Assembly: GCA_902778535.1 (NCBI GenBank)
Contig: CACYYG010000011.1
Coordinates: forward strand, 62,001 to 126,000
Length of the DNA: 64,000 nucleotides
Direction of reading: 5' to 3'
From: an uncultured Prevotellaceae bacterium
GTDB taxonomy: Bacteria > Bacteroidota > Bacteroidia > Bacteroidales > Bacteroidaceae
Position 1 is the first letter of the stretch, and each line of letters begins with the position of its first letter. Shown piece by piece: positions 1 through 64,000 of this stretch. The notes under the pieces were generated by a model. The model was given only the letters and a program-made list of their open reading frames with translations, made no database searches and was not told the origin of the DNA. Both the position numbers and the translations under genes were made by a program.

Positions 1-1
1 C

Positions 2-1450
2 AACGGTGGTACAATTGATGCAGCCAAGGCAAGTGCCGTCCGCATGTTCTACGTGAATGGTGGTTCCATTACCGTTAATGATGGTATTGTTGGACATTAT
101 GTAAGCGATGATGACTGTTCGTACATGGGTATTCAAGTCATGTCAGGAGCTAATGTCAATGTCTCTGTGACTGGTGGAACCATTGCTGGTTATTATGCAT
201 TCTATGCCAACAATACCGGTGGTGACATAGTTCTTTCCGGCGGAACATTCGATGGTTATGTTGGTTTTGCAGCATCAGTTCCTAATATCAGCATTACAGA
301 TGGTACATTTAATGAATGGGCTGGAACCTGGGGTGACCAAACAGGCTTCATTAGTGGCGGACAATTCGTTGAGAGTGTTGATGCTGCATACTTAGCAGAA
401 GGCTATGTTTGCAGTAAAGAACCTGTGAACGGTTACTATACGGTCACTCTGGGCGCTGCCAAGATAGGCGTAACTGGCTATCCCACCTTTACTGCTGCCG
501 TTGAAGCTGCAACCGAGGACGATGTGATTACCCTGTTGGCCGACATCGCAGAACCCTACACACTGAGCCTTGATGAGACTCTGAAGGTAGCTCTGGATGG
601 CCATGCACTTACTGTTAATTCAGCTGTAGTAGGCTTCGAAGCTAGCGGTAGCTTGGATAATGGAGTGACCACTTATACCCTGGTGCCGCGTGACATGAGT
701 GATGAGGATATCGTTCTTATTGACGGTCAATCCTATGAGTACATCAGAGATGCACAGGTGAAGAGTGCTACTTATGTACGTACTACCAAATCTTCTCAAA
801 CGGGTAAGTATCAGCCTTGGTTCGTGCCATTCGACTACACCATCACAGAGAATGATCTTGAAAAGTTCAAGTTCTATAAGCTTAACATGGTAGCCAATTC
901 TCCAAATGCAACAGAGGAGGCAACTGATAACGACTTCTGGGTCTTTGTCAAACCAATGCAAGCTGGCGATGTACTTAAGGCCAACAGACCGTACGTCTTT
1001 AAGCCGAAAGCAGTTGTTGAGAATTATGAGTTTAAGACACAAGGTGCCAAAATAAAGGCTAAAGCAAATGCCCCTGTTTTGGATATGTCAACGACCGAGG
1101 CTACCTATTCATTCTTTGGAACCTATGAAACGACTAGATTGTCATATTCAGAAGACTATCGTGATTTCTACATGAGTGGTGGCGAGCTGTTCTATGTACC
1201 TCAAAGTGAAGATAAATCACTTGGATCTTATAGGTGGTATTTGCGAATGGTAGCCAAAGATAACGACTATTCACGTGGTATAGGTTTCTTTGAATTAGAT
1301 GACGAAGTCACTGGCATTGAAAATACCGTTGCAGGTGAAGAAACGGTTACTTACTATACGCTTGATGGCGTGCAGGTGAAGACTCCTGGAAAGGGCATCT
1401 ATATCATGCGATTTGCCAACGGTAAAACCAAGAAAGTATCAATCAAGTAA
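2..1450 (+). CDS. Secreted beta-repeat surface protein, C-terminal part
   Basis: The frame is open from the window edge, so the N-terminus lies outside; the first visible Met at base 44 is internal. The N-terminal third is a series of short glycine-rich strands (GGTI, GGSI, GGTIAGYYA, GGTFDGY, GGQF) spaced as in parallel beta-helix or adhesin-like proteins. The last 40 or so residues (TGIENT, YYTLDGVQVKTPGKG, YIMRFANGKTKKVSIK) form a tail typical of type-IX-like secreted proteins of Prevotella, so export to the cell surface is inferred. The specific ligand or function is not recognisable. A 50-codon gene follows 32 bp downstream and then a strong terminator, so the two may share a transcript. 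Confidence 0.8.
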   Translation, partial: NGGTIDAAKASAVRMFYVNGGSITVNDGIVGHYVSDDDCSYMGIQVMSGANVNVSVTGGTIAGYYAFYANNTGGDIVLSGGTFDGYVGFAASVPNISITDGTFNEWAGTWGDQTGFISGGQFVESVDAAYLAEGYVCSKEPVNGYYTVTLGAAKIGVTGYPTFTAAVEAATEDDVITLLADIAEPYTLSLDETLKVALDGHALTVNSAVVGFEASGSLDNGVTTYTLVPRDMSDEDIVLIDGQSYEYIRDAQVKSATYVRTTKSSQTGKYQPWFVPFDYTITENDLEKFKFYKLNMVANSPNATEEATDNDFWVFVKPMQAGDVLKANRPYVFKPKAVVENYEFKTQGAKIKAKANAPVLDMSTTEATYSFFGTYETTRLSYSEDYRDFYMSGGELFYVPQSEDKSLGSYRWYLRMVAKDNDYSRGIGFFELDDEVTGIENTVAGEETVTYYTLDGVQVKTPGKGIYIMRFANGKTKKVSIK

Positions 1451-1482
1451 TTAATAATTTTACATTAGATTCATTTAAAAAA

Positions 1483-1635
1483 ATGGAAAAGAAAAGTTAT
1501 GTACGTCCTAGGACAGTAGTTGTTTTAATGCGGGTACAGCATCACTTGCTGGAAGATTCTCCGATTCACGGAGGAGGATCAGGCGAAGGATATGAACCGG
1601 ATTCACGTAGAAATAATTCTTGGGACGAAGACTAA
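1483..1635 (+). CDS. Small 50-residue peptide downstream of a surface protein
   Basis: ATG at 1483 gives 50 residues starting MEKKSYVRPRTVVV, then a middle segment QHHLLEDSP, a glycine patch GGGSGEGYE and a tail SRRNNSWDED. I recall short ORFs of this plan in Prevotella genomes (K-Y-x-K/R-P start, LL-x-x-S middle, Gly-rich segment, SRR...WD-E tail), often next to surface protein genes, but I know no assigned function. No signal peptide, membrane segment or cysteine is visible. It lies between the surface protein stop and a strong hairpin terminator, as a last cistron would. Function unknown; the leader-then-Gly-patch layout resembles a modified-peptide precursor, but no maturation enzyme is nearby. 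Confidence 0.6.
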   Translation: MEKKSYVRPRTVVVLMRVQHHLLEDSPIHGGGSGEGYEPDSRRNNSWDED

Positions 1636-1667
1636 GACTCGAAAAGTATAGGATAAAAGAGCGATAG

Positions 1668-1719
1668 ACGTCCTGGGACGGTCAGTGCGCAAGCCTGCCG
1701 TCGCCAGGACGTTTTTTTT
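1668..1719 (+). terminator. Rho-independent terminator
   Basis: The arms ACGTCCTGG and CCAGGACGT pair exactly, with an inner GACGG/CCGTC pair, and eight T follow. It ends the surface-protein and small-peptide unit. Confidence 0.9.
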
Positions 1720-1840
1720 GAGCCTCTGAACTTGAACATGAACTACAGGCTTTCAGAGTTTGTCTGAAAATACATGAGGCTCCTCTATGTCACCCCTATG
1801 TTAGCCTACGTTATTCACGGCAACAAGTCGATTTTTTCTA

Positions 1841-1973
1841 CAACGAATTAAACGAATTTCACGAACTCCATACGGTTTCCAAACTATTTTACAAATAGTC
1901 GCAAGCGACCAACGATTGTTTGATGCTTCGTAAAGTTGAATAGAAGGATTCGTGTAATTCGTTAAATTCGTTG
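1841..1973. repeat. Inverted repeat of about 28 bp flanking 75 bp
   Basis: CAACGAATTAAACGAATTTC at 1841-1860, continuing to 1869, is matched in inverted orientation by 1946-1973 with four or so mismatches. The arms are built from repeated CGAATT/AATTCG words. The core holds a small GTCGC-AA-GCGAC hairpin. No credible gene is seen between 1720 and 2006; this element is what that spacer holds. Confidence 0.6.
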
Positions 1974-2006
1974 TTGTTAATAACGCGTAACAGGTCGAAA
2001 AATAAG

Positions 2007-3320
2007 CTAAGGAATGGTGGCTGTGCGGAGAAACTCGTCCCACTGCTGCTGATAGCCGTTGAAGACATTGAGGTCGACCTCGGTAGAGAAGCCGGAGACA
2101 CGGCCGTCGCCGCTGAGCTGCCAGATGTCGTGATGCAGGTCGGGACGGAACTCACCATAACGGGCTATCCAGAAGCGGTAGCCGTTTTTTATGTCCGGCG
2201 CAAAGGGCAGGTAGTTGTAGGCAAAGTTCTGGTTGAAGTAGAGGATGGGCTTGGTGTGCGTCCGTTCCTCTACGATGCGCAGCCATCGGCGGATGTAGTC
2301 GAAGAGCATCTCAGCGCCGCCCATCTCGTCTATCTGCTTATTGGATGGCTCGATGTCGAGCATTGGCGGCAAGTCGCCACGACGGAATCGGGTGTTTCTC
2401 AGATAGTGTAGCGCCTGTTCCTCGGGCGACGTGCGAGTGGAGAGGAAATGGTAGGCGCCCACGTGGAGGCCTTTATGGCGCACAGCAGCATCGTCGTCGT
2501 TGTAGTAGCGGTTCTGAATGGTGACGCCCTCGGTGCTTTTGATGTAGACGAACTGGATGGGATAATCGAGGCCTCCCCCTGCCCCTCCCAAGGAGGGGAG
2601 AATGCGGTCGGCGCTGATGCGGCGTCCTAAGTGGGTGAAGTGATTCTTACTCCAGCTGACGGGGAAGCGGCGGCGCCCTTTCTCATGCTGATAACGCGAG
2701 ATGTCGATGCCGTAGATGCGGTTGGCGTGGTAGTTCATGCGCTCGCCGCGAAACTGTCCGCGCAGCCATTCGCCCAGGCGCAGATGCTCTGAGCCGATGC
2801 TCAATCCGAGACCTTCGCGCTGGTCATGCTCCCAAGGTCCTTCGGTGTAGGTGCCATCGGCAGAATGGTAGTAGCCGTAGCCGGAGGCCTCTGCCCAACG
2901 GTTCATCGTGCCAGCGAAGACGCCGGCGGAGTCGATGCGCACGCCGCTGACGAGCATGCTGTCCTGCAACAGTCCGACGATGAGCCGCCCCTGCTCGTCA
3001 AGCATCAGCCGCTTGCCCTGATAGTGTTTCAAAAGCGTGTGGATGGTCACGTTGCCCTGCGGCAGATAATGGCGTATGGACGAGTCGCCGCGCTCAGCAT
3101 AGCTGACGGCCCAGTCGAAGCCCGTATCGCGTGCATCGTGGCGGTCGAGGTAGTATTTCAGCTCTGTGGCTATCAGCTGGCGCCTCATGGCCGATGTCTT
3201 GCTTATTTTGCCCAGCAGCTCCTGACGCAGCACGTAACGGTCGGCGTGTAAGGAGGCATCTCCCTTACCCGTACAGCCGAGCAGCGTCGCGGCCAGAGCT
3301 ATGTGTAGCAGATAGCGCAC
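2007..3320 (-). CDS. GH25 lysozyme lipoprotein with MORN-like middle region
   Basis: The protein has 437 residues. The N-terminus is a lipoprotein signal with lipobox LLGC (Cys16), so it is probably membrane-anchored in the envelope. Residues around 105-200 contain MORN-like segments (GYGYYHSADGTYTEG, GLGLSI, GEWLRGQFRGE). From about residue 208 a GH25 muramidase domain begins: YGIDISRYQ, then FVYIKSTEGVT, GLHVGAYHF, PMLDIEPSN with the acidic catalytic positions, and a C-terminal DLNVFNGY. The role inferred is cleavage of peptidoglycan glycan strands. A Gly-rich stretch at about residues 240-250 (LPSLGGAGGGL), between the conserved RIS and DYP segments, is encoded by a GC-rich hairpin repeat and is probably an insertion. 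It is last in a minus-strand series with the membrane protein at 3334 (13-bp gap), hisB and the protein at 4931. Confidence 0.88.
   Translation of the reverse strand: MRYLLHIALAATLLGCTGKGDASLHADRYVLRQELLGKISKTSAMRRQLIATELKYYLDRHDARDTGFDWAVSYAERGDSSIRHYLPQGNVTIHTLLKHYQGKRLMLDEQGRLIVGLLQDSMLVSGVRIDSAGVFAGTMNRWAEASGYGYYHSADGTYTEGPWEHDQREGLGLSIGSEHLRLGEWLRGQFRGERMNYHANRIYGIDISRYQHEKGRRRFPVSWSKNHFTHLGRRISADRILPSLGGAGGGLDYPIQFVYIKSTEGVTIQNRYYNDDDAAVRHKGLHVGAYHFLSTRTSPEEQALHYLRNTRFRRGDLPPMLDIEPSNKQIDEMGGAEMLFDYIRRWLRIVEERTHTKPILYFNQNFAYNYLPFAPDIKNGYRFWIARYGEFRPDLHHDIWQLSGDGRVSGFSTEVDLNVFNGYQQQWDEFLRTATIP
2568..2605 (-). repeat. Remnant of in-frame GC-rich hairpin element inside the GH25 gene
   Basis: The core CCCCTCCCAAGGAGGGG (2582-2598) with flanking CCTCCCCCTG matches one half of the longer elements at 55074-55168 and 60812-60907. 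It keeps the reading frame and adds about ten residues (SLGGAGGG) between conserved GH25 blocks. Confidence 0.6.
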
Positions 3321-3333
3321 TCCTGTATCTCCT

Positions 3334-3771
3334 TCACTCCTTTACTTCCTCCTCGTGGTGCTCGTCCCAATAGAGCAACGCCTTGAGGAATGTCTCGTTG
3401 GGATTGTTGTGGAATTGCTTGTCGCGGTAGGCCACGATGGTCATGTACACCATGTAGATCAGCATACAGAGCATGAAGGCCACAGCGTAGGCTTCCCATT
3501 TCATCTTACTGAGGAAAAGGCTGAAGCAGGCCAGCGTAGCAAGAAACACGGCACCGAGGATGAGCATACGGCGGCTGCGCCAGGTTTCCTTGAAGTCTTC
3601 CAGCTTCTGCTTCTTCTCGAGATAGGCTTCGAAGGCTTCCTCTGTGATGCCGTAGTTTTCGATGCGGGGCAGGGTAGGGTCGTCCTTGTGGTCGCTGCGG
3701 ATGTCCCAGATGCGGCTCTGCAGCGATACCAGGTTAACGTGTTCTATATATGAGCGGTCTATTTGAAACAT
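3334..3771 (-). CDS. Small two-helix membrane protein, unknown function
   Basis: The protein has 145 residues. A soluble, charged N-terminal region of about 65 residues (with EAYLEKKQKLEDFKE, probably helical) is followed by two hydrophobic segments, near residues 68-88 (MLILGAVFLATLACF) and 93-115 (AYAVAFMLCMLIYMVYM), and an acidic end EEHHEEEVKE-like tail. I do not recognise the family. Its stop is 13 bp upstream of the GH25 lipoprotein start, so the two are very probably co-transcribed. Upstream it is separated from hisB only by a 32-bp tandem repeat. Confidence 0.75.
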   Translation of the reverse strand: MFQIDRSYIEHVNLVSLQSRIWDIRSDHKDDPTLPRIENYGITEEAFEAYLEKKQKLEDFKETWRSRRMLILGAVFLATLACFSLFLSKMKWEAYAVAFMLCMLIYMVYMTIVAYRDKQFHNNPNETFLKALLYWDEHHEEEVKE

Positions 3772-3835
3772 GAGTTGGTGAGTTTGTTAGTTGATGAGTT
3801 TGTGAGTTGGTGAGTTTGTTAGTTGATGAGTTGTT
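3772..3835. repeat. 32-bp tandem repeat, two units, touching the hisB stop
   Basis: Two near-identical 32-bp units (3772-3803 and 3804-3835) contain no C on the plus strand (GAGTTGGTGAGTTTGTTAG and so on). The second unit runs into the hisB stop codon at 3834-3836. It fills the whole hisB to 3771 gap. Confidence 0.85.
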
Positions 3836-4910
3836 ACAGCGTGCCTTTGGTCGAGGGGAGCTGGTAGCGGTAAACGTCGCGGCGTATGGCCTGGCGAAGG
3901 CTGCGTGCAAGGGCCTTGAAGATGGCTTCTATCTTGTGGTGCTCGTTCTGACCGTCGGCATGGATGTAGAGATTCATCAGGGCAGCATCGCTCAGGCTCT
4001 TGAAGAAATGGAAGAACATCTCCGTAGGCATCTCGCCAATTTTTTCACGATGGAACTCCGTCTCCCAGATGAGCCAGGGACGGCCGCCGAAGTCGAGGCA
4101 GACGTGCGCCTGACAGTCGTCCATAGGCAGCGAGAAACCGTAGCGCTCGATGCCGCGTTTCGAGCCGAGTGCCTGACGCAGACATTCGCCCAGGGCCAAG
4201 GCCGTGTCTTCGATGGTGTGGTGTTCGTCGACGTTGAGGTCGCCTTTCACGCTGATGTCGAGGTCGATGCCGCCGTGACGGCCAATCTGCTCCAGCATGT
4301 GGTCGAAGAATCCGAGCCCCGTCTCAATGTGACAGGTGCCCGTACCGTCGAGCGCAAGGCTGACGGCAATGTCGGTCTCCTTCGTGGTGCGTCTCACGCT
4401 GGCACGTCGCTCACCGTCGATGATGGTTTCGGCAGCTTGCTGCCAGCCGACAGAAGGGGTGAGAATGATGGCACGACAGCCGATGTTCTGGGCCAGCTGG
4501 CGGTCGGTATCGCGGTCGCCGATGACGTAGCTGCCGGCAATGTCGTAATGCTCCGCGTCGTCCATGTATTTCTGCACCATACCTGTGCCGGGCTTGCGGG
4601 TCGGGGCGTTGTCTTCGGGAAAGTGCGGATCGATGAGGATGTCGTCGAAATGGATGCCCTCACCCTCCAAGGCCTGCAGGATAAAGTTCTGGGCTGGCCA
4701 GAACGTTTCCTCCGGAAAGGCGGGCGTGCCAAGACCGTCCTGATTGCTCACCATCACGAGTTTATAGTCGGTGCGCTCGGCAATGAGCCCAAGCCAGCGG
4801 AATACGCCAGGCTTGAAGCGGATTTTTTCCAAGGCGTCCACCTGCTCGTCATGCGGCTCTTCCACCAGCGTGCCGTCGCGGTCGATGAATAGTATCTTCT
4901 GTTTATTCAT
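3834..4910 (-). CDS. hisB: Bifunctional histidinol-phosphatase / imidazoleglycerol-phosphate dehydratase
   Basis: The protein has 358 residues, the usual length of the fused HisB. The N-terminal HAD phosphatase domain shows [11 protein letters not shown] at residues 8-18 (nucleophile and acid/base Asp), [11 protein letters not shown] and YVIGDRDTD. From about residue 166 the dehydratase domain follows, with [33 protein letters not shown] and the later FHFFKSLSD and [15 protein letters not shown] metal-binding histidine motifs. Together these catalyse two steps of histidine synthesis. No other his gene is present in the window; it sits in a minus-strand series between a membrane protein (20 bp upstream) and a small membrane protein. 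The start follows the usual [14 protein letters not shown] pattern. Confidence 0.95.
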
Positions 4911-4930
4911 TTTCTCAATTTCTCATTTTC

Positions 4931-5614
4931 TCATTTCCTCTCATTCCCCCACAAATAGTAAAGGGGAAAGAGCGTGCTGAGGTGGATGTAGGCCTGCAAA
5001 AGTCCGCAGACGGCGAAGGTGGCGAAGTTCAAGGTGAACAGATGCTCCGGCATCTGCACGTCGTCGCCTACTGCACGTCCTGTCGATGCCTCGATGTTGG
5101 CAATGGCCATCACTACGGCAGGCAGCATGAAGAGCATTGTCGTCACCAGCACCACCAAGAGCATGATCAGGCAGACGCTGATGAGCTTGCCTGGCTTGCG
5201 GCGCACCAACGTCCAGAGCATCTTAGGCAGCCGCACGATGCTGCGCAGGGTGAGCTTCCACGGCCAGCGGCCCCACCAGTGTCGTGGAGCGCTGATGCTG
5301 TCGGTTTGTGCATGCTGCTGAAGCGGCGCTACGCCTCCGGCTACTGCGAGCAGGATGGCGGCAACGATGAACAGCAGGATGCTGCCTATCCAGACAGGCA
5401 GTTCAGACGACAGTGAGCAGTGCTGCATCCACAGCGGAAGAATGTTGGTGAAGAAAATGGCCATCGTGAAGCCAAATGCAAGGGCGTAGAACAAGGCGTG
5501 TATCCACGATGAACGCACCAGACGCAAAAAATGTCTGGCATAAAGCCTGTAACCGTCGCTCAGCACGGCCTGAATGCTGCGAGAGCGGCGTAGCGAAAGT
5601 TCATTCTTTTCCAT
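4931..5614 (-). CDS. Multi-span membrane protein, unknown function
   Basis: The protein has 227 residues from MEKNELSLRRS. A basic N-terminal stretch (RRSRSIQAV, LYARHFLRLVRSS) precedes about four to five hydrophobic segments: IHALFYALAFGFTMAIFF, LLFIVAAILLAVAGGV, LIMLLVVLVTTMLFMLPAVV and FATFAVCGLLQAYIH. I do not recognise the family. The start at 5614 was preferred to upstream in-frame codons because a good promoter lies at 5637-5667 and would not transcribe a longer form. It is the first gene of the minus-strand unit that continues into hisB. Confidence 0.75.
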   Translation of the reverse strand: MEKNELSLRRSRSIQAVLSDGYRLYARHFLRLVRSSWIHALFYALAFGFTMAIFFTNILPLWMQHCSLSSELPVWIGSILLFIVAAILLAVAGGVAPLQQHAQTDSISAPRHWWGRWPWKLTLRSIVRLPKMLWTLVRRKPGKLISVCLIMLLVVLVTTMLFMLPAVVMAIANIEASTGRAVGDDVQMPEHLFTLNFATFAVCGLLQAYIHLSTLFPLYYLWGNERK

Positions 5615-5636
5615 TGTCTTTTCGCAATTTTGACTG

Positions 5637-5667
5637 CAAAGGTACGAATAAGCGAGTGAAAAGCAAA
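5637..5667 (-). promoter_or_regulatory. Bacteroidetes-type promoter for the 4931-5614 gene and hisB unit
   Basis: On the minus strand TTTG (5664-5667), then exactly 19 nt, then TACCTTTG (5637-5644). The start codon is 23 nt downstream of the -7 box. Confidence 0.8.
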
Positions 5668-5684
5668 GAAAAAACAGATTTTTC

Positions 5685-5715
5685 TTGCCACTATATAAAT
5701 AAATGTGTACCTTTG
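5685..5715 (+). promoter_or_regulatory. Promoter of lpxD
   Basis: TACCTTTG at 5708-5715 with TTG about 20 nt upstream (5685-5687). It is divergent from the promoter at 5637-5667. Confidence 0.7.
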
Positions 5716-5744
5716 TCCACAAATTTTGAAAACTATTTTTTTTC

Positions 5745-6779
5745 ATGGAGTTTACAGCTAAGCAAATAGCCGAAATGATTGGCGGACGCGTTGAAGGAAA
5801 TGAGAACGCGGCTGTCAGCAGTTTCGCCAAGATAGAAGAGGGCAGGGAAGGTGCCATCTCGTTCCTGTCGAACCCGAAGTACACCCATTTCCTGTATGAC
5901 ACGAAATCGAGCATTGTCTTGGTGAACGACGACTTGGAATTAGAGCATCCTGTCGGCGCCACGTTGATTCGTGTAAAGAACGCCTACGAGGCAGTGGCAC
6001 GCTTGCTTCAGCTGTATGAGCAGATGAAGCCCCGCAAGACGGGCATTGACCCCACAGCCTCTATCGCTGCCTCGGCCACCATTGGCAAGGACGTCTACAT
6101 CGGCGCCTTTGCGGTAATTGGCGAGGGCACGGTCATCGGCGACGGCACGCAGATTTATCCGCATACGGTCGTTGGCGACGGCGTAAAGGTGGGTGAGAAA
6201 TGCCTCATCTATCCAAATGTTACCATCTATCAGGGATGTCGTCTCGGCAACCGCATCACCATTCATGCCGGCAGCGTCATCGGTGCCGACGGCTTTGGCT
6301 TTGCTCCCAACACCGAGGGTTACGACAAGATTCCGCAGATTGGCATTGTCATTATCGAGGACGATGTGGAGATTGGTGCCAACACTTGCGTCGACCGCTC
6401 CACGATGGGGCAGACCGTCATACATCGCGGTGTGAAGCTCGACAACCTCATTCAGGTGGCTCATAACTGCGAGATTGGCGAGAATACGGTGATGTCGGCA
6501 CAGGTGGGATTGGCCGGCAGCACCAAGATTGGCAGCTGGTGTATGGTGGGAGGCCAGGCGGGCTTTGCCGGCCATATCCAGGTGGCCGACAAAACTTTCG
6601 TGGGTGCCCAATGCGGTGTCATCAGCAATACGAAGGGCAACGGCGAACAGCTCATCGGCTCGCCCGCTATGGATCCGCGCCAGTTCTTCAAGTCGATGGC
6701 TGTAGTTCGCAAATTGCCCGATATTTACAAAGAACTGAACGAACTGAAGAAGCAAGTAGCTGAGCTGTCGTCGAAATAG
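5745..6779 (+). CDS. lpxD: UDP-3-O-acylglucosamine N-acyltransferase
   Basis: The protein has 344 residues, the normal LpxD length. The N-terminal uridine-binding domain (residues 1-100; [28 protein letters not shown]) precedes a long left-handed beta-helix of hexapeptide repeats ([20 protein letters not shown] and following) from about 105 to 300. The catalytic His lies in [14 protein letters not shown], and the C-terminal helix is rich in Glu/Lys. It adds the second hydroxyacyl chain in lipid A synthesis, in the cytoplasm. It has its own promoter 30 nt upstream and is followed 31 bp later by ttcA. Usual neighbours lpxC/fabZ and lpxA are not visible here. Confidence 0.95.
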
Positions 6780-6810
6780 GAGCTAACGCTTCCCGGCGTC
6801 GGAAAAGAAG

Positions 6811-7533
6811 ATGACTGAGCAGGAACGCCTCTTCCGCAAAATCAACGAGCGCTTCGTCAAGGCCTTTGCCGCCTATCAGTTGCTCGAGGATGATGACCAT
6901 ATCCTCGTGGGACTGTCAGGCGGCAAAGATTCTTTATTGCTCACCGAGCTGTTGGCCAAGCGTGCACGCATCCAGCATCCCCGCTTTCAGGTGGAGGCCG
7001 TTCATGTGCGTATGGAGAACATCCAGTACGAGACCGACACTACCTATCTGCAGCAGTTCTGCGACAATCTCGGCGTTACTTTGCACCTTGTCACCACCCG
7101 CTTTGACGAAGGCCAGAAGCCGCCCTGCTTCCTCTGTTCCTGGAATCGTCGCAAGCAGCTTTTCAACCTTGCGCAGGAATTAGGCTGCAACAAGATTGCG
7201 CTGGGTCATCATCAGGACGACCTGCTGCACACAGCCCTGATGAATCTGCTCTATCAGGGGCGTTTCGGCACGATGCCTGCCCGCCTGAGAATGAGGAAAA
7301 TGCCCTTGCAGATCATCCGCCCGCTCTGCTTAGTGCCCGAAGAGATGATTCGCCAGTATGCTGAGATGAGCAACTATCAGAAGTTGGTGAGACTGTGCCC
7401 TTACGAGCAGGAAACCAACCGCACTACTGCCCGGCGCCTCTTCGAACAGGCTGCGCACGACAATCCCGAAGTGCGTTTCTCGCTTTGGAGCGCCTTGGAA
7501 AGAGACAACAAACTGGTAGAGGAAACTGAATGA
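6811..7533 (+). CDS. ttcA: TtcA-like tRNA 2-thiolation PP-loop ATPase
   Basis: The protein has 240 residues. The PP-loop signature GLSGGKDSLLL sits near residue 34, and the CxxC pair PPCFLCSWNRR near residues 107-112 is where TtcA proteins hold a Fe-S cluster; a further Cys occurs in RLCPYEQ. ALGHHQDDLLHTALMNLLYQG is the conserved helix of this family. The family inserts sulfur at cytidine 32 of tRNA; the exact substrate in this organism is not provable from sequence. It is shorter than the enterobacterial enzyme. It follows lpxD by 31 bp without a visible promoter and converges on the TonB receptor gene. Confidence 0.85.
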   Translation: MTEQERLFRKINERFVKAFAAYQLLEDDDHILVGLSGGKDSLLLTELLAKRARIQHPRFQVEAVHVRMENIQYETDTTYLQQFCDNLGVTLHLVTTRFDEGQKPPCFLCSWNRRKQLFNLAQELGCNKIALGHHQDDLLHTALMNLLYQGRFGTMPARLRMRKMPLQIIRPLCLVPEEMIRQYAEMSNYQKLVRLCPYEQETNRTTARRLFEQAAHDNPEVRFSLWSALERDNKLVEETE

Positions 7534-7560
7534 TTGGTCACAGTTGCCTCAACATGGCTG

Positions 7561-9771
7561 TCAAAGGGTATTGACGGGCACCATGAGCTTGAATATAATA
7601 TTACGCCCCATATTATGAATGCCCTGACGGCCGGTAACGCTGTTGACATCGGCATACTTCAGCCGGCTCAAGTGGCTCTGATAGCAGCGGTTCAGCAGGT
7701 TTTCGGCTGTGATGTACAGCTCGGCAATCTTCCTGCCGTGCCAAGTCAAATCGGTGCCTGTCGAGAGATTCAGCAGCGTGTAGCTGGGAGTTGCGCTCTC
7801 AGTATCATCCACCGCATAAACATGACTTTGCTTTAGGTAGCACTCCAGTCCTGCAGAGATGTAAAGGTTGTCGGCCGAGAAACCTTTTGCGTGGTGGGTG
7901 TGGTGCGAGTGATAGCCCACGGTGGGGTGAGTGTGGTGCATCAGCTCCCACTTCAGCTCCGATGTCCATCGGGGCGCTGGGGTGTAGGGCAGATGCCGTG
8001 AGGCTTCTGGCTGGTTCAGCTGGCGGGCATTGACATAAGAAAAAGTGTTCTCGAAGTGGAGCGAGTGGATGGGATGGAAATCCACTCCGGCCTCGAAGCC
8101 CAATAGGCGGGCATCGCCCTGCGTGTAGCTGTAGACAGGCTGCTGCTCTATTTCCCGTCCTTCACCTTTTAGGAAGATGTAGTTGTCTATGCGGTTGGCA
8201 AAGAGTGCCAGCTGTAACGAAAGATAATTCGATGTGAAGTCAAGCCCGAAGTCAGCCTGGAGACTGTATTCCGGCTTCAGCTGCTGGTTGCCCGCCTCGT
8301 AGCGCAGCGCCCCTTCGTGCGAACCGTTTGAGCCGAGTTCGCTCATGTTGGGCGCACGGAATCCGCGTGCCACATTCAGTCGCAGGTTCATGTGTTCGCT
8401 TACGTTCCACACGGTTCCCACGCTACCCGTCACGCCGTTGAAGTTGCGGCTGAAGTCGGTGAAGCGCCACTCACCGTCCTCCTCTAAGGCACCGCAATGC
8501 AAATGGCGATGGTCTACGCGCACGCCTCCGTTAAACGTCCATTGGTCCTGCTGTTTGCTGGCTGTGGCATAGAGGCCGATGTCGAACAGACGGTAGGCAG
8601 GGATGAGGAATTCCTCGCCCAGGTTCTGCGACTGCTGCCACATGCCCTGTGTGCCAGCCGACAACTTCCATCCGTTGAATTCGTGGGTCAGATAGCGCAC
8701 ATCGTAAGTCAGCGTGTGGAGTTTGAAAAACAAGGCAGGCTCCAGTTCGCCCTCGTGCGATTCGTGCGCTGTTTCCTCTGCCTCATGGTGATGATGCTCT
8801 TCAAATTCCTGGCGACGGTTCTGCTGATAGCCTATGATGGCTTTCAGCCAGCCATCGGGCAGATTCAGCGAGTTGTCCCACACCAGTTTGTAGTGTTTTA
8901 CCTGCTGGTAGGGCAGCCACTTGCCGTAGCTGTGCCCGCTCCATCCTTCCTCATAGGCAAGCCGTCCTGTCTGTTCGTCGCGTTCACCCTCAATGATACC
9001 AGGCTGCTGGTGATACACCGTTCCCGTCAGTCGCGAGAAACCCCAGGTCTTCTGCAGCCCGATCATCATCCGGCCTGCCATTTCCTTGAACTGCGAACCG
9101 GGCACGTAGCCGTCGTACTTGTTCTTATAGGCGTGGGCCATCTTGCCGCTCCAACGGGCATCCCACACGAAACCCTGCTGATTGCCGCCCAGGTTGAGCG
9201 AATAGCCCCACAGACCGTTGTTCGTCTGGAATTCTGAGCTGACGTTGCCGCGAAGCTCGCCCTCAGCCGGTGTGGGCTGGCTGTGAAGAATGACCACACC
9301 GGCCATTGCATCGGAGCCGTACATCAGCGAGGCAGGACCCTTTAGTATCTCGACCGAGCCCACACTGCCTCCGTCAACCTCTATGCCGTGTTCGTCGCCC
9401 CACTGCTGGCCCTCCTGACGCACCCCTTCACTCATCACCACCACACGGTTGTAGCCCAGTCCGCGGATGATGGGTTTCGAGATGCCGCTGCCCGTGGTCA
9501 GCTGGCTCATGCCGGGCTGGTGGGCGATGGCGTCGATGACGTTGGTGGAGGCCGTTGAGCGCAGATCCTTGGCGCTGACGATACTGATAGGTGCCGTTGA
9601 GTTCTTCAACTTCGTCTCGCCTGTCACACCGGTTACTTTTACCTCATTGATCTTCAAGTGGCGGAAGAACACGTCGGTCGTATCGTTAGCATGGTTATGT
9701 CGTATGCTGTCTTGAGCTGTAACTGTTGCGCAAAAGCATAACAATGGCAAAATGATAAAGTGTCGTTTCAT
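7561..9771 (-). CDS. TonB-dependent receptor with histidine-rich loops
   Basis: From MKRHFIILPLLCF the protein has 736 residues with a signal peptide ending near VTAQ. The plug domain shows KNSTAPISIVSAKDLRST, IDAIAHQPGM, IIRGLGYNRVVVMSEG and VEILKGPASLMYGSDAMAG; the remainder is a 22-strand type barrel ending in NIIFKLMVPVNTL. Two loops are very His-rich (HHHHEAEE with ESHEGE, and HHTHPTVGYHSHHTHH), and the mature N-terminus has IRHNHAND. In this family such loops point to metal uptake, zinc being the leading guess. An upstream in-frame ATG at 9834 is rejected because it would lie at the transcription start of the promoter at 9840-9870. It is monocistronic and faces ttcA. Confidence 0.88.
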   Translation of the reverse strand: MKRHFIILPLLCFCATVTAQDSIRHNHANDTTDVFFRHLKINEVKVTGVTGETKLKNSTAPISIVSAKDLRSTASTNVIDAIAHQPGMSQLTTGSGISKPIIRGLGYNRVVVMSEGVRQEGQQWGDEHGIEVDGGSVGSVEILKGPASLMYGSDAMAGVVILHSQPTPAEGELRGNVSSEFQTNNGLWGYSLNLGGNQQGFVWDARWSGKMAHAYKNKYDGYVPGSQFKEMAGRMMIGLQKTWGFSRLTGTVYHQQPGIIEGERDEQTGRLAYEEGWSGHSYGKWLPYQQVKHYKLVWDNSLNLPDGWLKAIIGYQQNRRQEFEEHHHHEAEETAHESHEGELEPALFFKLHTLTYDVRYLTHEFNGWKLSAGTQGMWQQSQNLGEEFLIPAYRLFDIGLYATASKQQDQWTFNGGVRVDHRHLHCGALEEDGEWRFTDFSRNFNGVTGSVGTVWNVSEHMNLRLNVARGFRAPNMSELGSNGSHEGALRYEAGNQQLKPEYSLQADFGLDFTSNYLSLQLALFANRIDNYIFLKGEGREIEQQPVYSYTQGDARLLGFEAGVDFHPIHSLHFENTFSYVNARQLNQPEASRHLPYTPAPRWTSELKWELMHHTHPTVGYHSHHTHHAKGFSADNLYISAGLECYLKQSHVYAVDDTESATPSYTLLNLSTGTDLTWHGRKIAELYITAENLLNRCYQSHLSRLKYADVNSVTGRQGIHNMGRNIIFKLMVPVNTL

Positions 9772-9839
9772 CCTGTGTAGCAACGCTATGAACGGCTTCA
9801 ATGATGCTGTCTGTTGCTTCGTCTTTTCGTTCATGGGTG

Positions 9840-9870
9840 CAAAGGTAATGGAATGTAAGTAAATATCAAG
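9840..9870 (-). promoter_or_regulatory. Promoter of the TonB receptor
   Basis: TACCTTTG on the minus strand at 9840-9847 with CTTG at 9867-9870 (19-nt spacer). Confidence 0.65.
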
Positions 9871-9945
9871 ATTATATTAAGATTATTTAGACATTTGTTG
9901 TTATTGCGATGAACTCTGAAAACGTGAGGATGTGGTTTTAATTTC

Positions 9946-10006
9946 GTACACACCGTGTGTACTAAAAATACACACCGTGTGTACTTTTAGTACACGTCGT
10001 GTGTAC
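9946..10006. repeat. Triple palindrome element, copy 1
   Basis: Three successive palindromes: GTACACACCGTGTGTAC (9946-9962), TACACACCGTGTGTA (9969-9983) and GTACACGTCGTGTGTAC (9990-10006), joined by TAAAAA and TTTTA so that the whole unit is again palindromic. It is 76 bp upstream of the TonB receptor promoter. A second copy is at 28155-28223. Confidence 0.9.
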
Positions 10007-10020
10007 AAAGTGTGTATCAA

Positions 10021-10173
10021 ATGTTTTTGAAACTGTATGCCCTCGCCGACGGTTTCATGCAAGCCGGCAAGGGTATTTATCTACACAATGGTGAGGAAAA
10101 GAAAAAGGTGTGCATGGATGACGCGCATTTTACGGAATCAATGCTGCGTAAAAACGGTGTCATCCTTGACTGA
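10021..10173 (+). CDS. Possible 50-residue ORF resembling a secretion-tail fragment
   Basis: ATG 10021 to TGA 10173 encodes 50 residues. The segment LYALADGFMQAGKGIYLHNG resembles the C-terminal tails of type-IX-like secreted proteins in this window (YYTLDGVQVKTPGKGIYIM at the end of the first gene). It has no signal peptide and starts directly after the triple palindrome. It could be a decayed gene end or a chance frame. Apart from this and the palindrome I see nothing in 9871-10176. Confidence 0.25.
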   Translation: MFLKLYALADGFMQAGKGIYLHNGEEKKKVCMDDAHFTESMLRKNGVILD

Positions 10174-10176
10174 TAG

Positions 10177-10644
10177 TCAGACAATCTTGAATCTTACGCG
10201 GAACGAATGTTCGTGCTCGTCCCAATTGGTGCCGAGCATTTCGAAGCGTCCTATCTGCGACGTGCTCCTGACGTGCTTGCCGATGCATGGACAAACATCG
10301 TAGTCGCCGATGCGAACCAAACGGACAGTATCGCCGGCGTCGGCAGGCAGACGGCTGGCGTTCACCTCAGGTGGCAGCTCATCGCGGCTCACGAACTGGA
10401 AAGTGACGGGCAGGTCTTCGTCGATAAGCTCGTTCATGCGGCGTTCTATCTCTTTTTCCTGCTTGCGGTCGGGCTTCTGGTCAAGGTGGAAGCTCATCTT
10501 GCTTTTCTTCCGCTCGATGTGGGCATTGTAGCTGCGTTCACAGCCGAACATCCTGATCATCGTCTGATTCAGCAGATGCTCAGCCGTGTGGGCCGGGGGG
10601 AAAGAAACGTCCCTTTCTTCCAATTCAAAATCATTCTGTGCCAT
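10177..10644 (-). CDS. AlaX-like tRNA editing domain protein
   Basis: The protein has 155 residues and is a stand-alone version of the second additional domain of alanyl/threonyl-tRNA synthetases. The zinc-binding motif HTAEHLL (HxxxH) is near residues 19-25, and the partner CIGKHV (CxxxH) is near 119-124; RLVRIGDYDVCPC is typical of this fold. Such proteins hydrolyse mischarged tRNA, usually Ser-tRNA(Ala). No catalytic synthetase domain is present. A strong hairpin separates it from the glycogen operon upstream, so it probably has its own promoter, which I could not locate with confidence. Confidence 0.75.
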   Translation of the reverse strand: MAQNDFELEERDVSFPPAHTAEHLLNQTMIRMFGCERSYNAHIERKKSKMSFHLDQKPDRKQEKEIERRMNELIDEDLPVTFQFVSRDELPPEVNASRLPADAGDTVRLVRIGDYDVCPCIGKHVRSTSQIGRFEMLGTNWDEHEHSFRVRFKIV

Positions 10645-10664
10645 AATAACTGTCGTTTAAGAAA

Positions 10665-10723
10665 AATCTAACGTCAGATTTTTTCAAAAGTCAGTTTCCC
10701 ATGAAAAAATCTGACGTTAGATT
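10665..10723. terminator. 21-bp perfect inverted repeat, bidirectional terminator
   Basis: The arm at 10665-10685 (AATCTAACGTCAGA then T6C) and the arm at 10703-10723 are exact reverse complements with a 17-nt loop. T-rich ends on both strands fit termination downstream of the GH57 gene. Part of the sequence (TTTCAAAAGTCAG) recurs in the hairpin at 42980-43042. Confidence 0.75.
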
Positions 10724-10741
10724 ATTTAATCAGGACGCTAC

Positions 10742-12121
10742 TTATTTAGCAGGTGCCTCCTTCTTCTTGCTGGCTGCAGCCTTCTTGGGAGTAGGTTTCT
10801 TGTCGGCTTTCTTGGCCTCAAGAGCCTCCAGCTTTTCGAGCTTAGCCTTCAGACGAGTGATTTCCTTGTCCTTCATCTCAATCTCGTCGCCCTGGTTGCG
10901 GATGGTGGTGAGCAGCGAGTTCAGCTCCTCGTTCTCAATCTCCAGAGGATAGAGTGAATTGACTCTGTTGATGAAGTCGCCCAGGATGTTCATGTAGTTG
11001 GTGAAGGCGTCGAAGGGTCCGCTGTAGATGCCGCGGTCGAGTCCTACGTTGCTGGGCTTCGTGGTCATAAAGCGGAAATTGTTGGAAGCCTGCAGATAGT
11101 CCCAGTCCTGCATGATGCGCGGATCGTCGGCAATGAGCAGACGGTCGGCCACGCTGTAGAGCTTCTGGAAAGCCTCGCGCTGCATGGCGTTGCCGAGCCA
11201 GCAGCTGACGTCGCGTTCTTCGTCCACCCAGCTCAGGGTATCGGGCACATCGAGCTGGCTGACGCTCTTCATCTTCATGCAAATCTCTGTCGGTGTGCTG
11301 AAAGTAATGCCTTTCTCCTTGGCGCAGACGGGCAGGGCCTTGATGAATTCGAGGATGTTCGACGATAGCGGCTGAGCGATGCCGAGGGCCGACAGCTCCA
11401 TGAAGATGTTGATGACCTGCTCTTCCTCGGGCAGGCGGGCGATGCGGTCGATGTAGGCGTCGGCGAAGAGAGGATAGCCCTCCCACTCGGCGTTGTTGAA
11501 GCGCAGAGAGATATCGTCGGAGAACTCCACGTCGCGCAGCAACAGCTTCAGGTTGGGAGCCTGGTTGCAGTGGTAGACGTAGTGGGGCGACTTCCAGCCG
11601 AGCACGTGCTTGGCACCCTCGGTCAGCATGCCCTTGAAGCCCAGGGCAGCAATCTGTGCGCCGATGTCGTCGCTGTAGATGAGCGATGAGTTGCGTGCCA
11701 CCTTCGGCGTCTGTCCGAAGTATTCCTTAATCTTTGCAGCCTGCTTCTTCATGTCGCGTGCAAAGCTCTCAGGATTGGCCAGCGACGAGAGACCGTGACT
11801 GTAAGGCTCGGCAAGGAATTCCACGCAGCCTGTCTCGTTCAGCTGCTGCAGCTTCTCCAATACCTCCGGAGCGTGATACTCCAGCTGCTCGAGGCCTGTG
11901 CCCGAGAGCGAGAAGGCCACCTTGAAGTAGCCGCCGCCGTCTTTGATCATCTGCTCCAGCGTGCAGAGGGCGGGCATGTAGGAACGCTCGGCAATGTCGT
12001 TGATACTGCGCTCGTTCTCGTAGTCATCGTAATAATAGTGGTCGGTACCGATGTCGAAGAAACGGTAACGCTTCAGATGGATAATCTGATGTATCTCAAA
12101 ATATAAGCAAATCGTTTTCAT
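10742..12121 (-). CDS. GH57 alpha-amylase family protein
   Basis: From MKTICLYFEIHQIIH the protein has 459 residues. The N-terminal barrel shows GH57 features (YFEIHQ, FDIGTDHYYYDD, KVAFSLSGTGLEQL, CVEFLAEPYSHGLSSL, ARNSSLIYSDDIGAQIAALGFKGMLTEG). The C-terminal 80 residues form a coiled coil (DKEITRLKAKLEKLEALEAKK) and a Lys/Ala/Pro tail. The family acts on alpha-1,4-glucans, inside the cell here since no signal peptide is seen. It is the last gene of a unit with a glycosyltransferase and a debranching enzyme, an arrangement typical of Bacteroidales glycogen metabolism. The start at 12121 was chosen because upstream in-frame sequence has no family resemblance. Confidence 0.88.
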   Translation of the reverse strand: MKTICLYFEIHQIIHLKRYRFFDIGTDHYYYDDYENERSINDIAERSYMPALCTLEQMIKDGGGYFKVAFSLSGTGLEQLEYHAPEVLEKLQQLNETGCVEFLAEPYSHGLSSLANPESFARDMKKQAAKIKEYFGQTPKVARNSSLIYSDDIGAQIAALGFKGMLTEGAKHVLGWKSPHYVYHCNQAPNLKLLLRDVEFSDDISLRFNNAEWEGYPLFADAYIDRIARLPEEEQVINIFMELSALGIAQPLSSNILEFIKALPVCAKEKGITFSTPTEICMKMKSVSQLDVPDTLSWVDEERDVSCWLGNAMQREAFQKLYSVADRLLIADDPRIMQDWDYLQASNNFRFMTTKPSNVGLDRGIYSGPFDAFTNYMNILGDFINRVNSLYPLEIENEELNSLLTTIRNQGDEIEMKDKEITRLKAKLEKLEALEAKKADKKPTPKKAAASKKKEAPAK

Positions 12122-12233
12122 CTTTTTTTGAGGAGTTGTGGAGGAAGGAGTTGAGAGGGTAAAGCAGATTACCGTAGTCGGCTCCAGGCTCCTGTTTTTT
12201 TGTGATTTAGTTTTGATGAGTTGAGCAGCTTTT

Positions 12234-13508
12234 TTAGGCTGTTTCCCAGCCGAGCGTGCGGCGATAGAGTGTGCGGATCCATGTGCCCACCTTTTCCCAG
12301 GTAATCTGGTCGACCTCCTTCTTGCCTTCTTCCTTGAGATAGTGGAAGAGCGAGTCGTTGGTGCAGATGGAGTAGATGGCGTCGGCCAGAGCATGGATGT
12401 CCCAATAGTCCACCTTGATGCAGTTGTTGAGAATCTCGGCGCAGCCTGACTGCTTGGAGATAATCGAGGGCGTGCCGCATTGCATGGCCTCAAGCGGAGA
12501 GATGCCGAAGGGTTCTGAGACGGACGGCATGACGTAGACGTCGCTGTCCTTCAGGCACTCGTACACCTGCTTGCCGCGCATGAAGCCCGGGAAGTGGAAA
12601 CGGTCGGCAATGCCGCGCTCGGCAGCCAAATAGATCATAGCGTCCATCATGTCGCCTGAGCCGGCCATGCAGAAGCGCACGTTGCGGGTGCGGTGCAGCA
12701 CCATGTTGGCTGCCTCGACGAAATACTCGGGGCCTTTCTGCATGGTGATGCGGCCGAGGAACGTGACGATCTTGTCCTTGCCCGTGTGGTCGGGGCGCGG
12801 AATGGCGTCGTATTCTGCAGGCAGCGGATAGACGGCGTTGTGCACGGTGAAGCACTTGCGCGGATCCTGATGATACTGGTTGATGACCGTCTGGCGGGTC
12901 AGCTCCGAGACGCACATGATGCAGTCGGCCCAGTCCATGCCGTTCTTCTCAATCGAGTAGACGGTGGGGTTGACCTTGCCGCGAGAGCGGTCGAAGTCGG
13001 TGGCGTGGACGTGGATGCACAGCGGCTTGCCTGAGACCTGCTTGGCGTGGATGCCGGCAGGGAAGGTCAGCCAGTCGTGGGCATGGATGATGTCGAATTC
13101 TTCGGTGCGGGCCACCTGCCCGGCAATGATCGAGTAGTTGTTGATTTCCTCGTGCAGGTTGCTAGGATAGCCGCCTGCGAACTCCATGGCGCCAAGGTCG
13201 TTGACGTTCATGTAGTTGAAGTCGGCGTAGATGTGTTCGCGCAGCTTGTAGTAGTAGTCAGGGTCCATGATGTTGCCGACGCGCTGCTTCACATAGTCGT
13301 AGCTGACGTCGCGCCAGGCAATGGGCACGGCGTTCATGGCCACGATGCGGCAGGCGTGCTGGCTCTCATCGCCGAAGGGGTGGGGCAGGCAGAGCACCGT
13401 CTCGATGTCGCCCTGTGCCTTCAGGCCTTCGGATATTCCATAGTTCGCGGTGGCGAGTCCACCGAACACATGAGGAGGATACTCCCATCCAAACATTAAT
13501 ACTTTCAT
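12234..13508 (-). CDS. Glycogen synthase-like GT-B glycosyltransferase
   Basis: From MKVLMFGWEYPPHVFGGL the protein has 424 residues. The acceptor-side loop KVLMFGWEYPP-x-FGGLA is typical of starch/glycogen synthase-type GT-B enzymes. The donor domain holds FLGRITMQKGPEYFVEAA and the late SEPFGISPLEAMQCGTP with the E-x7-E nucleotide-sugar motif. It is expected to transfer glucosyl units to a growing alpha-glucan in the cytoplasm. It lies between the debranching enzyme (113 bp upstream) and GH57 (112 bp downstream), on the same strand. Codons upstream of the chosen ATG do not look family-related. Confidence 0.88.
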   Translation of the reverse strand: MKVLMFGWEYPPHVFGGLATANYGISEGLKAQGDIETVLCLPHPFGDESQHACRIVAMNAVPIAWRDVSYDYVKQRVGNIMDPDYYYKLREHIYADFNYMNVNDLGAMEFAGGYPSNLHEEINNYSIIAGQVARTEEFDIIHAHDWLTFPAGIHAKQVSGKPLCIHVHATDFDRSRGKVNPTVYSIEKNGMDWADCIMCVSELTRQTVINQYHQDPRKCFTVHNAVYPLPAEYDAIPRPDHTGKDKIVTFLGRITMQKGPEYFVEAANMVLHRTRNVRFCMAGSGDMMDAMIYLAAERGIADRFHFPGFMRGKQVYECLKDSDVYVMPSVSEPFGISPLEAMQCGTPSIISKQSGCAEILNNCIKVDYWDIHALADAIYSICTNDSLFHYLKEEGKKEVDQITWEKVGTWIRTLYRRTLGWETA

Positions 13509-13589
13509 TGTCGTGTAAGTATCTAAGTTTTTTAGTTCTTCAGTTTTCAAGTTTTTTAGTTTTTCGTTTTGGCTTCTTTGCAGAAACTC

Positions 13590-13622
13590 AAAAACTCATC
13601 AACTTCAAAAACTCATCAACTT
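13590..13622. repeat. Direct repeat reaching the debranching-enzyme stop codon
   Basis: AAAACTCATCAACTT occurs twice in tandem, the second copy ending in the stop codon of the minus-strand gene at 13621. A related AAGTTTTTTAGTT repeat is at about 13525-13560 in the same spacer. Confidence 0.7.
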
Positions 13623-15570
13623 ATTTCTGATATGAATACTTCTCCAGCAGACGCATGGTGCGCAGAATCTCGGCCACGTTCATTGCAAACGACATGGCGC
13701 CGCGTCCGTGGAAGGGCGGGTTGCCGTCGAAGAGCTCGGAGATGGTGCCCAGGGCATGATAGTCGATTTCATCCTCATAGCCCACCATCTGCCGCTCGAT
13801 GAACGACAGGCGCGAGCGCTTGTAGAGCTTCAGGCACGCCTCCATGTAGAATCCGCCGAGCCAAGGCCAAGCCGTTCCCTGATGGTAGGCGTAGTCGCGC
13901 TGTGTCTGCGGGCCGACGTACATCGGGTTGTAGCCGCCGCTCTTAGGCGACAGCGAGCGCAGTCCCTTCGGCGTGAGCAGTTCGCGGGTGCAGATGTCCA
14001 CCACGCTCTTCATCTGCTGCTGCGACAGGGGCGAATAGTCGAGAGCTACGGCGAAAATCATGTTCGGGCGCACGCTCCAGTCCATCATGTTGCCGTCGAC
14101 ATAGTCGAGCAGGTAGCCGTACTCGTTGACGAATGTTTCAACGAATGACTTCTTGGCCAGTGCGGCGCGCTGCTCCAACTCGTCGAAGTTCTTCTGGTCG
14201 TTGCGTTCGGCAGCCATCGAGGCGCAGAACTTCAGGGCGTTGTACCACAGTGCGTTGAACTCAACGATGTAGCCTGAGCGAGGCACTACGGGACGTCCGT
14301 TGGCCGTTGAGTTCATCCACGTCACAGCGTGGTCGCGTCCGTTGGAGTAGAGCAGGCCGTTGTCGTCGAGGCGCAGGTTGGGGTGCTTGCCGGCAGTGAT
14401 GTATTTCATTATCTGGGTGAGCAGATCGCCGTATAGCTCGAGGCACTTCTCGCGCCCTGCGTATTTGGCATACTGCTGGATGGCCCAGACGGCCCATAGC
14501 ATCACGTCGGGCTGTTCCATCTCGTAAATCTGCACCGTCAGCGGTTCGCCGTTCATAAACTCACGCAAGCCGCGCTCGGCGGTCTTCATCACCAGCTCAA
14601 AGTAGTCTTGCTCCTCGATAGCCAGCGTCAGGCCGGGCAGCGAGATGAACGTGTCGCGTGCGCGGCATTTGAACCAGGGATAGCCTGCCAGCAGATAGCG
14701 GTCGTCGTTGGGCATGCGCTTGTGGAACTGGTGAGCGGCGGTGACGAGACAGTGGTAGAAGTTGTCGCGCGGCACGCGCTCGTCGACTTCTTCCTGGAAG
14801 AGCTTCTTCAGCGTGCTCGTCTTAATCTGCGACGTGGAGCCGCTGAACACGATGCTCTCGCCCTTCTTGATGCTCATCTCGAAATAGCCAGGCACGTAGA
14901 GGTCCTCGTTGCTGGCATAGCCACGCTCCTGCTCCTTCGGATACTCAATGCCGCGGTACCAGTCGGGCTGGAAGATGAATTCGTTCTTCTTCGAGAACTG
15001 CATGAACAGCTCGGGATAGCCCTGATACATGCACGTCTTTATGCCGCCGTCGATGGGGGTGTACTCACGGCTGGCCACCATGTTCTCGTGCGTGAACTGA
15101 CGCACGGAGCGGAAGGCCAGGAACGGGCGGAAACGCAGCGTAGTGGCAGAGTGGGCATCCTCCAGCGTGAAGCGGATGAGGATGCGGTCTTCGTAGTGCT
15201 GGAACACCACTTCTTTCTTCAACACCACGCCGCCCACACGATAGATGGTCGTGGGCACCTTCGAGGCGTCGAACTCACGGATGTACTTGTGTCCCTTGGG
15301 ACTGAAATTGTTGCCCTGATACTTGTGGAGGCCCAGGTTGAACTCAGCTCCGTGCTGGACAACCGTGCAGTCGAGCGACGACAGCAGAACGTGGTTCTCG
15401 TCGTCAATCCCGGGTACGGGTACGACCAGCAAACCGTGGTACTTTCGCGTGTTACAGTCGACAATAGTTGACGAACTGTAGGCACCACTACGGTTTGTGC
15501 GGAGCAGCTCACGACGAAGGCTCTCTTCAAGGTTCGTCATCACGGCTTTCTCAAATCGCAAATAACTCAT
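13621..15570 (-). CDS. Glycogen debranching enzyme (amylo-alpha-1,6-glucosidase type)
   Basis: The protein has 649 residues. The N-terminal beta-sandwich (residues 1-280; TNRSGAYSSSTIVDCNTRKYHGLLV) is followed by an (alpha/alpha)6 barrel with HKRMPNDDRYLLAGYPWFKCRARDTFISLPGL and the C-terminal QTQRDYAYHQGTAWPWLGG, the usual GDE_C signatures holding catalytic acids. It removes alpha-1,6 branches from glycogen. It is the promoter-proximal gene of the glycogen unit and is followed by the glycosyltransferase and the GH57 gene. The start is supported by the promoter at 15627-15657. Confidence 0.92.
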   Translation of the reverse strand: MSYLRFEKAVMTNLEESLRRELLRTNRSGAYSSSTIVDCNTRKYHGLLVVPVPGIDDENHVLLSSLDCTVVQHGAEFNLGLHKYQGNNFSPKGHKYIREFDASKVPTTIYRVGGVVLKKEVVFQHYEDRILIRFTLEDAHSATTLRFRPFLAFRSVRQFTHENMVASREYTPIDGGIKTCMYQGYPELFMQFSKKNEFIFQPDWYRGIEYPKEQERGYASNEDLYVPGYFEMSIKKGESIVFSGSTSQIKTSTLKKLFQEEVDERVPRDNFYHCLVTAAHQFHKRMPNDDRYLLAGYPWFKCRARDTFISLPGLTLAIEEQDYFELVMKTAERGLREFMNGEPLTVQIYEMEQPDVMLWAVWAIQQYAKYAGREKCLELYGDLLTQIMKYITAGKHPNLRLDDNGLLYSNGRDHAVTWMNSTANGRPVVPRSGYIVEFNALWYNALKFCASMAAERNDQKNFDELEQRAALAKKSFVETFVNEYGYLLDYVDGNMMDWSVRPNMIFAVALDYSPLSQQQMKSVVDICTRELLTPKGLRSLSPKSGGYNPMYVGPQTQRDYAYHQGTAWPWLGGFYMEACLKLYKRSRLSFIERQMVGYEDEIDYHALGTISELFDGNPPFHGRGAMSFAMNVAEILRTMRLLEKYSYQK

Positions 15571-15626
15571 GGTTGCTTTCTATAGGTTTTGTTTATAGGT
15601 GATTCTTTTAGGTTTTGTTTAACGCC

Positions 15627-15657
15627 CAAAATTACAAACTTTTCAGCAGTTAGCAAA
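15627..15657 (-). promoter_or_regulatory. Promoter of the glycogen operon
   Basis: Minus strand TTTG (15654-15657), 19 nt, TAATTTTG (15627-15634). It is 56 nt upstream of the debranching-enzyme start codon; the leader contains a TAGGTTTTGTTTA-type short direct repeat. Confidence 0.75.
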
Positions 15658-15667
15658 AAAAATGAAT

Positions 15668-15730
15668 GACTTTTTTCAAATACCCATTGACTTTTTTCAA
15701 AAACCCATTGACTTTTTTCAAAAACCCATT
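15668..15730. repeat. 21-bp tandem repeat, three units, upstream of truA
   Basis: Units at 15668-15688, 15689-15709 and 15710-15730 (GACTTTTTTCAAAAACCCATT, one base differing in the first), then a partial fourth. The 21-bp period keeps an open frame into truA, but this stretch is upstream of the truA promoter box. Confidence 0.9.
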
Positions 15731-15738
15731 GACTTTTT

Positions 15739-15769
15739 TACAAAAAGGTATATGTTTTTTGTACCTTTG
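15739..15769 (+). promoter_or_regulatory. Promoter of truA
   Basis: TACCTTTG at 15762-15769; the -33 element is poor (TTAC). The -7 box ends only 9 nt before the truA ATG, so the mRNA would be nearly leaderless. Confidence 0.6.
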
Positions 15770-15778
15770 CAGCCGTCT

Positions 15779-16546
15779 ATGAGATTTTTTGTGACTTTGA
15801 GCTATGACGGCACACGCTTTCACGGATGGCAGGTGCAGCCCAACGGCATTTCGGTGCAGGAGGAACTGCAGCGGGCGCTCTCGCTGCTGCTTCGTCAGGA
15901 AATCACCGTGACGGGTGCTGGGCGTACTGACACTGGTGTGCATGCACGCATGATGGTGGCGCATTTCGATTTTGATGGAAAGTGGAATGAGGAAAGTGGA
16001 CTGGACCTTGACTGCCGGCAACTGGCCTACAAGCTGAACAGACTCCTGCCACAGGACATCGCCGTTCAGCGCGTGGAATCCGTAGCCGATGACATGCACG
16101 CCCGCTTTTCGGCTATCGCGCGTACATATTATTATTATATACATACTTTCAAGTCGCCTTTTCTGCGTCATTACTCCTGCGAGCTGCACTACGATCTCGA
16201 TTTCGCGCTGATGAATCAGGCTGCTGCTATCCTGCTGGAGTATGAAGACTTTGGTGCCTTCTGCAAGAGCCATGCCGACGTGAAAACTACGCTCTGTCAT
16301 GTGATGAAGGCTGAATGGACAGAGACGGAGCCTGGCCAGTGGCGCTTCGAAATCAAGGCCAACCGGTTTCTGCGCAATATGGTGCGCGCTGTGGTGGGTA
16401 CGCTTGTCGAGGTAGGGCGCCATCGTCTGACGCTTGACGATTTCCGTCGCGTCATTGAGGGCAAGCGTCGCACTGAGGCCGGCGAGTCGATGCCCGCCAA
16501 AGCTTTGTTCTTAGAGAAGATAGAGTACCCGCAGTCCAAGTTGTAA
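15779..16546 (+). CDS. truA: tRNA pseudouridine synthase A
   Basis: The protein has 255 residues, normal for TruA. MRFFVTLSYDGTRFHGWQVQP is the standard start, and the catalytic Asp lies in GAGRTDTGVHARMM near residues 45-58. Further family blocks are HARFSAIARTYYYYI, FGAFCKSHADVKTT and RFLRNMVRAVVGTLVEVGR. It makes pseudouridine at positions 38-40 of tRNA. An in-frame extension upstream is encoded by 21-bp tandem repeats and lies upstream of the -7 box, so the start at 15779 is preferred. The EamA transporter follows 20 bp later. Confidence 0.93.
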   Translation: MRFFVTLSYDGTRFHGWQVQPNGISVQEELQRALSLLLRQEITVTGAGRTDTGVHARMMVAHFDFDGKWNEESGLDLDCRQLAYKLNRLLPQDIAVQRVESVADDMHARFSAIARTYYYYIHTFKSPFLRHYSCELHYDLDFALMNQAAAILLEYEDFGAFCKSHADVKTTLCHVMKAEWTETEPGQWRFEIKANRFLRNMVRAVVGTLVEVGRHRLTLDDFRRVIEGKRRTEAGESMPAKALFLEKIEYPQSKL

Positions 16547-16566
16547 TTCTAAATTCGTAATTAAAA

Positions 16567-17481
16567 GTGTGGTTAATCCTTGCGTTCCTTTCCGCTGCCT
16601 TCCTCGGCGTCTATGACTCGCTGAAAAAGAAGTCGCTCAAGGACAATGCTGTCCTGCCGGTTCTCTTCCTCAATACGCTGTTCTCGTCGCTTGTCTTCCT
16701 GCCGTTTATCATTCTCAGCCATAGCGGATTGCTGCAGGACGGCTCCATCTTTCATGTGGCGCAGGGAACGTGGGAGGAGCACCGCTATATCGTAGGCAAG
16801 GCACTCATCGTTTTGTCCAGTTGGGTGCTGGGCTATTTTGGTATGAAGCACCTGCCGCTCACCATCGTCGGCCCCATCAACGCCACCCGTCCTGTGATGG
16901 TGCTCATCGGTGCTCTGTTGCTTTTCGGCGAGCGCCTCAACCTGTGGCAGTGGGCGGGTGTGCTGCTTGCCGTTGCCTCGTTTTTCCTGCTCAGCCGAAG
17001 CGGACGCAAGGAGGGCATCGACTTCAAGCACGACCGCTGGATATATATGATTGTGGGTGCGGCGGTGCTGGGCGCGCTGAGCGGCCTTTACGACAAATAC
17101 CTCATGGCGCCTGTGAGCGAGGGTGGGGTAGGGCTCGACCGCATGATGGTGCAGTCGTGGTACAACATCTACCAGTGCTTCATGATGCTCGCCATGCTTC
17201 TGCTGCTCTGGTGGCCGAAGCGAAAGCACACCACGCCTTTCCGCTGGGATTGGGCCATCATCGGCATCAGCCTCTTCCTCTCTACCGCCGATTTCCTCTA
17301 TTTCTACTCCCTGTCGCTGCCATCGGCCATGATCAGCATTGTGTCGATGATTCGTCGCGGTTCCGTTGTCGTCAGCTTCGTTTGCGGCGCCCTCTTCTTC
17401 CACGAAAAGAACCTGCGTGCCAAAGTCGTCGACCTGGCTCTCGTGCTCTTGGGCATGCTGTGCCTCTACATCGGCAGCTGA
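16567..17481 (+). CDS. EamA-family transporter
   Basis: The protein has 304 residues with about ten hydrophobic segments in two five-helix halves, the EamA/DMT plan. Recognisable parts are FLSAAFLGVYDSLKKKSL at the start, the conserved end of the first half TIVGPINATRPVMVLIGALLLFGERL, and the equivalent second-half end SMIRRGSVVVSFVCGALFFHEK. It is an inner-membrane carrier of unknown substrate. The start is GTG at 16567, 20 bp after truA, which suggests co-transcription. The stop is followed by an AAAAAAGCTTTTTT palindrome at 17482-17494. Confidence 0.85.
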   Translation: MWLILAFLSAAFLGVYDSLKKKSLKDNAVLPVLFLNTLFSSLVFLPFIILSHSGLLQDGSIFHVAQGTWEEHRYIVGKALIVLSSWVLGYFGMKHLPLTIVGPINATRPVMVLIGALLLFGERLNLWQWAGVLLAVASFFLLSRSGRKEGIDFKHDRWIYMIVGAAVLGALSGLYDKYLMAPVSEGGVGLDRMMVQSWYNIYQCFMMLAMLLLLWWPKRKHTTPFRWDWAIIGISLFLSTADFLYFYSLSLPSAMISIVSMIRRGSVVVSFVCGALFFHEKNLRAKVVDLALVLLGMLCLYIGS

Positions 17482-17591
17482 AAAAAGCTTTTTTACAACT
17501 TTCTCTTGTACAAACTGTTCAATCAACAACTGCGGAAACTTGATTTGACAATTCTGCTTTCCGTGGCGATTTGTTAACAAAAGAAAATTTT

Positions 17592-17632
17592 AGTAACCAT
17601 GCGGGTTACTGTCAGTAACCCGCATGGTTACT
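17592..17632. repeat. 41-bp perfect palindrome with palindromic arms
   Basis: Two exact 20-bp inverted arms (AGTAACCATGCGGGTTACTG and its complement) around one base. Each arm is itself a GTAACC...GGTTAC hairpin, so a cruciform is possible. It could terminate truA/EamA transcription (TTTT follows). The rest of 17495-17823 holds no gene that I can support, only a short AAAGACACGAAGG-type tract near 17745-17772. Confidence 0.9.
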
Positions 17633-17823
17633 GTTTTGTCACAAAGCGTTATTTTGGCCTGAACAATATATAGAGTTTCTTTCTGCCTGCAACGTCGGTC
17701 AGTGGCACCGCCTGGATAGTCCATCATCTGCTGGCAGAAAAACTTTGTCACCTTCGTGTCTTTTGTGTTCAATTAACAACTACAGAAACTTTTGTACTTT
17801 TTTTTGAAAAAAGTGACAAAATA

Positions 17824-17855
17824 TTTGCGTGGTCGATGAAAATGTTATAATTTTG
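17824..17855 (+). promoter_or_regulatory. Promoter of the aromatic amino acid operon
   Basis: TTTG (17824-17827), 20 nt, TAATTTTG (17848-17855). The expected start point is near 17861, about 23 nt before the leader-peptide ATG. Confidence 0.75.
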
Positions 17856-17883
17856 CACGCTGTAACAACAAATAGAAAGCTAA

Positions 17884-17961
17884 ATGAACAAATTCAACGC
17901 ATATTTCTACTACTATTTTTACTTTGCAAGCAATTGTGAAGCGGTAGTTCGTATAAATTGA
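17884..17961 (+). CDS. Phe/Tyr-rich leader peptide of the aromatic operon
   Basis: A 25-codon ORF (ATG 17884, TGA 17959-17961) contains nine aromatic residues: Phe at 4, 8, 12, 14 and Tyr at 7, 9, 10, 11, 13. Residues 7-14 read YFYYYFYF without a break. It lies 23 nt after the expected transcription start and is followed by a terminator and then pheA. This is the structure of leader peptides that sense charged tRNA in attenuation; using both Phe and Tyr codons fits an operon that makes both precursors. It is not expected to have a function as a protein. Confidence 0.88.
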   Translation: MNKFNAYFYYYFYFASNCEAVVRIN

Positions 17962-18040
17962 AGATTGAAGATTGAAGATTGAAGATTGAAAATTGAAATA
18001 CAAGCCCCGCTTCACTGAAAGGTGAAAGTGGGGCGTTTTT
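17936..18040 (+). promoter_or_regulatory. Transcription attenuator before pheA
   Basis: GTGAAGCGG inside the leader ORF (17936-17944) is the exact reverse complement of CCGCTTCAC (18007-18015), which is the 5' arm of the terminator. The two pairings exclude each other: leader with 5' arm would be the antiterminator, 5' arm with 3' arm (18022-18034) the terminator. A ribosome held in the aromatic codons (17902-17925) would leave the leader segment free. Between them lies a run of ATTGAAG 7-mers (17957-18000) as a flexible spacer. Confidence 0.75.
18004..18040 (+). terminator. Attenuator terminator hairpin
   Basis: GCCCCGCTTCAC pairs with GTGAAAGTGGGGC (one G-U pair, one bulged A) around a six-base loop; GTTTTT follows. 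Confidence 0.85.
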
Positions 18041-18050
18041 AGTTAAGAAG

Positions 18051-18881
18051 ATGAAGAGAATAGCAATACAAGGCGAGACAGGCTCGTTTCACGACATCGC
18101 GGCACACCAGTTCTTTGCCGGCGAGCAGCTGCAGCTCATCTGCTGCCAGACCTTCGAGCAGGTCTATGAGGCCATCAGCCAGGATCCTACCATCATTGGC
18201 ATGGCTGCCATCGAGAACACCATCGCAGGGTCGTTGCTGCACAACTATGAGTTGCTGCGCGACTCTGGCACTACCGTCGTAGGCGAGCACAAGTTGCACA
18301 TTACACATTGCATCTGCTGTCTGCCTGAGGATTCGTGGGAGACCATCACGGAGGTACATTCTCATCCTGTGGCTCTGATGCAGACACGCCACTATCTTGC
18401 CCAGCATCCGCAGCTGCGCGTGGTGGAGGCCGACGATACTGCAGGTGCTGCGAAGATGATTGCCGAGGGTCATCACAAGGGCTGGGCAGCCATTTGTCAT
18501 GCCGATGCGGCGCGGCTCTATGGCTTGAAAGTGCTGGAGGACGGCATCGAGGACAACAAGCACAACTTCACCCGTTTCCTCGTATGCTGCAGGCCGCAGA
18601 AGGCCGACCTGCTGCGTCCGCTTGTGGAAACAAACAAGTCGAGCATTGTCTTTGCATTGCCTCACGAGGAAGGAAGCCTCTCGGCAGTTCTCGCCATCCT
18701 GTCGTTCTACAAAATCAATCTGACGAAGATTCAGTCGCTGCCCATCATCGGCCGCGAATGGGAATATCTGTTCTATGTGGATGTCACTTATAGTGATCTG
18801 ACCCGCTATCGTCAGGCCATTGATGCCATCATCCCTTTAACGCGTGATTTGAAAATATTAGGAGAATACAAAAGCGTATGA
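18051..18881 (+). CDS. pheA: Prephenate dehydratase
   Basis: The protein has 276 residues, normal for a monofunctional enzyme. The catalytic domain starts KRIAIQGETGSFHDIAA, has AAIENTIAGSLLHNYELL, and the essential TRF motif in HNFTRFLVCC. The ACT regulatory domain occupies about residues 200-276 with the Phe-binding region EEGSLSAVLAILSFYKINLTKIQSLPI. It converts prephenate to phenylpyruvate and is presumably inhibited by phenylalanine. The stop overlaps the aminotransferase start by 4 bp (ATGA), showing translational coupling. It is the first structural gene behind the Phe/Tyr attenuator. Confidence 0.95.
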   Translation: MKRIAIQGETGSFHDIAAHQFFAGEQLQLICCQTFEQVYEAISQDPTIIGMAAIENTIAGSLLHNYELLRDSGTTVVGEHKLHITHCICCLPEDSWETITEVHSHPVALMQTRHYLAQHPQLRVVEADDTAGAAKMIAEGHHKGWAAICHADAARLYGLKVLEDGIEDNKHNFTRFLVCCRPQKADLLRPLVETNKSSIVFALPHEEGSLSAVLAILSFYKINLTKIQSLPIIGREWEYLFYVDVTYSDLTRYRQAIDAIIPLTRDLKILGEYKSV

Positions 18882-20041
18882 TACAACCAGCAGAAAGACT
18901 CAACTTAGTGAGTGAATATTACTTCAGCCGGAAGCTGAAGGAGGTGGCTCAGCTTAATGCCGAGGGCAAAGACATCATAAGCCTGGCTATCGGCAGCCCC
19001 GACATGCCGCCGTCGGAGCAGACCATAGAAAAGCTGTGCGAGGTGGCCCGCCAGCCCAATGCCCACGGCTATCAGCCAACGATGGGCACGCTGGAGTTGC
19101 GTCAGGCTATGGCAGGCTTCTACAAGCGTTTTTACAATGTAAATCTCGACCCCGCGAAGGAGGTGCTGCCGCTGATAGGCTCGAAGGAAGGCATCCTGCA
19201 TGTCACGCTGGCCTTCGTCAATCCTGGCGACGAGGTGCTGGTGCCCAATCCTGGCTATCCCACCTATACCTCGCTCAGCAAGATTCTCGGCGCGAAGATT
19301 GTGAACTACAACCTGCGTCCTGAGAACGGCTGGCAGCCCGATTTCGACGAGTTGGAGAAGATGGATCTTACGCGTGTAAGGCTGATGTGGACCAACTATC
19401 CCAACATGCCTACAGGCGCTCCTGCCCGCATGGAGACCTACGAGCGTTTGGTGCGGTTCGCACAAGACCACCACATCGTCGTGGTGAACGACAATCCCTA
19501 CAGCTTCATCCTCAACGACAAGCCTCTCTCGCTCCTGCAGGTGCCTGGCGCCAAGGACTGCTGCATCGAGTTCAATTCGATGTCGAAGAGCCACAACATG
19601 CCAGGCTGGCGTGTGGGCCTCTGCGCCACCAATGCCGAGTTCATCACCTGGATTCTGAAGGTGCAGTCGAACATCGAGAGCGGTACTTTCCGAGGCATCC
19701 AGCTGGCTGCTGCCGAGGCCTACAACAACTCCGACGAGTGGCATCGCATGGCAAACATCGAGACCTATGCCCGTCGCCGCCAATATGCCGAGCAGATCAT
19801 GGATGTGCTGGGTTGCAAATACGACAAGAACCAGGTGGGCATGTTCCTCTGGGGCCGAATCCCTGACGCATATAACAATGTGGAAGACCTCACCGAGCGT
19901 GTCCTGCACGAGGCCCGCGTCTTCATCACTCCCGGCTTCATCTTCGGCTCCAACGGTGAACGCTACATCCGCATCTCCCTATGTGCTAAGGAAGAGAGTA
20001 TTCAGCAAGCACTTGGAAGAATTGAAGGATTGAAGGATTGA
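18878..20041 (+). CDS. Class I aminotransferase, probably aromatic
   Basis: The protein has 387 residues of the fold-type I PLP family. Motifs are GYQPTMGTLELRQAMAGFY, NPGYPTYTSLSKILGA, WTNYPNMPTGAPA, VVVNDNPYSFI, and the PLP lysine in SMSKSHNMPGWRVG, ending with the substrate-carboxylate Arg in RYIRISLCAKEE. In this operon it most likely makes phenylalanine and tyrosine from their keto acids; sequence alone does not exclude other amino acids. It overlaps pheA by 4 bp. Its last residues (RIEGLKD) are encoded by an 8-bp tandem repeat that continues past the stop. Confidence 0.9.
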   Translation: MIQPAERLNLVSEYYFSRKLKEVAQLNAEGKDIISLAIGSPDMPPSEQTIEKLCEVARQPNAHGYQPTMGTLELRQAMAGFYKRFYNVNLDPAKEVLPLIGSKEGILHVTLAFVNPGDEVLVPNPGYPTYTSLSKILGAKIVNYNLRPENGWQPDFDELEKMDLTRVRLMWTNYPNMPTGAPARMETYERLVRFAQDHHIVVVNDNPYSFILNDKPLSLLQVPGAKDCCIEFNSMSKSHNMPGWRVGLCATNAEFITWILKVQSNIESGTFRGIQLAAAEAYNNSDEWHRMANIETYARRRQYAEQIMDVLGCKYDKNQVGMFLWGRIPDAYNNVEDLTERVLHEARVFITPGFIFGSNGERYIRISLCAKEESIQQALGRIEGLKD

Positions 20042-20092
20042 AGAATTGAAGAATTGAAGGATTGAAGGATTGAAGAATTGAAGAATTGAAGT
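20021..20092 (+). repeat. Nine tandem octamers, left flank of the four-helix-bundle gene
   Basis: Nine 8-bp units from 20021 to 20092 read ATTGAAGG twice, ATTGAAGA twice, ATTGAAGG twice, ATTGAAGA twice and ATTGAAGT once. The aminotransferase stop codon (20039-20041) lies within the array. Confidence 0.95.
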
Positions 20093-20093
20093 T

Positions 20094-20444
20094 ATGAAAG
20101 AAATTGTTATTGCTAACTTGAGCCTTGACTTTGCACTTAGGATAGTTAAGCTATACAAATACCTGTGCGAGCAGAAAACAGAATATGTGATGTCAAAACA
20201 GTTGCTACGTAGTGGTACAAGTATAGGTGCAAACATAGCAGAAAGTGAACACGCACAAAGTTCGGCAGACTTCATCTCCAAGTTATACGTTGCCTTGAAA
20301 GAGGCCAATGAGTCCAAATACTGGATAACTCTTCTTACCAAAGCAAATTATTTGACAGAAATAGAATGTGAGTCTATTATGAAGGATTTGCGAATTATAA
20401 TAGGTACATTAGTAAACACTATAAAGAAAACTAAAGATAATTAA
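20094..20444 (+). CDS. Four-helix bundle protein (S23/bAvd-like)
   Basis: The protein has 116 residues and matches the four-helix-bundle family (TIGR02436 type) by its signature: LDFALRIVKLYKYL in helix 1, SKQLLRSGTSIGANIAES between helices 1 and 2, SSADFISKLYVALKEANESKYWI in helix 3 and a C-terminal helix with LRIIIGTLVNTIKK. Relatives occur as ORFs inserted into 23S rRNA genes and, as Avd, in diversity-generating retroelements; the role of stand-alone copies is not established. No reverse transcriptase or variable repeat is nearby. It sits between two aromatic-pathway genes, has no evident metabolic link to them and is flanked by inverted octamer arrays, which suggests insertion. Confidence 0.85.
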   Translation: MKEIVIANLSLDFALRIVKLYKYLCEQKTEYVMSKQLLRSGTSIGANIAESEHAQSSADFISKLYVALKEANESKYWITLLTKANYLTEIECESIMKDLRIIIGTLVNTIKKTKDN

Positions 20445-20466
20445 CAAGAATAGTTGAAATGAAGAA

Positions 20467-20498
20467 CTTCAATTCTTCAATTCTTCAATTCTTTAATT
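20467..20498 (-). repeat. Octamer array, right flank, inverted relative to the left array
   Basis: CTTCAATT three times (20467-20490) and CTTTAATT once (20491-20498); on the minus strand this is the same AATTGAAG word as the array at 20021-20092. Confidence 0.92.
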
Positions 20499-20507
20499 TT
20501 CCCAACT

Positions 20508-21572
20508 ATGGAACTGGAATTAGAGAAACTGAACCTGCCGAGCGACAATGAACGTCCCTTCGTGATTGCAGGCCCGTGCTCCGCAGAGACCGAGGAGCAA
20601 GTGATGAGAACAGCCCGTGAGCTGGCCATGAAAGGCTGCCATAACTTCCGTGCCGGCGTGTGGAAGCCCCGCACCAAGCCCGGTGGCTTTGAGGGCAACG
20701 GCGAGAAAGCGCTGCCCTGGATGCAGCAGGTGAAAAAGGAGACGAAGATGCTCGTCTCTACCGAGGTGGCCACGCCTGAGCATGTGGAGCTGGCCCTGAA
20801 GTACGACATCGACATCCTCTGGATTGGTGCACGCACCTCGGCCAATCCCTTCGCTGTGCAGGCACTGGCCGATGCGCTGCGGGGAGTCGACGTGCCTGTC
20901 TTCGTGAAGAATCCCGTCAATCCCGATCTGGAGTTGTGGATAGGTGCTTTGGAACGTATTAACCAGGCTGGAGTGAAGCGTCTCGGAGCCATTCACCGAG
21001 GCTTCTCCTCGTATGATAAAAAGATTTACCGAAACCTTCCTATGTGGCAAATTCCCATTGAGTTACGCCGTCGCATCCCTGAGCTTCCCATCATTAGCGA
21101 CCCCAGCCATATCGGCGGACGTCGAGAGCTCATTGCGCCGCTCTGTCAGCAGGCTATGGACCTGGGCTTCGACGGTCTCATTGTGGAGAGTCATTGCGAT
21201 CCCGACAAGGCTTGGAGCGATGCTTCACAGCAGGTAACGCCCGACGTGCTCGACTACATTCTCTCGCTCCTTGTCATTCGCGATGAGAACACCACAACCG
21301 AGGGCATCCACGAGTTGCGTAAGCAGATCGACGAACTCGACAACCAGCTCATGGAACTGCTGGCTAAGCGTATGCGCGTGTGCCGCGAGATTGGCCAATA
21401 CAAGCGTGAGCACAACATGACTGTTCTTCAGGCTTCGCGCTACAACGAGATTCTCAGCAAGCGCGGTGCCCAGGGTGCCCTCTGCGGTATGGGGCCTGAG
21501 TTCGTGGCTCATGTCTTCGAGAGCATCCACGAGGAAAGCGTCCGTCAGCAGATAGAAATCATCAACAAATAG
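20508..21572 (+). CDS. Bifunctional DAHP synthase / chorismate mutase
   Basis: The protein has 354 residues. Residues 1-260 form the DAHP synthase barrel of the KDPG/KDO8P-like class: FVIAGPCSAETEEQV, CHNFRAGVWKPRTKPGGFEG, STEVATPEHVE, WIGARTSANPFAVQ, KNPVNPDLELWIGAL, GAIHRGFS, PIISDPSHIGG and VESHCDPDKAWSD. From about residue 268 a chorismate mutase helix bundle begins (HELRKQIDELDNQLMELLAKRMRV, REIGQYKREHNM). It thus covers the first step of the shikimate route and the step from chorismate to prephenate; the fused mutase may mediate feedback by prephenate or chorismate. It is the last gene of the attenuated operon. Confidence 0.93.
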   Translation: MELELEKLNLPSDNERPFVIAGPCSAETEEQVMRTARELAMKGCHNFRAGVWKPRTKPGGFEGNGEKALPWMQQVKKETKMLVSTEVATPEHVELALKYDIDILWIGARTSANPFAVQALADALRGVDVPVFVKNPVNPDLELWIGALERINQAGVKRLGAIHRGFSSYDKKIYRNLPMWQIPIELRRRIPELPIISDPSHIGGRRELIAPLCQQAMDLGFDGLIVESHCDPDKAWSDASQQVTPDVLDYILSLLVIRDENTTTEGIHELRKQIDELDNQLMELLAKRMRVCREIGQYKREHNMTVLQASRYNEILSKRGAQGALCGMGPEFVAHVFESIHEESVRQQIEIINK

Positions 21573-21596
21573 CACCGGAAGCATCTCATTCACCAA

Positions 21597-21635
21597 TATT
21601 CCCGTTTCTGAACACATCGCTCGGAAACGGGAATA
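21597..21635. terminator. Hairpin between convergent genes
   Basis: TATTCCCGTTTC and GAAACGGGAATA form a 12-bp stem between the DAHP synthase stop and the stop of the convergent gene at 21646. The following T run is weak. Confidence 0.65.
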
Positions 21636-21645
21636 CTGTTATGTG

Positions 21646-22842
21646 CTACTCTTCAGCCCCTGAGTCTTCTTTTCCCAATTCATTGACAAACTGCCAGTCG
21701 GTGCGCTTGAAGTCCTCGGTAGAAATTTGCCATTCCGGGTCGGGCATGTACCACCACCTCGATTCAAAGTAGCGCTGCAGATTCCTGTCGCTGAACACAT
21801 ATCCGCGGTTTGCGTAGGGCAGGTTACGGCAGATGCGCTTATACAGTTTGCGCACCTCCTCGTCGTTGCGGGGTTCGCGGCCATAGCAGGCTTTGAAGTC
21901 GACGTTCTCGGTGGGAAAGATGCTGGCTGCGCGGTCGTAGAACGAGCCGATGTCGAAATCGTCCTTTTCCATCGCCACCAGGTCGGCTGAGCGGATGCAC
22001 ATATTCTCCTTCGGCTTGAAGTTAGTGACATGACATTCCACCGTGCCGTTGCGTAGTGTCACCTCGGTATAGTGCTGGTCAAAGGCAGTACCCGTTCGCA
22101 CCTTTCCTTTGCCCTCGGTGACTTTGAACGGCTTGCGCGAGAACACATCATCGTTGAGATAGAAATGCTTGGCGGTGTTGACGGCACGTATTCGCAGGGT
22201 GAAATCGTCTACCTGATGGTTGGCCCAGCGTGTGCAGGGAGTGAGCCAGTAGGGAATCTCGAAACTGCGATAGACGCCATTCGACATGATGAACGTATAA
22301 GTGTGGTGTACCACCGAGGGACCTGGCTCGAAACGGGCATCGAAATAGTAGCCGTAGGCAATGTCTGTGATGGTGTCACGCCCGTTGGTGAGCGAAGCGC
22401 CCATCTCGTCCATAGGGCCGTCGTTGGTAGGATGCCACTTGCGCATGTCCAGTGGATTGAAGTCGGTAGGCTCGTCATCAGTTGAGCCGTAGATGACAGC
22501 ATTCTTGTAGTTCAGCTGCTTGCCGTTCATAGTAACGGTGAAGTCCTTGATGCTGGGATGGATGCCCTGTGGCGAGAATGCATCGCCGGTCATGTAGGGC
22601 AGGCTGGCTTCGAAGCCCATAGTGATGGTACGGGCATTTCCCTTGTTCAGCAGCTCGTAGTACACGTCGACGTGGGCACAGCCGTCGTCGCCAATGCCGA
22701 TGGTCAGCACCTCCTTCGTGATAGAGATATGGTTTTCCTGTACAGGCACCAGATTGTTGCCGCTTACGTAGTAAACCCCGTCGTTGGCCCAGCCTATACA
22801 TGCCAGCAGCGCGACAATCAGCGTCAAAAACACTTTTTTCAT
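21646..22842 (-). CDS. Secreted DUF4424/YARHG-like protein
   Basis: The protein has 398 residues with a signal peptide (MKKVFLTLIVALLACIGWA). The body has the layout of DUF4424-type proteins (NNLVPVQENHISITKEVL, VDVYYELLNKGNARTITMGFEA). The C-terminal part carries a YARHG-like segment, CRNLPYANRGYVFSDRNLQR, followed by YFESRWWYMPDPEW. It is presumably periplasmic or surface-located; the function is unknown. It is transcribed against the aromatic genes and lies between the DAHP synthase and tyrA, so it interrupts what is a continuous aromatic operon in related bacteria as I recall them. Confidence 0.75.
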   Translation of the reverse strand: MKKVFLTLIVALLACIGWANDGVYYVSGNNLVPVQENHISITKEVLTIGIGDDGCAHVDVYYELLNKGNARTITMGFEASLPYMTGDAFSPQGIHPSIKDFTVTMNGKQLNYKNAVIYGSTDDEPTDFNPLDMRKWHPTNDGPMDEMGASLTNGRDTITDIAYGYYFDARFEPGPSVVHHTYTFIMSNGVYRSFEIPYWLTPCTRWANHQVDDFTLRIRAVNTAKHFYLNDDVFSRKPFKVTEGKGKVRTGTAFDQHYTEVTLRNGTVECHVTNFKPKENMCIRSADLVAMEKDDFDIGSFYDRAASIFPTENVDFKACYGREPRNDEEVRKLYKRICRNLPYANRGYVFSDRNLQRYFESRWWYMPDPEWQISTEDFKRTDWQFVNELGKEDSGAEE

Positions 22843-22887
22843 GGTATTTCAGATATAATGAAAGATTATAAGTCGTGAAAAACAATG

Positions 22888-22895
22888 CAAAGATA
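22888..22895 (-). promoter_or_regulatory. -7 box for the gene at 21646-22842
   Basis: TATCTTTG on the minus strand, 45 nt upstream of the ATG. I see no good -33 TTTG at the usual distance. Confidence 0.5.
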
Positions 22896-23037
22896 CAATT
22901 TTTTTCCAAATCGAAGCCTTTTAAGGAATCTTTTTTTCATTTATAGAATATTTTTCAACTAGGGCAGGGGCAGTATCTTTTTGCAAAGACATCTTGGTAC
23001 ATAAAAATGGACACCCTATCAGAGAAATATGAAACTT

Positions 23038-23071
23038 TTTGCAGTTGTTTGAGTATTATTCTGTACCTTTG
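23038..23071 (+). promoter_or_regulatory. Promoter upstream of the retropepsin-like gene
   Basis: TTTG (23038-23041) and TACCTTTG (23064-23071), with a spacer of 22 nt, longer than usual. The leader to the ATG at 23203 is about 125 nt and contains a 26-codon ORF (23089-23169, MPKPKGTISSTAGRF...) in the same frame as the gene and closed by TAA. I see no other feature in 22896-23202. Confidence 0.55.
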
Positions 23072-23202
23072 TAGCCATTCTCCGACCTATGCCCAAGCCT
23101 AAGGGTACAATTTCCTCTACAGCAGGACGCTTTCAGCGTACTGTTATTGGGGCTTGTAGATTTTACTAACAAGAAGTTATTATCGATGATAGAAACACCA
23201 CA

Positions 23203-23610
23203 ATGGGAAGGATAAAGTTTTATGCGGATGCCGCAAAGGTTGGAATGCCATTCATGAGTATAAGCGTGGAGGGTTTTCAAATGATTATGATGATAGATAC
23301 GGGTTCAACGAACAATGTGTTGTTCAGATATGTTTACCAACAGGTCAGAGAGCAGCTGAGGGAGGTTGAAACCGATTATACTATCACTGGCATTGACGGA
23401 AAACCTAACAAGGTGATTTGTGTGGTCGGAAGTGCTCTTCTGGGTGAAAACAGACATGAGATGTCTTTTCTTGTGAGAGAAGATGACGATGCAGGCGTCA
23501 TGCTCTCTCAGAAAATGGGTTTTCCCGTTTGTGGCATCATCGGTACGCTTTTCATGGCTGAGCACGGCTGGATGCTTGACTTTGCCAATCAGGAAGTTGT
23601 CTATGAATAA
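23203..23610 (+). CDS. Single-domain retropepsin-like aspartyl protease
   Basis: The protein has 135 residues. The catalytic motif MMIDTGSTNNVLF is near residues 28-40, followed by the beta-rich layout of a retroviral-type aspartyl protease (TDYTITGIDGKPNK, GSALLGE, GIIGTLFMAEHGWMLDF with the second hydrophobic-hydrophobic-Gly element). Such a single domain must dimerise to form an active site. No signal peptide is visible, so it would act in the cytoplasm. No reverse transcriptase, gag-like or integrase gene is near, so it is not a retroelement. The role is unknown. Confidence 0.75.
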   Translation: MGRIKFYADAAKVGMPFMSISVEGFQMIMMIDTGSTNNVLFRYVYQQVREQLREVETDYTITGIDGKPNKVICVVGSALLGENRHEMSFLVREDDDAGVMLSQKMGFPVCGIIGTLFMAEHGWMLDFANQEVVYE

Positions 23611-23623
23611 TCATCGCTAAAGT

Positions 23624-23655
23624 TTTGGCTGTTTTCCAATTTATGCTTACCTTTG
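23624..23655 (+). promoter_or_regulatory. Promoter of the CarboxypepD_reg-like gene and tyrA
   Basis: TTTG (23624-23627), 20 nt, TACCTTTG (23648-23655), 24 nt before the ATG at 23680. Confidence 0.8.
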
Positions 23656-23679
23656 CAGCCGCAAAACCAATACAATGAC

Positions 23680-24789
23680 ATGATGAAGAAAATGTTTTTG
23701 TGTGTTTGGCTTGCCGTCATCCTTGTGATTTGCGGTACGATGAGTGTGCAGGCCCAAAAGATTCAAGTGGTAGACAAAGAAGGGCAGGGCATTGCCTTGG
23801 CCAGCGTGATGGACGGCAACGGCGTGCTCATAGGCATGACCGACCTCAACGGCGTGCTTGCCGATGTGAAGGGTGCCGCAAACATCGCCGTCACCCATGT
23901 GGCATATAAGGCAAAGAGCGTCAACGTGGGCAGCCTCACCGACGGACGTGTCACTATGGAGGACAACGATTTCGGTATTGACGAAGTTGTCGTCATGCCC
24001 AAGCCACTCATCTATACTGAGTTGTACTACCGTTTCTATGCCTACGTCGACGACTCGCTGCGTACCTTTATTGCGGGCATCGTGCCATACAACTACAACC
24101 TTCAGAAAAAGAAAAGAACCGTCAAGTTCTCCGATTATGCCTGTGCAGTGTTCAACCTCAAGGATGTTTCCTGGTGGAAAGTAAGGTCTGAGAGAATGGT
24201 CTTGGGCGGCGTCAGAACGACTCCAGGCGAGCAGAGCCTGGTGGATGGTGCTTGGAAGAAGAGCTATTTCATTGAGAAAGAAGCCGACGGCGTGAACCGC
24301 TGGAAGATTTTCAATCCCCGTGAGACGGTTGGCACGCTTGTTCATGCCAACGGCCTGAGCACCATCACCATTGATGGTGGCAAGGCACAGATGTATGCCA
24401 ACGAGCGCAAGGGCGAGAAGAAATTGCTGAAGAAGCGCCAAGAAGTGAACTACACCTTTCAGTATGTGGAGGTGTTCCGTCTCAACGACGACGGTGAGGT
24501 GGGCAGAGACGACTATGTGATGTCGCTCAACCACTGGGAGCGCGATGGCAAGAAAGGGCATGAGACCTACATCGTAGAAGCCTGGGTCACCGATCGTGGC
24601 TACATGACCGACGACGAGTTCAAGCAGAAGCGCAAGGACATCGACGCCCTGAGCAGCACACAGGCATATAACCACATGCCACTGGAAGAGCTGGAGGCTT
24701 ACGAGCGCCAGCATAACATCCCTGCCATCAGCGACGAGGTGCGCAAGGCTGTAAGCCTGATAACAAGGGACAGATGGATTAACAAATAG
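23680..24789 (+). CDS. Secreted protein with carboxypeptidase-regulatory-like domain
   Basis: From MMKKMFLCVW the protein has 369 residues with a signal peptide ending near SVQAQ. Residues 26-100 resemble a CarboxypepD_reg-like beta-sandwich (KIQVVDKEGQGIALASVMDGNGVLIGMTDLNG), as often found before TonB plugs and in DUF5686-type proteins, but no barrel follows. The rest is unrecognised, with WWKVRSERM, KKSYFIEKEADGVNRWKI and a basic, mixed C-terminus. It is probably periplasmic. tyrA starts 4 bp after its stop, so the two are translationally close. Earlier in-frame starts lie inside the promoter and were rejected. Confidence 0.75.
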   Translation: MMKKMFLCVWLAVILVICGTMSVQAQKIQVVDKEGQGIALASVMDGNGVLIGMTDLNGVLADVKGAANIAVTHVAYKAKSVNVGSLTDGRVTMEDNDFGIDEVVVMPKPLIYTELYYRFYAYVDDSLRTFIAGIVPYNYNLQKKKRTVKFSDYACAVFNLKDVSWWKVRSERMVLGGVRTTPGEQSLVDGAWKKSYFIEKEADGVNRWKIFNPRETVGTLVHANGLSTITIDGGKAQMYANERKGEKKLLKKRQEVNYTFQYVEVFRLNDDGEVGRDDYVMSLNHWERDGKKGHETYIVEAWVTDRGYMTDDEFKQKRKDIDALSSTQAYNHMPLEELEAYERQHNIPAISDEVRKAVSLITRDRWINK

Positions 24790-24793
24790 AAAA

Positions 24794-25585
24794 ATGAAGA
24801 TATTAGTTTTAGGAGCAGGCAAGATGGGAAGCTTCTTCATCGACCTGCTGAGTTTCGACCACGAAGTGGCCGTGTTTGAACGCGACCCCAAGCGGATGCG
24901 TTTCACCTACAACTGTCAGCGGTTTACATCCTACGACGAGATTGAGGCGTTCAAGCCCGAGCTGCTCATCAATGCCGTCACGCTGAAGTACACCATTCCC
25001 GTGTTCAAGGAGGTCATACCTCATCTGCCCAAGGAGTGCATCATCAGCGACATCGCCTCAGTAAAGACCGACCTGAAGGATTTCTACGAGCAGGCAGGCA
25101 TGCGCTACGTCTCTACGCACCCCATGTTCGGCCCTACCTTTGCCAACCTGCAGCAGCTTTCTGAGGAGAACGCCATCATCATCAGCGAGGGCGACTACAT
25201 GGGACGCATCTTCTTCAAGGATCTCTATCAGAAGCTGGGTCTCAATATCTACGAGTATACCTTCGAGGAGCACGACAAGACGGTGGCTTACTCGCTTTCC
25301 ATCCCCTTCGTCTCGACCTTTGTCTTTGCTGCCGTGATGAAACATCAGGATGCGCCAGGCACCACCTTCAAGCGCCACATGCGCATTGCCAAAGGCGTGC
25401 TGAATGAAGACGACTATCTGCTGCAGGAAATCCTGTTCAATCCCTACACCCACGACCAGGTCAGCCAGATTCGTACGGAGCTGAAGGAACTCTTAGAGAT
25501 TATCGACACGAAGGATGGCGACGGCATGAAACAATACCTGACCAAGATTCGCGACAACGTAAGGCGCGACATCGAGGTCAAGTAG
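24794..25585 (+). CDS. tyrA: Prephenate dehydrogenase
   Basis: The protein has 263 residues. The Rossmann motif ILVLGAGKMGSFFIDLLS is at the start, IISDIASVKTDLKDFY follows, and STHPMFGPT holds the catalytic His common to prephenate dehydrogenases. It oxidatively decarboxylates prephenate to 4-hydroxyphenylpyruvate on the tyrosine branch. It has no ACT domain. It is not in the attenuated aromatic operon: a terminator, a convergent gene and two other plus-strand genes lie between. It shares a promoter (23624) with the preceding secreted protein, or has an internal one not seen. Confidence 0.9.
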   Translation: MKILVLGAGKMGSFFIDLLSFDHEVAVFERDPKRMRFTYNCQRFTSYDEIEAFKPELLINAVTLKYTIPVFKEVIPHLPKECIISDIASVKTDLKDFYEQAGMRYVSTHPMFGPTFANLQQLSEENAIIISEGDYMGRIFFKDLYQKLGLNIYEYTFEEHDKTVAYSLSIPFVSTFVFAAVMKHQDAPGTTFKRHMRIAKGVLNEDDYLLQEILFNPYTHDQVSQIRTELKELLEIIDTKDGDGMKQYLTKIRDNVRRDIEVK

Positions 25586-25600
25586 GTTCTTTTCAATATC

Positions 25601-25645
25601 AAAAAACTCGGAAAAAACAAATATTCGTGTTTTCCGAGTTTTTTT
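25601..25645. terminator. Bidirectional terminator between tyrA and the GH3 gene
   Basis: CTCGGAAAA at 25607-25615 pairs with TTTTCCGAG; A-rich and T-rich flanks make it work on both strands of these convergent genes. Confidence 0.88.
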
Positions 25646-25651
25646 GATGTT

Positions 25652-27970
25652 TTAGATGTTCGGCTCGTCCCAGATTTTCGTGGCCGTGCAGTTGACAGGC
25701 AGCTGCAGGCTTCCGGCACGCAGCACGAAGTCGCCCTCTTCCAGCGTCCAGCGTCCGTCGGCACCCACGAAGGCCATACTCTTGGCAGGCAGCTTGAAGG
25801 TGACAGTCTTGGTCTCGCCTGGCTGTAGCTCAATCTTCTGGAAATCGCGCAGGCGCTTGTTGTCAGGCGTCAGCGAGGCTACGAGGTCGGAGCTGTAGAG
25901 CAGCACGGCCTCCTTACCGGCACGTGCGCCTGTGTTCTTCACATCGACAGAAACCGTCAGCACATCGTTTGCAGTAAAGCTGGATTTGTCGGCACGCAAG
26001 TTGCTGTATTCGAACGTGGTGTAGCTGAGGCCGTAGCCGAAGGGCCACAGCAGCGACACCTTCGCGTCGTAATTGTAGGCGCCGGCCATTGTGCCCACCT
26101 CTTCGCTTACCTTGTAGTCGTAGTTGGCCAGCGAGTTGATTTCGCGCGGATAGGTATAGGGCATCTTCGCTGAGAAGTTGGCATCGCCCGCGAGCAGGTT
26201 CACCAGCGCGTCAGCACCGTAGTTGCCAGGCAGGAAGATGTGGACGATGGCCTTCGCCAGCGGTTCGATATCTGTAATGAGACGCGGACGGCCCTCGTTG
26301 AGCACGAGGATGATGGGCTTGCCTGTCTTCGCCAGCTCCTTGACGAGATTGCGCTGGTTTTCCGACATCCACAGGTCGGTGAGGTTGCCAGGCGTCTCGC
26401 AGTAGCTGTTCTCGCCGATGCAGGCAACGATGATGTCAGCCTTCCCGGCAGCAGCCACAGCCTTCTCAATCTCGGGTTTGTTCTCCTGCCAGTAGGCGCC
26501 GCGCTCGTTGTAGGTCACACCCTTTTCCAGAATGATGTTATCCTTGCCGTATTTGTTGCAGAAGGCCTCATAGATGGTGTTGTATTGCTCGGCCAAGTCC
26601 TCGGCATTGCTTCCCTGCCAGGTGTAGCTCCATCCTCCGTTGAGGCAGCGCATCTGGTTGGCGTTGGGACCGCAGAGCAGGATGCGTTTGCCAGTTGCCA
26701 GCGGCAAGATGTTTCCTTCGTTCTTCAGCAGCACTTCGCCCTCCTCGGCTGAGCGGAGAGCCTTTTCGGCGTGTTCCTGCGAGCCGAACTTCTCATAGCC
26801 TTTTCCGCCCGTGTTGGGCTGCTCAAACAGGCCGAGACGATACTTTACACGAAGGATGCGGCGCACGGCATCGTCGATGCGCTCCTGACTCACCTTGCCT
26901 TCCTGCACCAGCTGCTTCAGCAGGATGCAGAAGTCGACGCTGTAGGGATCCATCGACATGTCGATGCCGGCGTTGATGGCAATGCGGATAGCATCCTTCT
27001 TGTCTTTGGCTACACGCTCGCGTGTGTACAGATTATTAATGTCGGCCCAGTCGGTCACAATCATGCCGTCCCACTGCAAGTCCTCCTTCACCCATTTTGT
27101 CAGATACTCGTAGCTGGCGTGTACGGGCATGCCGTTGATGCTGCCCGAGTTCACCATCAGAGTGAGTGCTCCAGCCTGGAAGGCTGCCTTAAACGGTTCG
27201 AAATACTTTTCACGCAGCATCTGCGGCGACACATAGGCAGGCGTGCGGTCCTTTCCGGTGAAAGGCGCGCCGTATGCGAAGTAGTGCTTGATACAGGCAG
27301 CCACGTTGTATTTGCCCAGGTGGTTGGGGTCTTCGCCCTGATAGCCCTTGATTTCGGCTTCAGCCATCCTTGCGTTGACGATGGGATCCTCGCCGAAGCT
27401 CTCCCAGATGCGGCTCCATCGCGGGTCGCGTCCCAGGTCGGTCACAGGGTTGTACACCCAGGGGCAGTTGCCTGCGCGGCTCTCGTAGGCGCAAATCTCA
27501 GCACCCGTGCGGGCCAGCTCAGTATTAAACGATGCAGCCAGGTTGATGGGCTGGGGGAAGAGCGTGCCCTTCTGCGTGTAGGTGACGCCGTGATTGTGGT
27601 CAAGACCGTAGATGTCGGGGATGCCGAGATATTTCATCGACTTCTCCTGAATCAGGGTGATCCACTTCTGCCACTGCTCTACGCTCGCAGCACGAGTGCC
27701 TGGAGCGTTGAGGATGCTGCCCACCTTCCACTTCTGTATGCAGGTGTCGAGCATCGTCTCGTTCAGCAGCCAATTGCGGTTGGCGTCATAGGTGCCCATG
27801 AGGTCGAAGTTCAGCTCCAGCATCTGGCCGATCTTCTCGTCGAGGGTCATCTTTGCCAGTGTCTTCTCAATCTTTTTCTCGATGGCAGCGTCTCTGGGAA
27901 TGGCAGGAAGCTGTGCCGTCATTGTCAGGGTCGTGCAGGCCGCGACGGCAATTGTCAGTAGTCTTTTCAT
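25652..27970 (-). CDS. bglX: GH3 beta-glucosidase, BglX type
   Basis: The protein has 772 residues, the size of BglX. The signal peptide is [20 protein letters not shown], so it is periplasmic. The N-terminal barrel contains [44 protein letters not shown] and the nucleophile Asp in [15 protein letters not shown]. The second domain has [19 protein letters not shown]-like and [20 protein letters not shown] motifs, and a C-terminal fibronectin-type domain begins near [11 protein letters not shown]. It hydrolyses beta-linked glucosides from plant-type glycans; exact linkage is not determined. It is alone between a terminator and its own promoter. Confidence 0.9.
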
Positions 27971-28005
27971 GTGGTTATGTTTACTGTTGTTATTGATTCA
28001 GGATG

Positions 28006-28037
28006 CAAAAGTACGAAAATACCCTGACATATTCGAA
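28006..28037 (-). promoter_or_regulatory. Promoter of the GH3 gene
   Basis: TACTTTTG (28006-28013, minus strand) with TTCG at 28034-28037 (20-nt spacer). Confidence 0.6.
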
Positions 28038-28154
28038 ACATCGCGATATTTTTTTTCTGCCTGTGTGGTTAAAAAAGAGATGATCCGCAATTGCACCAGC
28101 ATAAGGGAATTCGTTTTTCAAAAATCCTACAGTATTATAAACGTCTGATACGCA

Positions 28155-28223
28155 TTTCGTACACACGGCGTGTACTAAAAATACACACGGCGTGTATTTT
28201 TAGTACACGCCGTGTGTACGAAA
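28155..28223. repeat. Triple palindrome element, copy 2
   Basis: GTACACACGGCGTGTAC (28159-28175), TACACACGGCGTGTA (28182-28196) and GTACACGCCGTGTGTAC (28203-28219), bounded by TTTC and GAAA. The complete unit is an inverted repeat with 32-bp exact arms and a 5-bp centre. It lies 118 bp upstream of the GH3 promoter, between divergent genes. Copy 1 is at 9946-10006. Confidence 0.92.
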
Positions 28224-28280
28224 TAAAAACCATATCTATCATTTCACGCTCGTGAAAAAAAAGAAGAAAAGCATCTGCAT

Positions 28281-28313
28281 TTCGCTTTTTTTTTATACCT
28301 TTGCAGAAAAATA
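28281..28313 (+). promoter_or_regulatory. Promoter of mazG
   Basis: TACCTTTG at 28306-28313; a possible -33 TTCG at 28281-28284. The gene has an unusual clear ribosome site AGGAG four bases before its ATG. Confidence 0.6.
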
Positions 28314-28319
28314 GGAGAA

Positions 28320-29183
28320 ATGATGCACACCAGAGAGGAACAAATGGAGGCTTTCGGACGGCTGCTCGACGTGCTGGACCAGCTGCGCGAGAAATGCCCC
28401 TGGGATCACAAGCAGACGAATGAGAGCCTGCGTCCTAACACGATAGAGGAGACTTTCGAACTTTGCGACGCCATCATGCGCAACGACACACACGACATGA
28501 TGAAAGAACTGGGCGACGTGCTGATGCATGTCTGCTTCTATGCGATGATTGCGCGCGAGGGGGGACTGTATGACATTGCTGACGTGCTGAACACTGAGAC
28601 CGACAAGCTCATCTTCCGTCATCCTCACGTCTACCATCCCAGCCAGGTTGGAGCGAAAAAGCCCCAACCTCTTCCATTTAAACCTGACACGGAAGAAACT
28701 GAAATGTCGAAGTTTTCGACTGCGAAAACTTCTGAGGACGTTTTGCAGAATTGGGAACAGATTAAGCTGAAGGAGAAGGACGGCAACAAGACGGTGCTCA
28801 GCGGCGTACCAGCCTCGCTGCCCTCGCTCATCAAGGCCTACCGCATACAGGACAAGGCCCGCAACGTGGGCTTCGACTGGCAGAAGAAAGAGGATGTGTG
28901 GGACAAGGTGCACGAAGAACTGGCAGAGCTGGAGGCTGAGCTGAAACGTGAGGACAAGGAGAAAAGCACCAATGAGCTGGGCGATTTCCTTTTCTCGGTT
29001 ATCAATGCTGCCAGACTCTACAAGCTCAACCCTGAAAACGCGCTGGAGCGTACCAATGTCAAGTTCATCCGCCGTTTTAACTACATCGAGGAGCACAGCA
29101 TTCGTGCCGGACGTCCCCTGACAGAGATGTCGCTGGAGGAAATGGACAAGCTGTGGAATGAGGCGAAGAAAAACGAACATTAA
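28320..29183 (+). CDS. mazG: Nucleoside triphosphate pyrophosphohydrolase
   Basis: The protein has 287 residues with two MazG domains. The first starts AFGRLLDVLDQLREKCPWDHKQT and holds the ExxE...ExxD metal motif in NTIEETFELCDAI and KELGDVLMH; the second has KVHEELAELEAEL and NELGDFLFSVIN. CPWD-x-KQT is diagnostic of this family. It hydrolyses NTPs to NMP and pyrophosphate, cleaning damaged nucleotides or lowering ppGpp. Two adjacent ATG codons (28320 and 28323) follow AGGAG. It is followed by rnz after 154 bp of repeat-rich spacer. Confidence 0.92.
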   Translation: MMHTREEQMEAFGRLLDVLDQLREKCPWDHKQTNESLRPNTIEETFELCDAIMRNDTHDMMKELGDVLMHVCFYAMIAREGGLYDIADVLNTETDKLIFRHPHVYHPSQVGAKKPQPLPFKPDTEETEMSKFSTAKTSEDVLQNWEQIKLKEKDGNKTVLSGVPASLPSLIKAYRIQDKARNVGFDWQKKEDVWDKVHEELAELEAELKREDKEKSTNELGDFLFSVINAARLYKLNPENALERTNVKFIRRFNYIEEHSIRAGRPLTEMSLEEMDKLWNEAKKNEH

Positions 29184-29337
29184 ATTGCATTCAACTTTCT
29201 CAAGTGGAGTAGTAAGAAGTAGTAAAAGGAAGTTATGGGGAGTTATGGGTCAATAGTTGCTTCACTGATGGCTACGCAAAAACTCCCCTCTAACTACCGA
29301 AGTTAAGCGAATGCGAAACTTAAATAAATTGCACAAG

Positions 29338-30255
29338 ATGGAACCATTTCGTATACATATTCTCGGCTGTGGCAGCGCATTGCCCACCATCAGGCACTTT
29401 TCGTCGATGCAAGTGGTGGAGTGTCGCGGCAAGCTGTTTATGATTGACTGCGGCGAAGGCGCACAGGTACAGATCAGGCGTTCATCGCTGTCTTTCGAGA
29501 AGATCGGACATATTTTCATTTCGCATATTCACGGCGATCACTGTTTCGGCCTCATCGGCATCATCAGTACCTTCGGACTGCTGGGACGCAAAGCAACCCT
29601 TCATGTCCACGCACCTGCCGAGCTGGAACCCATGCTGAAGGCCCAGTTGCAGTTGTTCTTCAACTACGACATCGGCTATGGCGTGGAGTTTCATCCCGTC
29701 GATACCAGGAAGCAGGAGGTGGTGTTTGAAGACCATTCGCTCACGGTGGAGACAATTCCCCTTGACCACCGCATGCCTTGTGCCGGCTATCTTTTCCGCG
29801 AGAAACCAACGTTGCCGCACATCAGGCGTGATATGATTGACATGTATGGCATCCCCGTGTCGCAGATCAACAACATCAAAGCCGGACAAGGCTACACGCT
29901 GGCCGACGGCACCGTCATTCCCCACGAGCAGCTGGTGACGCCGCCCGACAAGCCCCGCAGCTATGCCTACTGCTCCGACACACGCTACATGCCCCGGCTG
30001 CATGCGATGGTGGAAGGCGTCGACACCCTTTACCACGAGAGCACCTACGCCAACGACAAGAAGGACGGTGCAGAGAAATACTATCATTCCACCGCCGAGC
30101 AGGCCGCCACTGTGGCTCGCGATGCACACGTGGGCAAGCTGCTGCTGGGCCACTACAGCGCACGCTATAACGACGAGACGGTACTGCTGAACGAGGCCAA
30201 AACAGTGTTCCCCAATACCTTCCTGACCGACGAAATGGACGTTATCGACGTTTAA
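29338..30255 (+). CDS. rnz: Ribonuclease Z
   Basis: From MEPFRIHILGCGSALPT the protein has 305 residues, normal for a short RNase Z. The metallo-beta-lactamase motif is SHIHGDHCFGL near residues 62-72; other conserved parts are MIDCGEGAQVQIR, TIPLDHRMPCAGYLF, YCSDTRYMP and LLLGHYSARY. It trims the 3' trailer of tRNA precursors. The upstream ATG at 29311 adds nine atypical residues and is less likely. In the spacer before it (29184-29337) there are C-poor short repeats (GAGTTATGGGTC, GTAGTAAGAAGTAG). Confidence 0.93.
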   Translation: MEPFRIHILGCGSALPTIRHFSSMQVVECRGKLFMIDCGEGAQVQIRRSSLSFEKIGHIFISHIHGDHCFGLIGIISTFGLLGRKATLHVHAPAELEPMLKAQLQLFFNYDIGYGVEFHPVDTRKQEVVFEDHSLTVETIPLDHRMPCAGYLFREKPTLPHIRRDMIDMYGIPVSQINNIKAGQGYTLADGTVIPHEQLVTPPDKPRSYAYCSDTRYMPRLHAMVEGVDTLYHESTYANDKKDGAEKYYHSTAEQAATVARDAHVGKLLLGHYSARYNDETVLLNEAKTVFPNTFLTDEMDVIDV

Positions 30256-30277
30256 AATGCATTTTTTTGCATTTTTA

Positions 30278-30309
30278 TTTGGAAGTAAAGAATATTTTTG
30301 CTATTTTTG
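30278..30309 (+). promoter_or_regulatory. Promoter of the 30335-33775 unit
   Basis: TTTG (30278-30281), 20 nt, TATTTTTG (30302-30309), 25 nt before the ATG at 30335. Confidence 0.75.
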
Positions 30310-30334
30310 CGCTGTAATTACAACATTTTCGTGC

Positions 30335-30652
30335 ATGAATAAGAAATATTTACTCATATTTGCGTGTGCATCTATGCTAACAATAGCTGTACCAGCCAAG
30401 GCTTCCACAGTGGTGATGGAGATGGGCGTGGCAGAGCAGATTGACGAGCAGGAGCCGCAACTCAGCGTCGATGGAAATACCGTCAACGTGCAGGGAGCCT
30501 CGGGAATGACACTCGAAGTGGTGTCACTGACGGGACGAGCCGTGGCTTCGTACAGGATTGAGGGTCCCGCACAGCGTATTGAACTAAATCTTCCCAAAGG
30601 GTGCTACATTCTGAAAGTAGGCAAAGTGGCGCGCAAGGTTACCGTACGTTAG
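30335..30652 (+). CDS. Tail-only secreted protein with type-IX-like sorting domain
   Basis: The protein has 105 residues: a signal peptide (MNKKYLLIFACASMLTIAVPAKA), a short acidic link (AEQIDEQEPQL) and then directly a domain that resembles type-IX C-terminal sorting domains (VNVQGASGMTLEVVSLTGR, IELNLPKGCYILKVGKVARK). There is no cargo domain. It may be an independent small envelope protein, a decoy, or a residue of a larger gene. The L,D-transpeptidase frame starts before its stop, an overlap of up to 52 bp, so the two are coupled. Confidence 0.7.
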   Translation: MNKKYLLIFACASMLTIAVPAKASTVVMEMGVAEQIDEQEPQLSVDGNTVNVQGASGMTLEVVSLTGRAVASYRIEGPAQRIELNLPKGCYILKVGKVARKVTVR

Positions 30653-32136
30653 CCATCGCCGTGGGCATTGCTATTGCCCTTAATATTTCAGCCTGTCAGG
30701 GAAAGTCTGCACAACAGACAGCCGAAGAAGAAGCCGCTCGGAAGCTGGAGCAGTTCTACCAGCAGAATCACGAAGAGGCGCAGAGGCTGTTGGCGTCGGT
30801 TGTGAATGAAAGCACCGACTCCGGCTTTGCTGACCGTATGAGCACTCAGTATTATTCTGATGCCGACAATAGCACAAACTGGCTATGGATGGGTTCTCCC
30901 ACCGATATGCCAATGGCTGACGCTTTGGACAGCCTCATACACAGTCAGGCGCAGGCAATGGGATTCAAGGAGGATTTCTTCCTGTTGTCAGAGATTGATT
31001 CGGCTCTGGCCGTCATGCACCAGCCAGACTCAGCACAGAACGCGCCGCAGGCGATGGCGCTGGCTGAATACCATCTCACGAAAGCCTTTCTGCGCTATGC
31101 CACCGGGCAGCGCTTCGGCTTCACCACTCCCAAGCCTCTCTTTGGAAGCCAAAACTATGACATCGACATCGAGCAGCCCGACAGCGCTTTCGTACACTAT
31201 GCTCTGAGCCAGCTCACCGACAAGCAGACGATGCTCAACTTCCTCGACTCTGTCGAGCCGCAGGATCCTGCCTACCATAGGCTGAAGGAACAGCTCACCA
31301 TCGACAGCACTATCGAGGCCAAGCAGCGCACCCTGTGCAACATGGAGCGTCTGCGCTGGCGCGACAAGAAGCATCCTGAGCTGGCTAGCCGTCGTATCTT
31401 CGTCAATGTCGCTGCACAGCAGGTATGGGCCATCGGTCCTGACAGCGTCATCAATATGCGCATCTGCTGTGGCAAGGCTGCCACAAAGTCGCCTTTGCTT
31501 ACCAGCGCAATAGAGCGCGTGGAAGTCAATCCTGAGTGGGGCATTCCGCAGAGCATCATTCGCGGCGAGGTGAGCGGACACGCTGGCGACTCGGCTTATT
31601 TTGCACGCCGCAACTATTATGTCGTAGGCCCTGGCGGACGCGTCAATCCTGCCAACCTGACGCGTTCCGAGCTGGCCAGCGGGCGCTATGCCGTGCGTCA
31701 GCGCAGCGGCGCAGGCAACTCGCTGGGACGCATCATCTTCCGTTTCCCCAATCGTTTCTCCGTCTACCTGCACGACACTTCTTCGCCCAGTGCCTTCAGC
31801 CGCGATGTGCGTACCGTCTCACATGGCTGCATCCGTCTGCAGCGGCCAATGGATATTGCATGCTTCGTGCTGCATGATGCCGACCCGTGGTTCCTCGACA
31901 AGATTCGTCTCTCGATGGACTTGCAGCCGCAGACAGACCAGGGACGCGAGTACCGGCGCACACACTCAGGCGCTATCCGTCTTGTCAACAATACAGAGGT
32001 GAATCCTCCTGTGCCTGTCAATATCAACTATTTCACGGAATATCCTAATCCGCAGACAGGAGAAATGGATGTGTGGGGCGATCCCTACAGCTATGACAAG
32101 ACGCTACTGAAAGCCATTAAACCTTATATCGAATAA
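30601..32136 (+). CDS. L,D-transpeptidase lipoprotein, YcbB-like
   Basis: The protein has 511 residues from the GTG at 30601. The N-terminus has a hydrophobic segment and lipobox ISAC (LAIAVGIAIALNISAC), so it is a lipoprotein acting in the periplasm. Residues 50-240 resemble the scaffold of large YcbB-type enzymes. The YkuD catalytic domain runs from about 265 (RIFVNVAAQQVWAIG) through FPNRFSVYLHDTSSP to VSHGCIRLQRP, which holds the catalytic His and Cys. It forms 3-3 crosslinks or attaches proteins to peptidoglycan. The start is uncertain: it lies inside the preceding gene, and the next GTG (30661) would remove the basic part of the signal. Confidence 0.85.
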   Translation: MLHSESRQSGAQGYRTLAIAVGIAIALNISACQGKSAQQTAEEEAARKLEQFYQQNHEEAQRLLASVVNESTDSGFADRMSTQYYSDADNSTNWLWMGSPTDMPMADALDSLIHSQAQAMGFKEDFFLLSEIDSALAVMHQPDSAQNAPQAMALAEYHLTKAFLRYATGQRFGFTTPKPLFGSQNYDIDIEQPDSAFVHYALSQLTDKQTMLNFLDSVEPQDPAYHRLKEQLTIDSTIEAKQRTLCNMERLRWRDKKHPELASRRIFVNVAAQQVWAIGPDSVINMRICCGKAATKSPLLTSAIERVEVNPEWGIPQSIIRGEVSGHAGDSAYFARRNYYVVGPGGRVNPANLTRSELASGRYAVRQRSGAGNSLGRIIFRFPNRFSVYLHDTSSPSAFSRDVRTVSHGCIRLQRPMDIACFVLHDADPWFLDKIRLSMDLQPQTDQGREYRRTHSGAIRLVNNTEVNPPVPVNINYFTEYPNPQTGEMDVWGDPYSYDKTLLKAIKPYIE

Positions 32137-32172
32137 CAGGTCAAAATTAACGTTAGCGTCATCGTTTTCGTT

Positions 32173-32724
32173 ATGGAATCCTACGACGACCAGCAACTGA
32201 AAGATTTGCTAAAGACCCCTGCCACACAACGTAAGGGATTTGAGGCAATGGTGCGTCAGTACAGCGAACAGCTCTACTGGCAGGTGCGCCGCATCGTGCT
32301 GGTTCACGAGGATGCCGACGACGTGCTGCAGAACGCGCTGCTGAAGGCATGGAGCTCGCTCTCTACCTTCAAGGGTGACTCCAAGCTCATCACATGGCTT
32401 ACCCGCATTGCCATCAATGAAGCTCTTGACTTTACACGCCGTCAGAAGAAACATCAGATGCTCAGCGCTGACGATACTACGCTCGGGCTGGCCAGCCGCC
32501 TCATGGCCGACAAGTATTTCGACGGCGACGAGACAGAGGCTCAGCTGCAGGAAGCCATAGCCAGTCTGCCCGAGGTACAGCGTACTGTGTTTCAGATGCG
32601 CTACTACGACGAGATGAAATACAGCGACATCAGCCAAGTCTTGGGAACAAGCGAAGGAGGACTGAAAGCCTCCTATCACATTGCAGTGAAAAAAATTACA
32701 GAATTTTTTCACCGACACGATTAA
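32173..32724 (+). CDS. ECF-type RNA polymerase sigma factor
   Basis: The protein has 183 residues. Region 2 is YSEQLYWQVRRIVLVHEDADDVLQNALLKAW with the core-binding helix and TFKGDSKLITWLTRIAINEALD; region 4 is LPEVQRTVFQMRYYDEMKYSDISQVLGTSEGGLKASYHIAVKKI, a helix-turn-helix for -35 recognition. It is followed by a one-span protein (likely anti-sigma) and a secreted small protein, a common Bacteroidetes cassette. Its start is preceded by CGTCATCGTTTTCGTT, a short repeated motif also seen near 52740. Confidence 0.92.
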   Translation: MESYDDQQLKDLLKTPATQRKGFEAMVRQYSEQLYWQVRRIVLVHEDADDVLQNALLKAWSSLSTFKGDSKLITWLTRIAINEALDFTRRQKKHQMLSADDTTLGLASRLMADKYFDGDETEAQLQEAIASLPEVQRTVFQMRYYDEMKYSDISQVLGTSEGGLKASYHIAVKKITEFFHRHD

Positions 32725-32769
32725 ACCCTACTCCTACTAACCCGTCTAAGATGCAGAAAGGACAAAACT

Positions 32770-33177
32770 ATGATTAACGAAGAAGATTATCTGAACAGCA
32801 AAATGGGAAAACGCAATCCCTTCACCGTGCCTGAGGGCTACTTCGAGCAGCTCACGCAGCAGGTTATGGACAAGATTCCGCAGGCCGTCATTACAGAAAT
32901 GAAGCCGGTGCGGAAACCTGCTAAAGTCGCAGTAATGAAGCGTCTGCGTCCCTGGCTCTACGCAGCAGCCTGCATCTGTGTGGGCGTGTTTATTGCAGCT
33001 ATTGCCTTCAACAACAGGAGCGAGGTGGCTACACCGCAACACGCAGCTCAACATATCGCAGCTAACGAACAGGCCGACTATGGCTATTACAGCGACACCT
33101 ACATTGACGAGGAGGCCGACTACGCCATGATCGACAATCAGGAAATCTATGCCTGCCTGATGGCTGACATGTACTAA
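32770..33177 (+). CDS. Single-span membrane protein, probable anti-sigma factor
   Basis: The protein has 135 residues. A cytoplasmic part of about 57 residues (NPFTVPEGYFEQLTQQVMDKIP) is followed by one membrane helix (LYAAACICVGVFIAAIAF, about residues 62-80) and an acidic Tyr/Asp-rich outer part (YGYYSDTYIDEEADYAMID). The F-x-VPEGYFE-x-L motif is common in proteins encoded directly after ECF sigma genes in Bacteroidetes. The role as sigma regulator is inferred from position and topology; no zinc-type anti-sigma motif is seen. Confidence 0.7.
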   Translation: MINEEDYLNSKMGKRNPFTVPEGYFEQLTQQVMDKIPQAVITEMKPVRKPAKVAVMKRLRPWLYAAACICVGVFIAAIAFNNRSEVATPQHAAQHIAANEQADYGYYSDTYIDEEADYAMIDNQEIYACLMADMY

Positions 33178-33182
33178 TAAGA

Positions 33183-33222
33183 GTCAGAGTTAAGAATAAG
33201 GAGTTAGGAGTTAAGACTTAAT
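33183..33222 (+). repeat. C-poor degenerate tandem repeat between two genes of the sigma cassette
   Basis: GAGTTAAGAATAAGGAGTTA followed by GGAGTTAAGACTTAA: repeated GAGTTA words that start six bases after the stop of the preceding gene. Confidence 0.6.
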
Positions 33223-33226
33223 TGAT

Positions 33227-33775
33227 ATGAAGAAATTATTCTTATTCTGCATGGCATTGATGCTTACCGTGAGTGCAGGTGCACAAGGGTTTGGCCAGGT
33301 ACCGGGATTTGGCCAGGGATTCGGTCAAGGATTCGGACAGGGATTCGGACAGGGATTCGGCCAAGGTCAAGGTCAGGGTCAGCGCTTTTCGCCCGAAAGA
33401 TTCCAGCAACAGCTTGAGGAATTTATCACTAAGGAAGCTAACCTTACCCCTCAGGAAGCTGCCGCTTTCTTCCCCGTCTATCGGGAGATGCAGGAGAAAC
33501 AGCGTGCCGTTTTTATGCGCCAGCGCAATGTGGCAAGAGTGAAGCCTGCTGATGAACAGGGCTGCCTGAAGGTCATCAAGGAGCAAGACGAGATTGACCT
33601 CGAGCTGAAACGCATCCAGCAGAGCTGTCACCTTCGTTTCTTGGAGGTGTTGCCTGCCTCAAGGGTGTATGACATCTTGCGTGCCGAAGAAAAATTCCAT
33701 CGCAACATGATGCGGAGCTGGGGACGCGGCCCGCGCCCACAACATTCACAGCAACCGGGAATGCCTCATAGGTGA
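33227..33775 (+). CDS. Secreted protein with GFGQ repeats and Spy/CpxP-like region
   Basis: The protein has 182 residues with a signal peptide (MKKLFLFCMALMLTVSAGA). Residues 20-50 are repeats of Gly-Phe-Gly-Gln, encoded by 12-bp tandem units at about 33284-33380. The rest is helical (RFQQQLEEFITKEANLTPQEAAAFFPVYREMQEKQ, LKRIQQSCHLRFLEVLPASRVYDILRAEEKFHR), resembling LTxxQ/Spy-type periplasmic sensors that often accompany ECF sigma factors. It is presumably the envelope partner of the sigma/anti-sigma pair. Its last 10 bp overlap the convergent gene at 33766. The repeat number could vary by slippage. Confidence 0.75.
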   Translation: MKKLFLFCMALMLTVSAGAQGFGQVPGFGQGFGQGFGQGFGQGFGQGQGQGQRFSPERFQQQLEEFITKEANLTPQEAAAFFPVYREMQEKQRAVFMRQRNVARVKPADEQGCLKVIKEQDEIDLELKRIQQSCHLRFLEVLPASRVYDILRAEEKFHRNMMRSWGRGPRPQHSQQPGMPHR

Positions 33776-34230
33776 GGCTTCGATAGCAGTTCGTCGTCAC
33801 GCTTCAATAACGACGACTGCACAATAACAGAAGAAAGCTTACGCCAGACAGAGCTATAGACATCAACTATACGCTCTGTCTGGTTTTCATTGAGCGTATA
33901 GGTGCGTATCACACGAATAATTTGTGTATTGCTGTCGACTGGCTCAGCTACGCGAGCAACTTTCATATCGATGCGCAGCACGGAGTTCATGCGGATGGAG
34001 AGACTGTCGGGCGCCAGGGCGGTCATCTCGCTCTTGCCGTCTAACAGATTCGTCACCTCGGCCTTCATGTTGGCTTCCATGAAGTCGAGCATGTCTAAGC
34101 GGTTGTTGGTTGTCAGGTAAGGAAGCAGCGAGTCGGGCATCACCTTGAACAACTCGGCCATTGTCTTTTCCTGCGCACGACCGCCCATCGAGAAGCAAAG
34201 CGTGAGCAGCACCAAGAGAACTTTCTTCAT
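33766..34230 (-). CDS. DUF3256-like secreted protein
   Basis: The protein has 154 residues with a signal peptide (MKKVLLVLLTLCFSMGGRA). The body (MAELFKVMPDSLLPYLTTNNRLDMLDFMEANMKAEVTNLLDGKSEMTAL) has the pattern of DUF3256 proteins of Bacteroidales, whose function is unknown. It is the last gene of the long ileS operon, overlaps the ABC ATPase by 4 bp at its start and the convergent GFGQ gene by 10 bp at its end. Confidence 0.8.
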   Translation of the reverse strand: MKKVLLVLLTLCFSMGGRAQEKTMAELFKVMPDSLLPYLTTNNRLDMLDFMEANMKAEVTNLLDGKSEMTALAPDSLSIRMNSVLRIDMKVARVAEPVDSNTQIIRVIRTYTLNENQTERIVDVYSSVWRKLSSVIVQSSLLKRDDELLSKPHL

Positions 34231-34880
34231 AGTTGTAAAGTAAATTCGTAATTCAACGGCAAACGCTTGCCAATACTTGTCACGATAATGGAAGCGCCTT
34301 GCTGGTCAGCCTCTTCCTTGATGAGTTCAGCCATTGTTTCGGCATTGCGGTCGTCGAGATGGCTGATGGGCTCATCGGCCAGCAGAAAGTCGAAAGGCTG
34401 TACCAAGGCACGCATCAGTGCCACGCGCTGCTGCTGACCGAAGGACATGCGCCCCACCTTGGCCGTTAGCTTGTCGGCAATGCCCAAGCGCTCAAACCAC
34501 TGCTCTATCTGCTGACGGGTTTTGTAATTCGTCAACTTGTTCTTGATTTCTACATTCTCATAAGCCGTCAGCTCTGGGAAGAGACGCAGTTCCTGGAAGA
34601 GGCAGCTGACATGACGCTGACGCAGCTCGCTCCAGTCGCTGATGCTGTACTGGCGGGCATCGCGGTTGTCAAAGAATACCTGTCCGCTATAGTCGTGACG
34701 ATAGCCGAGAATGTAGCTGCAGAATGTGCTCTTGCCTTTTCCGCTGTCGGCTTCTATCAGATAACAGTGACCACGCTCGAAGGTGGTGTCGCTGAGCCAG
34801 ATGGAGGAAGCAAAGTGTTCCTCCGTTGCCACAGCTTGAAAGACATGGGGCAGGACGTTTTTGAATTGTATCTTGTTCAT
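34227..34880 (-). CDS. ABC transporter ATP-binding protein without visible permease
   Basis: The protein has 217 residues. Walker A is EADSGKGKST (residues 43-52), the signature is the atypical MSFGQQQRVALMRAL instead of LSGGQ, and Walker B is DFLLADEPISHLDD. The Q-loop is in LFQELRLFPELTAYENV. The sequence is of the LolD/MacB-like small ATPase group. No permease gene is adjacent, so the partner is elsewhere or the ATPase has another use. It overlaps rsmE and the downstream gene by 4 bp each. Confidence 0.8.
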   Translation of the reverse strand: MNKIQFKNVLPHVFQAVATEEHFASSIWLSDTTFERGHCYLIEADSGKGKSTFCSYILGYRHDYSGQVFFDNRDARQYSISDWSELRQRHVSCLFQELRLFPELTAYENVEIKNKLTNYKTRQQIEQWFERLGIADKLTAKVGRMSFGQQQRVALMRALVQPFDFLLADEPISHLDDRNAETMAELIKEEADQQGASIIVTSIGKRLPLNYEFTLQL

Positions 34881-35590
34881 TGTTGGGATAGTTGCATCAT
34901 CATCACTGCGGCTAAGCCCGCCGTCTCTGTACGCAGACGACTCTTGCCCAAATCAACGGATACAAAGCCAGCCTCAACTGCCATACGCACTTCGTCGATG
35001 GAAAAGTCACCTTCTGGGCCTATAAGGACGAGAGTATCCGTTGCTTTGTCTTTCAAATGATCAAATAGGTTCACCCTTGGCACCTCGTTATAGCAATGAG
35101 CAATAAAACGGCGACCTGTGCTGTGCTGGGCAATGAAGCTCTTGAAGTCCAGCATCTCGTTGACGACAGGCTTCCAGGCTTTGCGGCTCTGCTTCATGGC
35201 CGAGATGACAATCTTCTCAAGTCGAGGCGTCTTTACCACTCGGCGTTCTGAGAAGCGGCAGTCGAGCAGCGACAGTTCGTCGAAACCTACCTCGGTGGCT
35301 TTCTCTGCCAGCCACTCAATGCGCTCCATCATCTTCGTAGGCGCAATGGCCAAGTGAAGATGACCTTGCCAAGTGCGCAACTGCGGGAGAGTCTCAAGAA
35401 TATGGTAGAAGCAATGCTTTCCGCTTGTCATCGAGACGGCTGCACGGAAAAACGTTCCCGCTCCGTCCATCAGCATCATCTCATCACCTTCCTTCAGGCG
35501 AAGGACACGCAGGGCATGTGTAGCTTCCTCCTCAGGAAGTTCACTCAAGGTTGATGCCTTAGGGACATAGAAGTAGCGTTCCTCCTTCAT
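34877..35590 (-). CDS. rsmE: 16S rRNA (uracil1498-N3)-methyltransferase
   Basis: The protein has 237 residues, normal for RsmE. The N-terminal PUA-like domain has ERYFYVPKAS, ATHALRVLRLKEGDEMMLMDG; the SPOUT domain has KMMERIEWLAEKATEVGFDEL, SERRVVKTPRLEKI, MKQSRKAWKP, LVLIGPEGDFSIDEV and the C-terminal knot LGKSRLRTETAGLAAV. It methylates 16S rRNA at U1498. It is embedded in the operon with 4-bp overlaps on both sides. Confidence 0.93.
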   Translation of the reverse strand: MKEERYFYVPKASTLSELPEEEATHALRVLRLKEGDEMMLMDGAGTFFRAAVSMTSGKHCFYHILETLPQLRTWQGHLHLAIAPTKMMERIEWLAEKATEVGFDELSLLDCRFSERRVVKTPRLEKIVISAMKQSRKAWKPVVNEMLDFKSFIAQHSTGRRFIAHCYNEVPRVNLFDHLKDKATDTLVLIGPEGDFSIDEVRMAVEAGFVSVDLGKSRLRTETAGLAAVMMMQLSQQ

Positions 35591-36120
35591 TTGCGGCGGC
35601 GGTTGATTTCGTCACGCAGTTGTGACGCCAGTTCGTAGTTCTCGTCCTCTACGGCATGATCCAAGGCAACCTGTAAGCGTGCCTTGTCCAAGGTGTTGAT
35701 AGGTATCTGCACACCTCGGGCTTTCTCGTCGAAGGGAACACCCTGTCGTCCCATCAAACGCTCCTCTATATAGAGCGGTACGTGCGAGATGATACTAAGC
35801 AGTACAGCATCGCCGATGCGGATACGCACGCTGTTGCCGTTCATAGTGTCCATCAGTACAACCTGATACTGTCCGTCAAACACCCCAGCAATCAGCATCT
35901 CATAGCTGGAGGGAAGCATTTGCAGCAACGCCTCAGGCAGCATTGTGCGCGATTCCTCACTGTTGCCTTGCAGACGCAATAGCAGCTGGCGAGTTATGTC
36001 AGCATCGCACACTATTGGGATAGCACGCTTGCGTGCCTCGTCCGTCAGCAGAATAACCGACAGCTCCTCGTTGTCCATCATCTGCTGCAGATTCTCGAAT
36101 CTCAATAGTATGCGATGCAT
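35587..36120 (-). CDS. Bifunctional-nuclease-domain protein with UVR motif
   Basis: The protein has 177 residues. Residues 15-130 fit the BFN/DUF151 domain (VILLTDEARKRAIPIVCDADITRQLLLRL, MLIAGVFDGQYQVVLMD, IGDAVLLSIISHVPLYIEERLM). The C-terminal 30 residues are a UVR motif (ALDHAVEDENYELASQLRDEINRRR), which mediates UvrB/UvrC-type contacts. Its biochemical role in bacteria is not settled. It overlaps rsmE by 4 bp and follows the nucleoside transporter by 12 bp. Confidence 0.8.
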   Translation of the reverse strand: MHRILLRFENLQQMMDNEELSVILLTDEARKRAIPIVCDADITRQLLLRLQGNSEESRTMLPEALLQMLPSSYEMLIAGVFDGQYQVVLMDTMNGNSVRIRIGDAVLLSIISHVPLYIEERLMGRQGVPFDEKARGVQIPINTLDKARLQVALDHAVEDENYELASQLRDEINRRRK

Positions 36121-36132
36121 CGTAATCTGTTT

Positions 36133-37440
36133 TTATTTCTTCTCAGGCTTGAAGACCAAGGCGAAGCTGACACCGACAATCAGGGCGAAGGTGGCAAAGA
36201 TGAACCAGCAGGTCTGCCATTCACCCAACAGGTAGTCACCCTGCCAGGAGCAGTAGTGATTCACTACCTCGCCAGCCACGAGCGTACCTATGGTGGCTCC
36301 GATGCCATTGGTCATCATCATAAACAATCCCTGCGCTGAAGCCTTGATAGCCGGTGCACACTCCTGGTCGACGAAGATGCCACCGGAAACATTGAAGAAG
36401 TCGAAGGCGACACCATAGACAATGCACGACAGGATGAATAGCAGCACGCCAGGCATAGCAGGGTTGCCAATGCCGAAGAATCCGAAGCGGAACACCCAGG
36501 CAAACATCGACATGAGCATGACTATCTTGATGCCGAAGCGCTTGAGGAAGAACGGAATCATCAGGATACACAGAGCCTCGCTAATTTGCGAGATAGAAGT
36601 GAGCAGCGTAGCATTGTTGGCGGCGAAGGTGTCGGCGAAGGCTGGGTCACCCTTGAAACTGGTGATAAACGGTCCGGCATAGCCGTTGGTGACCTGCAGG
36701 CACATGCCTAAGAGTGCTGAGAAGATGAAGAACAGCGCCATTTTCTTGGTTTTGAACAGTTTGAAAGCACTCAGACCCAGCGTTTCAGCAAGTGATGCAG
36801 CCTTCTCCTTCTTCGTCAGCTTGCACTCGGGTAGCGAGAAGCAATAGGCAAAGAGCACCAAGCTGAGCAAGCCGGAGACGAAGAACTGCATGTAGGTGTA
36901 CTGGAACTTGTGGCTATTCTCGGCAAAGGTGAACGAGAAACTACCATTCTCCCACACGGCGCAGTTGACGAACCACATGGTCACAATGAAGCCAACAGTG
37001 CCTAAAACACGGATGGGCGGGAAATCCTTTACCGTGTCATAGCCATTGTCTTTCAAGATGGTGAAGGCTGTGGTATTGCCCAAGGCGATGGTAGGCATGA
37101 AGAACGCCACACTCAACGTGTACATAGCGATGAAGGCTCCCTTGTTGGGCAGTTCATTGCCGAAGCCGGCATCCATACCCATCCACCAGCATCCCAGCAT
37201 GGCAGCACCGGCAACGAGGTGGCAGAGGCCGAGCAGTCGCTGCGGCTGTATCCACTTGTCGGCCACGATGCCCATCAGTGTAGGCATAAAAATAGAAACA
37301 ATGCCCTGGATGGCATAGAACCAGGCAATTTGCTCGCCAAGTCCTGCCTTTCCGAGGTAATTTCCCATACAGGTAAGATACGCTCCCCAGACGGCAAATT
37401 CCAGGAAGTTCATAATAGACAAGCGTACTTTCAAATTCAT
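36133..37440 (-). CDS. Nucleoside:H+ symporter (NupG/NHS family MFS)
   Basis: The protein has 435 residues with 12 predicted membrane helices. The start LKVRLSIMNFLEFAVWGAYLTCMGNYL is characteristic of the nucleoside:H+ symporter family; later blocks are GIVADKWIQPQRLLGLCHL, FPPIRVLGTVGFIVTMW and the C-terminal FFNVSGGIFVDQECAPAIKASAQGLFMMMTNGIGA. It imports nucleosides over the inner membrane. It lies in the middle of the ileS operon, 13 bp after a small gene. Confidence 0.9.
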   Translation of the reverse strand: MNLKVRLSIMNFLEFAVWGAYLTCMGNYLGKAGLGEQIAWFYAIQGIVSIFMPTLMGIVADKWIQPQRLLGLCHLVAGAAMLGCWWMGMDAGFGNELPNKGAFIAMYTLSVAFFMPTIALGNTTAFTILKDNGYDTVKDFPPIRVLGTVGFIVTMWFVNCAVWENGSFSFTFAENSHKFQYTYMQFFVSGLLSLVLFAYCFSLPECKLTKKEKAASLAETLGLSAFKLFKTKKMALFFIFSALLGMCLQVTNGYAGPFITSFKGDPAFADTFAANNATLLTSISQISEALCILMIPFFLKRFGIKIVMLMSMFAWVFRFGFFGIGNPAMPGVLLFILSCIVYGVAFDFFNVSGGIFVDQECAPAIKASAQGLFMMMTNGIGATIGTLVAGEVVNHYCSWQGDYLLGEWQTCWFIFATFALIVGVSFALVFKPEKK

Positions 37441-37453
37441 AATCCTATAGTTT

Positions 37454-37678
37454 TTAGTTGATGATTACATTATTATAATATGCGTGCGCAACGCCCTCTT
37501 CATCGCGTCTGATTACTATCCGACCTGGAAACCATTCAGTGAACGGTAGTTCCTGTGTCAGGGGGAAGCACGACGTTACCACCCCTGATTGAATCTCCAC
37601 GACTGACAGAGTCTGAAGTGAGCCGTCCGGCATCAGCACCTCGTGGGATGCTATCCGTCGCAAGTTCTTTGTCGGCAT
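37454..37678 (-). CDS. 74-residue protein overlapping the DUF4296 gene out of frame
   Basis: ATG at 37678 gives 74 residues (ASHEVLMPDGSLQTLSVVEI, TQELPFTEWFPGRIVIRRDE, AYYNNVIIN). I recall short Bacteroidales proteins at this position with the same A-S-H-x-V-x-PDG and x-PL-x-EL-x-x-T-x-W patterns, so I take it as real. Its first 143 bp are shared with the end of the DUF4296 gene in another frame. The next gene starts 13 bp after its stop. Function unknown; no signal or membrane segment. Confidence 0.6.
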   Translation of the reverse strand: MPTKNLRRIASHEVLMPDGSLQTLSVVEIQSGVVTSCFPLTQELPFTEWFPGRIVIRRDEEGVAHAYYNNVIIN

Positions 37679-38444
37679 CGATGGTATGGAATCTAATCAG
37701 TTGTACATTGTTCAGGAAAAGCAGGTGCGTGGCCGTTGAGGCATCGTTGGCGCCGTCTAAATAGATGAATCCCTTCACGGCATGCATCCTTCTTGTCGTG
37801 TCTTCGGGTACTCGCAATTGCGTCAGTCCTGTCACTGAGAAATGCAGATTGCGGCTCACCACGGTGTCGTCATATTCCACTGCCAGATAGATGAGTCCGT
37901 TCTTCGAGCCAGTCTGATACATGAAGTCGCTCATGAACATCATCATCAGGGCATCGCCGCGACGGTAGGTTGAGTCGGCTTCGATGGCAAAGTCCCATCT
38001 GTTGTAGGGTGGCATGGGCATAAGGAGTGCCGTGGTGCGGTCCGCCCACACGTTGGCAGTGTCGCCTGTCGCATTATACTGGGCATACTTGCCAATCTCG
38101 CCTTCAGATGCGCCCTGCGCCAAGGCCTGTTCTTCCAGTCGCTCAGACACGCGCTTGCAGATGGCCTCGAATCTGTCAGAACGGGTATAATAGTACACCA
38201 GCGATGAATCGAACTCGGCCTCCGTCAAACCGTGTTTCTTCAGCACAGCCTCGGCGTACATCGCTATATTGTATTCCCTTTCATCCTGTGAAGGATTCTG
38301 TTGTGCCATCGATTTCGCCATATAGTATTCAACCAGTATGTCCTCCATCTCGTCGGGCTGAATGTACTGGCTCGGCGTTCCTGGCTTGCAGGCTACAAAC
38401 AGCATCATCAAACCAGTTAGGACGATGGTACAGGTTTTATTCAC
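37536..38444 (-). CDS. DUF4296 lipoprotein
   Basis: The protein has 302 residues. The lipobox is LFVAC (Cys19) after MNKTCTIVLTGLMM, so it is a lipoprotein. Residues 25-110 carry the DUF4296 pattern (IQPDEMEDILVEYYMAKSMAQQ, YNIAMYAEAVLKKHGLTEAEFDSSLVYYYTR). The rest (AIEADSTYRRGDALMMMFMSDFM) is specific to this group. The last 48 residues are hydrophilic and Asp/Ser/Arg-rich, and are encoded by the stretch that also encodes the start of the 74-residue protein. It overlaps lspA by 8 bp, a common order in Bacteroidales. Confidence 0.85.
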   Translation of the reverse strand: MNKTCTIVLTGLMMLFVACKPGTPSQYIQPDEMEDILVEYYMAKSMAQQNPSQDEREYNIAMYAEAVLKKHGLTEAEFDSSLVYYYTRSDRFEAICKRVSERLEEQALAQGASEGEIGKYAQYNATGDTANVWADRTTALLMPMPPYNRWDFAIEADSTYRRGDALMMMFMSDFMYQTGSKNGLIYLAVEYDDTVVSRNLHFSVTGLTQLRVPEDTTRRMHAVKGFIYLDGANDASTATHLLFLNNVQLIRFHTIDADKELATDSIPRGADAGRLTSDSVSRGDSIRGGNVVLPPDTGTTVH

Positions 38445-39066
38445 GCTTCAGCGAAATCTTTACAAGTTCTTTCCGGTAGAAAAGCAGCAGGGTCACGACG
38501 CCTACTGAGATGCTGGCATCGGCAAAGTTGAAGACAGGGCTGAAGAAGATAAACTCCTCACCGCCCCAGAACGGCATCCAGTCGGGCCATGTGGTTTGGA
38601 TGATGGGGAAGTAGAACATATCCACGACCTTACCCATGAGGAACGGGGCGTAGCCGTTGCCCAGCCCCACCCAGTGGCTGACGCTGAAAGGCGTGGAGGC
38701 CTCAAAGCCCAGCCCGTAGAACATACAGTCAATGAGGTTTCCTGTGGCGCCTGCCAGCACCATTACCAGACAAATGATATACCCCCAACGGGCCTTCTTC
38801 TTTGCCTGTAGCCAGATGTAGTAGCCGAGAAATGCGATAGCTATGACGCGGAACAACGACAGCAGCAACTTCGGGCCAATCTGCATACCCCAGGCCATGC
38901 CGTTGTTCTCGATGAACGAGATATAGAACCAGTCCGTGACGCGGATGCTCTCATGGAGTTCCATGCCGGTCTTTACCAAGATCTTGATGATCTGGTCAAT
39001 GAGCAGAATGGCGATGACCAACAGCACCGCCATCCTTCCTCGGGTCAAATAATGATTAATTCCCAA
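38437..39066 (-). CDS. lspA: Lipoprotein signal peptidase
   Basis: The protein has 209 residues, longer than the enterobacterial enzyme, as is usual in Bacteroidetes. The catalytic Asp residues are in GATGNLIDCMFYG and FSPVFNFADASISVGV; other marks are IDQIIKILVKT and FYISFIENNGMAWGM. It has four membrane helices and a periplasmic insertion with TTWPDWMPFWGG. It removes signal peptides from prolipoproteins. It lies between the DksA-like gene (26 bp) and DUF4296 (8-bp overlap). Confidence 0.95.
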   Translation of the reverse strand: MGINHYLTRGRMAVLLVIAILLIDQIIKILVKTGMELHESIRVTDWFYISFIENNGMAWGMQIGPKLLLSLFRVIAIAFLGYYIWLQAKKKARWGYIICLVMVLAGATGNLIDCMFYGLGFEASTPFSVSHWVGLGNGYAPFLMGKVVDMFYFPIIQTTWPDWMPFWGGEEFIFFSPVFNFADASISVGVVTLLLFYRKELVKISLKRE

Positions 39067-39092
39067 ATTTTATATTCGTGTTAAACCGTTGC

Positions 39093-39479
39093 TCACTTCC
39101 TCTGCTTCTCCAGCTCCTTCGACTCCACGCTCAGCGTAGCATGGGGCACGGCGCGGAGACGCTCAGCGGGAATGAGCTTTCCAGTGATGCGGTCAATGCC
39201 GTAGGTTTTGTTGTCAATGCGCACCAAGGCAGCTCTTAGACCCTGGATGAATTTCTGCTGACGGGCAGCAAATTTCATCAAGTCTTCTTTCGATTGGGTC
39301 TCGCTGCCTTCTTCCAACGCCTTATAAGTGGGCGACGTGTCATCCACATCGTTAGAGTCGCGGTTGGTCAGCGTATCCATCATCTGGTCATAGTCGCGTT
39401 TGGCCAGTGCAAGTTTCTCAAGAATAATCTGACGGAACTCCTCGAGTTCCTCGTCATTGTAGCGTGTCTTTTCTGCCAT
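39093..39479 (-). CDS. TraR/DksA-type regulator lacking zinc cysteines
   Basis: The protein has 128 residues. The coiled-coil part (EELEEFRQIILEKLALAKRDYDQMMDTL, RQQKFIQGLRAALVRI) is followed by the DksA C-terminal pattern TYGIDRITGKLIPAERLRAVPHATLSVE. The positions that are Cys in DksA are Asp, Lys, Leu and Ser here, so no zinc finger can form. Related Bacteroidetes proteins share this loss. It probably binds RNA polymerase through the secondary channel. It starts 6 bp after the ileS stop. Confidence 0.85.
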   Translation of the reverse strand: MAEKTRYNDEELEEFRQIILEKLALAKRDYDQMMDTLTNRDSNDVDDTSPTYKALEEGSETQSKEDLMKFAARQQKFIQGLRAALVRIDNKTYGIDRITGKLIPAERLRAVPHATLSVESKELEKQRK

Positions 39480-39485
39480 AAATCA

Positions 39486-42400
39486 TTAGGATTTAGTTAT
39501 GTTGATGTTCAGTTTGAAGTCGTCGAAATCTACTTCTTGTCCGTCGTTAGTAGCTATAACAATGCTGTCGGCCAACACCTGTGTCTTCACATATTCGCCA
39601 AAGGCATCGACAGCTTTCTCTACTTCACTATTAGGTGATACTGTCACTTTGATGCGGTCGGTGATTTCCAATCCGCTCTCCTTGCGGATGTTCTGTATGC
39701 GGTTGATAAGCTCACGGGCCATGCCCTCGTTCTTCAGCTCATCGGTCAGCTCCACTTCAAGGGCAACAGTAAGGGCGCCCTCGTTGGCAACCAGCCAACC
39801 GGGGATGTCCTCGCTGATAATGTCCACGTCGACAGCCTCCACCGTCAGGCTCTGACCTTCCACGTTGATGGCGATGGTGCCCTGCTGCTCCAGCTCGGCA
39901 ATCTGCTCCTGCGACAGCTGGTCCATAGCGGCAGCGACGCCCTTCATCAGCTTGCCGAACTTCTTGCCCATAGTGCGGAAGTTGCACTTTACTTTTTTTA
40001 CCAGAATACCTTGACCCTCAACGAATTTCAGTTCCTTTACATTCACTTCATTCATAATGAGCTGCTTGACAGCATCGATGTATTTCTTCTGCTCATCGGT
40101 GGCGGGAATCATAATGCTCTGCAGCGGCTGGCGCACCTTGATGTTCACCTTCTTGCGCAGGGCGAGCACCATCGAAGTAATCTTCTGGGCCATCTCCATA
40201 CGAGCCTCCAAGTCGGTGTCGATGAGTTTTTCATCGGCTACGGGGAAGTCATCCAGATGCACGCTGTCCTTCACGCCGCCGAGGTCGCGGTAGAGTTGGT
40301 CGGCATAGAATGGAGCGAAGGGTGCGATGAGCTTGGCAACGGTCATCAGGCAGGTGTAGAGCGTATCGTAGGCTGAGCGTTTGTCTGCGTCCATTTCCTT
40401 GCCCCAGAAACGCTTGCGGTTCAGGCGCACGTACCAGTTTGAGAGGTCGTCGTTGACAAACGCGTCGATGAAGCGTCCGGCGCGCGTTGGGTCGAAGTTG
40501 TCCATCTCTGCTTTCACCTTCTTGATGAGGGTGTTCAGGCAGGAGAGAATCCAGCGGTCAATCTCGGGTCTTTCAGAAATCTCTGAAGCCTCAGAGGGCT
40601 CATATCCGTCGACATTGGCATAGAGTGCGAAGAACGAGTATGTGTTGTAGAGGGTGCCGAAGAACTTGCGGCGCACCTCGTCCACTCCTTCTGGGTCGAA
40701 CTTCAGGTTGTCCCAAGGCTCGCTGTTCGTCATCATGTAGAAGCGCACGGCGTCAGAGCCGTATTTCTCAATCATCTCGAAAGGATTCACCACGTTGCCC
40801 ACATGCTTCGACATCTTGTTGCCCTTGGCATCGAGCACCAGGCCTGTGGAAACGACGTTCTTGAAGGCCACCGAGTCGAAAATCATCGTTGCGATGGCGT
40901 GCAGGGTAAAGAACCATCCGCGTGTCTGGTCGACGCCCTCGTTGATGTAGTCGGCGGGATAGAATTTGCGCTCGTCAATCAGTTCCTTGTTCTCGAAAGG
41001 ATAGTGCAGCTGTGCGTAGGGCATGGAGCCGCTGTCGAACCACACATCGATGAGGTCGCTCTCGCGCTTCATCGGCTTGCCTGTGGGCGACACCAGCTTG
41101 ATGTAGTCCACGTAAGGACGGTGCACGTCGATGCGGTCGTAGTTCTCCTGACTCATGTCGCCGGGCACGAAGCCCTTCTCCTTGAACGGGTTCGTCTCCA
41201 TCACGCCGGCTGCGACAGCCTTCTCAATTTCGTTGTAGAGTTCCTCGAGCGAGCCGATGCAGATTTCCTCGCCGTCCTCGCTACGCCAGATGGGCAGCGG
41301 TGTGCCCCAGAAGCGTGAGCGCGAGAGGTTCCAGTCGTTCAGATTCTCAAGCCAGTTGCCGAAGCGGCCGCTTCCCGTTGACTCAGGATGCCAGCCGATG
41401 GTCTTGTTCAGCTCGCTCATGCGTTCCTTGCACGCAGAGCTCTTAATGAACCAAGAATCAAGAGGATAGTAGAGCACGGGCTTGTCAGTACGCCAGCAAT
41501 GGGGATAGTTGTGAACGTGCTTTTCAATCTTATAAACCTTGTCCTGTGCCTTTAAATCCATGCAGATGCTGATGTCGAGCGTTTCGTCCTTGTCGGTCAG
41601 CGTCTCATCGTAGGCGTTCTTCACGTAGCGTCCGGCAAACTTCTGCCATTCCTCCACGTTCACATAGTTCTTCACGAAGTCAGGGTCAAGGTCGTCGATG
41701 ACGTAGTATTTGCCCTGCAGGTCGACGACGGGGCGCTCATTGCCCTTCTTGTCGATGAGCACGATGGGGCAGATGCCAGCCTGCTTGGCCACAAATGCGT
41801 CGTCGGCACCGAAGTTCGGAGCGATATGCACGATACCTGCGCCGTCCTCAGTCGTTACGTAGTCGCCAGGAATGACGTAGAAGGCCTTGCCCATCGGCTT
41901 GATGGCGGGCATCAGCTGCTCGTACTCCATGCCCACGAGGTCGGTGCCCTTATAGTGGCCCACGATGCGGTAGGGCATGAACTTCTCACCTTTCTTGTAT
42001 TCGGGCATTTCGCCGCCGTCGGTAATGTTTCCCTCGGGAGCGAGGTAGGCGTTCAGACGTGCTTCGGCCAGGACAATCGTGATGGGCTTTGCGGTATAGG
42101 GATTATAGGTCTCTACGGCCACGTAGTCAATCTTCGGACCTACGCAGAGCGCCGAGTTAGCAGCCAGTGTCCACGGCGTCGTCGTCCAGGCGAGGAAATA
42201 AGCCGTGCCCCAAGAGTTATCTATTTTTAAATTCTTTGAGTCTTTAATTTTAAACAGCGCCGTGCACGTCGTGTCCTTCACGTCGCGATAGCAGCCGGGT
42301 TGGTTCAGCTCGTGCGAAGAGAGGCCCGTGCCGGCGGCAGGGCTGTAGGGCTGGATGGTGTAGCCTTTATAGAGCAGTCCCTTCTGATAGAACTGCTTCA

Positions 42401-42908
42401 GCAGCCACCACAGCGTTTCAATGTACTTGTTGTCGTAGGTGATGTAGGGATGGTCGAGGTCAACGAAATAACCCATGCGCTCGGTCAGATCGCGCCATTC
42501 CTTCGTATAGGTCATCACGTTCTCGCGGCACTTCTGGTTGTAGTCCTCCGTCGAGATGTAACGGGGCGATTCGGGATTGTCGATGTCGGCTTTTGTGATG
42601 CCGAGAGCCTTTTCCACGCTCAACTCCACGGGCAGTCCGTGGGTGTCCCAACCGGCCTTGCGCTTCACCTGGAAACCCTGCATGGTGCGGTAGCGGTTGA
42701 ACGTATCTTTCAAGGCACGGCCTAAGACGTGGTGTATGCCGGGATGTCCGTTAGCCGAGGGAGGACCCTCGAAGAAAACAAACTGAGGACAGCCTTCCCG
42801 CTCGTCAATAGAGCGGTGGAAGATGTCCTCCTTCATCCATTTCTCCAACATCTCGTTGTTCACCTTTGTCAGGTTTAAGCCGTTGTACTCGGCGAATCTT
42901 TTTGCCAT
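39486..42908 (-). CDS. ileS: Isoleucyl-tRNA synthetase
   Basis: From MAKRFAEYNGLNL the protein has 1140 residues, the size of Bacteroidetes IleRS. The class I motifs are GHPGIHHVLGRALKD (HIGH region) and GNKMSKHVGN (KMSKS). The editing domain includes the TTTPWTL motif within AWTTTPWTLAANS. The C-terminal region is long and lacks the Cys-rich zinc site. It charges tRNA(Ile). It is the first gene of the ten-gene operon; a start 6 codons upstream is possible but MAKRF is the usual beginning. Confidence 0.95.
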   Translation of the reverse strand: MAKRFAEYNGLNLTKVNNEMLEKWMKEDIFHRSIDEREGCPQFVFFEGPPSANGHPGIHHVLGRALKDTFNRYRTMQGFQVKRKAGWDTHGLPVELSVEKALGITKADIDNPESPRYISTEDYNQKCRENVMTYTKEWRDLTERMGYFVDLDHPYITYDNKYIETLWWLLKQFYQKGLLYKGYTIQPYSPAAGTGLSSHELNQPGCYRDVKDTTCTALFKIKDSKNLKIDNSWGTAYFLAWTTTPWTLAANSALCVGPKIDYVAVETYNPYTAKPITIVLAEARLNAYLAPEGNITDGGEMPEYKKGEKFMPYRIVGHYKGTDLVGMEYEQLMPAIKPMGKAFYVIPGDYVTTEDGAGIVHIAPNFGADDAFVAKQAGICPIVLIDKKGNERPVVDLQGKYYVIDDLDPDFVKNYVNVEEWQKFAGRYVKNAYDETLTDKDETLDISICMDLKAQDKVYKIEKHVHNYPHCWRTDKPVLYYPLDSWFIKSSACKERMSELNKTIGWHPESTGSGRFGNWLENLNDWNLSRSRFWGTPLPIWRSEDGEEICIGSLEELYNEIEKAVAAGVMETNPFKEKGFVPGDMSQENYDRIDVHRPYVDYIKLVSPTGKPMKRESDLIDVWFDSGSMPYAQLHYPFENKELIDERKFYPADYINEGVDQTRGWFFTLHAIATMIFDSVAFKNVVSTGLVLDAKGNKMSKHVGNVVNPFEMIEKYGSDAVRFYMMTNSEPWDNLKFDPEGVDEVRRKFFGTLYNTYSFFALYANVDGYEPSEASEISERPEIDRWILSCLNTLIKKVKAEMDNFDPTRAGRFIDAFVNDDLSNWYVRLNRKRFWGKEMDADKRSAYDTLYTCLMTVAKLIAPFAPFYADQLYRDLGGVKDSVHLDDFPVADEKLIDTDLEARMEMAQKITSMVLALRKKVNIKVRQPLQSIMIPATDEQKKYIDAVKQLIMNEVNVKELKFVEGQGILVKKVKCNFRTMGKKFGKLMKGVAAAMDQLSQEQIAELEQQGTIAINVEGQSLTVEAVDVDIISEDIPGWLVANEGALTVALEVELTDELKNEGMARELINRIQNIRKESGLEITDRIKVTVSPNSEVEKAVDAFGEYVKTQVLADSIVIATNDGQEVDFDDFKLNINITKS

Positions 42909-42937
42909 ATTTCTTATGCTAATCAATTTTTGAGCTG

Positions 42938-42969
42938 CAAAGGTACGGCTTTTTTTTTATTTAGCCAAG
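42938..42969 (-). promoter_or_regulatory. Promoter of the ileS operon
   Basis: TACCTTTG (42938-42945, minus strand) with CTTG at 42966-42969 (20-nt spacer). No T-box or leader peptide is seen. Confidence 0.65.
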
Positions 42970-42979
42970 TTTGACGCAA

Positions 42980-43042
42980 AAAAAACCATCTGACTCTAGA
43001 AAAAATCCACGTTAGATTCTTTCAAAAGTCAGATGGTTTTTT
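42980..43042. terminator. 16-bp perfect inverted repeat, terminator of the rubrerythrin gene
   Basis: AAAAAACCATCTGACT (42980-42995) and its exact complement (43027-43042) flank a 31-nt loop that holds ATCCACGTTAGATTCTTTC. On the minus strand a T run follows. The loop and right arm share TTTCAAAAGTCAG with the hairpin at 10665-10723. Confidence 0.75.
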
Positions 43043-43076
43043 GTAAAAAAGATGCTCCTTTTTTGCAGAGGCAATC

Positions 43077-43634
43077 CTATTTGCCGAAGTAGCGCTTCAG
43101 CAGTCCGGCGAAGCCTGCTCCGTGGCGAGCCTCGTCCTTGGCCATCTCGTGCACGGTGTCGTGAATGGCGTCGAAGCCAGCAGCCTTGGCGTTCTTGGCA
43201 ATGCGGAACTTGTCCTCGCAGGCACCGGCCTCAGCGGCAGCACGCTTCTCCAGGTTGGTCTTCGTGTCCCAAACGCACTCGCCCAGCAGCTCAGCGAAAC
43301 GTGAGGCGTGGTCGGCCTCCTCGAAGGCGTAGCGCTTGAAGGCCTCGGCAATCTCGGGATAGCCCTCGCGGTCAGCCTGACGGGCCATAGCCAGATACAT
43401 GCCCACCTCGCCGCACTCACCGTTGAAGTGGTTGCGCAGGTCCTGAATCATTTCCTCGCTCACGCCCTCGGGCTTGCCGTCGCCAATCCTGTGGACGGTA
43501 GCGTAGGTCATGTCGGCATCTTCCTTCAGTTCAGAGAACTTTGAGGCAGGAGCCTTACAGATTGGGCACTTCTCGGGAGCGGCGTCGCCTTCGTAGATAT
43601 ATCCACAAACGGCGCAGATAAATTTTTTCTTCAT
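43077..43634 (-). CDS. Reverse rubrerythrin
   Basis: The protein has 185 residues. An N-terminal rubredoxin domain ([22 protein letters not shown]) precedes a ferritin-like diiron domain with [44 protein letters not shown] split over E-x-x-x-x and EEADH motifs, and a late [18 protein letters not shown]. This order is that of reverse rubrerythrins, which reduce hydrogen peroxide in anaerobes. It is monocistronic with a terminator downstream. Confidence 0.92.
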
Positions 43635-43709
43635 AAGTTTTTTTTTAGTGATTAATGGTTATAGTTGAGTGACTCTTGTCGAGTGACTTTTTTTCTGCGG
43701 AACTGGCCT

Positions 43710-45665
43710 TCAAACTAGTCCATCGTCCATGGTGGCAAAGGTGGCCACGGTGTTGACAAGGGCCTGTGGGTTGCCCATGTCGAAGCGCTCGCCACGCAGT
43801 CGCACACCGTACATGCCTGTGCGCTGGCGCACCTTGTCGAGAGCCGACGTCAGCTCTATCTCGCCCTTTGCATCGGGATTCTCATCGGCAGCCTTGATGT
43901 CGGCCTCCAACTGTTCGAAAACTTCTGGCGTGAGAATGTACTGTCCGAAGACGGAGCAGTATTCCTTATGCCCCTTGGCGTTTCTCACGCCCAGGAACTC
44001 TTCGGCATAGCTTGCCTTGGGTTTCTCTACAAGCGTATTGACATGCAGCACCTGATACTTCTTGTCTTCCCACACGCCGCTCATGATGCCGAAGTGACTT
44101 ACCGTGCTGACTTCTACGGGATAGAGGCCGAGGGTGAGAGTGTTGGTACGTTCGTAGGCCTCGATGAGCTGCAGGGCGCATGGCTTGTTCGTGGTGGAGC
44201 GGTAGAGCGTGTCGCCCAGCATCAGCAGTACGGGCTCGCCGTGGGCAAACTGTACCGCCTGGTAGACGGCGTGGCCGAAGCCGCGCTTCTCGCGCTGGTA
44301 GACATAATGCAGTCGCTTGCCGATGTCGATGATGTGGTTCTCGTATTCCTGGCACTCGGCGTTCAGCTTGCGCAAATGGTCGTCGGCCAGCGGGTGCTCG
44401 AAGAAGTCGCTGTACATCTTGCGTTCTTCCTCGCTGCCAAGAACGAGGCAAATCTCCTCAATGCCGCTCTTCACCAGTTCTTCCAGCAGGATGAGGATGA
44501 CAGGCCGCACCATGCCGTCGCTGCACGGTATGGGGAAGAAGTCTTTCTTCATGTAGCGTGTGGCAGGATAGAGCCTCGTGCCGAAGCCGGCCACGGGGAT
44601 GATGGCCTTGCGCACGGTGTGAACGGGATGCAGCGTGAACTTGTAGGCGGTCATCCCTTTCAAGTTAAGATAGTCGACCATCTTCTGCTGACTCTGCTCA
44701 TCGCGTGCAAGAAACTGCACAGAGCCGTCGCCGTGACTGCCCACGCCCTTGCCGCCGTAGGAGAGGCTCTTGATATACTCGTCGGCCAGCACGGCGTGCA
44801 GCTTCGGAGCCGCCAGCTCTTCAGGACACATGGGCATGATAGCCTGGTCAAAGAGCTTCTCGGCCTCGGTCATCAGCCTGCCGAGTGCCTCCGCGTTGCC
44901 GTTGGCCATATACTCGACGGCACGGTTGACGATGTCCTGGTTCTTCACGCCTAATGCCTCGTGCTCGGCCAGTTCCTGTTCGTTGGAGGGGAAGGGGTAG
45001 GCCTTGTTCAGGTCGGCCAGGATCTTGATGGTGTTTTTCTCGCCTGAAAGGTCTGCGAATACCCAATGCAGCGGGCGCTTCACATTCAGTGGCTTCACCT
45101 CAATCTCGTCGCCGTCGAAGGTCATCAGGTTGGGCTTCACACCGAAGGCACAGGCCTGATCCAGTCGTCCGCAGCGGCTGCTGGTACGCAACTCGCCCAC
45201 GTAGGCGATGTTCATCTCGCCCATCGTATTCAGGTTGAGGTTGTAAATCTGGTTGAAGGCTCTGGCCACCAGCACGCAGATGGCCGCACTCGACGACAGA
45301 CCGCTCTTTATGGGCAGCGTCATGTCGGTGATTTTGATGCGCACACCGCCCACCTTGTACCACTCGAGCATATACGACGCGACGCCTGCGCAGTAGCAGA
45401 AGAACGAGCCGGAGCGAGCCACGCGCTTCAGTTCCTGCTCGTCCATGCTGCAGGCAAAGTCGTGCCATTCGCTGGAGATTTGCGGTGCTGTGCTCTGTAC
45501 CTCGAAGATGCTGGAACGCTCCACCTCAGCCGTAATGCCTTGCTCAATGCCTGTGACAATGGCAGCACCGGGAGCTATCTGGGCGTTCATCGTGCGGTAG
45601 TGGCCGGCCCAGTCTGTGTGTTCACCGAAGAGGCAAAGTCGCCCGGGAACAAAGAGTCTTATCAT
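43710..45665 (-). CDS. Fused GHMP sugar kinase and UTP-sugar-1-phosphate uridylyltransferase
   Basis: The protein has 651 residues. Residues 1-350 are a GHMP kinase: PGRLCLFGEHTDW (7-19), LPIKSGLSSSAA (117-128), CGRLDQACAFG with the catalytic Asp (165-175), and GGKGVGSHGDGSVQFLA (304-320). From about residue 353 a GalU-type nucleotidyltransferase follows: KAIIPVAGFGTRLYPATRY, KKDFFPIP, VLGSEEERKMYSDFF, GFGHAVYQAV and LMLGDTLY. The parts suggest phosphorylation of a free sugar at C1 and activation with UTP (salvage), for example of a galactose-, glucose- or uronic-acid-type sugar; the substrate is not decidable by eye. The domain order is the reverse of the known Bacteroides fucokinase/GDP-fucose pyrophosphorylase. 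It has its own promoter. Confidence 0.85.
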   Translation of the reverse strand: MIRLFVPGRLCLFGEHTDWAGHYRTMNAQIAPGAAIVTGIEQGITAEVERSSIFEVQSTAPQISSEWHDFACSMDEQELKRVARSGSFFCYCAGVASYMLEWYKVGGVRIKITDMTLPIKSGLSSSAAICVLVARAFNQIYNLNLNTMGEMNIAYVGELRTSSRCGRLDQACAFGVKPNLMTFDGDEIEVKPLNVKRPLHWVFADLSGEKNTIKILADLNKAYPFPSNEQELAEHEALGVKNQDIVNRAVEYMANGNAEALGRLMTEAEKLFDQAIMPMCPEELAAPKLHAVLADEYIKSLSYGGKGVGSHGDGSVQFLARDEQSQQKMVDYLNLKGMTAYKFTLHPVHTVRKAIIPVAGFGTRLYPATRYMKKDFFPIPCSDGMVRPVILILLEELVKSGIEEICLVLGSEEERKMYSDFFEHPLADDHLRKLNAECQEYENHIIDIGKRLHYVYQREKRGFGHAVYQAVQFAHGEPVLLMLGDTLYRSTTNKPCALQLIEAYERTNTLTLGLYPVEVSTVSHFGIMSGVWEDKKYQVLHVNTLVEKPKASYAEEFLGVRNAKGHKEYCSVFGQYILTPEVFEQLEADIKAADENPDAKGEIELTSALDKVRQRTGMYGVRLRGERFDMGNPQALVNTVATFATMDDGLV

Positions 45666-45696
45666 GTCAGTTAGAGTATAACAGTCTTATTTTTTG

Positions 45697-45728
45697 CAAA
45701 GATACGAAAAAGCGGATGAAGAGCCAAA
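45697..45728 (-). promoter_or_regulatory. Promoter of the kinase/uridylyltransferase gene
   Basis: Minus strand TTTG (45725-45728), 20 nt, TATCTTTG (45697-45704). Confidence 0.75.
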
Positions 45729-45738
45729 CTTTTCATCC
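45707..45738 (-). terminator. Terminator of htpG
   Basis: GGATGAA and TTCATCC pair around an 11-nt loop, followed on the minus strand by GCTTTTT. It overlaps the next gene's -33 region. Confidence 0.65.
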
Positions 45739-45771
45739 ACTTTTTTACAAAAATATAAGTCAATCCCAGCC

Positions 45772-47832
45772 TTACTGAATCATGTCGACCGAGCGGCGGA
45801 GGAAGGCATCGAGGGCGGCGCCTTTCAGCATGCCGTTCTGTAGCAGGGCGAGGTCGATGAGCTGGTGCACCACGTCATTCTTTGCGGCATAGTCATTGAT
45901 GAGCTGCTGCTTCTTTTCCTTCTGCTCGTCGATGGCTTTCTCCGTGGCAGCCTTCTCGTCTTTCTCCTCCTGGGTGATTTCCTCAGGCTTCTTCTTGTCT
46001 GTCTTCTGGTTCAGGGCGGCCAGTCGGGCTTCCTGACCCTTCAGCTCGGCGTCGATGGGCTTCAGCTGCTCAGAGAGTTCGGTGTTGACGGCTGAGAGAA
46101 TTCCCTTTACCAATCGATGGTCGCTGTTCAGTACGAGGTTGAACGAATCAGGCATCTGACCGTAGAAAGCCATACCGCTCTGATAGCGGCTCATCTCCTT
46201 CATGCGGCGCATCCACTCGTTCTGCGTGATGACCACCGGACGCTGCTCCTCGCCGAGGGCGTTCACCTCGACGATGAACTCCGTCTTGTCAATTTTTGGC
46301 AGCTGAGAAGTAAACACGGCTGACAAATTGTCACGCTCAGCGTCGCTCAGGTTGCTCTTCGGCGTGTCGTCCTTCTGGATGAGGTGGTCGATGGTGTCGG
46401 CGTCCACACGGGTGAAGCGGCTCTTCTCAAACTTCTGCTCCAGCGTCTGGATGCAGGGCACGTCAAGCTGTCCGTCGAGCAACAGCACCGAGTAGCCCTT
46501 GTCCTGTGCGGCCTTGATGTAGCTGTACTGCTCGTCCTTGTTGGTGGCGTAGAGGTATATGAGAGTGTCGTTCTTGTCCTTCTGACCAGCCTCGATGAGC
46601 GTCTTGTACTCGTCGAAGGTGAAGTATTTGCCCTCTGTGTCCTTGAGCAGCGAGAACTCCTTGGCACGGTCGTAGAAATTCTCCTCCGTCAGTATGCCGT
46701 AGTGGATGAAGAGCTTCAGGTCGTCCCATTTCTCCTCGAAGGCCTTGCGGTCTTCGTTGAAGATGGCCTTCAGGCGGTCGCTCACCTTCTTCGTGATGTA
46801 GGTCGATATCTTCTTCACTTCGCGGTCGCTCTGCAGGTAGCTGCGTGAGACGTTCAGCGGAATGTCGGGTGAGTCGATAACGCCGTGCAGCAGCGTCAGG
46901 AACTCAGGCACGATGCCCTCCACCTGGTCGGTCACGAACACCTGGTTGCAGTAGAGCTGAATCTTGTTCTTCTGCAGCTCGAGTGAGCTCTTGATGCGGG
47001 GGAAGTAGAGGATGCCGGTGAGGTTGAAGGGATAGTCGACGTTCAGGTGAATCCAGAACAGCGGCTCGTCCTGCATGGGATAGAGCGTGCGGTAGAACGA
47101 CTTGTAGTCTTCGTCCTTCAGCGTCGAGGGAGCTTTCGTCCACAGCGGCTCCACATTATTTATTATATTGTCCTCGGCGGTGTCCACCATCTTCTTCTCG
47201 TCGCTGCTCCACTCCTGCTTCTTGCCGAAGGCGATGGGCACGGGCAGGAACTTGCAGTATTTCTGCAGCAGCTGCTCAATCTTCTGCTTGTCGAGGAACT
47301 CCTTGCAGTCGTCGTCGATGTAGAGGATGATGTCGGAGCCGCGCTCCTCGCGCTCGGCGTCGTCAATCTCGAAGGCCGGCGAGCCGTCGCAGCTCCACTT
47401 CACGGCCTTGGCACCCTCCTTGTAACTCTTGGTGATAATTTCCACCTTCTTCGACACCATGAACGACGAGTAGAAGCCCAGGCCGAAGTGGCCGATGATG
47501 TTGTTGGCCTGATCCTTGTATTTCTCAAGGAAGTCGTTCACGCCCGAGAAGGCAATCTGGTTGATGTACTTGTCAATCTCCTCCTCGGTCATGCCGATGC
47601 CGCGGTCGCTGATGGTGATGGTGCCCTTCTCCGTATCGAGGCTGACGTGCACCGTCAGGTCGCCCAGCTCGCCCTTGAACTCGCCCTGTGCAGCGAGGGT
47701 CTTCAGCTTCTGCGTGGCGTCGACGGCATTGCTCACCATCTCGCGCAGGAAAATCTCATGATCACTGTAGAGGAATTTCTTGATAACCGGGAAAATGTTC
47801 TCGGTTGTCACTCCGATGTTACCTTTTTGCAT
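45772..47832 (-). CDS. htpG: Molecular chaperone HtpG (Hsp90)
   Basis: The protein has 686 residues. The N-terminal ATPase domain has FLREMVSNAVDATQKL, ITISDRGIGMTEEEID, GHFGLGFYSSFMV; the middle domain has RIKSSLELQKNKIQLYCNQVFVTDQ and PLNVSRSYLQSDREVKKI; the C-terminal domain carries a lysine-rich insertion (QKTDKKKPEEITQEEKDEK). It is a cytosolic Hsp90. The -7 region is GATATTTG near 47875-47882. Its first 18 codons and promoter region are duplicated at 49084-49235. Confidence 0.95.
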   Translation of the reverse strand: MQKGNIGVTTENIFPVIKKFLYSDHEIFLREMVSNAVDATQKLKTLAAQGEFKGELGDLTVHVSLDTEKGTITISDRGIGMTEEEIDKYINQIAFSGVNDFLEKYKDQANNIIGHFGLGFYSSFMVSKKVEIITKSYKEGAKAVKWSCDGSPAFEIDDAEREERGSDIILYIDDDCKEFLDKQKIEQLLQKYCKFLPVPIAFGKKQEWSSDEKKMVDTAEDNIINNVEPLWTKAPSTLKDEDYKSFYRTLYPMQDEPLFWIHLNVDYPFNLTGILYFPRIKSSLELQKNKIQLYCNQVFVTDQVEGIVPEFLTLLHGVIDSPDIPLNVSRSYLQSDREVKKISTYITKKVSDRLKAIFNEDRKAFEEKWDDLKLFIHYGILTEENFYDRAKEFSLLKDTEGKYFTFDEYKTLIEAGQKDKNDTLIYLYATNKDEQYSYIKAAQDKGYSVLLLDGQLDVPCIQTLEQKFEKSRFTRVDADTIDHLIQKDDTPKSNLSDAERDNLSAVFTSQLPKIDKTEFIVEVNALGEEQRPVVITQNEWMRRMKEMSRYQSGMAFYGQMPDSFNLVLNSDHRLVKGILSAVNTELSEQLKPIDAELKGQEARLAALNQKTDKKKPEEITQEEKDEKAATEKAIDEQKEKKQQLINDYAAKNDVVHQLIDLALLQNGMLKGAALDAFLRRSVDMIQ

Positions 47833-47907
47833 AGTCGTTTATTTGGTTTGAATCATTTACTGTGTAGCTTACTGCAAATATCGTGCCACAGTCTAATGAT
47901 TCAATAC

Positions 47908-47941
47908 AAAAAAAGCCGTGAACCCAACATGGATTCACAGC
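47908..47941 (-). terminator. Terminator of the acidic lipoprotein genes
   Basis: GCTGTGAA pairs with TTCACGGC (one G-U) on the minus strand, then eight or so T. It lies directly upstream of the htpG promoter. Confidence 0.8.
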
Positions 47942-47966
47942 TTCTATTACAAGAGAAAGAGAGTGA

Positions 47967-48389
47967 TTACTCTTCAACCTCCTCTTCAGTCATCTGGGGC
48001 TCTAACTCTTCCTCGCCCTCCTCAAGCAGTTCCTCGCCATCGACGTCGGCCTCTTCGAGGGCCTGCTCCATGGTAGCCTGAATCTGAGCGGCAGCCTTCT
48101 CGTTGACCTCGGCAAACTTGTTGGTCAGCGTGGTGAAGCTGTCGACAATCTCTTTCGAATACTCACTCTGGTACTTGCCCATCTCCTGGGTAGCAGCCTG
48201 GAATGCCTTGACGGCAGCGTTCCAGTCCTCAACAGTCTCGAACTGGTCAATAGCCTCCATCGAGCAGACGGAAGCAGCCTTGGCCTTCATGTCCTCCCAA
48301 GCCTTGGTAGCCTCGGGCGACATCTTCTTACCACAAGAAGCGAAAATCATTGAAACGGCAGCGAGTGCCACGAAAATAGTCTTTTTCAT
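47967..48389 (-). CDS. Small acidic lipoprotein
   Basis: The protein has 140 residues. The signal MKKTIFVALAAVSMIFASC ends in a lipobox (FASC, Cys19). The mature part is helical (KMSPEATKAWEDMKAKAASV, QFETVEDWNAAVKAFQAATQ, FAEVNEKAAAQIQATMEQAL) and ends in a strongly acidic tail (LLEEGEEELEPQ, TEEEVEE). I do not recognise the family. A paralogue with nearly the same signal and tail lies 46 bp upstream, so this is a tandem duplication. Confidence 0.8.
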   Translation of the reverse strand: MKKTIFVALAAVSMIFASCGKKMSPEATKAWEDMKAKAASVCSMEAIDQFETVEDWNAAVKAFQAATQEMGKYQSEYSKEIVDSFTTLTNKFAEVNEKAAAQIQATMEQALEEADVDGEELLEEGEEELEPQMTEEEVEE

Positions 48390-48435
48390 TGTTCCGTATT
48401 CTAATTAAATAAGTATCAATGCTAAAAAAGAGCGA

Positions 48436-48853
48436 TTACTCCTCAACCTCCTCTTCGGTCATCTGGGCCTCTAACTCTTCCTCGCCCTCTTCAAGCTGCT
48501 CTTCCTCAGCCGTCTCCTGCTCTTCGAGAGCCTTCTGAGCGGCAATAGCCTCCTGCACCTTCTTGTCATGCTCAATAAGGGCATTGGTCAGGGCAGCGCA
48601 GCTGTCGGCCACTTCCTTCGTCACCTTGCCGTCGAAGTTCTTGGCGAAATCCTGGCCAGCCTTCATGGCAGCGTCGAAAGCCTCCTGATAGGCCTCAGGT
48701 GTCTCAAACTGGTCACAAGCCTCGTCGGTTGAAACGGCAGCAGCCTTCTCCTTGTAATCATTCCATGCCTTGGTTGCCTCGGGGGCTCATCTTGGCACCA
48801 CAAGAAACAAGCATAGCTACGGCAGCAAGTGCCACAAAAATAGTCTTTTTCAT
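48436..48853 (-). pseudogene. Paralogous acidic lipoprotein with a +1 frameshift
   Basis: Starting at 48853 the sequence reads MKKTIFVALAAVAMLVSCGAKMSP, matching the neighbour at 47967-48389, then leaves the frame. A run of five G on the plus strand (48781-48785) has one base more than needed; with four, SPEATKAWNDYKEKAAAV follows and the frame stays open to the same acidic end EEGEEELEAQMTEEEVEE. Either a real disruption or phase variation at the G run, or a sequencing error. The part after the shift is intact, which favours a recent event or an error. Confidence 0.8.
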
Positions 48854-48920
48854 TTTCTAAAAAATTTAATGGATTAAAACAATTGTTACTTTCTCAACTT
48901 TTAAATTTAATTTTCGTGTG

Positions 48921-48950
48921 CAAAGTTACGCTAAACTTTTGTTATACGAA
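48921..48950 (-). promoter_or_regulatory. Promoter of the acidic lipoprotein pair
   Basis: TAACTTTG (48921-48928, minus strand) with TTCG at 48947-48950. Confidence 0.55.
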
Positions 48951-49069
48951 CTGTATTTTTGTATAATAATCATTAAAAAAGAGTAAAAAGAATTAAGCCG
49001 CCTGGTTTGGCACTGAGAATGGGAACGCAGCACACCCACCCCCACCCTAAACTTTTCCATCATTTAGCA

Positions 49070-49099
49070 TTGCAGTTTCAACTTTATTCATTACCTTTG
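49070..49099 (+). promoter_or_regulatory. Orphan promoter with no plus-strand gene
   Basis: TTG (49070-49072), 19 nt, TACCTTTG (49092-49099). Downstream there are only the htpG remnant and the convergent DUF5107 gene, both on the minus strand. Confidence 0.5.
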
Positions 49100-49170
49100 C
49101 AACCTAAATACCAATTCTTGATAACCGGGAAAATGTTCTCGGTTGTCACTCCGATGTTACCTTTTTGCAT
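49084..49170 (-). pseudogene. Duplicated 5' end of htpG
   Basis: From the start codon at 49170 the first 18 codons (MQKGNIGVTTENIFPVIK) are the same as those of htpG, with identical nucleotides from about 49115 to 49173. Then the match ends and a stop follows after ten unrelated codons. The -7 region word GCAAATATCGTGCCA recurs at 49223-49237 and 47874-47888, while the leader between has diverged. The stretch 48951-49258 otherwise holds no gene I can support. Confidence 0.85.
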
Positions 49171-49258
49171 AGTTACTTTATCTTTATCTGATTTTGTTTT
49201 GTTTTGATATACTGATAACCGCTATGCAAATATCGTGCCATTCCATTGACCAATTATA

Positions 49259-52200
49259 TCATTTTCTCTTTTTAGAGGGCTCATTCAGAAAATTGGTGAG
49301 TGTGCGGAGCTGTTGGATGCCCTGATGATTGTTGTCGAGCGCCTCTACCTCGGCAAGATAGTCCATAGCATGTTTCTCGTCGCCCATGCCGTAGTAGCCG
49401 AGGGCAAGCATGTACTTGCAGTGTATTTCGTTCTTTGTGTCAAGGCTGTCGTCCCAGATGAGCAGGTCGGGCAATGAGACGGCGAAGTAGTCCATTGTGA
49501 CGTGGTCGAAGTGGTGCTGCTTGCCGTAGCTGAGAAGTTTGTTGAAGAGGCAACGCGCCTTGTCCTCCTGGCCTAAGGCACGGTAGCACAGGCCGGCGTA
49601 GAATATCTTGTCGGGCTTCGCGTCGTTGTAGTACATGGCGGCAGCTGGCTCTGTGGGTCCGACGGTGCCTTTCTCGTAGCACTCATGGGCTTTCTCTTTC
49701 TTCCCAAGGGCATCGTAGGCAATGCCGAGCAGATAGTAGAAGTCGTTCTCCTGAGCGCCGTAGAGCTTGCCCTCGCCCAGATGATGCGGATAGATCAAGC
49801 ACTCGCTGAGCAGACTGATGGCGCTGTTGTTGTCCTTTCGGGCAAGAGCCTGCTTTGCCAGCTCGACGCGACAAATCTGGTATTGTGCCGACACTTTGCC
49901 TTCACCGCCTTCCCACGGGTGGAAACGGTGGGCATCGAGCTTCTTCTTCGCCTCTTCGTAGCGGCCCAGCTGGTTGAGCAGTGTGATTTCCTCAAGGATG
50001 AGGTCGTCGCGCTGGGCAATGAGCTGCGGATACTGCTGCAGGAAGTCGAGACGCTGCTGATGCCTATGGTGCAGGCGCTTGTAGAGCTGGTCGAGCTCCA
50101 TGAGGATGCGCGCGTCGGTCTCGTCGAGGTGGAAGGCCCGTTCCATATACTCGACAGCCTCTTCTTTGCGCCCCTGTTTGTTAAGGCGTGCGAGGGCGAG
50201 GTTACGCCAGACGGTGGGGAAGTCCGGCGAAAGACGTGCCGACAGCTCCCAGTTCTCGACGGCGAGGTCGTACTGGCGCTTGTCGTAGTAGAGGCAGCCG
50301 AGGTAGTAGGGCGTATGGCCGCCGCTGGTCACACAGTTTTTCGCGTCCTCTAAGATGGCAACGTCCTCGATGCGGTTGGGGAAACAGCAGGCTGGGTCAG
50401 CCTCTTCGGCCTTCTGGTAATAGCTTTTGCAGTCGGGGTAGCCGCTGGCTCTTCCCAAGTAATAATAGGTCATGGGCGAAGGCTCAACGCCCGGCTTGAG
50501 CGCGAGCTCGAGGATGGCAAGTGCCTCGCTCCTCATGCCCATCTCCATATAGTCGAGGGCCAGCTCATGGTAGTTGTTTGCGCTGCCGTGCATCAGCTCC
50601 ACCATGTAGCGCAGCACCTCCTCGTCCTTCGTCAGCAGATATTTCTCGTAGAGGATGCCGTAGTTGAAGGGGTCGAGTTGCAGCGATTCCTTGATGAGCG
50701 CGAGCCGCTCGTTCAGCTGTTTCGAGCTGCCCGTCTGTAGCTCGCCCTTCTGGTGGTCTGTCTGGATGAGTCGCAGGATGCCAGCCTTCAGCATCCGTGC
50801 CTTGTGGTTGCAACTGTTGAAGATGAGGCTGCGGTTCACCTCGTCGAGGGCTGTCTCATAATGCCCTTGTCCCACGCTGCTGCAGGCGGCTTGGTAATAG
50901 GCGGCATCAGCGCAAGCCTTGTTCCATGCAGCTTTCAGGAACAAGGCACGCGCTCTTTCCGACCCCTCAGGCGAGAAGTGATGATATTGGGTGGCAACGC
51001 CCAGGTTGTACAACGGCTCGCCGTCATAAGGGTTGGGATTGCGCTTTTGCCAAATCTTGACAGCACGCTGAAGCAGTTCCTCAGCCTTGTCGAAACGGCC
51101 GCGGCGCAGATACCACAGTCCAGCCTGGTTGAGGCAGCGCACATCGTTGGGGTCGCGGCGCAGGGCCTCCTCGTAGTAGTCGAGGGCACTCCATGTGGCG
51201 TGACGGTACTGCTCCAAGTGCAGGCCGGTGAGGTAAAGCTGGTCGTTGGTCTTCGTGTCGACGGGCGACAGAGCGGCCTCGGCAGCGTCGGGGATGGGAC
51301 GGATGCGGTCTTCTTCGGCCACCCATTCTAACAGCGCTTCCCAGTGGTTGCGTCCGAGGGGCTGGATCTGGAAGCTCATATCACTTATTTCCATTCCCTT
51401 GTCATCAGTCCACTCGTGGTAGACCTCCTCGGGCGAGAGTGTGACTTGGCGGTCGATGAGATGAACGTCGCCGCCACAGGCATCAAGCACAATCTTCACC
51501 TTCTGCTTCGACGTGGCCAACACCATGAGGTGGAACTTGTCACCCTCCTTCTCCACGTTGAAGATGAAGTCCTTCGACGCTTGCTTCACCACGCCCAGCT
51601 CGCGGTAGGGCATGAAATACTGCGTAAACTGCTTCTCCTCGTATGGCATCAGCCACGAGAAGTCGGGCTGGTTCTCGGTATAGACACCCGCCATCAGCTC
51701 GATGTAGGGGCGGAAATAAGCCCCCCCTACTGCCCCCGAGGGGGCTTCATTTGACTTGCGGACATTTGTGTCCCCCTCGGGTAACGACAGGGGGACTTCG
51801 ACCGGGTCTGTCAGATTTCTGTCCCAGGCACGGCCGAAGTCGCCGTTGCCCCACGTCCATTGCTTCTTGCCCGGCGAATAATGATGGCTGGCCACGTGGA
51901 GCATGCCGCCCTGCGTGTCGTTCTCGTAGCCACCTACAAAGTCGTACTTTGAGTTGACGGCCATATAGCTGGTGGGCACTTTGACGTTGCGGTAGTTGGA
52001 GATGTCGACGCCGGCGGAGTAGTCCATCTTATAATAGGTGCCTGTGGCGATGGGGAACGACGAGACAGCGCGCTTGCCGTGATCGAAGACGGCATTCACG
52101 TCGGGCGGGAAGACGCTCTGATAGGCGTCGTTCACCTCTACGGCTGGATTTGCCCACCAGAGGAAGGTCTGCGGTATTGGTGTGGGATTGCTCACGCGGC

Positions 52201-52717
52201 CCCGAATCTCCAAGTAGGCACAGCCCGGCCGCAGCGTGAAGCCTGCCATGCCCTTCTGATGGAACATCCGTTCTATCTCGTTCACCCAAACGGTTACCGA
52301 GCCGTCCTCGTTCTCCACGATGGTAGAGTCGACAGGCATGTAGGTGGACGGACGGTGATGCTGCGGCCAGTTGAACTCGATGCCGCCACTGATCCAAGGC
52401 CCGCACAGGCCCACCAAAGCTGGCTTGATGACGTGGTTGTAGTAGACGAAGTGGCGCTGCTTGATTTTGTCGTACGCCATCTGGATGCGTCCGCCCAGTT
52501 CGGGCATCACCATCACCTTGATGTATTCGTTCTCCATGAACACCACGTTCCAGTCGTGCGGCGTTGGCTCGTCGGCTATCGACTCGATGACGGGGTAAGG
52601 ATACACCACGCCGCTTGAGCCCTGATATACGCGCTTCTCAAGGAACATCGGGTTCTTTTCGGCCTTTCCCACCTCGTAGGTCGGAATGGTCACAATCTCT
52701 CTCCAAGCTTTTATCAT
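49259..52717 (-). CDS. DUF5107 protein with TPR repeats
   Basis: The protein has 1152 residues without signal peptide. The N-terminal half (residues 1-460) is a DUF5107-type domain with the look of a galactose-mutarotase-like fold: VYPYPVIESIADEPTPHDW, MVMPELGGRIQMAYDK, GPWISGGIEFNWPQHHRPSTY, GRVSNPTPIPQTFLWWANPAVEVNDAYQSVFPPD. The second half is a series of TPR-like helix pairs (LNQAGLWYLRRGRFDKAEELLQRAV and many others). The family is thought to act on or sense carbohydrate; activity is unknown. At residues 307-333 an in-frame GC-rich repeat interrupts a conserved stretch (between NLTDP and RPYIELMAG). It follows the sugar porter by 38 bp. Confidence 0.85.
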   Translation of the reverse strand: MIKAWREIVTIPTYEVGKAEKNPMFLEKRVYQGSSGVVYPYPVIESIADEPTPHDWNVVFMENEYIKVMVMPELGGRIQMAYDKIKQRHFVYYNHVIKPALVGLCGPWISGGIEFNWPQHHRPSTYMPVDSTIVENEDGSVTVWVNEIERMFHQKGMAGFTLRPGCAYLEIRGRVSNPTPIPQTFLWWANPAVEVNDAYQSVFPPDVNAVFDHGKRAVSSFPIATGTYYKMDYSAGVDISNYRNVKVPTSYMAVNSKYDFVGGYENDTQGGMLHVASHHYSPGKKQWTWGNGDFGRAWDRNLTDPVEVPLSLPEGDTNVRKSNEAPSGAVGGAYFRPYIELMAGVYTENQPDFSWLMPYEEKQFTQYFMPYRELGVVKQASKDFIFNVEKEGDKFHLMVLATSKQKVKIVLDACGGDVHLIDRQVTLSPEEVYHEWTDDKGMEISDMSFQIQPLGRNHWEALLEWVAEEDRIRPIPDAAEAALSPVDTKTNDQLYLTGLHLEQYRHATWSALDYYEEALRRDPNDVRCLNQAGLWYLRRGRFDKAEELLQRAVKIWQKRNPNPYDGEPLYNLGVATQYHHFSPEGSERARALFLKAAWNKACADAAYYQAACSSVGQGHYETALDEVNRSLIFNSCNHKARMLKAGILRLIQTDHQKGELQTGSSKQLNERLALIKESLQLDPFNYGILYEKYLLTKDEEVLRYMVELMHGSANNYHELALDYMEMGMRSEALAILELALKPGVEPSPMTYYYLGRASGYPDCKSYYQKAEEADPACCFPNRIEDVAILEDAKNCVTSGGHTPYYLGCLYYDKRQYDLAVENWELSARLSPDFPTVWRNLALARLNKQGRKEEAVEYMERAFHLDETDARILMELDQLYKRLHHRHQQRLDFLQQYPQLIAQRDDLILEEITLLNQLGRYEEAKKKLDAHRFHPWEGGEGKVSAQYQICRVELAKQALARKDNNSAISLLSECLIYPHHLGEGKLYGAQENDFYYLLGIAYDALGKKEKAHECYEKGTVGPTEPAAAMYYNDAKPDKIFYAGLCYRALGQEDKARCLFNKLLSYGKQHHFDHVTMDYFAVSLPDLLIWDDSLDTKNEIHCKYMLALGYYGMGDEKHAMDYLAEVEALDNNHQGIQQLRTLTNFLNEPSKKRK
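51718..51799 (-). repeat. In-frame double-hairpin element in the DUF5107 gene
   Basis: The ends AAGCCCCCCCT and AGGGGGACTTC are inverted; within are GCCCCCGAGGGGGC and a CCCCCTCGGG half hairpin. It encodes SLPEGDTNVRKSNEAPSGAVGG, split here as SLPEGDTNVR and KSNEAPSGAVGG, almost the same peptide as the element at 59533-59639. Confidence 0.88.
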
Positions 52718-52728
52718 AGTTGTTGTAT

Positions 52729-52767
52729 GCGTTTTCGTTATCGTTAGGGTTTTCGTTATCGTTGTTC
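52729..52767. repeat. CGTTTTCGTTATCGTT tandem repeat across the sugar porter stop
   Basis: The 17-bp or so unit (GTTTTCGTTATCGTTAG) occurs twice, filling the gap between two genes and covering the stop codon at 52756-52758. A similar word precedes the sigma gene at 32155-32172. Confidence 0.75.
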
Positions 52768-54201
52768 TCCCACCAGCTCCTGCTCCAGCTGCTCCAGGCT
52801 CTTGCCCTTTGTCTCAGGCAGTCGTTTCAGGAAGAAGAGGAAGCCGCAGAGGCAGATGACAGAGTAAATCCAGAAGGCACCTTTGGCACCTATGCCGTCG
52901 CGCATCAGGGGGAAGGTGAATGTCAGCGTGGAGCATCCCACCCAGAGGGCGAAGGTGCACGTAGCCATCGCCACGCCACGGATGCGGTTGGGGAACAGCT
53001 CACTCAACAACACCCAGGTGCACGGTCCCAGCGTCATGGCATAGCAGCCGATGGCCAGCACCACCAGCACCACCATGAAGAATCCCTTCACCTCGAAGAA
53101 GAAACAAGTGCCGAGGATGAAGTAGATAATGCCCAGCCCGCCTGCGCCCAGCAGCATCAGCGAGCGGCGTCCCAAGCGGTCGACGGTATAGAGGGCAACG
53201 ATGGTGAACACCACATTGGCCACGCCTGTGATGACGATATTGAACAGGGCATCGCTGACCGAATAGCCTGCATCGGCGAATATCTTCGTGGCATAGTTGA
53301 AGATGACATTCGTGCCGCACCATTGCTGGAACACGGCAATGACGAGACCCAGCACCAGCAGCGCCGCATAGCGCTTGGTGAAGAGTGCGCCAAGCCCTGC
53401 CTTTTCCTTCTGCACATCGGCGTCGGCAGCGGAGCGAATCTGCTGCAACTCTGCGTTGGCGTAAGCCGTGCCGCCCACCTTCGACAGCGTTGTCCTTGCC
53501 CTGTCGGTAAAGCCGTGCAGCACTTGCCAGCGTGGACTCTCGGGAATGAAGAAGGCCAGCAGCAGGAACAGGGCTGCGGGCAGCGTCTCGGCCCAGAACA
53601 TCCAGCGCCAGCCCGTCTGTCCGTTCCACGAACCCAGCATGTACTCATGGTATTGTGCCAGAAGTGCAGGGTCGCTCGATGTCTGGATGGCTGCCATCTC
53701 ATCGGGGATTGGTCTCGCCAGCAGATGGTTGACAATCTGTGCCGCAAGGATGCCCAGCACGATGGTCATCTGATTGAGGCTGACCATTTTTCCGCGGATA
53801 TGCGAGGGCGAGATTTCGGCGATGTACATAGGCGACAAAGCCGACGCCACGCCGATGCCGATGCCACCCACAAAGCGTGCGATGTTGAACAGCGTGAAGT
53901 CGTTGAAGGCACCGGTGGCCACAGCCGATACTGTGAAGAGTACCGCAGCTATCTGCAACAGGGGCTTGCGGCCGTATTTGTCGGCCATAGAACCCGCCAG
54001 CATGGCACCTATCAGACAGCCTATCAAGGCCGTCGACATGGCCACACCCTGCATCGTCGACGATGCCTGTATGCCGAAATAATGCTCATAGAACAGCTCG
54101 GCGCCGCCTATCACCACCCAGTCGTAGCCGAAAAGCAGGCCGCCCATCGCCGACACGGCGCAGATGAAATAGAGGAATCCCTTGTTATGATTTTGCATCA
54201 T
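52756..54201 (-). CDS. Sugar porter MFS transporter (XylE/GalP-like)
   Basis: From MMQNHNKGFLYFICAV the protein has 481 residues with 12 membrane helices. Sugar porter signatures are GGLLFGYDWVVIGGAE, MADKYGRKPLLQIAAV, RFVGGIGIGVASALSPMYIAEISPSHIRGK, NQMTIVLGILAAQ, FFIPESPRW, QQWCGTNVIFNYAT and the final PETKGKSLEQLEQEL. It is a proton-coupled monosaccharide importer of the inner membrane. The neighbours are a HAD hydrolase (28 bp upstream) and the DUF5107 protein, suggesting a small sugar-use unit. The upstream TTG start was rejected. Confidence 0.92.
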   Translation of the reverse strand: MMQNHNKGFLYFICAVSAMGGLLFGYDWVVIGGAELFYEHYFGIQASSTMQGVAMSTALIGCLIGAMLAGSMADKYGRKPLLQIAAVLFTVSAVATGAFNDFTLFNIARFVGGIGIGVASALSPMYIAEISPSHIRGKMVSLNQMTIVLGILAAQIVNHLLARPIPDEMAAIQTSSDPALLAQYHEYMLGSWNGQTGWRWMFWAETLPAALFLLLAFFIPESPRWQVLHGFTDRARTTLSKVGGTAYANAELQQIRSAADADVQKEKAGLGALFTKRYAALLVLGLVIAVFQQWCGTNVIFNYATKIFADAGYSVSDALFNIVITGVANVVFTIVALYTVDRLGRRSLMLLGAGGLGIIYFILGTCFFFEVKGFFMVVLVVLAIGCYAMTLGPCTWVLLSELFPNRIRGVAMATCTFALWVGCSTLTFTFPLMRDGIGAKGAFWIYSVICLCGFLFFLKRLPETKGKSLEQLEQELVGEQR

Positions 54202-54229
54202 AGTTGAATACAATTATTGATTATAAAAA

Positions 54230-54952
54230 CTATATTTGTAAATGCTCGAGCAGCTGCCCGAAGTGGTCTATCTGCACCATGCGCTCATGCTCGAAGTGCT
54301 CGTGATGCTCCAGCTGCCAGGTGACGTGGAAGGGAATGTAGACGCCCCAGGCGCCGATGGCCAGGGCCGGGGCAATGTCGCTCTTCAGCGAGTTGCCCAC
54401 CATCAGCAGCTCGTCGGGCCTGATGTCCAGTTTTCGGCACAGGTCGAGGAATTCCTTTTCGCCCTTGTCGCTGGTAATCTCTACGTGGTCGAAGTATTTG
54501 GCCAGGCCACTGCGCTCTAACTTGTGCTCCTGGTCGAGCAGCTCGCCCTTGGTGAAGACAACCAGGTCTCCTTCAAACCTTCCCCCGTTGGGGAGGCTTC
54601 CTTCGCGTAGGGCCTTTAGTGTTTCTTCCACTTCGGGCAGGGGAGGGCAGGGGAACTGCAGCAGGCCGTAGCAACGCTGCAGGATGTCGTTGATGGTGGC
54701 AGCAGGCATCTCGTGGCGGCTGACGCGCATGGCCGTTTCCAGCATCGACAGGGTGAAGGCCTTCACGCCGTAGCCAAGCAGGTACATGTTCTTCCGCTCG
54801 GTGGCGAAGAGCTCCATTGCTGCCGTCTCGCGGTCTACCCAAGGCGTCAGCTCGTCGTAGAGGTACTGCATCACCTTTTCGAAATGCCCTTGGCAGTCCC
54901 ACAGGGTGTCGTCGGCGTCAAAGGCAATGACTTTGATATGTTTGTTTTTCAT
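54230..54952 (-). CDS. HAD-family hydrolase
   Basis: From MKNKHIKVIAFDADDTLWD the protein has 240 residues. The nucleophile motif is AFDADDTLWDC (Asp12, Asp14), motif II is in LVVFTKGELLDQEHK, and motifs III/IV lie in ITSDKGEKEFLDLC and LLMVGNSLKSDIAPALAIGAWGVYIP. Substrate unknown; sugar phosphate is plausible given the sugar porter next to it. A short GC-rich hairpin repeat at 54575-54601 encodes SLPNGGRFEG inside the loop before motif II. Confidence 0.88.
   Translation of the reverse strand: MKNKHIKVIAFDADDTLWDCQGHFEKVMQYLYDELTPWVDRETAAMELFATERKNMYLLGYGVKAFTLSMLETAMRVSRHEMPAATINDILQRCYGLLQFPCPPLPEVEETLKALREGSLPNGGRFEGDLVVFTKGELLDQEHKLERSGLAKYFDHVEITSDKGEKEFLDLCRKLDIRPDELLMVGNSLKSDIAPALAIGAWGVYIPFHVTWQLEHHEHFEHERMVQIDHFGQLLEHLQI
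54575..54601 (-). repeat. Short in-frame hairpin element in the HAD gene
   Basis: CTTCCCCCGTTGGGGAGGCTTCC keeps one hairpin (CCCC-GTT-GGGG) of the larger elements. It encodes GSLPNGGRF at about residues 118-126. Confidence 0.55.
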
Positions 54953-54961
54953 CTTCAATTT

Positions 54962-56209
54962 TCAATCTTCTTCGTAGATGCTGAATGTGGCTGGGAGCGA
55001 GGACAGCTCTATCTCTTTCTGCCTGTCGGCTTCGGTGTTGTATTTTATGTACCACGAAGGCGGAAGGGCAACGAGGCCCCCCTCCAACTCCCCCAAAGGG
55101 GGAGAGTGCCTAACAGAGTCGCCGTGCGCAGCCAACTCCCCTCCTTTGGAGGGGTAGGGGGAGGTCTTAAGCGTTGCCTCCATATTGGGAAATCCGCCGC
55201 CCGTCTGCTCGCTGAACTCCTCCTTGGTCTTGTCGTAGTCGCCGTCGCGACCGCCATACACCAGCTTGTAGCTCACCTCGGCAGGATAGAGGGTGCTGTC
55301 GGAGCGATAGGCATAGCTGACGCGGTAGTCGCGAATGAAAGTGTCAATGCGGTAGCCGAACACCTGCGCCATACGGTACATGAAGCCGTCGATGCGCTCC
55401 TGGCGGTTGGTCTTCGTGCCGGTGTGGCGATAGGCCTTGACAATGGTGCAGCGCATCGTGTCGATGACCAGCGTACCGTGGTCGTCGGCGTTTTTCGGTG
55501 AGCGGAAGCGCAGCTCTATCTCGTCGCTACTCTGCCCCTTGTATTCGTAGTTGGCGTAGAAACGGTGGTGGCGTATGAAACTGTTGTCGAGGTCTTCGAT
55601 GAAATCCTCGTAGAGCATGCGCCGCAGGTTGCTGGTGTCGGTCAGGCGGGTGCTGTCGGCAGCCACGATGCGGGCCGTGTCGACCATCATGGCGTAGTGT
55701 TTATAGGTTGGGCTCTTGTGGCGCAGCAAGCCGGTCAGCTTCATGCGATAGATGCTGTTCGTGCCGAGGCTCTGCGTGTGATACTCAAACCGCTCATAGC
55801 CCTCATGGCCGTAGTAGAGCTTTTCTTTCTGCTTGACAACCCGTTTCAGGCAGCGCCTGATCCATTCCGGCTCGCGGTTGGTCACCACCACCTGACCCAC
55901 GTCGCGATAGCGCGGCTGCAGATAGATGGTGGATGGTGGAGGGTTGAGGGTTGAGGGTGATTGGTGGAGGGTGCGCTGCTCATAGTTCAGATGGCTGACT
56001 GTGAGCTTCTGCCATTGGAAACTGATATGCGCCACGCCCTGCTCGTTGCTGACGCAGGAATGAAACTTTCCGTTCTCCTTGGTGTAGAGCGAGGCATGGG
56101 CAACGGGCTGATGCGTCACGGCATCGAGCACAGTAATATCCTGTGCGCTGAGTTTGCTCAATGGAACGCAAAGACATAAAGACACGAAGAATACGCCTGC
56201 CGCAGACAT
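54962..56209 (-). CDS. CarboxypepD_reg-like secreted protein
   Basis: From MSAAGVFFVSLCLC the protein has 415 residues. The N-terminal domain after the signal peptide (QDITVLDAVTHQPVAHASLYTKENGKFHSCVSNEQGVAHISF) is carboxypeptidase-regulatory-like; the middle (VVVTNREPEWIRRCLKRVVKQKEKLYY) resembles the DUF5686-type stem without a barrel. Two low-complexity stretches look inserted: SPSTLNPPPSTI near 55925-55975 and a repeat element near the C-terminus (55074-55168). The signal peptide is encoded by a repeat-like sequence (CTTCGTGTCTTTATGTC). A longer start at 56260 lies in a GGTACGGAGG-type tandem tract and is less likely. Function unknown. Confidence 0.7.
   Translation of the reverse strand: MSAAGVFFVSLCLCVPLSKLSAQDITVLDAVTHQPVAHASLYTKENGKFHSCVSNEQGVAHISFQWQKLTVSHLNYEQRTLHQSPSTLNPPPSTIYLQPRYRDVGQVVVTNREPEWIRRCLKRVVKQKEKLYYGHEGYERFEYHTQSLGTNSIYRMKLTGLLRHKSPTYKHYAMMVDTARIVAADSTRLTDTSNLRRMLYEDFIEDLDNSFIRHHRFYANYEYKGQSSDEIELRFRSPKNADDHGTLVIDTMRCTIVKAYRHTGTKTNRQERIDGFMYRMAQVFGYRIDTFIRDYRVSYAYRSDSTLYPAEVSYKLVYGGRDGDYDKTKEEFSEQTGGGFPNMEATLKTSPYPSKGGELAAHGDSVRHSPPLGELEGGLVALPPSWYIKYNTEADRQKEIELSSLPATFSIYEED
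55074..55168 (-). repeat. In-frame double-hairpin element in the CarboxypepD_reg-like gene
   Basis: Two hairpins (ACTCCCCCAAAGGGGGAG and CTCCCCTCCTTTGGAGGGG) about 35 bp apart within outer inverted GGCCCCCCTCC/GGTAGGGGGAGG ends. It encodes SPYPSKGGELAAHGD and SVRHSPPLGELEGG, close to the peptide of 60812-60907. Confidence 0.85.
55925..55975 (-). repeat. C-free tandem tract inside the CarboxypepD_reg-like gene
   Basis: On the plus strand TGGATGGTGGAGGGTTGAGG continues as GTTGAGGGTGATTGGTGGAG, repeated GGTTGAGG/GGTGGAGG words without C. It encodes SPSTLNPPPSTI in frame. Confidence 0.65.
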
Positions 56210-56267
56210 TTCTCGTACCTTCGTACCTCCGCACCTCCGTACCCCCGAAAACTTTCTCACCAGTTAT

Positions 56268-56678
56268 TTACCGAAGCAGGTTAAAGAAGAACAGCACGGC
56301 AGCGTAGGAAGGTTTCACGTCCTTGGCATGACCCACGGTGTGGTAGTTGGAGTCCTGCACGGTGCCGTCGCTCTTGATGTGTCCCACGGTGCGGTAGTTC
56401 GAGTCCTGCACCGTACCGTCGCTCTTGTAGTGCCCCACGGTGCGGTAGTTCGAGTCCTGAATGGTGCCGTCGTCCTTGAGGTGTCCCACGGTACGGTAGT
56501 TGCCGTCCTGTATAGTGCCGTCAGTCTTGATGTGACCGATGGTGCTGTAGTTGGCGTTCTGAATGGTACCGTCGCTTTTCACGTAGCCAATGGTACGGTA
56601 GTTCGAGTCGCGCATGGTCTGTGCCGGCAGCGTCAGGCAGGCCAGCAGCAGGCTGAGGATAAGGAATAGTTTCTTCAT
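56268..56678 (-). CDS. Secreted 17-residue-repeat protein (5-fold beta-flower-like)
   Basis: From MKKLFLILSLLLACLTLPAQ the protein has 136 residues with a signal peptide. The mature part is about six copies of a 17-residue unit, NYRTVGHxKSDGTVQDS, encoded by 51-bp tandem DNA repeats, and ends in a hydrophobic tail (YAAVLFFFNLLR). The short strand pairs fit the proteins named 5-fold beta-flower in Bacteroidales, an identification I make from memory. It is probably periplasmic or surface-exposed; function unknown. A TATTTTTG box on the minus strand is at 56706-56713. Repeat number may vary. Confidence 0.75.
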   Translation of the reverse strand: MKKLFLILSLLLACLTLPAQTMRDSNYRTIGYVKSDGTIQNANYSTIGHIKTDGTIQDGNYRTVGHLKDDGTIQDSNYRTVGHYKSDGTVQDSNYRTVGHIKSDGTVQDSNYHTVGHAKDVKPSYAAVLFFFNLLR

Positions 56679-56705
56679 AATCAGCATTGTAATGGTTTTC
56701 ATTTG

Positions 56706-56713
56706 CAAAAATA
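56706..56713 (-). promoter_or_regulatory. -7 box of the repeat protein gene
   Basis: TATTTTTG on the minus strand, 28 nt upstream of the ATG at 56678; no clear -33 element. Confidence 0.45.
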
Positions 56714-57230
56714 CAAATAAAAAAAGAAAAGACCGTCATCAGGGCACTTAAAAAAGACTAAAATTCTGGAGGACGCATCGCTGCGCTCACCAGAATAGGA
56801 AAAATGTAAAGAAAAATAACCACAAAAACAGGTCCGTGAAAAAAGCCGAAATAGAATGGGAAGAGGCAAAAAAGTGGCTGTTTTGCTATGTTTGGAATGA
56901 GAAACCGTGGTCCAAAAGTTGCACATTTTGTATTAAATGTGCGGTTTTTGGGCCTCATGAAGCATTTTTTCAGGGTCAAAACTGGCTTTCTAAGCTCTGC
57001 CAAGAGGTGCCTTTTTTTCAAAAGGGTGCTCCGCGTGAAAAAATCTCTCGTGAGATTTTTTTACGTACTTTTTCGCTAAGGTCAAAAACAAGTTGTTGTT
57101 TGGGCTATCTGTCTGATTCTCTGTACGATAGTCAAAGTACGAAAATACGGCGTTTTTTCGTTCAAGAATATTTCTGGCTCAGAATTTTTAAAATATGAGG
57201 GTAGTTAATGGATGTTTTTGTAAAAATTTT
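56714..57230. other. AT-rich stretch without a supported gene
   Basis: This 517-bp spacer is visibly richer in A and T than its neighbours. Two medium-length frames (plus 56836-57198, minus 56758-57021) are open but overlap each other, are Phe/Lys/Arg/Cys-rich and match nothing I know. The only clear structure is the hairpin at 57038-57062. Confidence 0.6.
57038..57062. terminator. Bidirectional hairpin downstream of addB
   Basis: AAAAAATCTC and GAGATTTTTT pair around a TCGT loop; T runs on both strands. It is 169 bp past the addB stop. Confidence 0.6.
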
Positions 57231-60200
57231 TTACGAATAGCATAGATGATGATAGGGACAGTTTTTGCAGCGCTCGCGGTCGTTGGTGGGCTGCAGGGGA
57301 ATGTCGGGATTGAGCATGTCGCTGATGGTGGACTGCAGCCGTTCCATGAAACGCTCGGCGTGGTCGCGGATGTCGCTGATGGGCTGCTTGCCGAGCTGCA
57401 GGATGGGGTCGTAGCCCTCGGCTCCGGCGTGCTGGATGAAGAGCAGGGCAGGCGAGACGGGCGTTTCGGGATGGTCCTTGGCCACGATGACAGAGTAGAG
57501 CATGGCCTGCAGGTAGTAGTCGGAGTGGTCTTTGAGGCTCTCCTGACTGAACACGGCGTCGACGTCGGCCAGCGGCTTGAGGCGGTGTGCACCCGTCTTG
57601 TAGTCGATGACGCGGATGTGGTCGTGCCCCTCGGCATCGGTCACCATGTCCATGCGGTCGACGCGGCCGCCAAGGAGAAAGGGACCCCCCCTCTGTCCCC
57701 CCGAAGGGGGGAGGATGGAAGTCTCCGCACTAGTCTTCCCCCCTTTGGGGGGATTGAGGGGGATCTTTACATCTTCCTCCAGCGCGAGAATGGTGAAGGG
57801 CGTAAGCTGGCGGTCGAGGAGGAGCAGCTGGCGCAGGTAGTGGATGATGACCTGACGGTTGATGAGGGCAAGGCCGTTTAATGCGAGGTGCGAGGTGCGA
57901 GGTGTGGGGTGAGAAGGGGAGAAGAGCTCCTTCTGGAAGGCTTCATCGACGGTGCGCTCTATAACGGCGGGCGTCTTCAGCAGGTTGTCGATGTCGGCAG
58001 CCACGATGTATGCACTCTTCGCCTTCATGCGGGCATAGAGAGAGCAGGCTGCTTCGTGGAAGATGTTGCCGAAGATGCGGTTGTCGATGGTGTCGTCGTC
58101 GGGGTCGTCCAGCTCACGCAGGCCGCAGACATAGTAGTAGTGGAACATCAGCGGGCAGCGCAGGTAGCGGTTGATGGCGCTGGGTGAGAGAAGGTAAGGG
58201 TTGGAGGGAGAAGTGCTGAGAGACTGCAGGAACGTGTTGGGCACGGGCTGCGGCCCTCGCTGCTGATGCCCCATGTATCCCTGCAGGGTGAGTTTGGTGA
58301 TGGGGTGGGGATATTCCACCATGAGCTGCAGCAGGAACCGGCTCATCTCGCCCTTCTGCCCGTCGTTGGTGGAGTTGTTGTAGACCACGGTGACGTCTTC
58401 GGCACGCTGCAGCAGGCGGTGGAAGTAGTAGCTGTAGATGGCCACCTTGTGCTCGGGCGTGGTGAGACCGTAGGCACGTCGCAGGCTGTAGGGTATGAAC
58501 GACGTGTCGTTGGCGCCCCTCGGCATGTTGCCCTCCTGTGCCGAGAGGATGAGCAGGTGGCTGAAGTCGAGGTTGCGTGTCTCTAAGATTCCCATCACCT
58601 GCAGGCCTTCTACGGGCTCGCCGTGGAAAGGCACGGTGGTGGTCTGCATCAGCTGGGTGATGAGGCGTCCCAGAGTGGTGATGTCGGTCTTCAGGTCGCC
58701 GTCTTTCGTGAGGTTGAGCAGACGGTTGAGCAGCGTGAAGGAGCGGAAGACGGACTCTGCCGCCCCCTCAGAATCTTGCACCGAAGGGGAGACGGCTTTC
58801 ACTACCTCGCATAGCCAGGTGAGCATCTCCTCGTTCTGATAGAGGGGCTGCAGCTGACGGAAGAGCAGCATGGTGAGCGGGTCGACGGAGAGCTGCTGCC
58901 GGGTGGGGTGGAAGTTCTTCTCGTCGGTCAGCTGTTTCATCAGCAGCACGGCGTGTGGCGTCGTGGCTACGATGTAGGGATGGCGCAGCACGGCCTTTAC
59001 ATGCCGGAAGCGGAAGACGGAGCGCTTCTGGTCGTAGCCGTCGCGTCGCAGGGCGATGAGCATATTGATGAGTGAGGCTATGGGCGACTGTGCCAAGGGA
59101 TAGCCCGTAGTGACGTTGACATCGCCGACCTCTGAAGGCAGACAATGGATGATGGTGGGCAGCAGTCCCTCGTTGCATAGCACGATGGCGGTCTTACGCC
59201 CGTCGTCGATGCGATGCTTGTCTTCACGCAGCCATGTGGCGGCATAGCGTGCCTGTATGTTCTCCGTCGAGGCGGAGGCGAAGCGCAGCTGCTTCTTCCG
59301 GCCGAAGTTGTGGTAGATGTTCTCGTTGCGGATGTCCAGCTCGTTGGGGAAGTCGGCCAGATACTGGCTGATGAAGTAGCCGGCCTCGTGGGTCGAGGCG
59401 TGAGAGGCGTGCGGCATGTAATAGTCGTCGAAGTCCCAATAGAAACGGGCCTTGCCCTCCTTCTTCAGAATCGAGAAGAGCTGCTGCTCCACCCGCAGCA
59501 GGACGTTGAAACCGATGAAAAGAAAAAGGCCGGAAGCCCCCCCTACGGCCCCCGAGGGGGCTTCATTACTCTTTAGGACAATTGTGTCCCCCTCGGGGGA
59601 CGACAGGGGGGCTTCTTCGGGGGACGACAGGGGAGCTTCTGCTTCCACCACTTCACGGTACATCGCTCCTTCGTAAGCCAGACCTTGGGCGGCAAGGCGG
59701 TCGTTGAAGTCGTGGTAGATGACATTCAGCTTCGACCAGAGGTTGAGGAAGCGCTGGCGCAGCTCGCTGTTGTGCTCGTCGGTGAAGTTGCTGAAGAAAC
59801 GGTGCAGCACCTCACGCTGCTCGTCGGTGAGGAAACTGCTGTCGTCCATCTCGTGCAGGTCGGTGATGTTGGCCAAAACCTTGTCAGCATCGGCCATTTG
59901 CTTGTCGATGTCGTCGAAGTCAGCCAGCAGCAGCTGTCCCCAGCCGTAGAAGTGGTCCAGCGTCTCTTTGATGCCAGTCTTGGCTATAAACGACTTGTGC
60001 AGCTCGCACACCAGCTTGATGGGGTCGGCCACTCGTCGCTTGGAGAATTTGCGGAACAGCTCGCTGATGGTGGTGTAGGCGGGGCTCCAGATGGGCTTGC
60101 GGGCCAGACGTGCCAGATGCTCGTTGAGAAAGAGCGAGGCACGCTTGTTGGGAAAGACGATGGTGAGGCGCGACAGGTCGGTGCCGTACTTACTGAGGAT

Positions 60201-60233
60201 GTCCTCAGCCACATATTCTAAGAAGGCCTTCAT
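57231..60233 (-). CDS. addB: AddB-like PD-(D/E)XK nuclease of DNA break repair
   Basis: The protein has 1000 residues. The N-terminus (TIVFPNKRASLFLNEHLARLA, PAYTTISELFRKFSKRR) and middle (NLDFSHLLILSAQEGNMPRGANDTSFIPYSLRRAYGL) match the helicase-like, ATPase-inactive part of Bacteroidetes AddB. The C-terminal nuclease holds HIRVIDYKTGAHRLKPL, and ERCKNCPYHHLCYS supplies cysteines for the Fe-S cluster. With AddA it resects double-strand breaks. Two in-frame GC-rich repeats are inserted, at residues 199-234 and about 823-851, and a further low-complexity PSHPTPRTSH patch is at 57885-57915. It overlaps addA by 4 bp. Confidence 0.88.
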   Translation of the reverse strand: MKAFLEYVAEDILSKYGTDLSRLTIVFPNKRASLFLNEHLARLARKPIWSPAYTTISELFRKFSKRRVADPIKLVCELHKSFIAKTGIKETLDHFYGWGQLLLADFDDIDKQMADADKVLANITDLHEMDDSSFLTDEQREVLHRFFSNFTDEHNSELRQRFLNLWSKLNVIYHDFNDRLAAQGLAYEGAMYREVVEAEAPLSSPEEAPLSSPEGDTIVLKSNEAPSGAVGGASGLFLFIGFNVLLRVEQQLFSILKKEGKARFYWDFDDYYMPHASHASTHEAGYFISQYLADFPNELDIRNENIYHNFGRKKQLRFASASTENIQARYAATWLREDKHRIDDGRKTAIVLCNEGLLPTIIHCLPSEVGDVNVTTGYPLAQSPIASLINMLIALRRDGYDQKRSVFRFRHVKAVLRHPYIVATTPHAVLLMKQLTDEKNFHPTRQQLSVDPLTMLLFRQLQPLYQNEEMLTWLCEVVKAVSPSVQDSEGAAESVFRSFTLLNRLLNLTKDGDLKTDITTLGRLITQLMQTTTVPFHGEPVEGLQVMGILETRNLDFSHLLILSAQEGNMPRGANDTSFIPYSLRRAYGLTTPEHKVAIYSYYFHRLLQRAEDVTVVYNNSTNDGQKGEMSRFLLQLMVEYPHPITKLTLQGYMGHQQRGPQPVPNTFLQSLSTSPSNPYLLSPSAINRYLRCPLMFHYYYVCGLRELDDPDDDTIDNRIFGNIFHEAACSLYARMKAKSAYIVAADIDNLLKTPAVIERTVDEAFQKELFSPSHPTPRTSHLALNGLALINRQVIIHYLRQLLLLDRQLTPFTILALEEDVKIPLNPPKGGKTSAETSILPPSGGQRGGPFLLGGRVDRMDMVTDAEGHDHIRVIDYKTGAHRLKPLADVDAVFSQESLKDHSDYYLQAMLYSVIVAKDHPETPVSPALLFIQHAGAEGYDPILQLGKQPISDIRDHAERFMERLQSTISDMLNPDIPLQPTNDRERCKNCPYHHLCYS
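57681..57765 (-). repeat. In-frame double-hairpin element in addB, C-terminal copy
   Basis: Hairpins TCCCCCCGAAGGGGGGA and TTCCCCCCTTTGGGGGGA with outer GGGACCCCCCC / GAGGGGGATC. It encodes IPLNPPKGGKTSAETS and ILPPSGGQRGGPF, just before the nuclease motif. Confidence 0.85.
59533..59639 (-). repeat. In-frame double-hairpin element in addB, N-terminal copy, with partial duplication
   Basis: Outer ends GAAGCCCCCCC and GGGGGGCTTC; inner GCCCCCGAGGGGGC and TCCCCCTCGGGGGA. The last 24 bp are repeated once (59616-59639), giving APLSSPE twice. The peptide SSPEGDTIVL, KSNEAPSGAVGGA is nearly that of 51718-51799. Confidence 0.9.
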
Positions 60234-63200
60234 ACTTCAATGATTTCGTTTTTATAGACAAGCCACAGATAGCCTTTCACGTTCTGATGTCCCATGTCGC
60301 TGAGCAGCTCCATGTAGCGCTTCACCTGCTCGTGGTAGTCGGTGCGGTCGTGGCCGAACTTGAAGTCCACGACGATGGTCTGCCGGCCGTCGGTCATCAC
60401 GCGGTCGGGCCGTCGGTTCGCTACACGGCCGCTCTTCGGGTCGATGCTCAGGATGGCACACTCGTTGAAAAGCTGCCAGCGGCCGGGCTTAAACCACTCT
60501 GCCACTTGCTGACTCTCCACCCTGTTGCGTATCAGCTTCGTAAGACGCTGGCGCGTCAGCTCACCCTCTCCGTAGAGCACGCCGTCCTGCTCCATCTGCG
60601 CGAGGGCGTCGTCGATGTCGTCGGTGCTGCGGATGGAGGCCAGCACCCTGTGCATCACATTGCCCAGCTTGATATATTCGGCCTGTCGGTCGTCCTCCAC
60701 ACCGTAGTCGTTGCCGAGGAACTCGCGACTCTGGTTGCTCTGCTTGAAGCCAGGTCTGGCGGGAAATGTCTCGATGGATACTTTGACAGGGATTGGGGAT
60801 TGAAGGAAGGGGTTGGCCCCTCCCTGCCTCCCCAAAGGGGAGGAGTGCCTAGCGGAATTTTCCTGCGCAGTCAACTCTCCCCCTTCGGGGGAGTTGGAGG
60901 GGGTTCCATACTCAAACACCAGCGGCTCCTGCTCATTCTCCACTCCCGTAAGGATGGCTTCGTCCAGTATTTTCTCCCCTTCCTGGGTGAGACGCAGCAC
61001 CTGTTCGATGAGGGCAGAGCGGGTGTTGGCACCGGCCTTGCGCTTACCGTAGACATGGAGCTCGCTGCCGGCACGGGTGAAGGCGACGTAGAGCAGGTTG
61101 AGGTTGTCGACGATGTTCTGCTGGTGCTCCTCCTTGTAGTCGCTGTCGTAGATAGTGCCCTTCATGCCGCGCTGGCTGTATTTGATGGGCGCCAGAGGCA
61201 GCTTACTGAACGGCTCTTCGGCGGGTGTACACCACAGCACTTCATCGTACTTTTCCAACTGCCAGTCGCAGAAAGGAATGAGGACGCATGGGAACTCCAG
61301 GCCTTTCGACTTGTGGATGGAGATGATGCGGATGCCGTCGGCCTCGGGGCTCTGGATGGTCTTCGAACAGAGTTCCTCATCCCAGGCTCTGAGGAAGGCA
61401 TCGAGGTCGGAACCGCGGTCGGCAGCGAAGTTTGTCACTTGGTCGTAGAAGGCACAGAGGTAGGCGCTCTGCTGCTCCATGCGGTCTACATGCAGGAGGG
61501 AGAACAGCGCTTCGGCCTGTTCGTAGAGCGGTAGGGAAGTAAGAGGCAAGAGGCGTGAGGCGAGAGAATTGTCTAACGCGTCTGATTTCTCTCCTCTCAT
61601 ACTGAGGTAAGCCTGCGCAATGGGGTCGTCGGGATGGGCCAGGAGACGCAAGCCCTGAACGATGGTCATCACTGCGGTAGAGGCATCGAGGCGGAAGGCT
61701 TCGTCGCTCACCACTTTCACGTCGGGCAGTTGCTCCATGAAGTAGCGGGCTATGATGGGGATATAACTGTTGGCACGCACCAGGATGGCGATGTCCTTGG
61801 GCTTCCGGCCTTGTCCCAGCAAGTCTGAAACCTGCTGGCTCAGCAGCTGCAGCGTCGTTTGTTCATAGTCGTTGGAGGGCAGCAGACTGATCTTTACGTG
61901 GCCACCCTTGTTGGTCTTCTTGTGTGTTTTCTGCTCTACATCGTCGTAGGCCGCAACTTCCTCAATCTTTGCAGCCGCATCGAAGAAGGCATTGTTAAAG
62001 TTGATGATGTGGGCATCGGAGCGGAAATTGGTGTCCAGCGGCTCTACGTGCACCATCTGCTTGGCGTTGGGAAACTGCTCCTTGATGCCGGCCAGCAGCC
62101 GCCAGTCGCCGCTGCGCCAGCGGTAGATGCTCTGCTTCACGTCGCCTACGATAAGATTCTCCGAGTCCTTACGGCTCATCGTCTCCTGTAGCAGCACCTT
62201 GAAGTTCTGCCATTGCACAGTGCTGGTGTCCTGGAACTCGTCTATCATAATGTGCTCCAGCTGTGTGCCAATCTTCTCGAAGATGAAGGGCGTGTCGCTG
62301 CCGTCTATCAGCTCGTGCAGCAGTTGCTGGGTGTCGCTCAGCAGGAAGCGGTTCTGGTCTTCGTTCAGCTGGCGCACCTTCTTCTCGATGCTGCCCAAGA
62401 GCCGCAGCTGCGAAAGATGAGCCAGCGTGAGGTCGGCGCTCTTGTATAGTTTCCACAGACGGGGCTGCTGCTCTACGGCGGTGCGTAGCAAGGCATTGAG
62501 CGATGTGTCGGCCAAGTGCATTATCAGCTCGCGCTTGGGGTGTGTCTTCTTGCACCATGCCTCGGGATTGCTTACGCAGTCGGTGACGCGCTTCGTTAGC
62601 ACCGACTCATCAAAAATGCCGTTCTGAAGTTTCAGGAAAATACTACATACACCTCCCTTGCCGTAGCTGAAGTCCTCGATGCTCAGTCCCTCGTCTTCCA
62701 GCACAGCGAAAAAGTCCTTGGCGATGTGCTCCATATACTGAAGGGACTGCTGACGGATTTTTCGTAGTTCTTGCTGATACTGCTCGAAGAAATTCTTATG
62801 GTTCATCAGCTTGCGCAGCTCCTCGCTGTGGCTCTTGTAGTAGTCGCGGAAGATGGTTCGTCCGAACTTCTTGATTTGTCCGATGACATTCCACGAACGG
62901 TCGTCGCTGATGTTGTCCATAATGAATTTCATCAGCCATTGCAGCAACAAGTCAGAGGCCGACAGCGAGTCGATGAGCTGGTCGACGGCGGCCTCCTCCA
63001 CCTGCACGTCGTTCAGCTCTACGCGAAGGTTGGCCGTCAGGTTCAGCTCGCGTGCCAGATTGCGCATTACGCTCTGGAAGAACGAGTCGATGGTCTCTAC
63101 GCGGAAGTAACTGTAGTTGTGCAACAGCAGGTGAAGCGCCAGACCTGCACGCTCGGCAATCTGCGGCTCAGACAATGCACCGCCCAGCGCCTTGTGCACC

Positions 63201-63427
63201 TTCTCCAGGTAATCCTTTGAGTCGGGGTGGTTGCGCCAGATGCCGTAGAGGTGGGTGAGGATGCGCATCTTCATCTCCTCCGTAGCCTTGTTGGTAAAGG
63301 TAACGGCCAGAATACTCCTGTAGTTTTGCGGGTTGCGTACCAGCAGCTTGATATACTCTACGGCCAGCGTGAACGTCTTTCCGCTGCCTGCGCTGGCCTT
63401 ATAAACGGTAAGTGGATAGTGTTCCAT
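60230..63427 (-). CDS. addA: AddA-like helicase-nuclease (UvrD superfamily)
   Basis: The protein has 1065 residues. Walker A is KASAGSGKTFTLAVEY (residues 10-25), followed by ILAVTFTNKATEEMKMRI, VETIDSFFQSVMRNL, the DEFQDT box in HIMIDEFQDTSTVQW, VGDVKQSIYRWRSGD, RIISIHKSKGLEFPCV and LLYVAFTRAGSELHV. The C-terminal PD-(D/E)XK nuclease has RRPDRVMTD and IVVDFKFGHDR. It unwinds and degrades broken DNA ends together with AddB. An in-frame repeat lies at residues 841-872, between helicase and nuclease. Downstream of a DUF5686 gene by 51 bp. Confidence 0.9.
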   Translation of the reverse strand: MEHYPLTVYKASAGSGKTFTLAVEYIKLLVRNPQNYRSILAVTFTNKATEEMKMRILTHLYGIWRNHPDSKDYLEKVHKALGGALSEPQIAERAGLALHLLLHNYSYFRVETIDSFFQSVMRNLARELNLTANLRVELNDVQVEEAAVDQLIDSLSASDLLLQWLMKFIMDNISDDRSWNVIGQIKKFGRTIFRDYYKSHSEELRKLMNHKNFFEQYQQELRKIRQQSLQYMEHIAKDFFAVLEDEGLSIEDFSYGKGGVCSIFLKLQNGIFDESVLTKRVTDCVSNPEAWCKKTHPKRELIMHLADTSLNALLRTAVEQQPRLWKLYKSADLTLAHLSQLRLLGSIEKKVRQLNEDQNRFLLSDTQQLLHELIDGSDTPFIFEKIGTQLEHIMIDEFQDTSTVQWQNFKVLLQETMSRKDSENLIVGDVKQSIYRWRSGDWRLLAGIKEQFPNAKQMVHVEPLDTNFRSDAHIINFNNAFFDAAAKIEEVAAYDDVEQKTHKKTNKGGHVKISLLPSNDYEQTTLQLLSQQVSDLLGQGRKPKDIAILVRANSYIPIIARYFMEQLPDVKVVSDEAFRLDASTAVMTIVQGLRLLAHPDDPIAQAYLSMRGEKSDALDNSLASRLLPLTSLPLYEQAEALFSLLHVDRMEQQSAYLCAFYDQVTNFAADRGSDLDAFLRAWDEELCSKTIQSPEADGIRIISIHKSKGLEFPCVLIPFCDWQLEKYDEVLWCTPAEEPFSKLPLAPIKYSQRGMKGTIYDSDYKEEHQQNIVDNLNLLYVAFTRAGSELHVYGKRKAGANTRSALIEQVLRLTQEGEKILDEAILTGVENEQEPLVFEYGTPSNSPEGGELTAQENSARHSSPLGRQGGANPFLQSPIPVKVSIETFPARPGFKQSNQSREFLGNDYGVEDDRQAEYIKLGNVMHRVLASIRSTDDIDDALAQMEQDGVLYGEGELTRQRLTKLIRNRVESQQVAEWFKPGRWQLFNECAILSIDPKSGRVANRRPDRVMTDGRQTIVVDFKFGHDRTDYHEQVKRYMELLSDMGHQNVKGYLWLVYKNEIIEV
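60812..60907 (-). repeat. In-frame double-hairpin element in addA
   Basis: Hairpins CCTCCCCAAAGGGGAGG and CTCCCCCTTCGGGGGAG separated by about 40 bp, within outer GGCCCCTCCCTG / GTTGGAGGGGG ends. It encodes NSPEGGELTAQENSARH and SSPLGRQGGANP. Confidence 0.85.
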
Positions 63428-63478
63428 CTAATTCTGGTTTTATGTAGGAGACGACGCTTCCATGCGTCATATAATAAA

Positions 63479-64000
63479 CTACCACCTGCGGAACAGCTCG
63501 AAAGTGAATTTGGCACCGGTTTCCTGGAACTGCGTGTTGAAGAAACTGGCGAAGAAGCCCACTGAGAAGTAGCGGCAGGTGAAGCCGTAGCCCAGCTCGC
63601 TGTATAGGCGGGTGTGGGCGATGGAGAGGGTGCTGAGGTAGATGCGCTCCCGTTCTACGTAGCGGCCTGCGAATGGCACGAAGGAGGCTGCCATCAGCGG
63701 CGACTCATACGACACGTTGCCTCTGATGTAGTAGTCACTCATATTATATATATATGAATCGAGCAGCTGGAAATTTCCCGACCAGTCGTCGTCCCAGCCC
63801 TCAGGCAGGTTCTCGTCGCGGAAGTTGGAGTAGTCCATGAAGAAATTTTTGTCGCGCTTGGTGTAGAAGCCTGTGCCCACGCGCAGGTTGAGGGTCTGCA
63901 GACGGTGCATGCGGTGCTTCAGCGAGGCATCGATCTCCCATCGCTCATAGTCAAGATAGTTCTTGCCGGGCAAGCCTCGCTCGTAGTCGAAGGTGAAGAG
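63479..64000 (-). CDS. DUF5686-type outer membrane protein, C-terminal part
   Basis: The frame is open to the window edge, so the N-terminus lies outside; 174 codons are visible. The sequence is beta-barrel-like with alternating aromatic residues (YYIRGNVSYESPLMAASFVPF, YSELGYGFTCRYFSVGFFASFF) and ends in GAKFTFELFRRW, the usual end of DUF5686 proteins of Bacteroidetes. It is expected in the outer membrane. It is 51 bp upstream of addA on the same strand, so addA/addB may be transcribed from its promoter. Confidence 0.8.
   Translation of the reverse strand, partial: LFTFDYERGLPGKNYLDYERWEIDASLKHRMHRLQTLNLRVGTGFYTKRDKNFFMDYSNFRDENLPEGWDDDWSGNFQLLDSYIYNMSDYYIRGNVSYESPLMAASFVPFAGRYVERERIYLSTLSIAHTRLYSELGYGFTCRYFSVGFFASFFNTQFQETGAKFTFELFRRW

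Follow-up and report, generated by a model that had tools for sequence, protein, structure and literature searches.

In the enterobacterial ilvGMEDA and thrABC operons, a single attenuator leader senses several end products of the operon, and the pheL leader of Escherichia coli is Phe-only. Candidates from the Bacteroidetes/Chlorobi group are said to be mentioned by Vitreschak et al. (2004). The regulation of amino acid synthesis is poorly known in the Bacteroidota, a dominant phylum of gut and environment. In E. coli, expression behind the pheL leader is reported to depend on how much Phe-charged tRNA is available (PMC11802643). In Bacteroides thetaiotaomicron, pheA>hisHb>aroAIbeta-aroQ>tyrA is preceded by a putative attenuator according to Table 7 of a 2005 study (PMC1173090), and short ORFs that resemble leader peptides are described for its long 5′ UTRs (PMC7366714). 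A 2021 report on Flavobacterium psychrophilum (PMC9723704) gives clues to leader-peptide attenuation before amino acid operons; pheA and hisG are among the conserved 5′ elements named there, and the pheA element, conserved in Flavobacteriaceae and without Rfam hits, would seem to be a leader-peptide one. The original prediction for the locus studied here called amino acid attenuation little described in Bacteroidetes; this is fair, but the field is not empty, as the reports of 2005 and 2021 precede.

Here we describe the region upstream of pheA in an uncultured Prevotellaceae bacterium (GCA_902778535.1, contig CACYYG010000011.1), analysed within a stretch of 64,000 nucleotides referred to as the window. 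We are highly confident that this region carries a ribosome-mediated transcription attenuator of the trp/phe/his design, predicted to read both charged tRNA(Phe) and charged tRNA(Tyr). Attenuation had been proposed for the locus before, and the conserved and covarying aromatic run, antiterminator and terminator support it. Sequence and comparison provide the ORF, the promoter match, the three predicted pairings, their covariation and spacing, the spread of the element and the match between codons and operon content; from these we infer translation of the leader, stalling, termination and a response to starvation.

Anatomy of the pheA leader

The region 17824-18050 upstream of pheA comprises a promoter, a leader ORF and three mutually exclusive predicted RNA pairings (Table 1). 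The elements proposed originally were all present: an ORF of 25 codons with YFYYYFYF at residues 7-14, a promoter (TTTG-N20-TAATTTTG, 17824-17855) whose end lies 29 nt upstream of the leader ATG, a terminator at 18004-18040, and complementarity between 17936-17944 and 18007-18015, where GTGAAGCGG is, to the base, the reverse complement of CCGCTTCAC. The predicted terminator consists of a hairpin at 18004-18034 followed by GTTTTT to 18040, with a folding energy of -20.5 kcal/mol. In the fold of the leader, a further hairpin (1:2) pairs CTTTGCAA (17922-17929) with TTGTGAAG (17934-17941), and its segment 1 overlaps the 3′ end of the Tyr/Phe run. Segment 2 can pair with segments 1 and 3 and segment 3 with segments 2 and 4, which, as read from the sequence, is the full classical attenuator arrangement. 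The locus combines a leader ORF with cognate codons, a predicted terminator, a conserved 2:3 pairing and a hairpin 1:2 that overlaps the run. ATTGAAG-like units as in the spacer of the window also occur between leader ORF and terminator in several relatives.

Table 1. Features of the proposed pheA attenuator region and of the genes downstream (positions in the window)
Feature	Position	Strand	Basis or remark
Promoter TTTG-N20-TAATTTTG, Bacteroidota-type (-33 / -7 elements)	17824..17855	+	sequence match
Leader peptide ORF MNKFNAYFYYYFYFASNCEAVVRIN, 25 codons	17884..17961	+	read from sequence; run in 87/90 genus regions
Regulatory run YFYYYFYF, eight consecutive Tyr/Phe codons, residues 7-14	17902..17925	+	
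Segment 1 (CTTTGCAA), partner 17934-17941	17922..17929	+	leader fold, covariation
Segment 2 (TTGTGAAGCGG), forms the 3′ side of hairpin 1:2 and serves as antiterminator strand	17934..17944	+	shuffles, covariation, swap test
Spacer with tandem ATTGAAG units	17957..17999	+	length and letters variable among relatives
Segment 3, terminator 5′ arm GCCCCGCTTCACT; CCGCTTCAC (18007-18015) pairs with segment 2	18004..18016	+	
Segment 4, terminator 3′ arm	18021..18034	+	
U-tract closing predicted intrinsic terminator	18035..18040	+	
pheA, prephenate dehydratase	18051..18881	+	product matches Pfam PDT, 5.5e-55
Class I/II aminotransferase	18878..20041	+	comes after PDT in most of the relatives read
DAHP synthase - chorismate mutase fusion	20508..21572	+	
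tyrA, prephenate dehydrogenase	24794..25585	+	displaced behind minus-strand gene in window

In the proposed mechanism, transcription would begin about 20-25 nt ahead of the leader ATG, as judged from the promoter, and a ribosome would trail the RNA polymerase along the leader. When Phe or Tyr is scarce, the ribosome would stall on 17902-17925 and mask segment 1, leaving segment 2 free to capture segment 3 as it emerges. No terminator would then form, and pheA would be transcribed together with the aminotransferase and DAHP synthase-chorismate mutase genes. When both amino acids are plentiful, the ribosome would reach the stop codon at 17959 and cover the end of segment 2, hairpin 1:2 could re-form behind it, and segment 3 would pair with segment 4, halting transcription near 18040.

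The leader element is not a product of chance. Among 301 control pieces of 420 nt taken from both strands of the rest of the window, a run with at least five Phe/Tyr residues in eight occurred in eight pieces and one with at least seven in none, and no piece combined a run with a U-tailed hairpin and a 2:3 pairing. A simple sigma-70/terminator scan of the window listed neither the leader promoter nor its terminator, probably because it sought hexamers of the E. coli type and because the terminator stem is bulged.

Some neighbouring features were also recorded. A long inverted repeat of 20 pairs (17591-17633), terminator-like on both strands, lies in the interval between the attenuator and the EamA-type gene upstream of it. 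The gene at 20094-20444, flanked by those for the aminotransferase and DAHP synthase, is of the four-helix-bundle / 23S rRNA IVP type (PF05635, 3e-26). In the region with 21646-22842 and tyrA (24794-25585), a minus-strand gene and further genes separate tyrA from the other partners of pheA.

Distribution in the genus and beyond it

A search with PheA gave matches in 163 of 200 same-genus genomes, the genome of the window included, and the upstream regions of 90 of these were read (the 30 best matches, with the window's own among them, and 60 picked down the listing). The aromatic run was present in 87 of the 90 regions, again counting the window, and absent in three (L002, L009 and L089); L002 has no recognisable run, yet keeps a promoter-like sequence. 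All 87 loci with a run had a predicted U-tailed hairpin and contained both Phe and Tyr codons. The 2:3 duplex was equalled by at most 10 of 200 shuffles in 84 loci, the weaker ones being L085, L086 and L087 (60, 18 and 30 of 200 shuffles, respectively). The promoter was found in its strict form in 77 and in a loose form in 84 of the 87 loci, compared with none in one shuffled copy of each. Spacing was conserved as well: the offset from the end of the run to the antiterminator core was 14 nt in 76 of 87 loci, and the stop codon lay 11 nt past the core in 70 and inside segment 2 in eight. Alignment of such upstream regions had been suggested as a check on the locus, and run, antiterminator and terminator indeed proved conserved and covarying in relatives.

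Around the stop codon, some stem of at least 5 bp was possible in 44 of 85 loci, whereas shuffles gave an expectation of 25.0. One form, AAGTTG...CAACTT, is located just past segment 2, its loop containing the stop codon (L022, L025, L031, L041, L045, L084 and others), and shows the co-changes TCGTTG/CAACGA and GAGTTG/CAACTC. As a part of the mechanism this stem was rejected, since this form, which has a few co-changes, belongs to a subclade and is absent from the window.

To follow the element further, a covariance model of hairpins 1:2 and 3:4, termed R1, was built from the genus loci, which it finds by construction. In the genome of the window it gave one strong match (6.7e-19), the next having an E-value of 3.75. 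At E<=0.01 it matched 122 of 151 family genomes, representing 25 of 30 genera, and at E<=0.05 it matched 45 of 198 genomes in a sample of the order. Fifty-eight loci of family and order (L094-L151) were read. A PheA homologue lies downstream in 53; the aminotransferase comes first in L115, L127 and L131, the element of L137 stands before a TyrA-DAHP synthase pair, and L123 runs into a contig edge. A U-tailed hairpin was predicted in all 58, and the 2:3 duplex was equalled by at most 10 of 200 shuffles in 52 (the others are L098, L099, L103, L122, L124 and L129).

A draw independent of the model gave similar figures for the order. Of 60 genomes, 28 contained PheA, the window's own included, and among the 27 other upstream regions 25 had a run and a U-tailed hairpin, the exceptions being L289, at a contig end, and L295. 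The 2:3 duplex was equalled by at most 10 of 200 shuffles in 22 of the 27, and the remaining five include the two without a run. A leader ORF was read in 76 of 80 named loci from Bacteroides, Mediterranea and their relatives, such as B. fragilis Q1F2 and B. xylanisolvens XB1A; in L157 a run has no ATG nearby, and in L174, L195 and L212 the start is too close to the gene. The family of the window contains Bacteroides, and one of its genomes (G231) has a PDT that shares 100% identity with the B. ihuae protein.

Outside the order, we read the 29 best-scoring loci of 102 matching genomes (G000 included), a sample that leans to the closest relatives. Run and hairpin were present in 19 of 21 of these loci from other orders of the class, with 2:3 equalled by at most 10 of 200 shuffles in 17 of the 19, and in two of eight from other classes. 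For the 77 Bacteroides-group and 21 class/phylum loci together, this level was reached in 89 of 98.

Two further arrangements were observed in these surveys. Five genomes from three families of the order (L139, L142/L268, L146, L147 and L267) have a tandem pair of complete attenuators before pheA, with two leader ORFs, two terminators and differing antiterminators. In L111, from a genome of another genus of the family (G220), identity to the window is 95% for PheA and 75% for the adjacent aminotransferase, and the leader belongs to a different type, possibly owing to gene replacement under a kept leader or to an assembly mix.

Codon content, RNA pairings and alternative readings

Whether both amino acids are read can be addressed by comparing leader codons with operon content. 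As partners of pheA we counted, by position only, an aminotransferase, DAHP synthase or TyrA gene on the same contig and strand within 5 kb. The comparison covered 46 leaders, 25 from order and family and 21 from class and phylum; it omitted G405, which had no TyrA match and a short contig, G394 and G353, whose leaders could not be read, L241 and L248, which lack a run, the six run-less loci from other classes, and the loci of the genus and of Bacteroides. Tyr was absent from the best 12-residue window of the leader peptide in all four cases of lone pheA and in none of the 42 leaders of pheA with partners (Fisher p = 6e-6, uncorrected for kinship and with a lone-pheA category formed after the first cases), and Phe was absent from none of these 42. 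In 8 of the 42, two of them within the order, a Trp codon stands beside the Phe/Tyr run; class-level examples of such leaders are L235, L236, L237, L239, L245 and L255.

The four genomes with lone pheA (G365, G375, G385 and G308) belong to four families. In G365 and G375, a TyrA-DAHP synthase pair, or aminotransferase and DAHP synthase genes with TyrA, are found on another contig, and the pheA leaders, MTRFFTHFFFFFTQQ and MRRNSFRFFFFFAFFFCNG..., have Phe-only runs. The third case is G385 (MITINNSFFFFFFRSDPEKGL), where aminotransferase, DAHP synthase and TyrA had no match in about 5 kb downstream of pheA and TyrA is on another contig. For G308, the prediction was recorded before the leader was read, and the run of MYNTSASFFSNFFFVFTWRR is Phe-only; 7 kb on and on the same strand, its aminotransferase gene, with TyrA downstream, has a Tyr-rich leader of its own, MQQLNAYVYSYYYFTLTR, with one Phe in the run. 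The pheA-free leaders of G365, G375 and G488 are mixed Phe/Tyr rather than Tyr-only. Both codons are kept in G388 and four class-level genomes, in which pheA is accompanied by a shared gene and has no linked TyrA, so that the rule concerns any shared or Tyr-branch gene and not TyrA as such. As far as can be read from these leaders, codon identity follows operon content.

The claim that the operon senses Phe and Tyr together is thus supported by the way codon content tracks operon content, and weakened by the aroR leader of Corynebacterium glutamicum, which has Phe-Tyr-Phe codons and is reportedly Phe-only. Accordingly, a switch that is real but answers to Phe only, with the Tyr codons as ballast, has to be considered, although we regard it as unlikely. 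The aroR leader answers Phe limitation while Tyr availability has no effect (PMC11802643), and the runs of the genus mostly end in a Phe codon, TTT being the commonest of all (262, compared with 225 TAC). Ballast would not account for the loss of Tyr before lone pheA (4/4) and the retention of both codons with partners (42/42), nor for the Tyr-rich leader of the separate G308 operon. Moreover, tyrA lies downstream of pheA on the same strand in relatives. The TyrA of the window, searched in 10 genomes, had matches in seven, and in six matching family genomes (G117, G195, G333 and those of the B. fragilis, B. xylanisolvens and B. cellulosilyticus loci) tyrA followed pheA or its leader at a distance of about 2.3-3.1 kb, which for B. 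cellulosilyticus assumes contig C63 to be the record of its locus.

For the dual Phe/Tyr reading, a history can be outlined that we think has a somewhat better than even chance of being right: one Phe-or-Tyr attenuator would predate the radiation of Bacteroidia and would have been kept while the letters of all four segments were rewritten; the leaders of split operons would specialise through codon change only, being Phe-only where pheA is alone and Tyr-rich before a tyrA operon; and some lineages would have doubled the element in tandem before pheA.

We consider it quite improbable that the ribosome is instead arrested, as in TnaC, by the nascent peptide together with a bound small molecule. 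In some clades the peptide, tail included, shows strong conservation (NCEA.. in the genus, KVEREFVC.. in Bacteroides), but this tail is encoded by segment 2 and relatives with a changed frame drop it and keep the RNA. In L015-L018, L069 and L080 the frame is shifted and the peptide ends within segment 2, and in L019 an early stop just before segment 2 removes the tail; the RNA is retained in each, which argues for selection on the RNA and not on the peptide tail. The order of Phe and Tyr also varies, and Tyr is missing where pheA is alone.

Covariation was examined in 49 sequences less than 82% alike. In hairpin 1:2, 99.7% of the cells were paired and the covariation score exceeded all 500 shuffles; its 13 double-change cells (a number reached by 0/500 shuffles) all fall in one pair, and one such pair is what shuffles give too (497/500). 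In 2:3, double changes occurred in 7 of 12 pairs (0/500 shuffles), and in 3:4 in 8 of 13 pairs (11/500 shuffles reach that) with 53 double-change cells (0/500 shuffles). When the 3′ partners were slid by 1-3 columns, paired cells dropped to at most 70.4% (1:2), 53.1% (2:3) and 49.8% (3:4); for 2:3, a slide of -2 gave a similar covariation score (0.103 compared with 0.099 unslid) and a slide of -3 an equal number of double-change cells (10). Covariation thus supports the predicted RNA pairings.

In a swap test, the pairing energy of segment 2 with its own terminator arm was compared with that for the arms of other loci. The mean cognate energy was reached by 0/2000 permutations in each of five clade sets. 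For the set of order, class and phylum (n = 48) it was -15.0 kcal/mol compared with -9.5 kcal/mol, and 30 of 48 loci beat at least 90% of foreign arms. The gain was small in the genus (-20.8 compared with -19.0 kcal/mol) and in the family (-17.7 compared with -16.7 kcal/mol). That the terminator is unregulated, with a fixed level of read-through from a small protein gene into pheA, is highly improbable in view of an antiterminator pairing kept with locus-specific letters in 48 distant loci and of an antiterminator position tied to the run.

Scans with Rfam models brought no match to a described RNA. No family reached its gathering score in the window, and in 17780-18120, with E-values up to 10, there were only four sub-threshold matches, all to unrelated small RNAs. 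The enterobacterial Phe leader model had no match at the gathering score or at E<=10, and the T-box model had none in the window at the gathering score nor in 17780-18120 at E<=10. A T-box, riboswitch or protein-bound attenuator, conceivable for any terminator-antiterminator leader, can be set aside almost entirely, given these scans and a conserved feature that is a run of Phe/Tyr codons with varying letters and order.

Turning back to attenuation by a translating ribosome, we folded the leaders with segment 3 made and segment 4 not yet made, using only the RNA downstream of a ribosome whose assumed footprint extends 13 nt upstream and 15 nt downstream of the first P-site base. In the 87 genus loci, the mean probability of 2:3 was 0.99-1.00 whichever run codon occupied the A site. 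It decreased to 0.95 one codon past the run, 0.58 at two codons (67 of 86 loci above 0.5) and 0.15 at three (0 of 86), which in the model places the last run codon just before the edge of the switch. At the stop codon the mean was 0.00, a value partly built in since no pairing across the ribosome was allowed. On the run, means of 0.98-1.00 were also obtained for 77 Bacteroides-group, 58 and 25 family/order and 21 class/phylum loci, where in most cases the probability dropped under 0.5 at one to four codons beyond the last aromatic codon; three loci were below 0.5 already on the run, and 2/58 and 2/25 stayed above 0.5 at the stop codon. The model thus gives opposite folds for a stalled and a terminating ribosome, with an assumed footprint and a stop-codon case that holds partly by construction.

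The original prediction had seen a weak point in that a ribosome at the stop codon covers the antiterminator segment only partly. This is not serious: in the model such a ribosome covers 17943 onward, hence the end of segment 2, and leaves uncovered hairpin 1:2 (to 17941), which that prediction had overlooked. At equilibrium and with no ribosome, 2:3 was still favoured (mean 0.80, 71 of 87 loci above 0.5, window 1.0) because 1:2 is weak (-5.6 kcal/mol) beside 2:3 (-16.9 kcal/mol). The model therefore does not predict termination of an untranslated leader, and kinetics would have to decide.

Comparison with described attenuators

Elsewhere in the genome of the window, no leader of the same design was seen by eye before hisG and ilvD. 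A second leader (L266, G000:C20:12000-15500), MTRKANYWWWRCSRFE, lies upstream of an ORF that reads like trpB and is followed by a G+C-rich hairpin and a U-tract, as judged by eye; it is likely to be a Trp attenuator of the trp operon.

If the proposed mechanism is true, the synthesis of Phe and Tyr is controlled by a single identifiable RNA switch across much of the class. Transcription and translation in Bacteroidota would then be coupled closely enough to allow attenuation of the classical kind, and operons split in nature would provide variants of specificity that need not be constructed. The covariance model and the set of leader peptides could be used by annotation pipelines.

The predicted sensing of several amino acids by one leader recalls ilvGMEDA and thrABC, which concern other amino acids and another lineage. 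With pheL-pheA (and pheST) of E. coli, the locus shares a leader peptide before pheA (PMC11802643). It differs from pheL in its mixed Phe/Tyr run, in the aminotransferase and DAHP synthase-chorismate mutase genes downstream, joined by tyrA in relatives, and in having no Rfam link. The aroR leader of C. glutamicum resembles it in placing Phe-Tyr-Phe codons before a shared aromatic gene (aroF, DAHP synthase), but has fewer aromatic codons, a response reported as Phe-only and its place in another phylum (PMC11802643). Closer by descent, F. psychrophilum provides clues to leader-peptide attenuation in the Bacteroidota, codons and pairings being unnamed in the accessible part of that report (PMC9723704). 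The B. thetaiotaomicron attenuator belongs to the same operon and phylum and is very likely the same element; its table entry derives from a database of predicted attenuators and gives no leader peptide, sensing or conservation (PMC1173090).

In the open-access literature searched (PubMed Central), we did not find the leader peptide, its anatomy, its reach in Bacteroidia or the change of specificity. The mechanism is of a known kind and is partly foreshadowed by the B. thetaiotaomicron table of 2005 and the Flavobacterium paper of 2021, as far as their accessible text goes; new here are the leader peptide, the anatomy, the reach and the specificity change.
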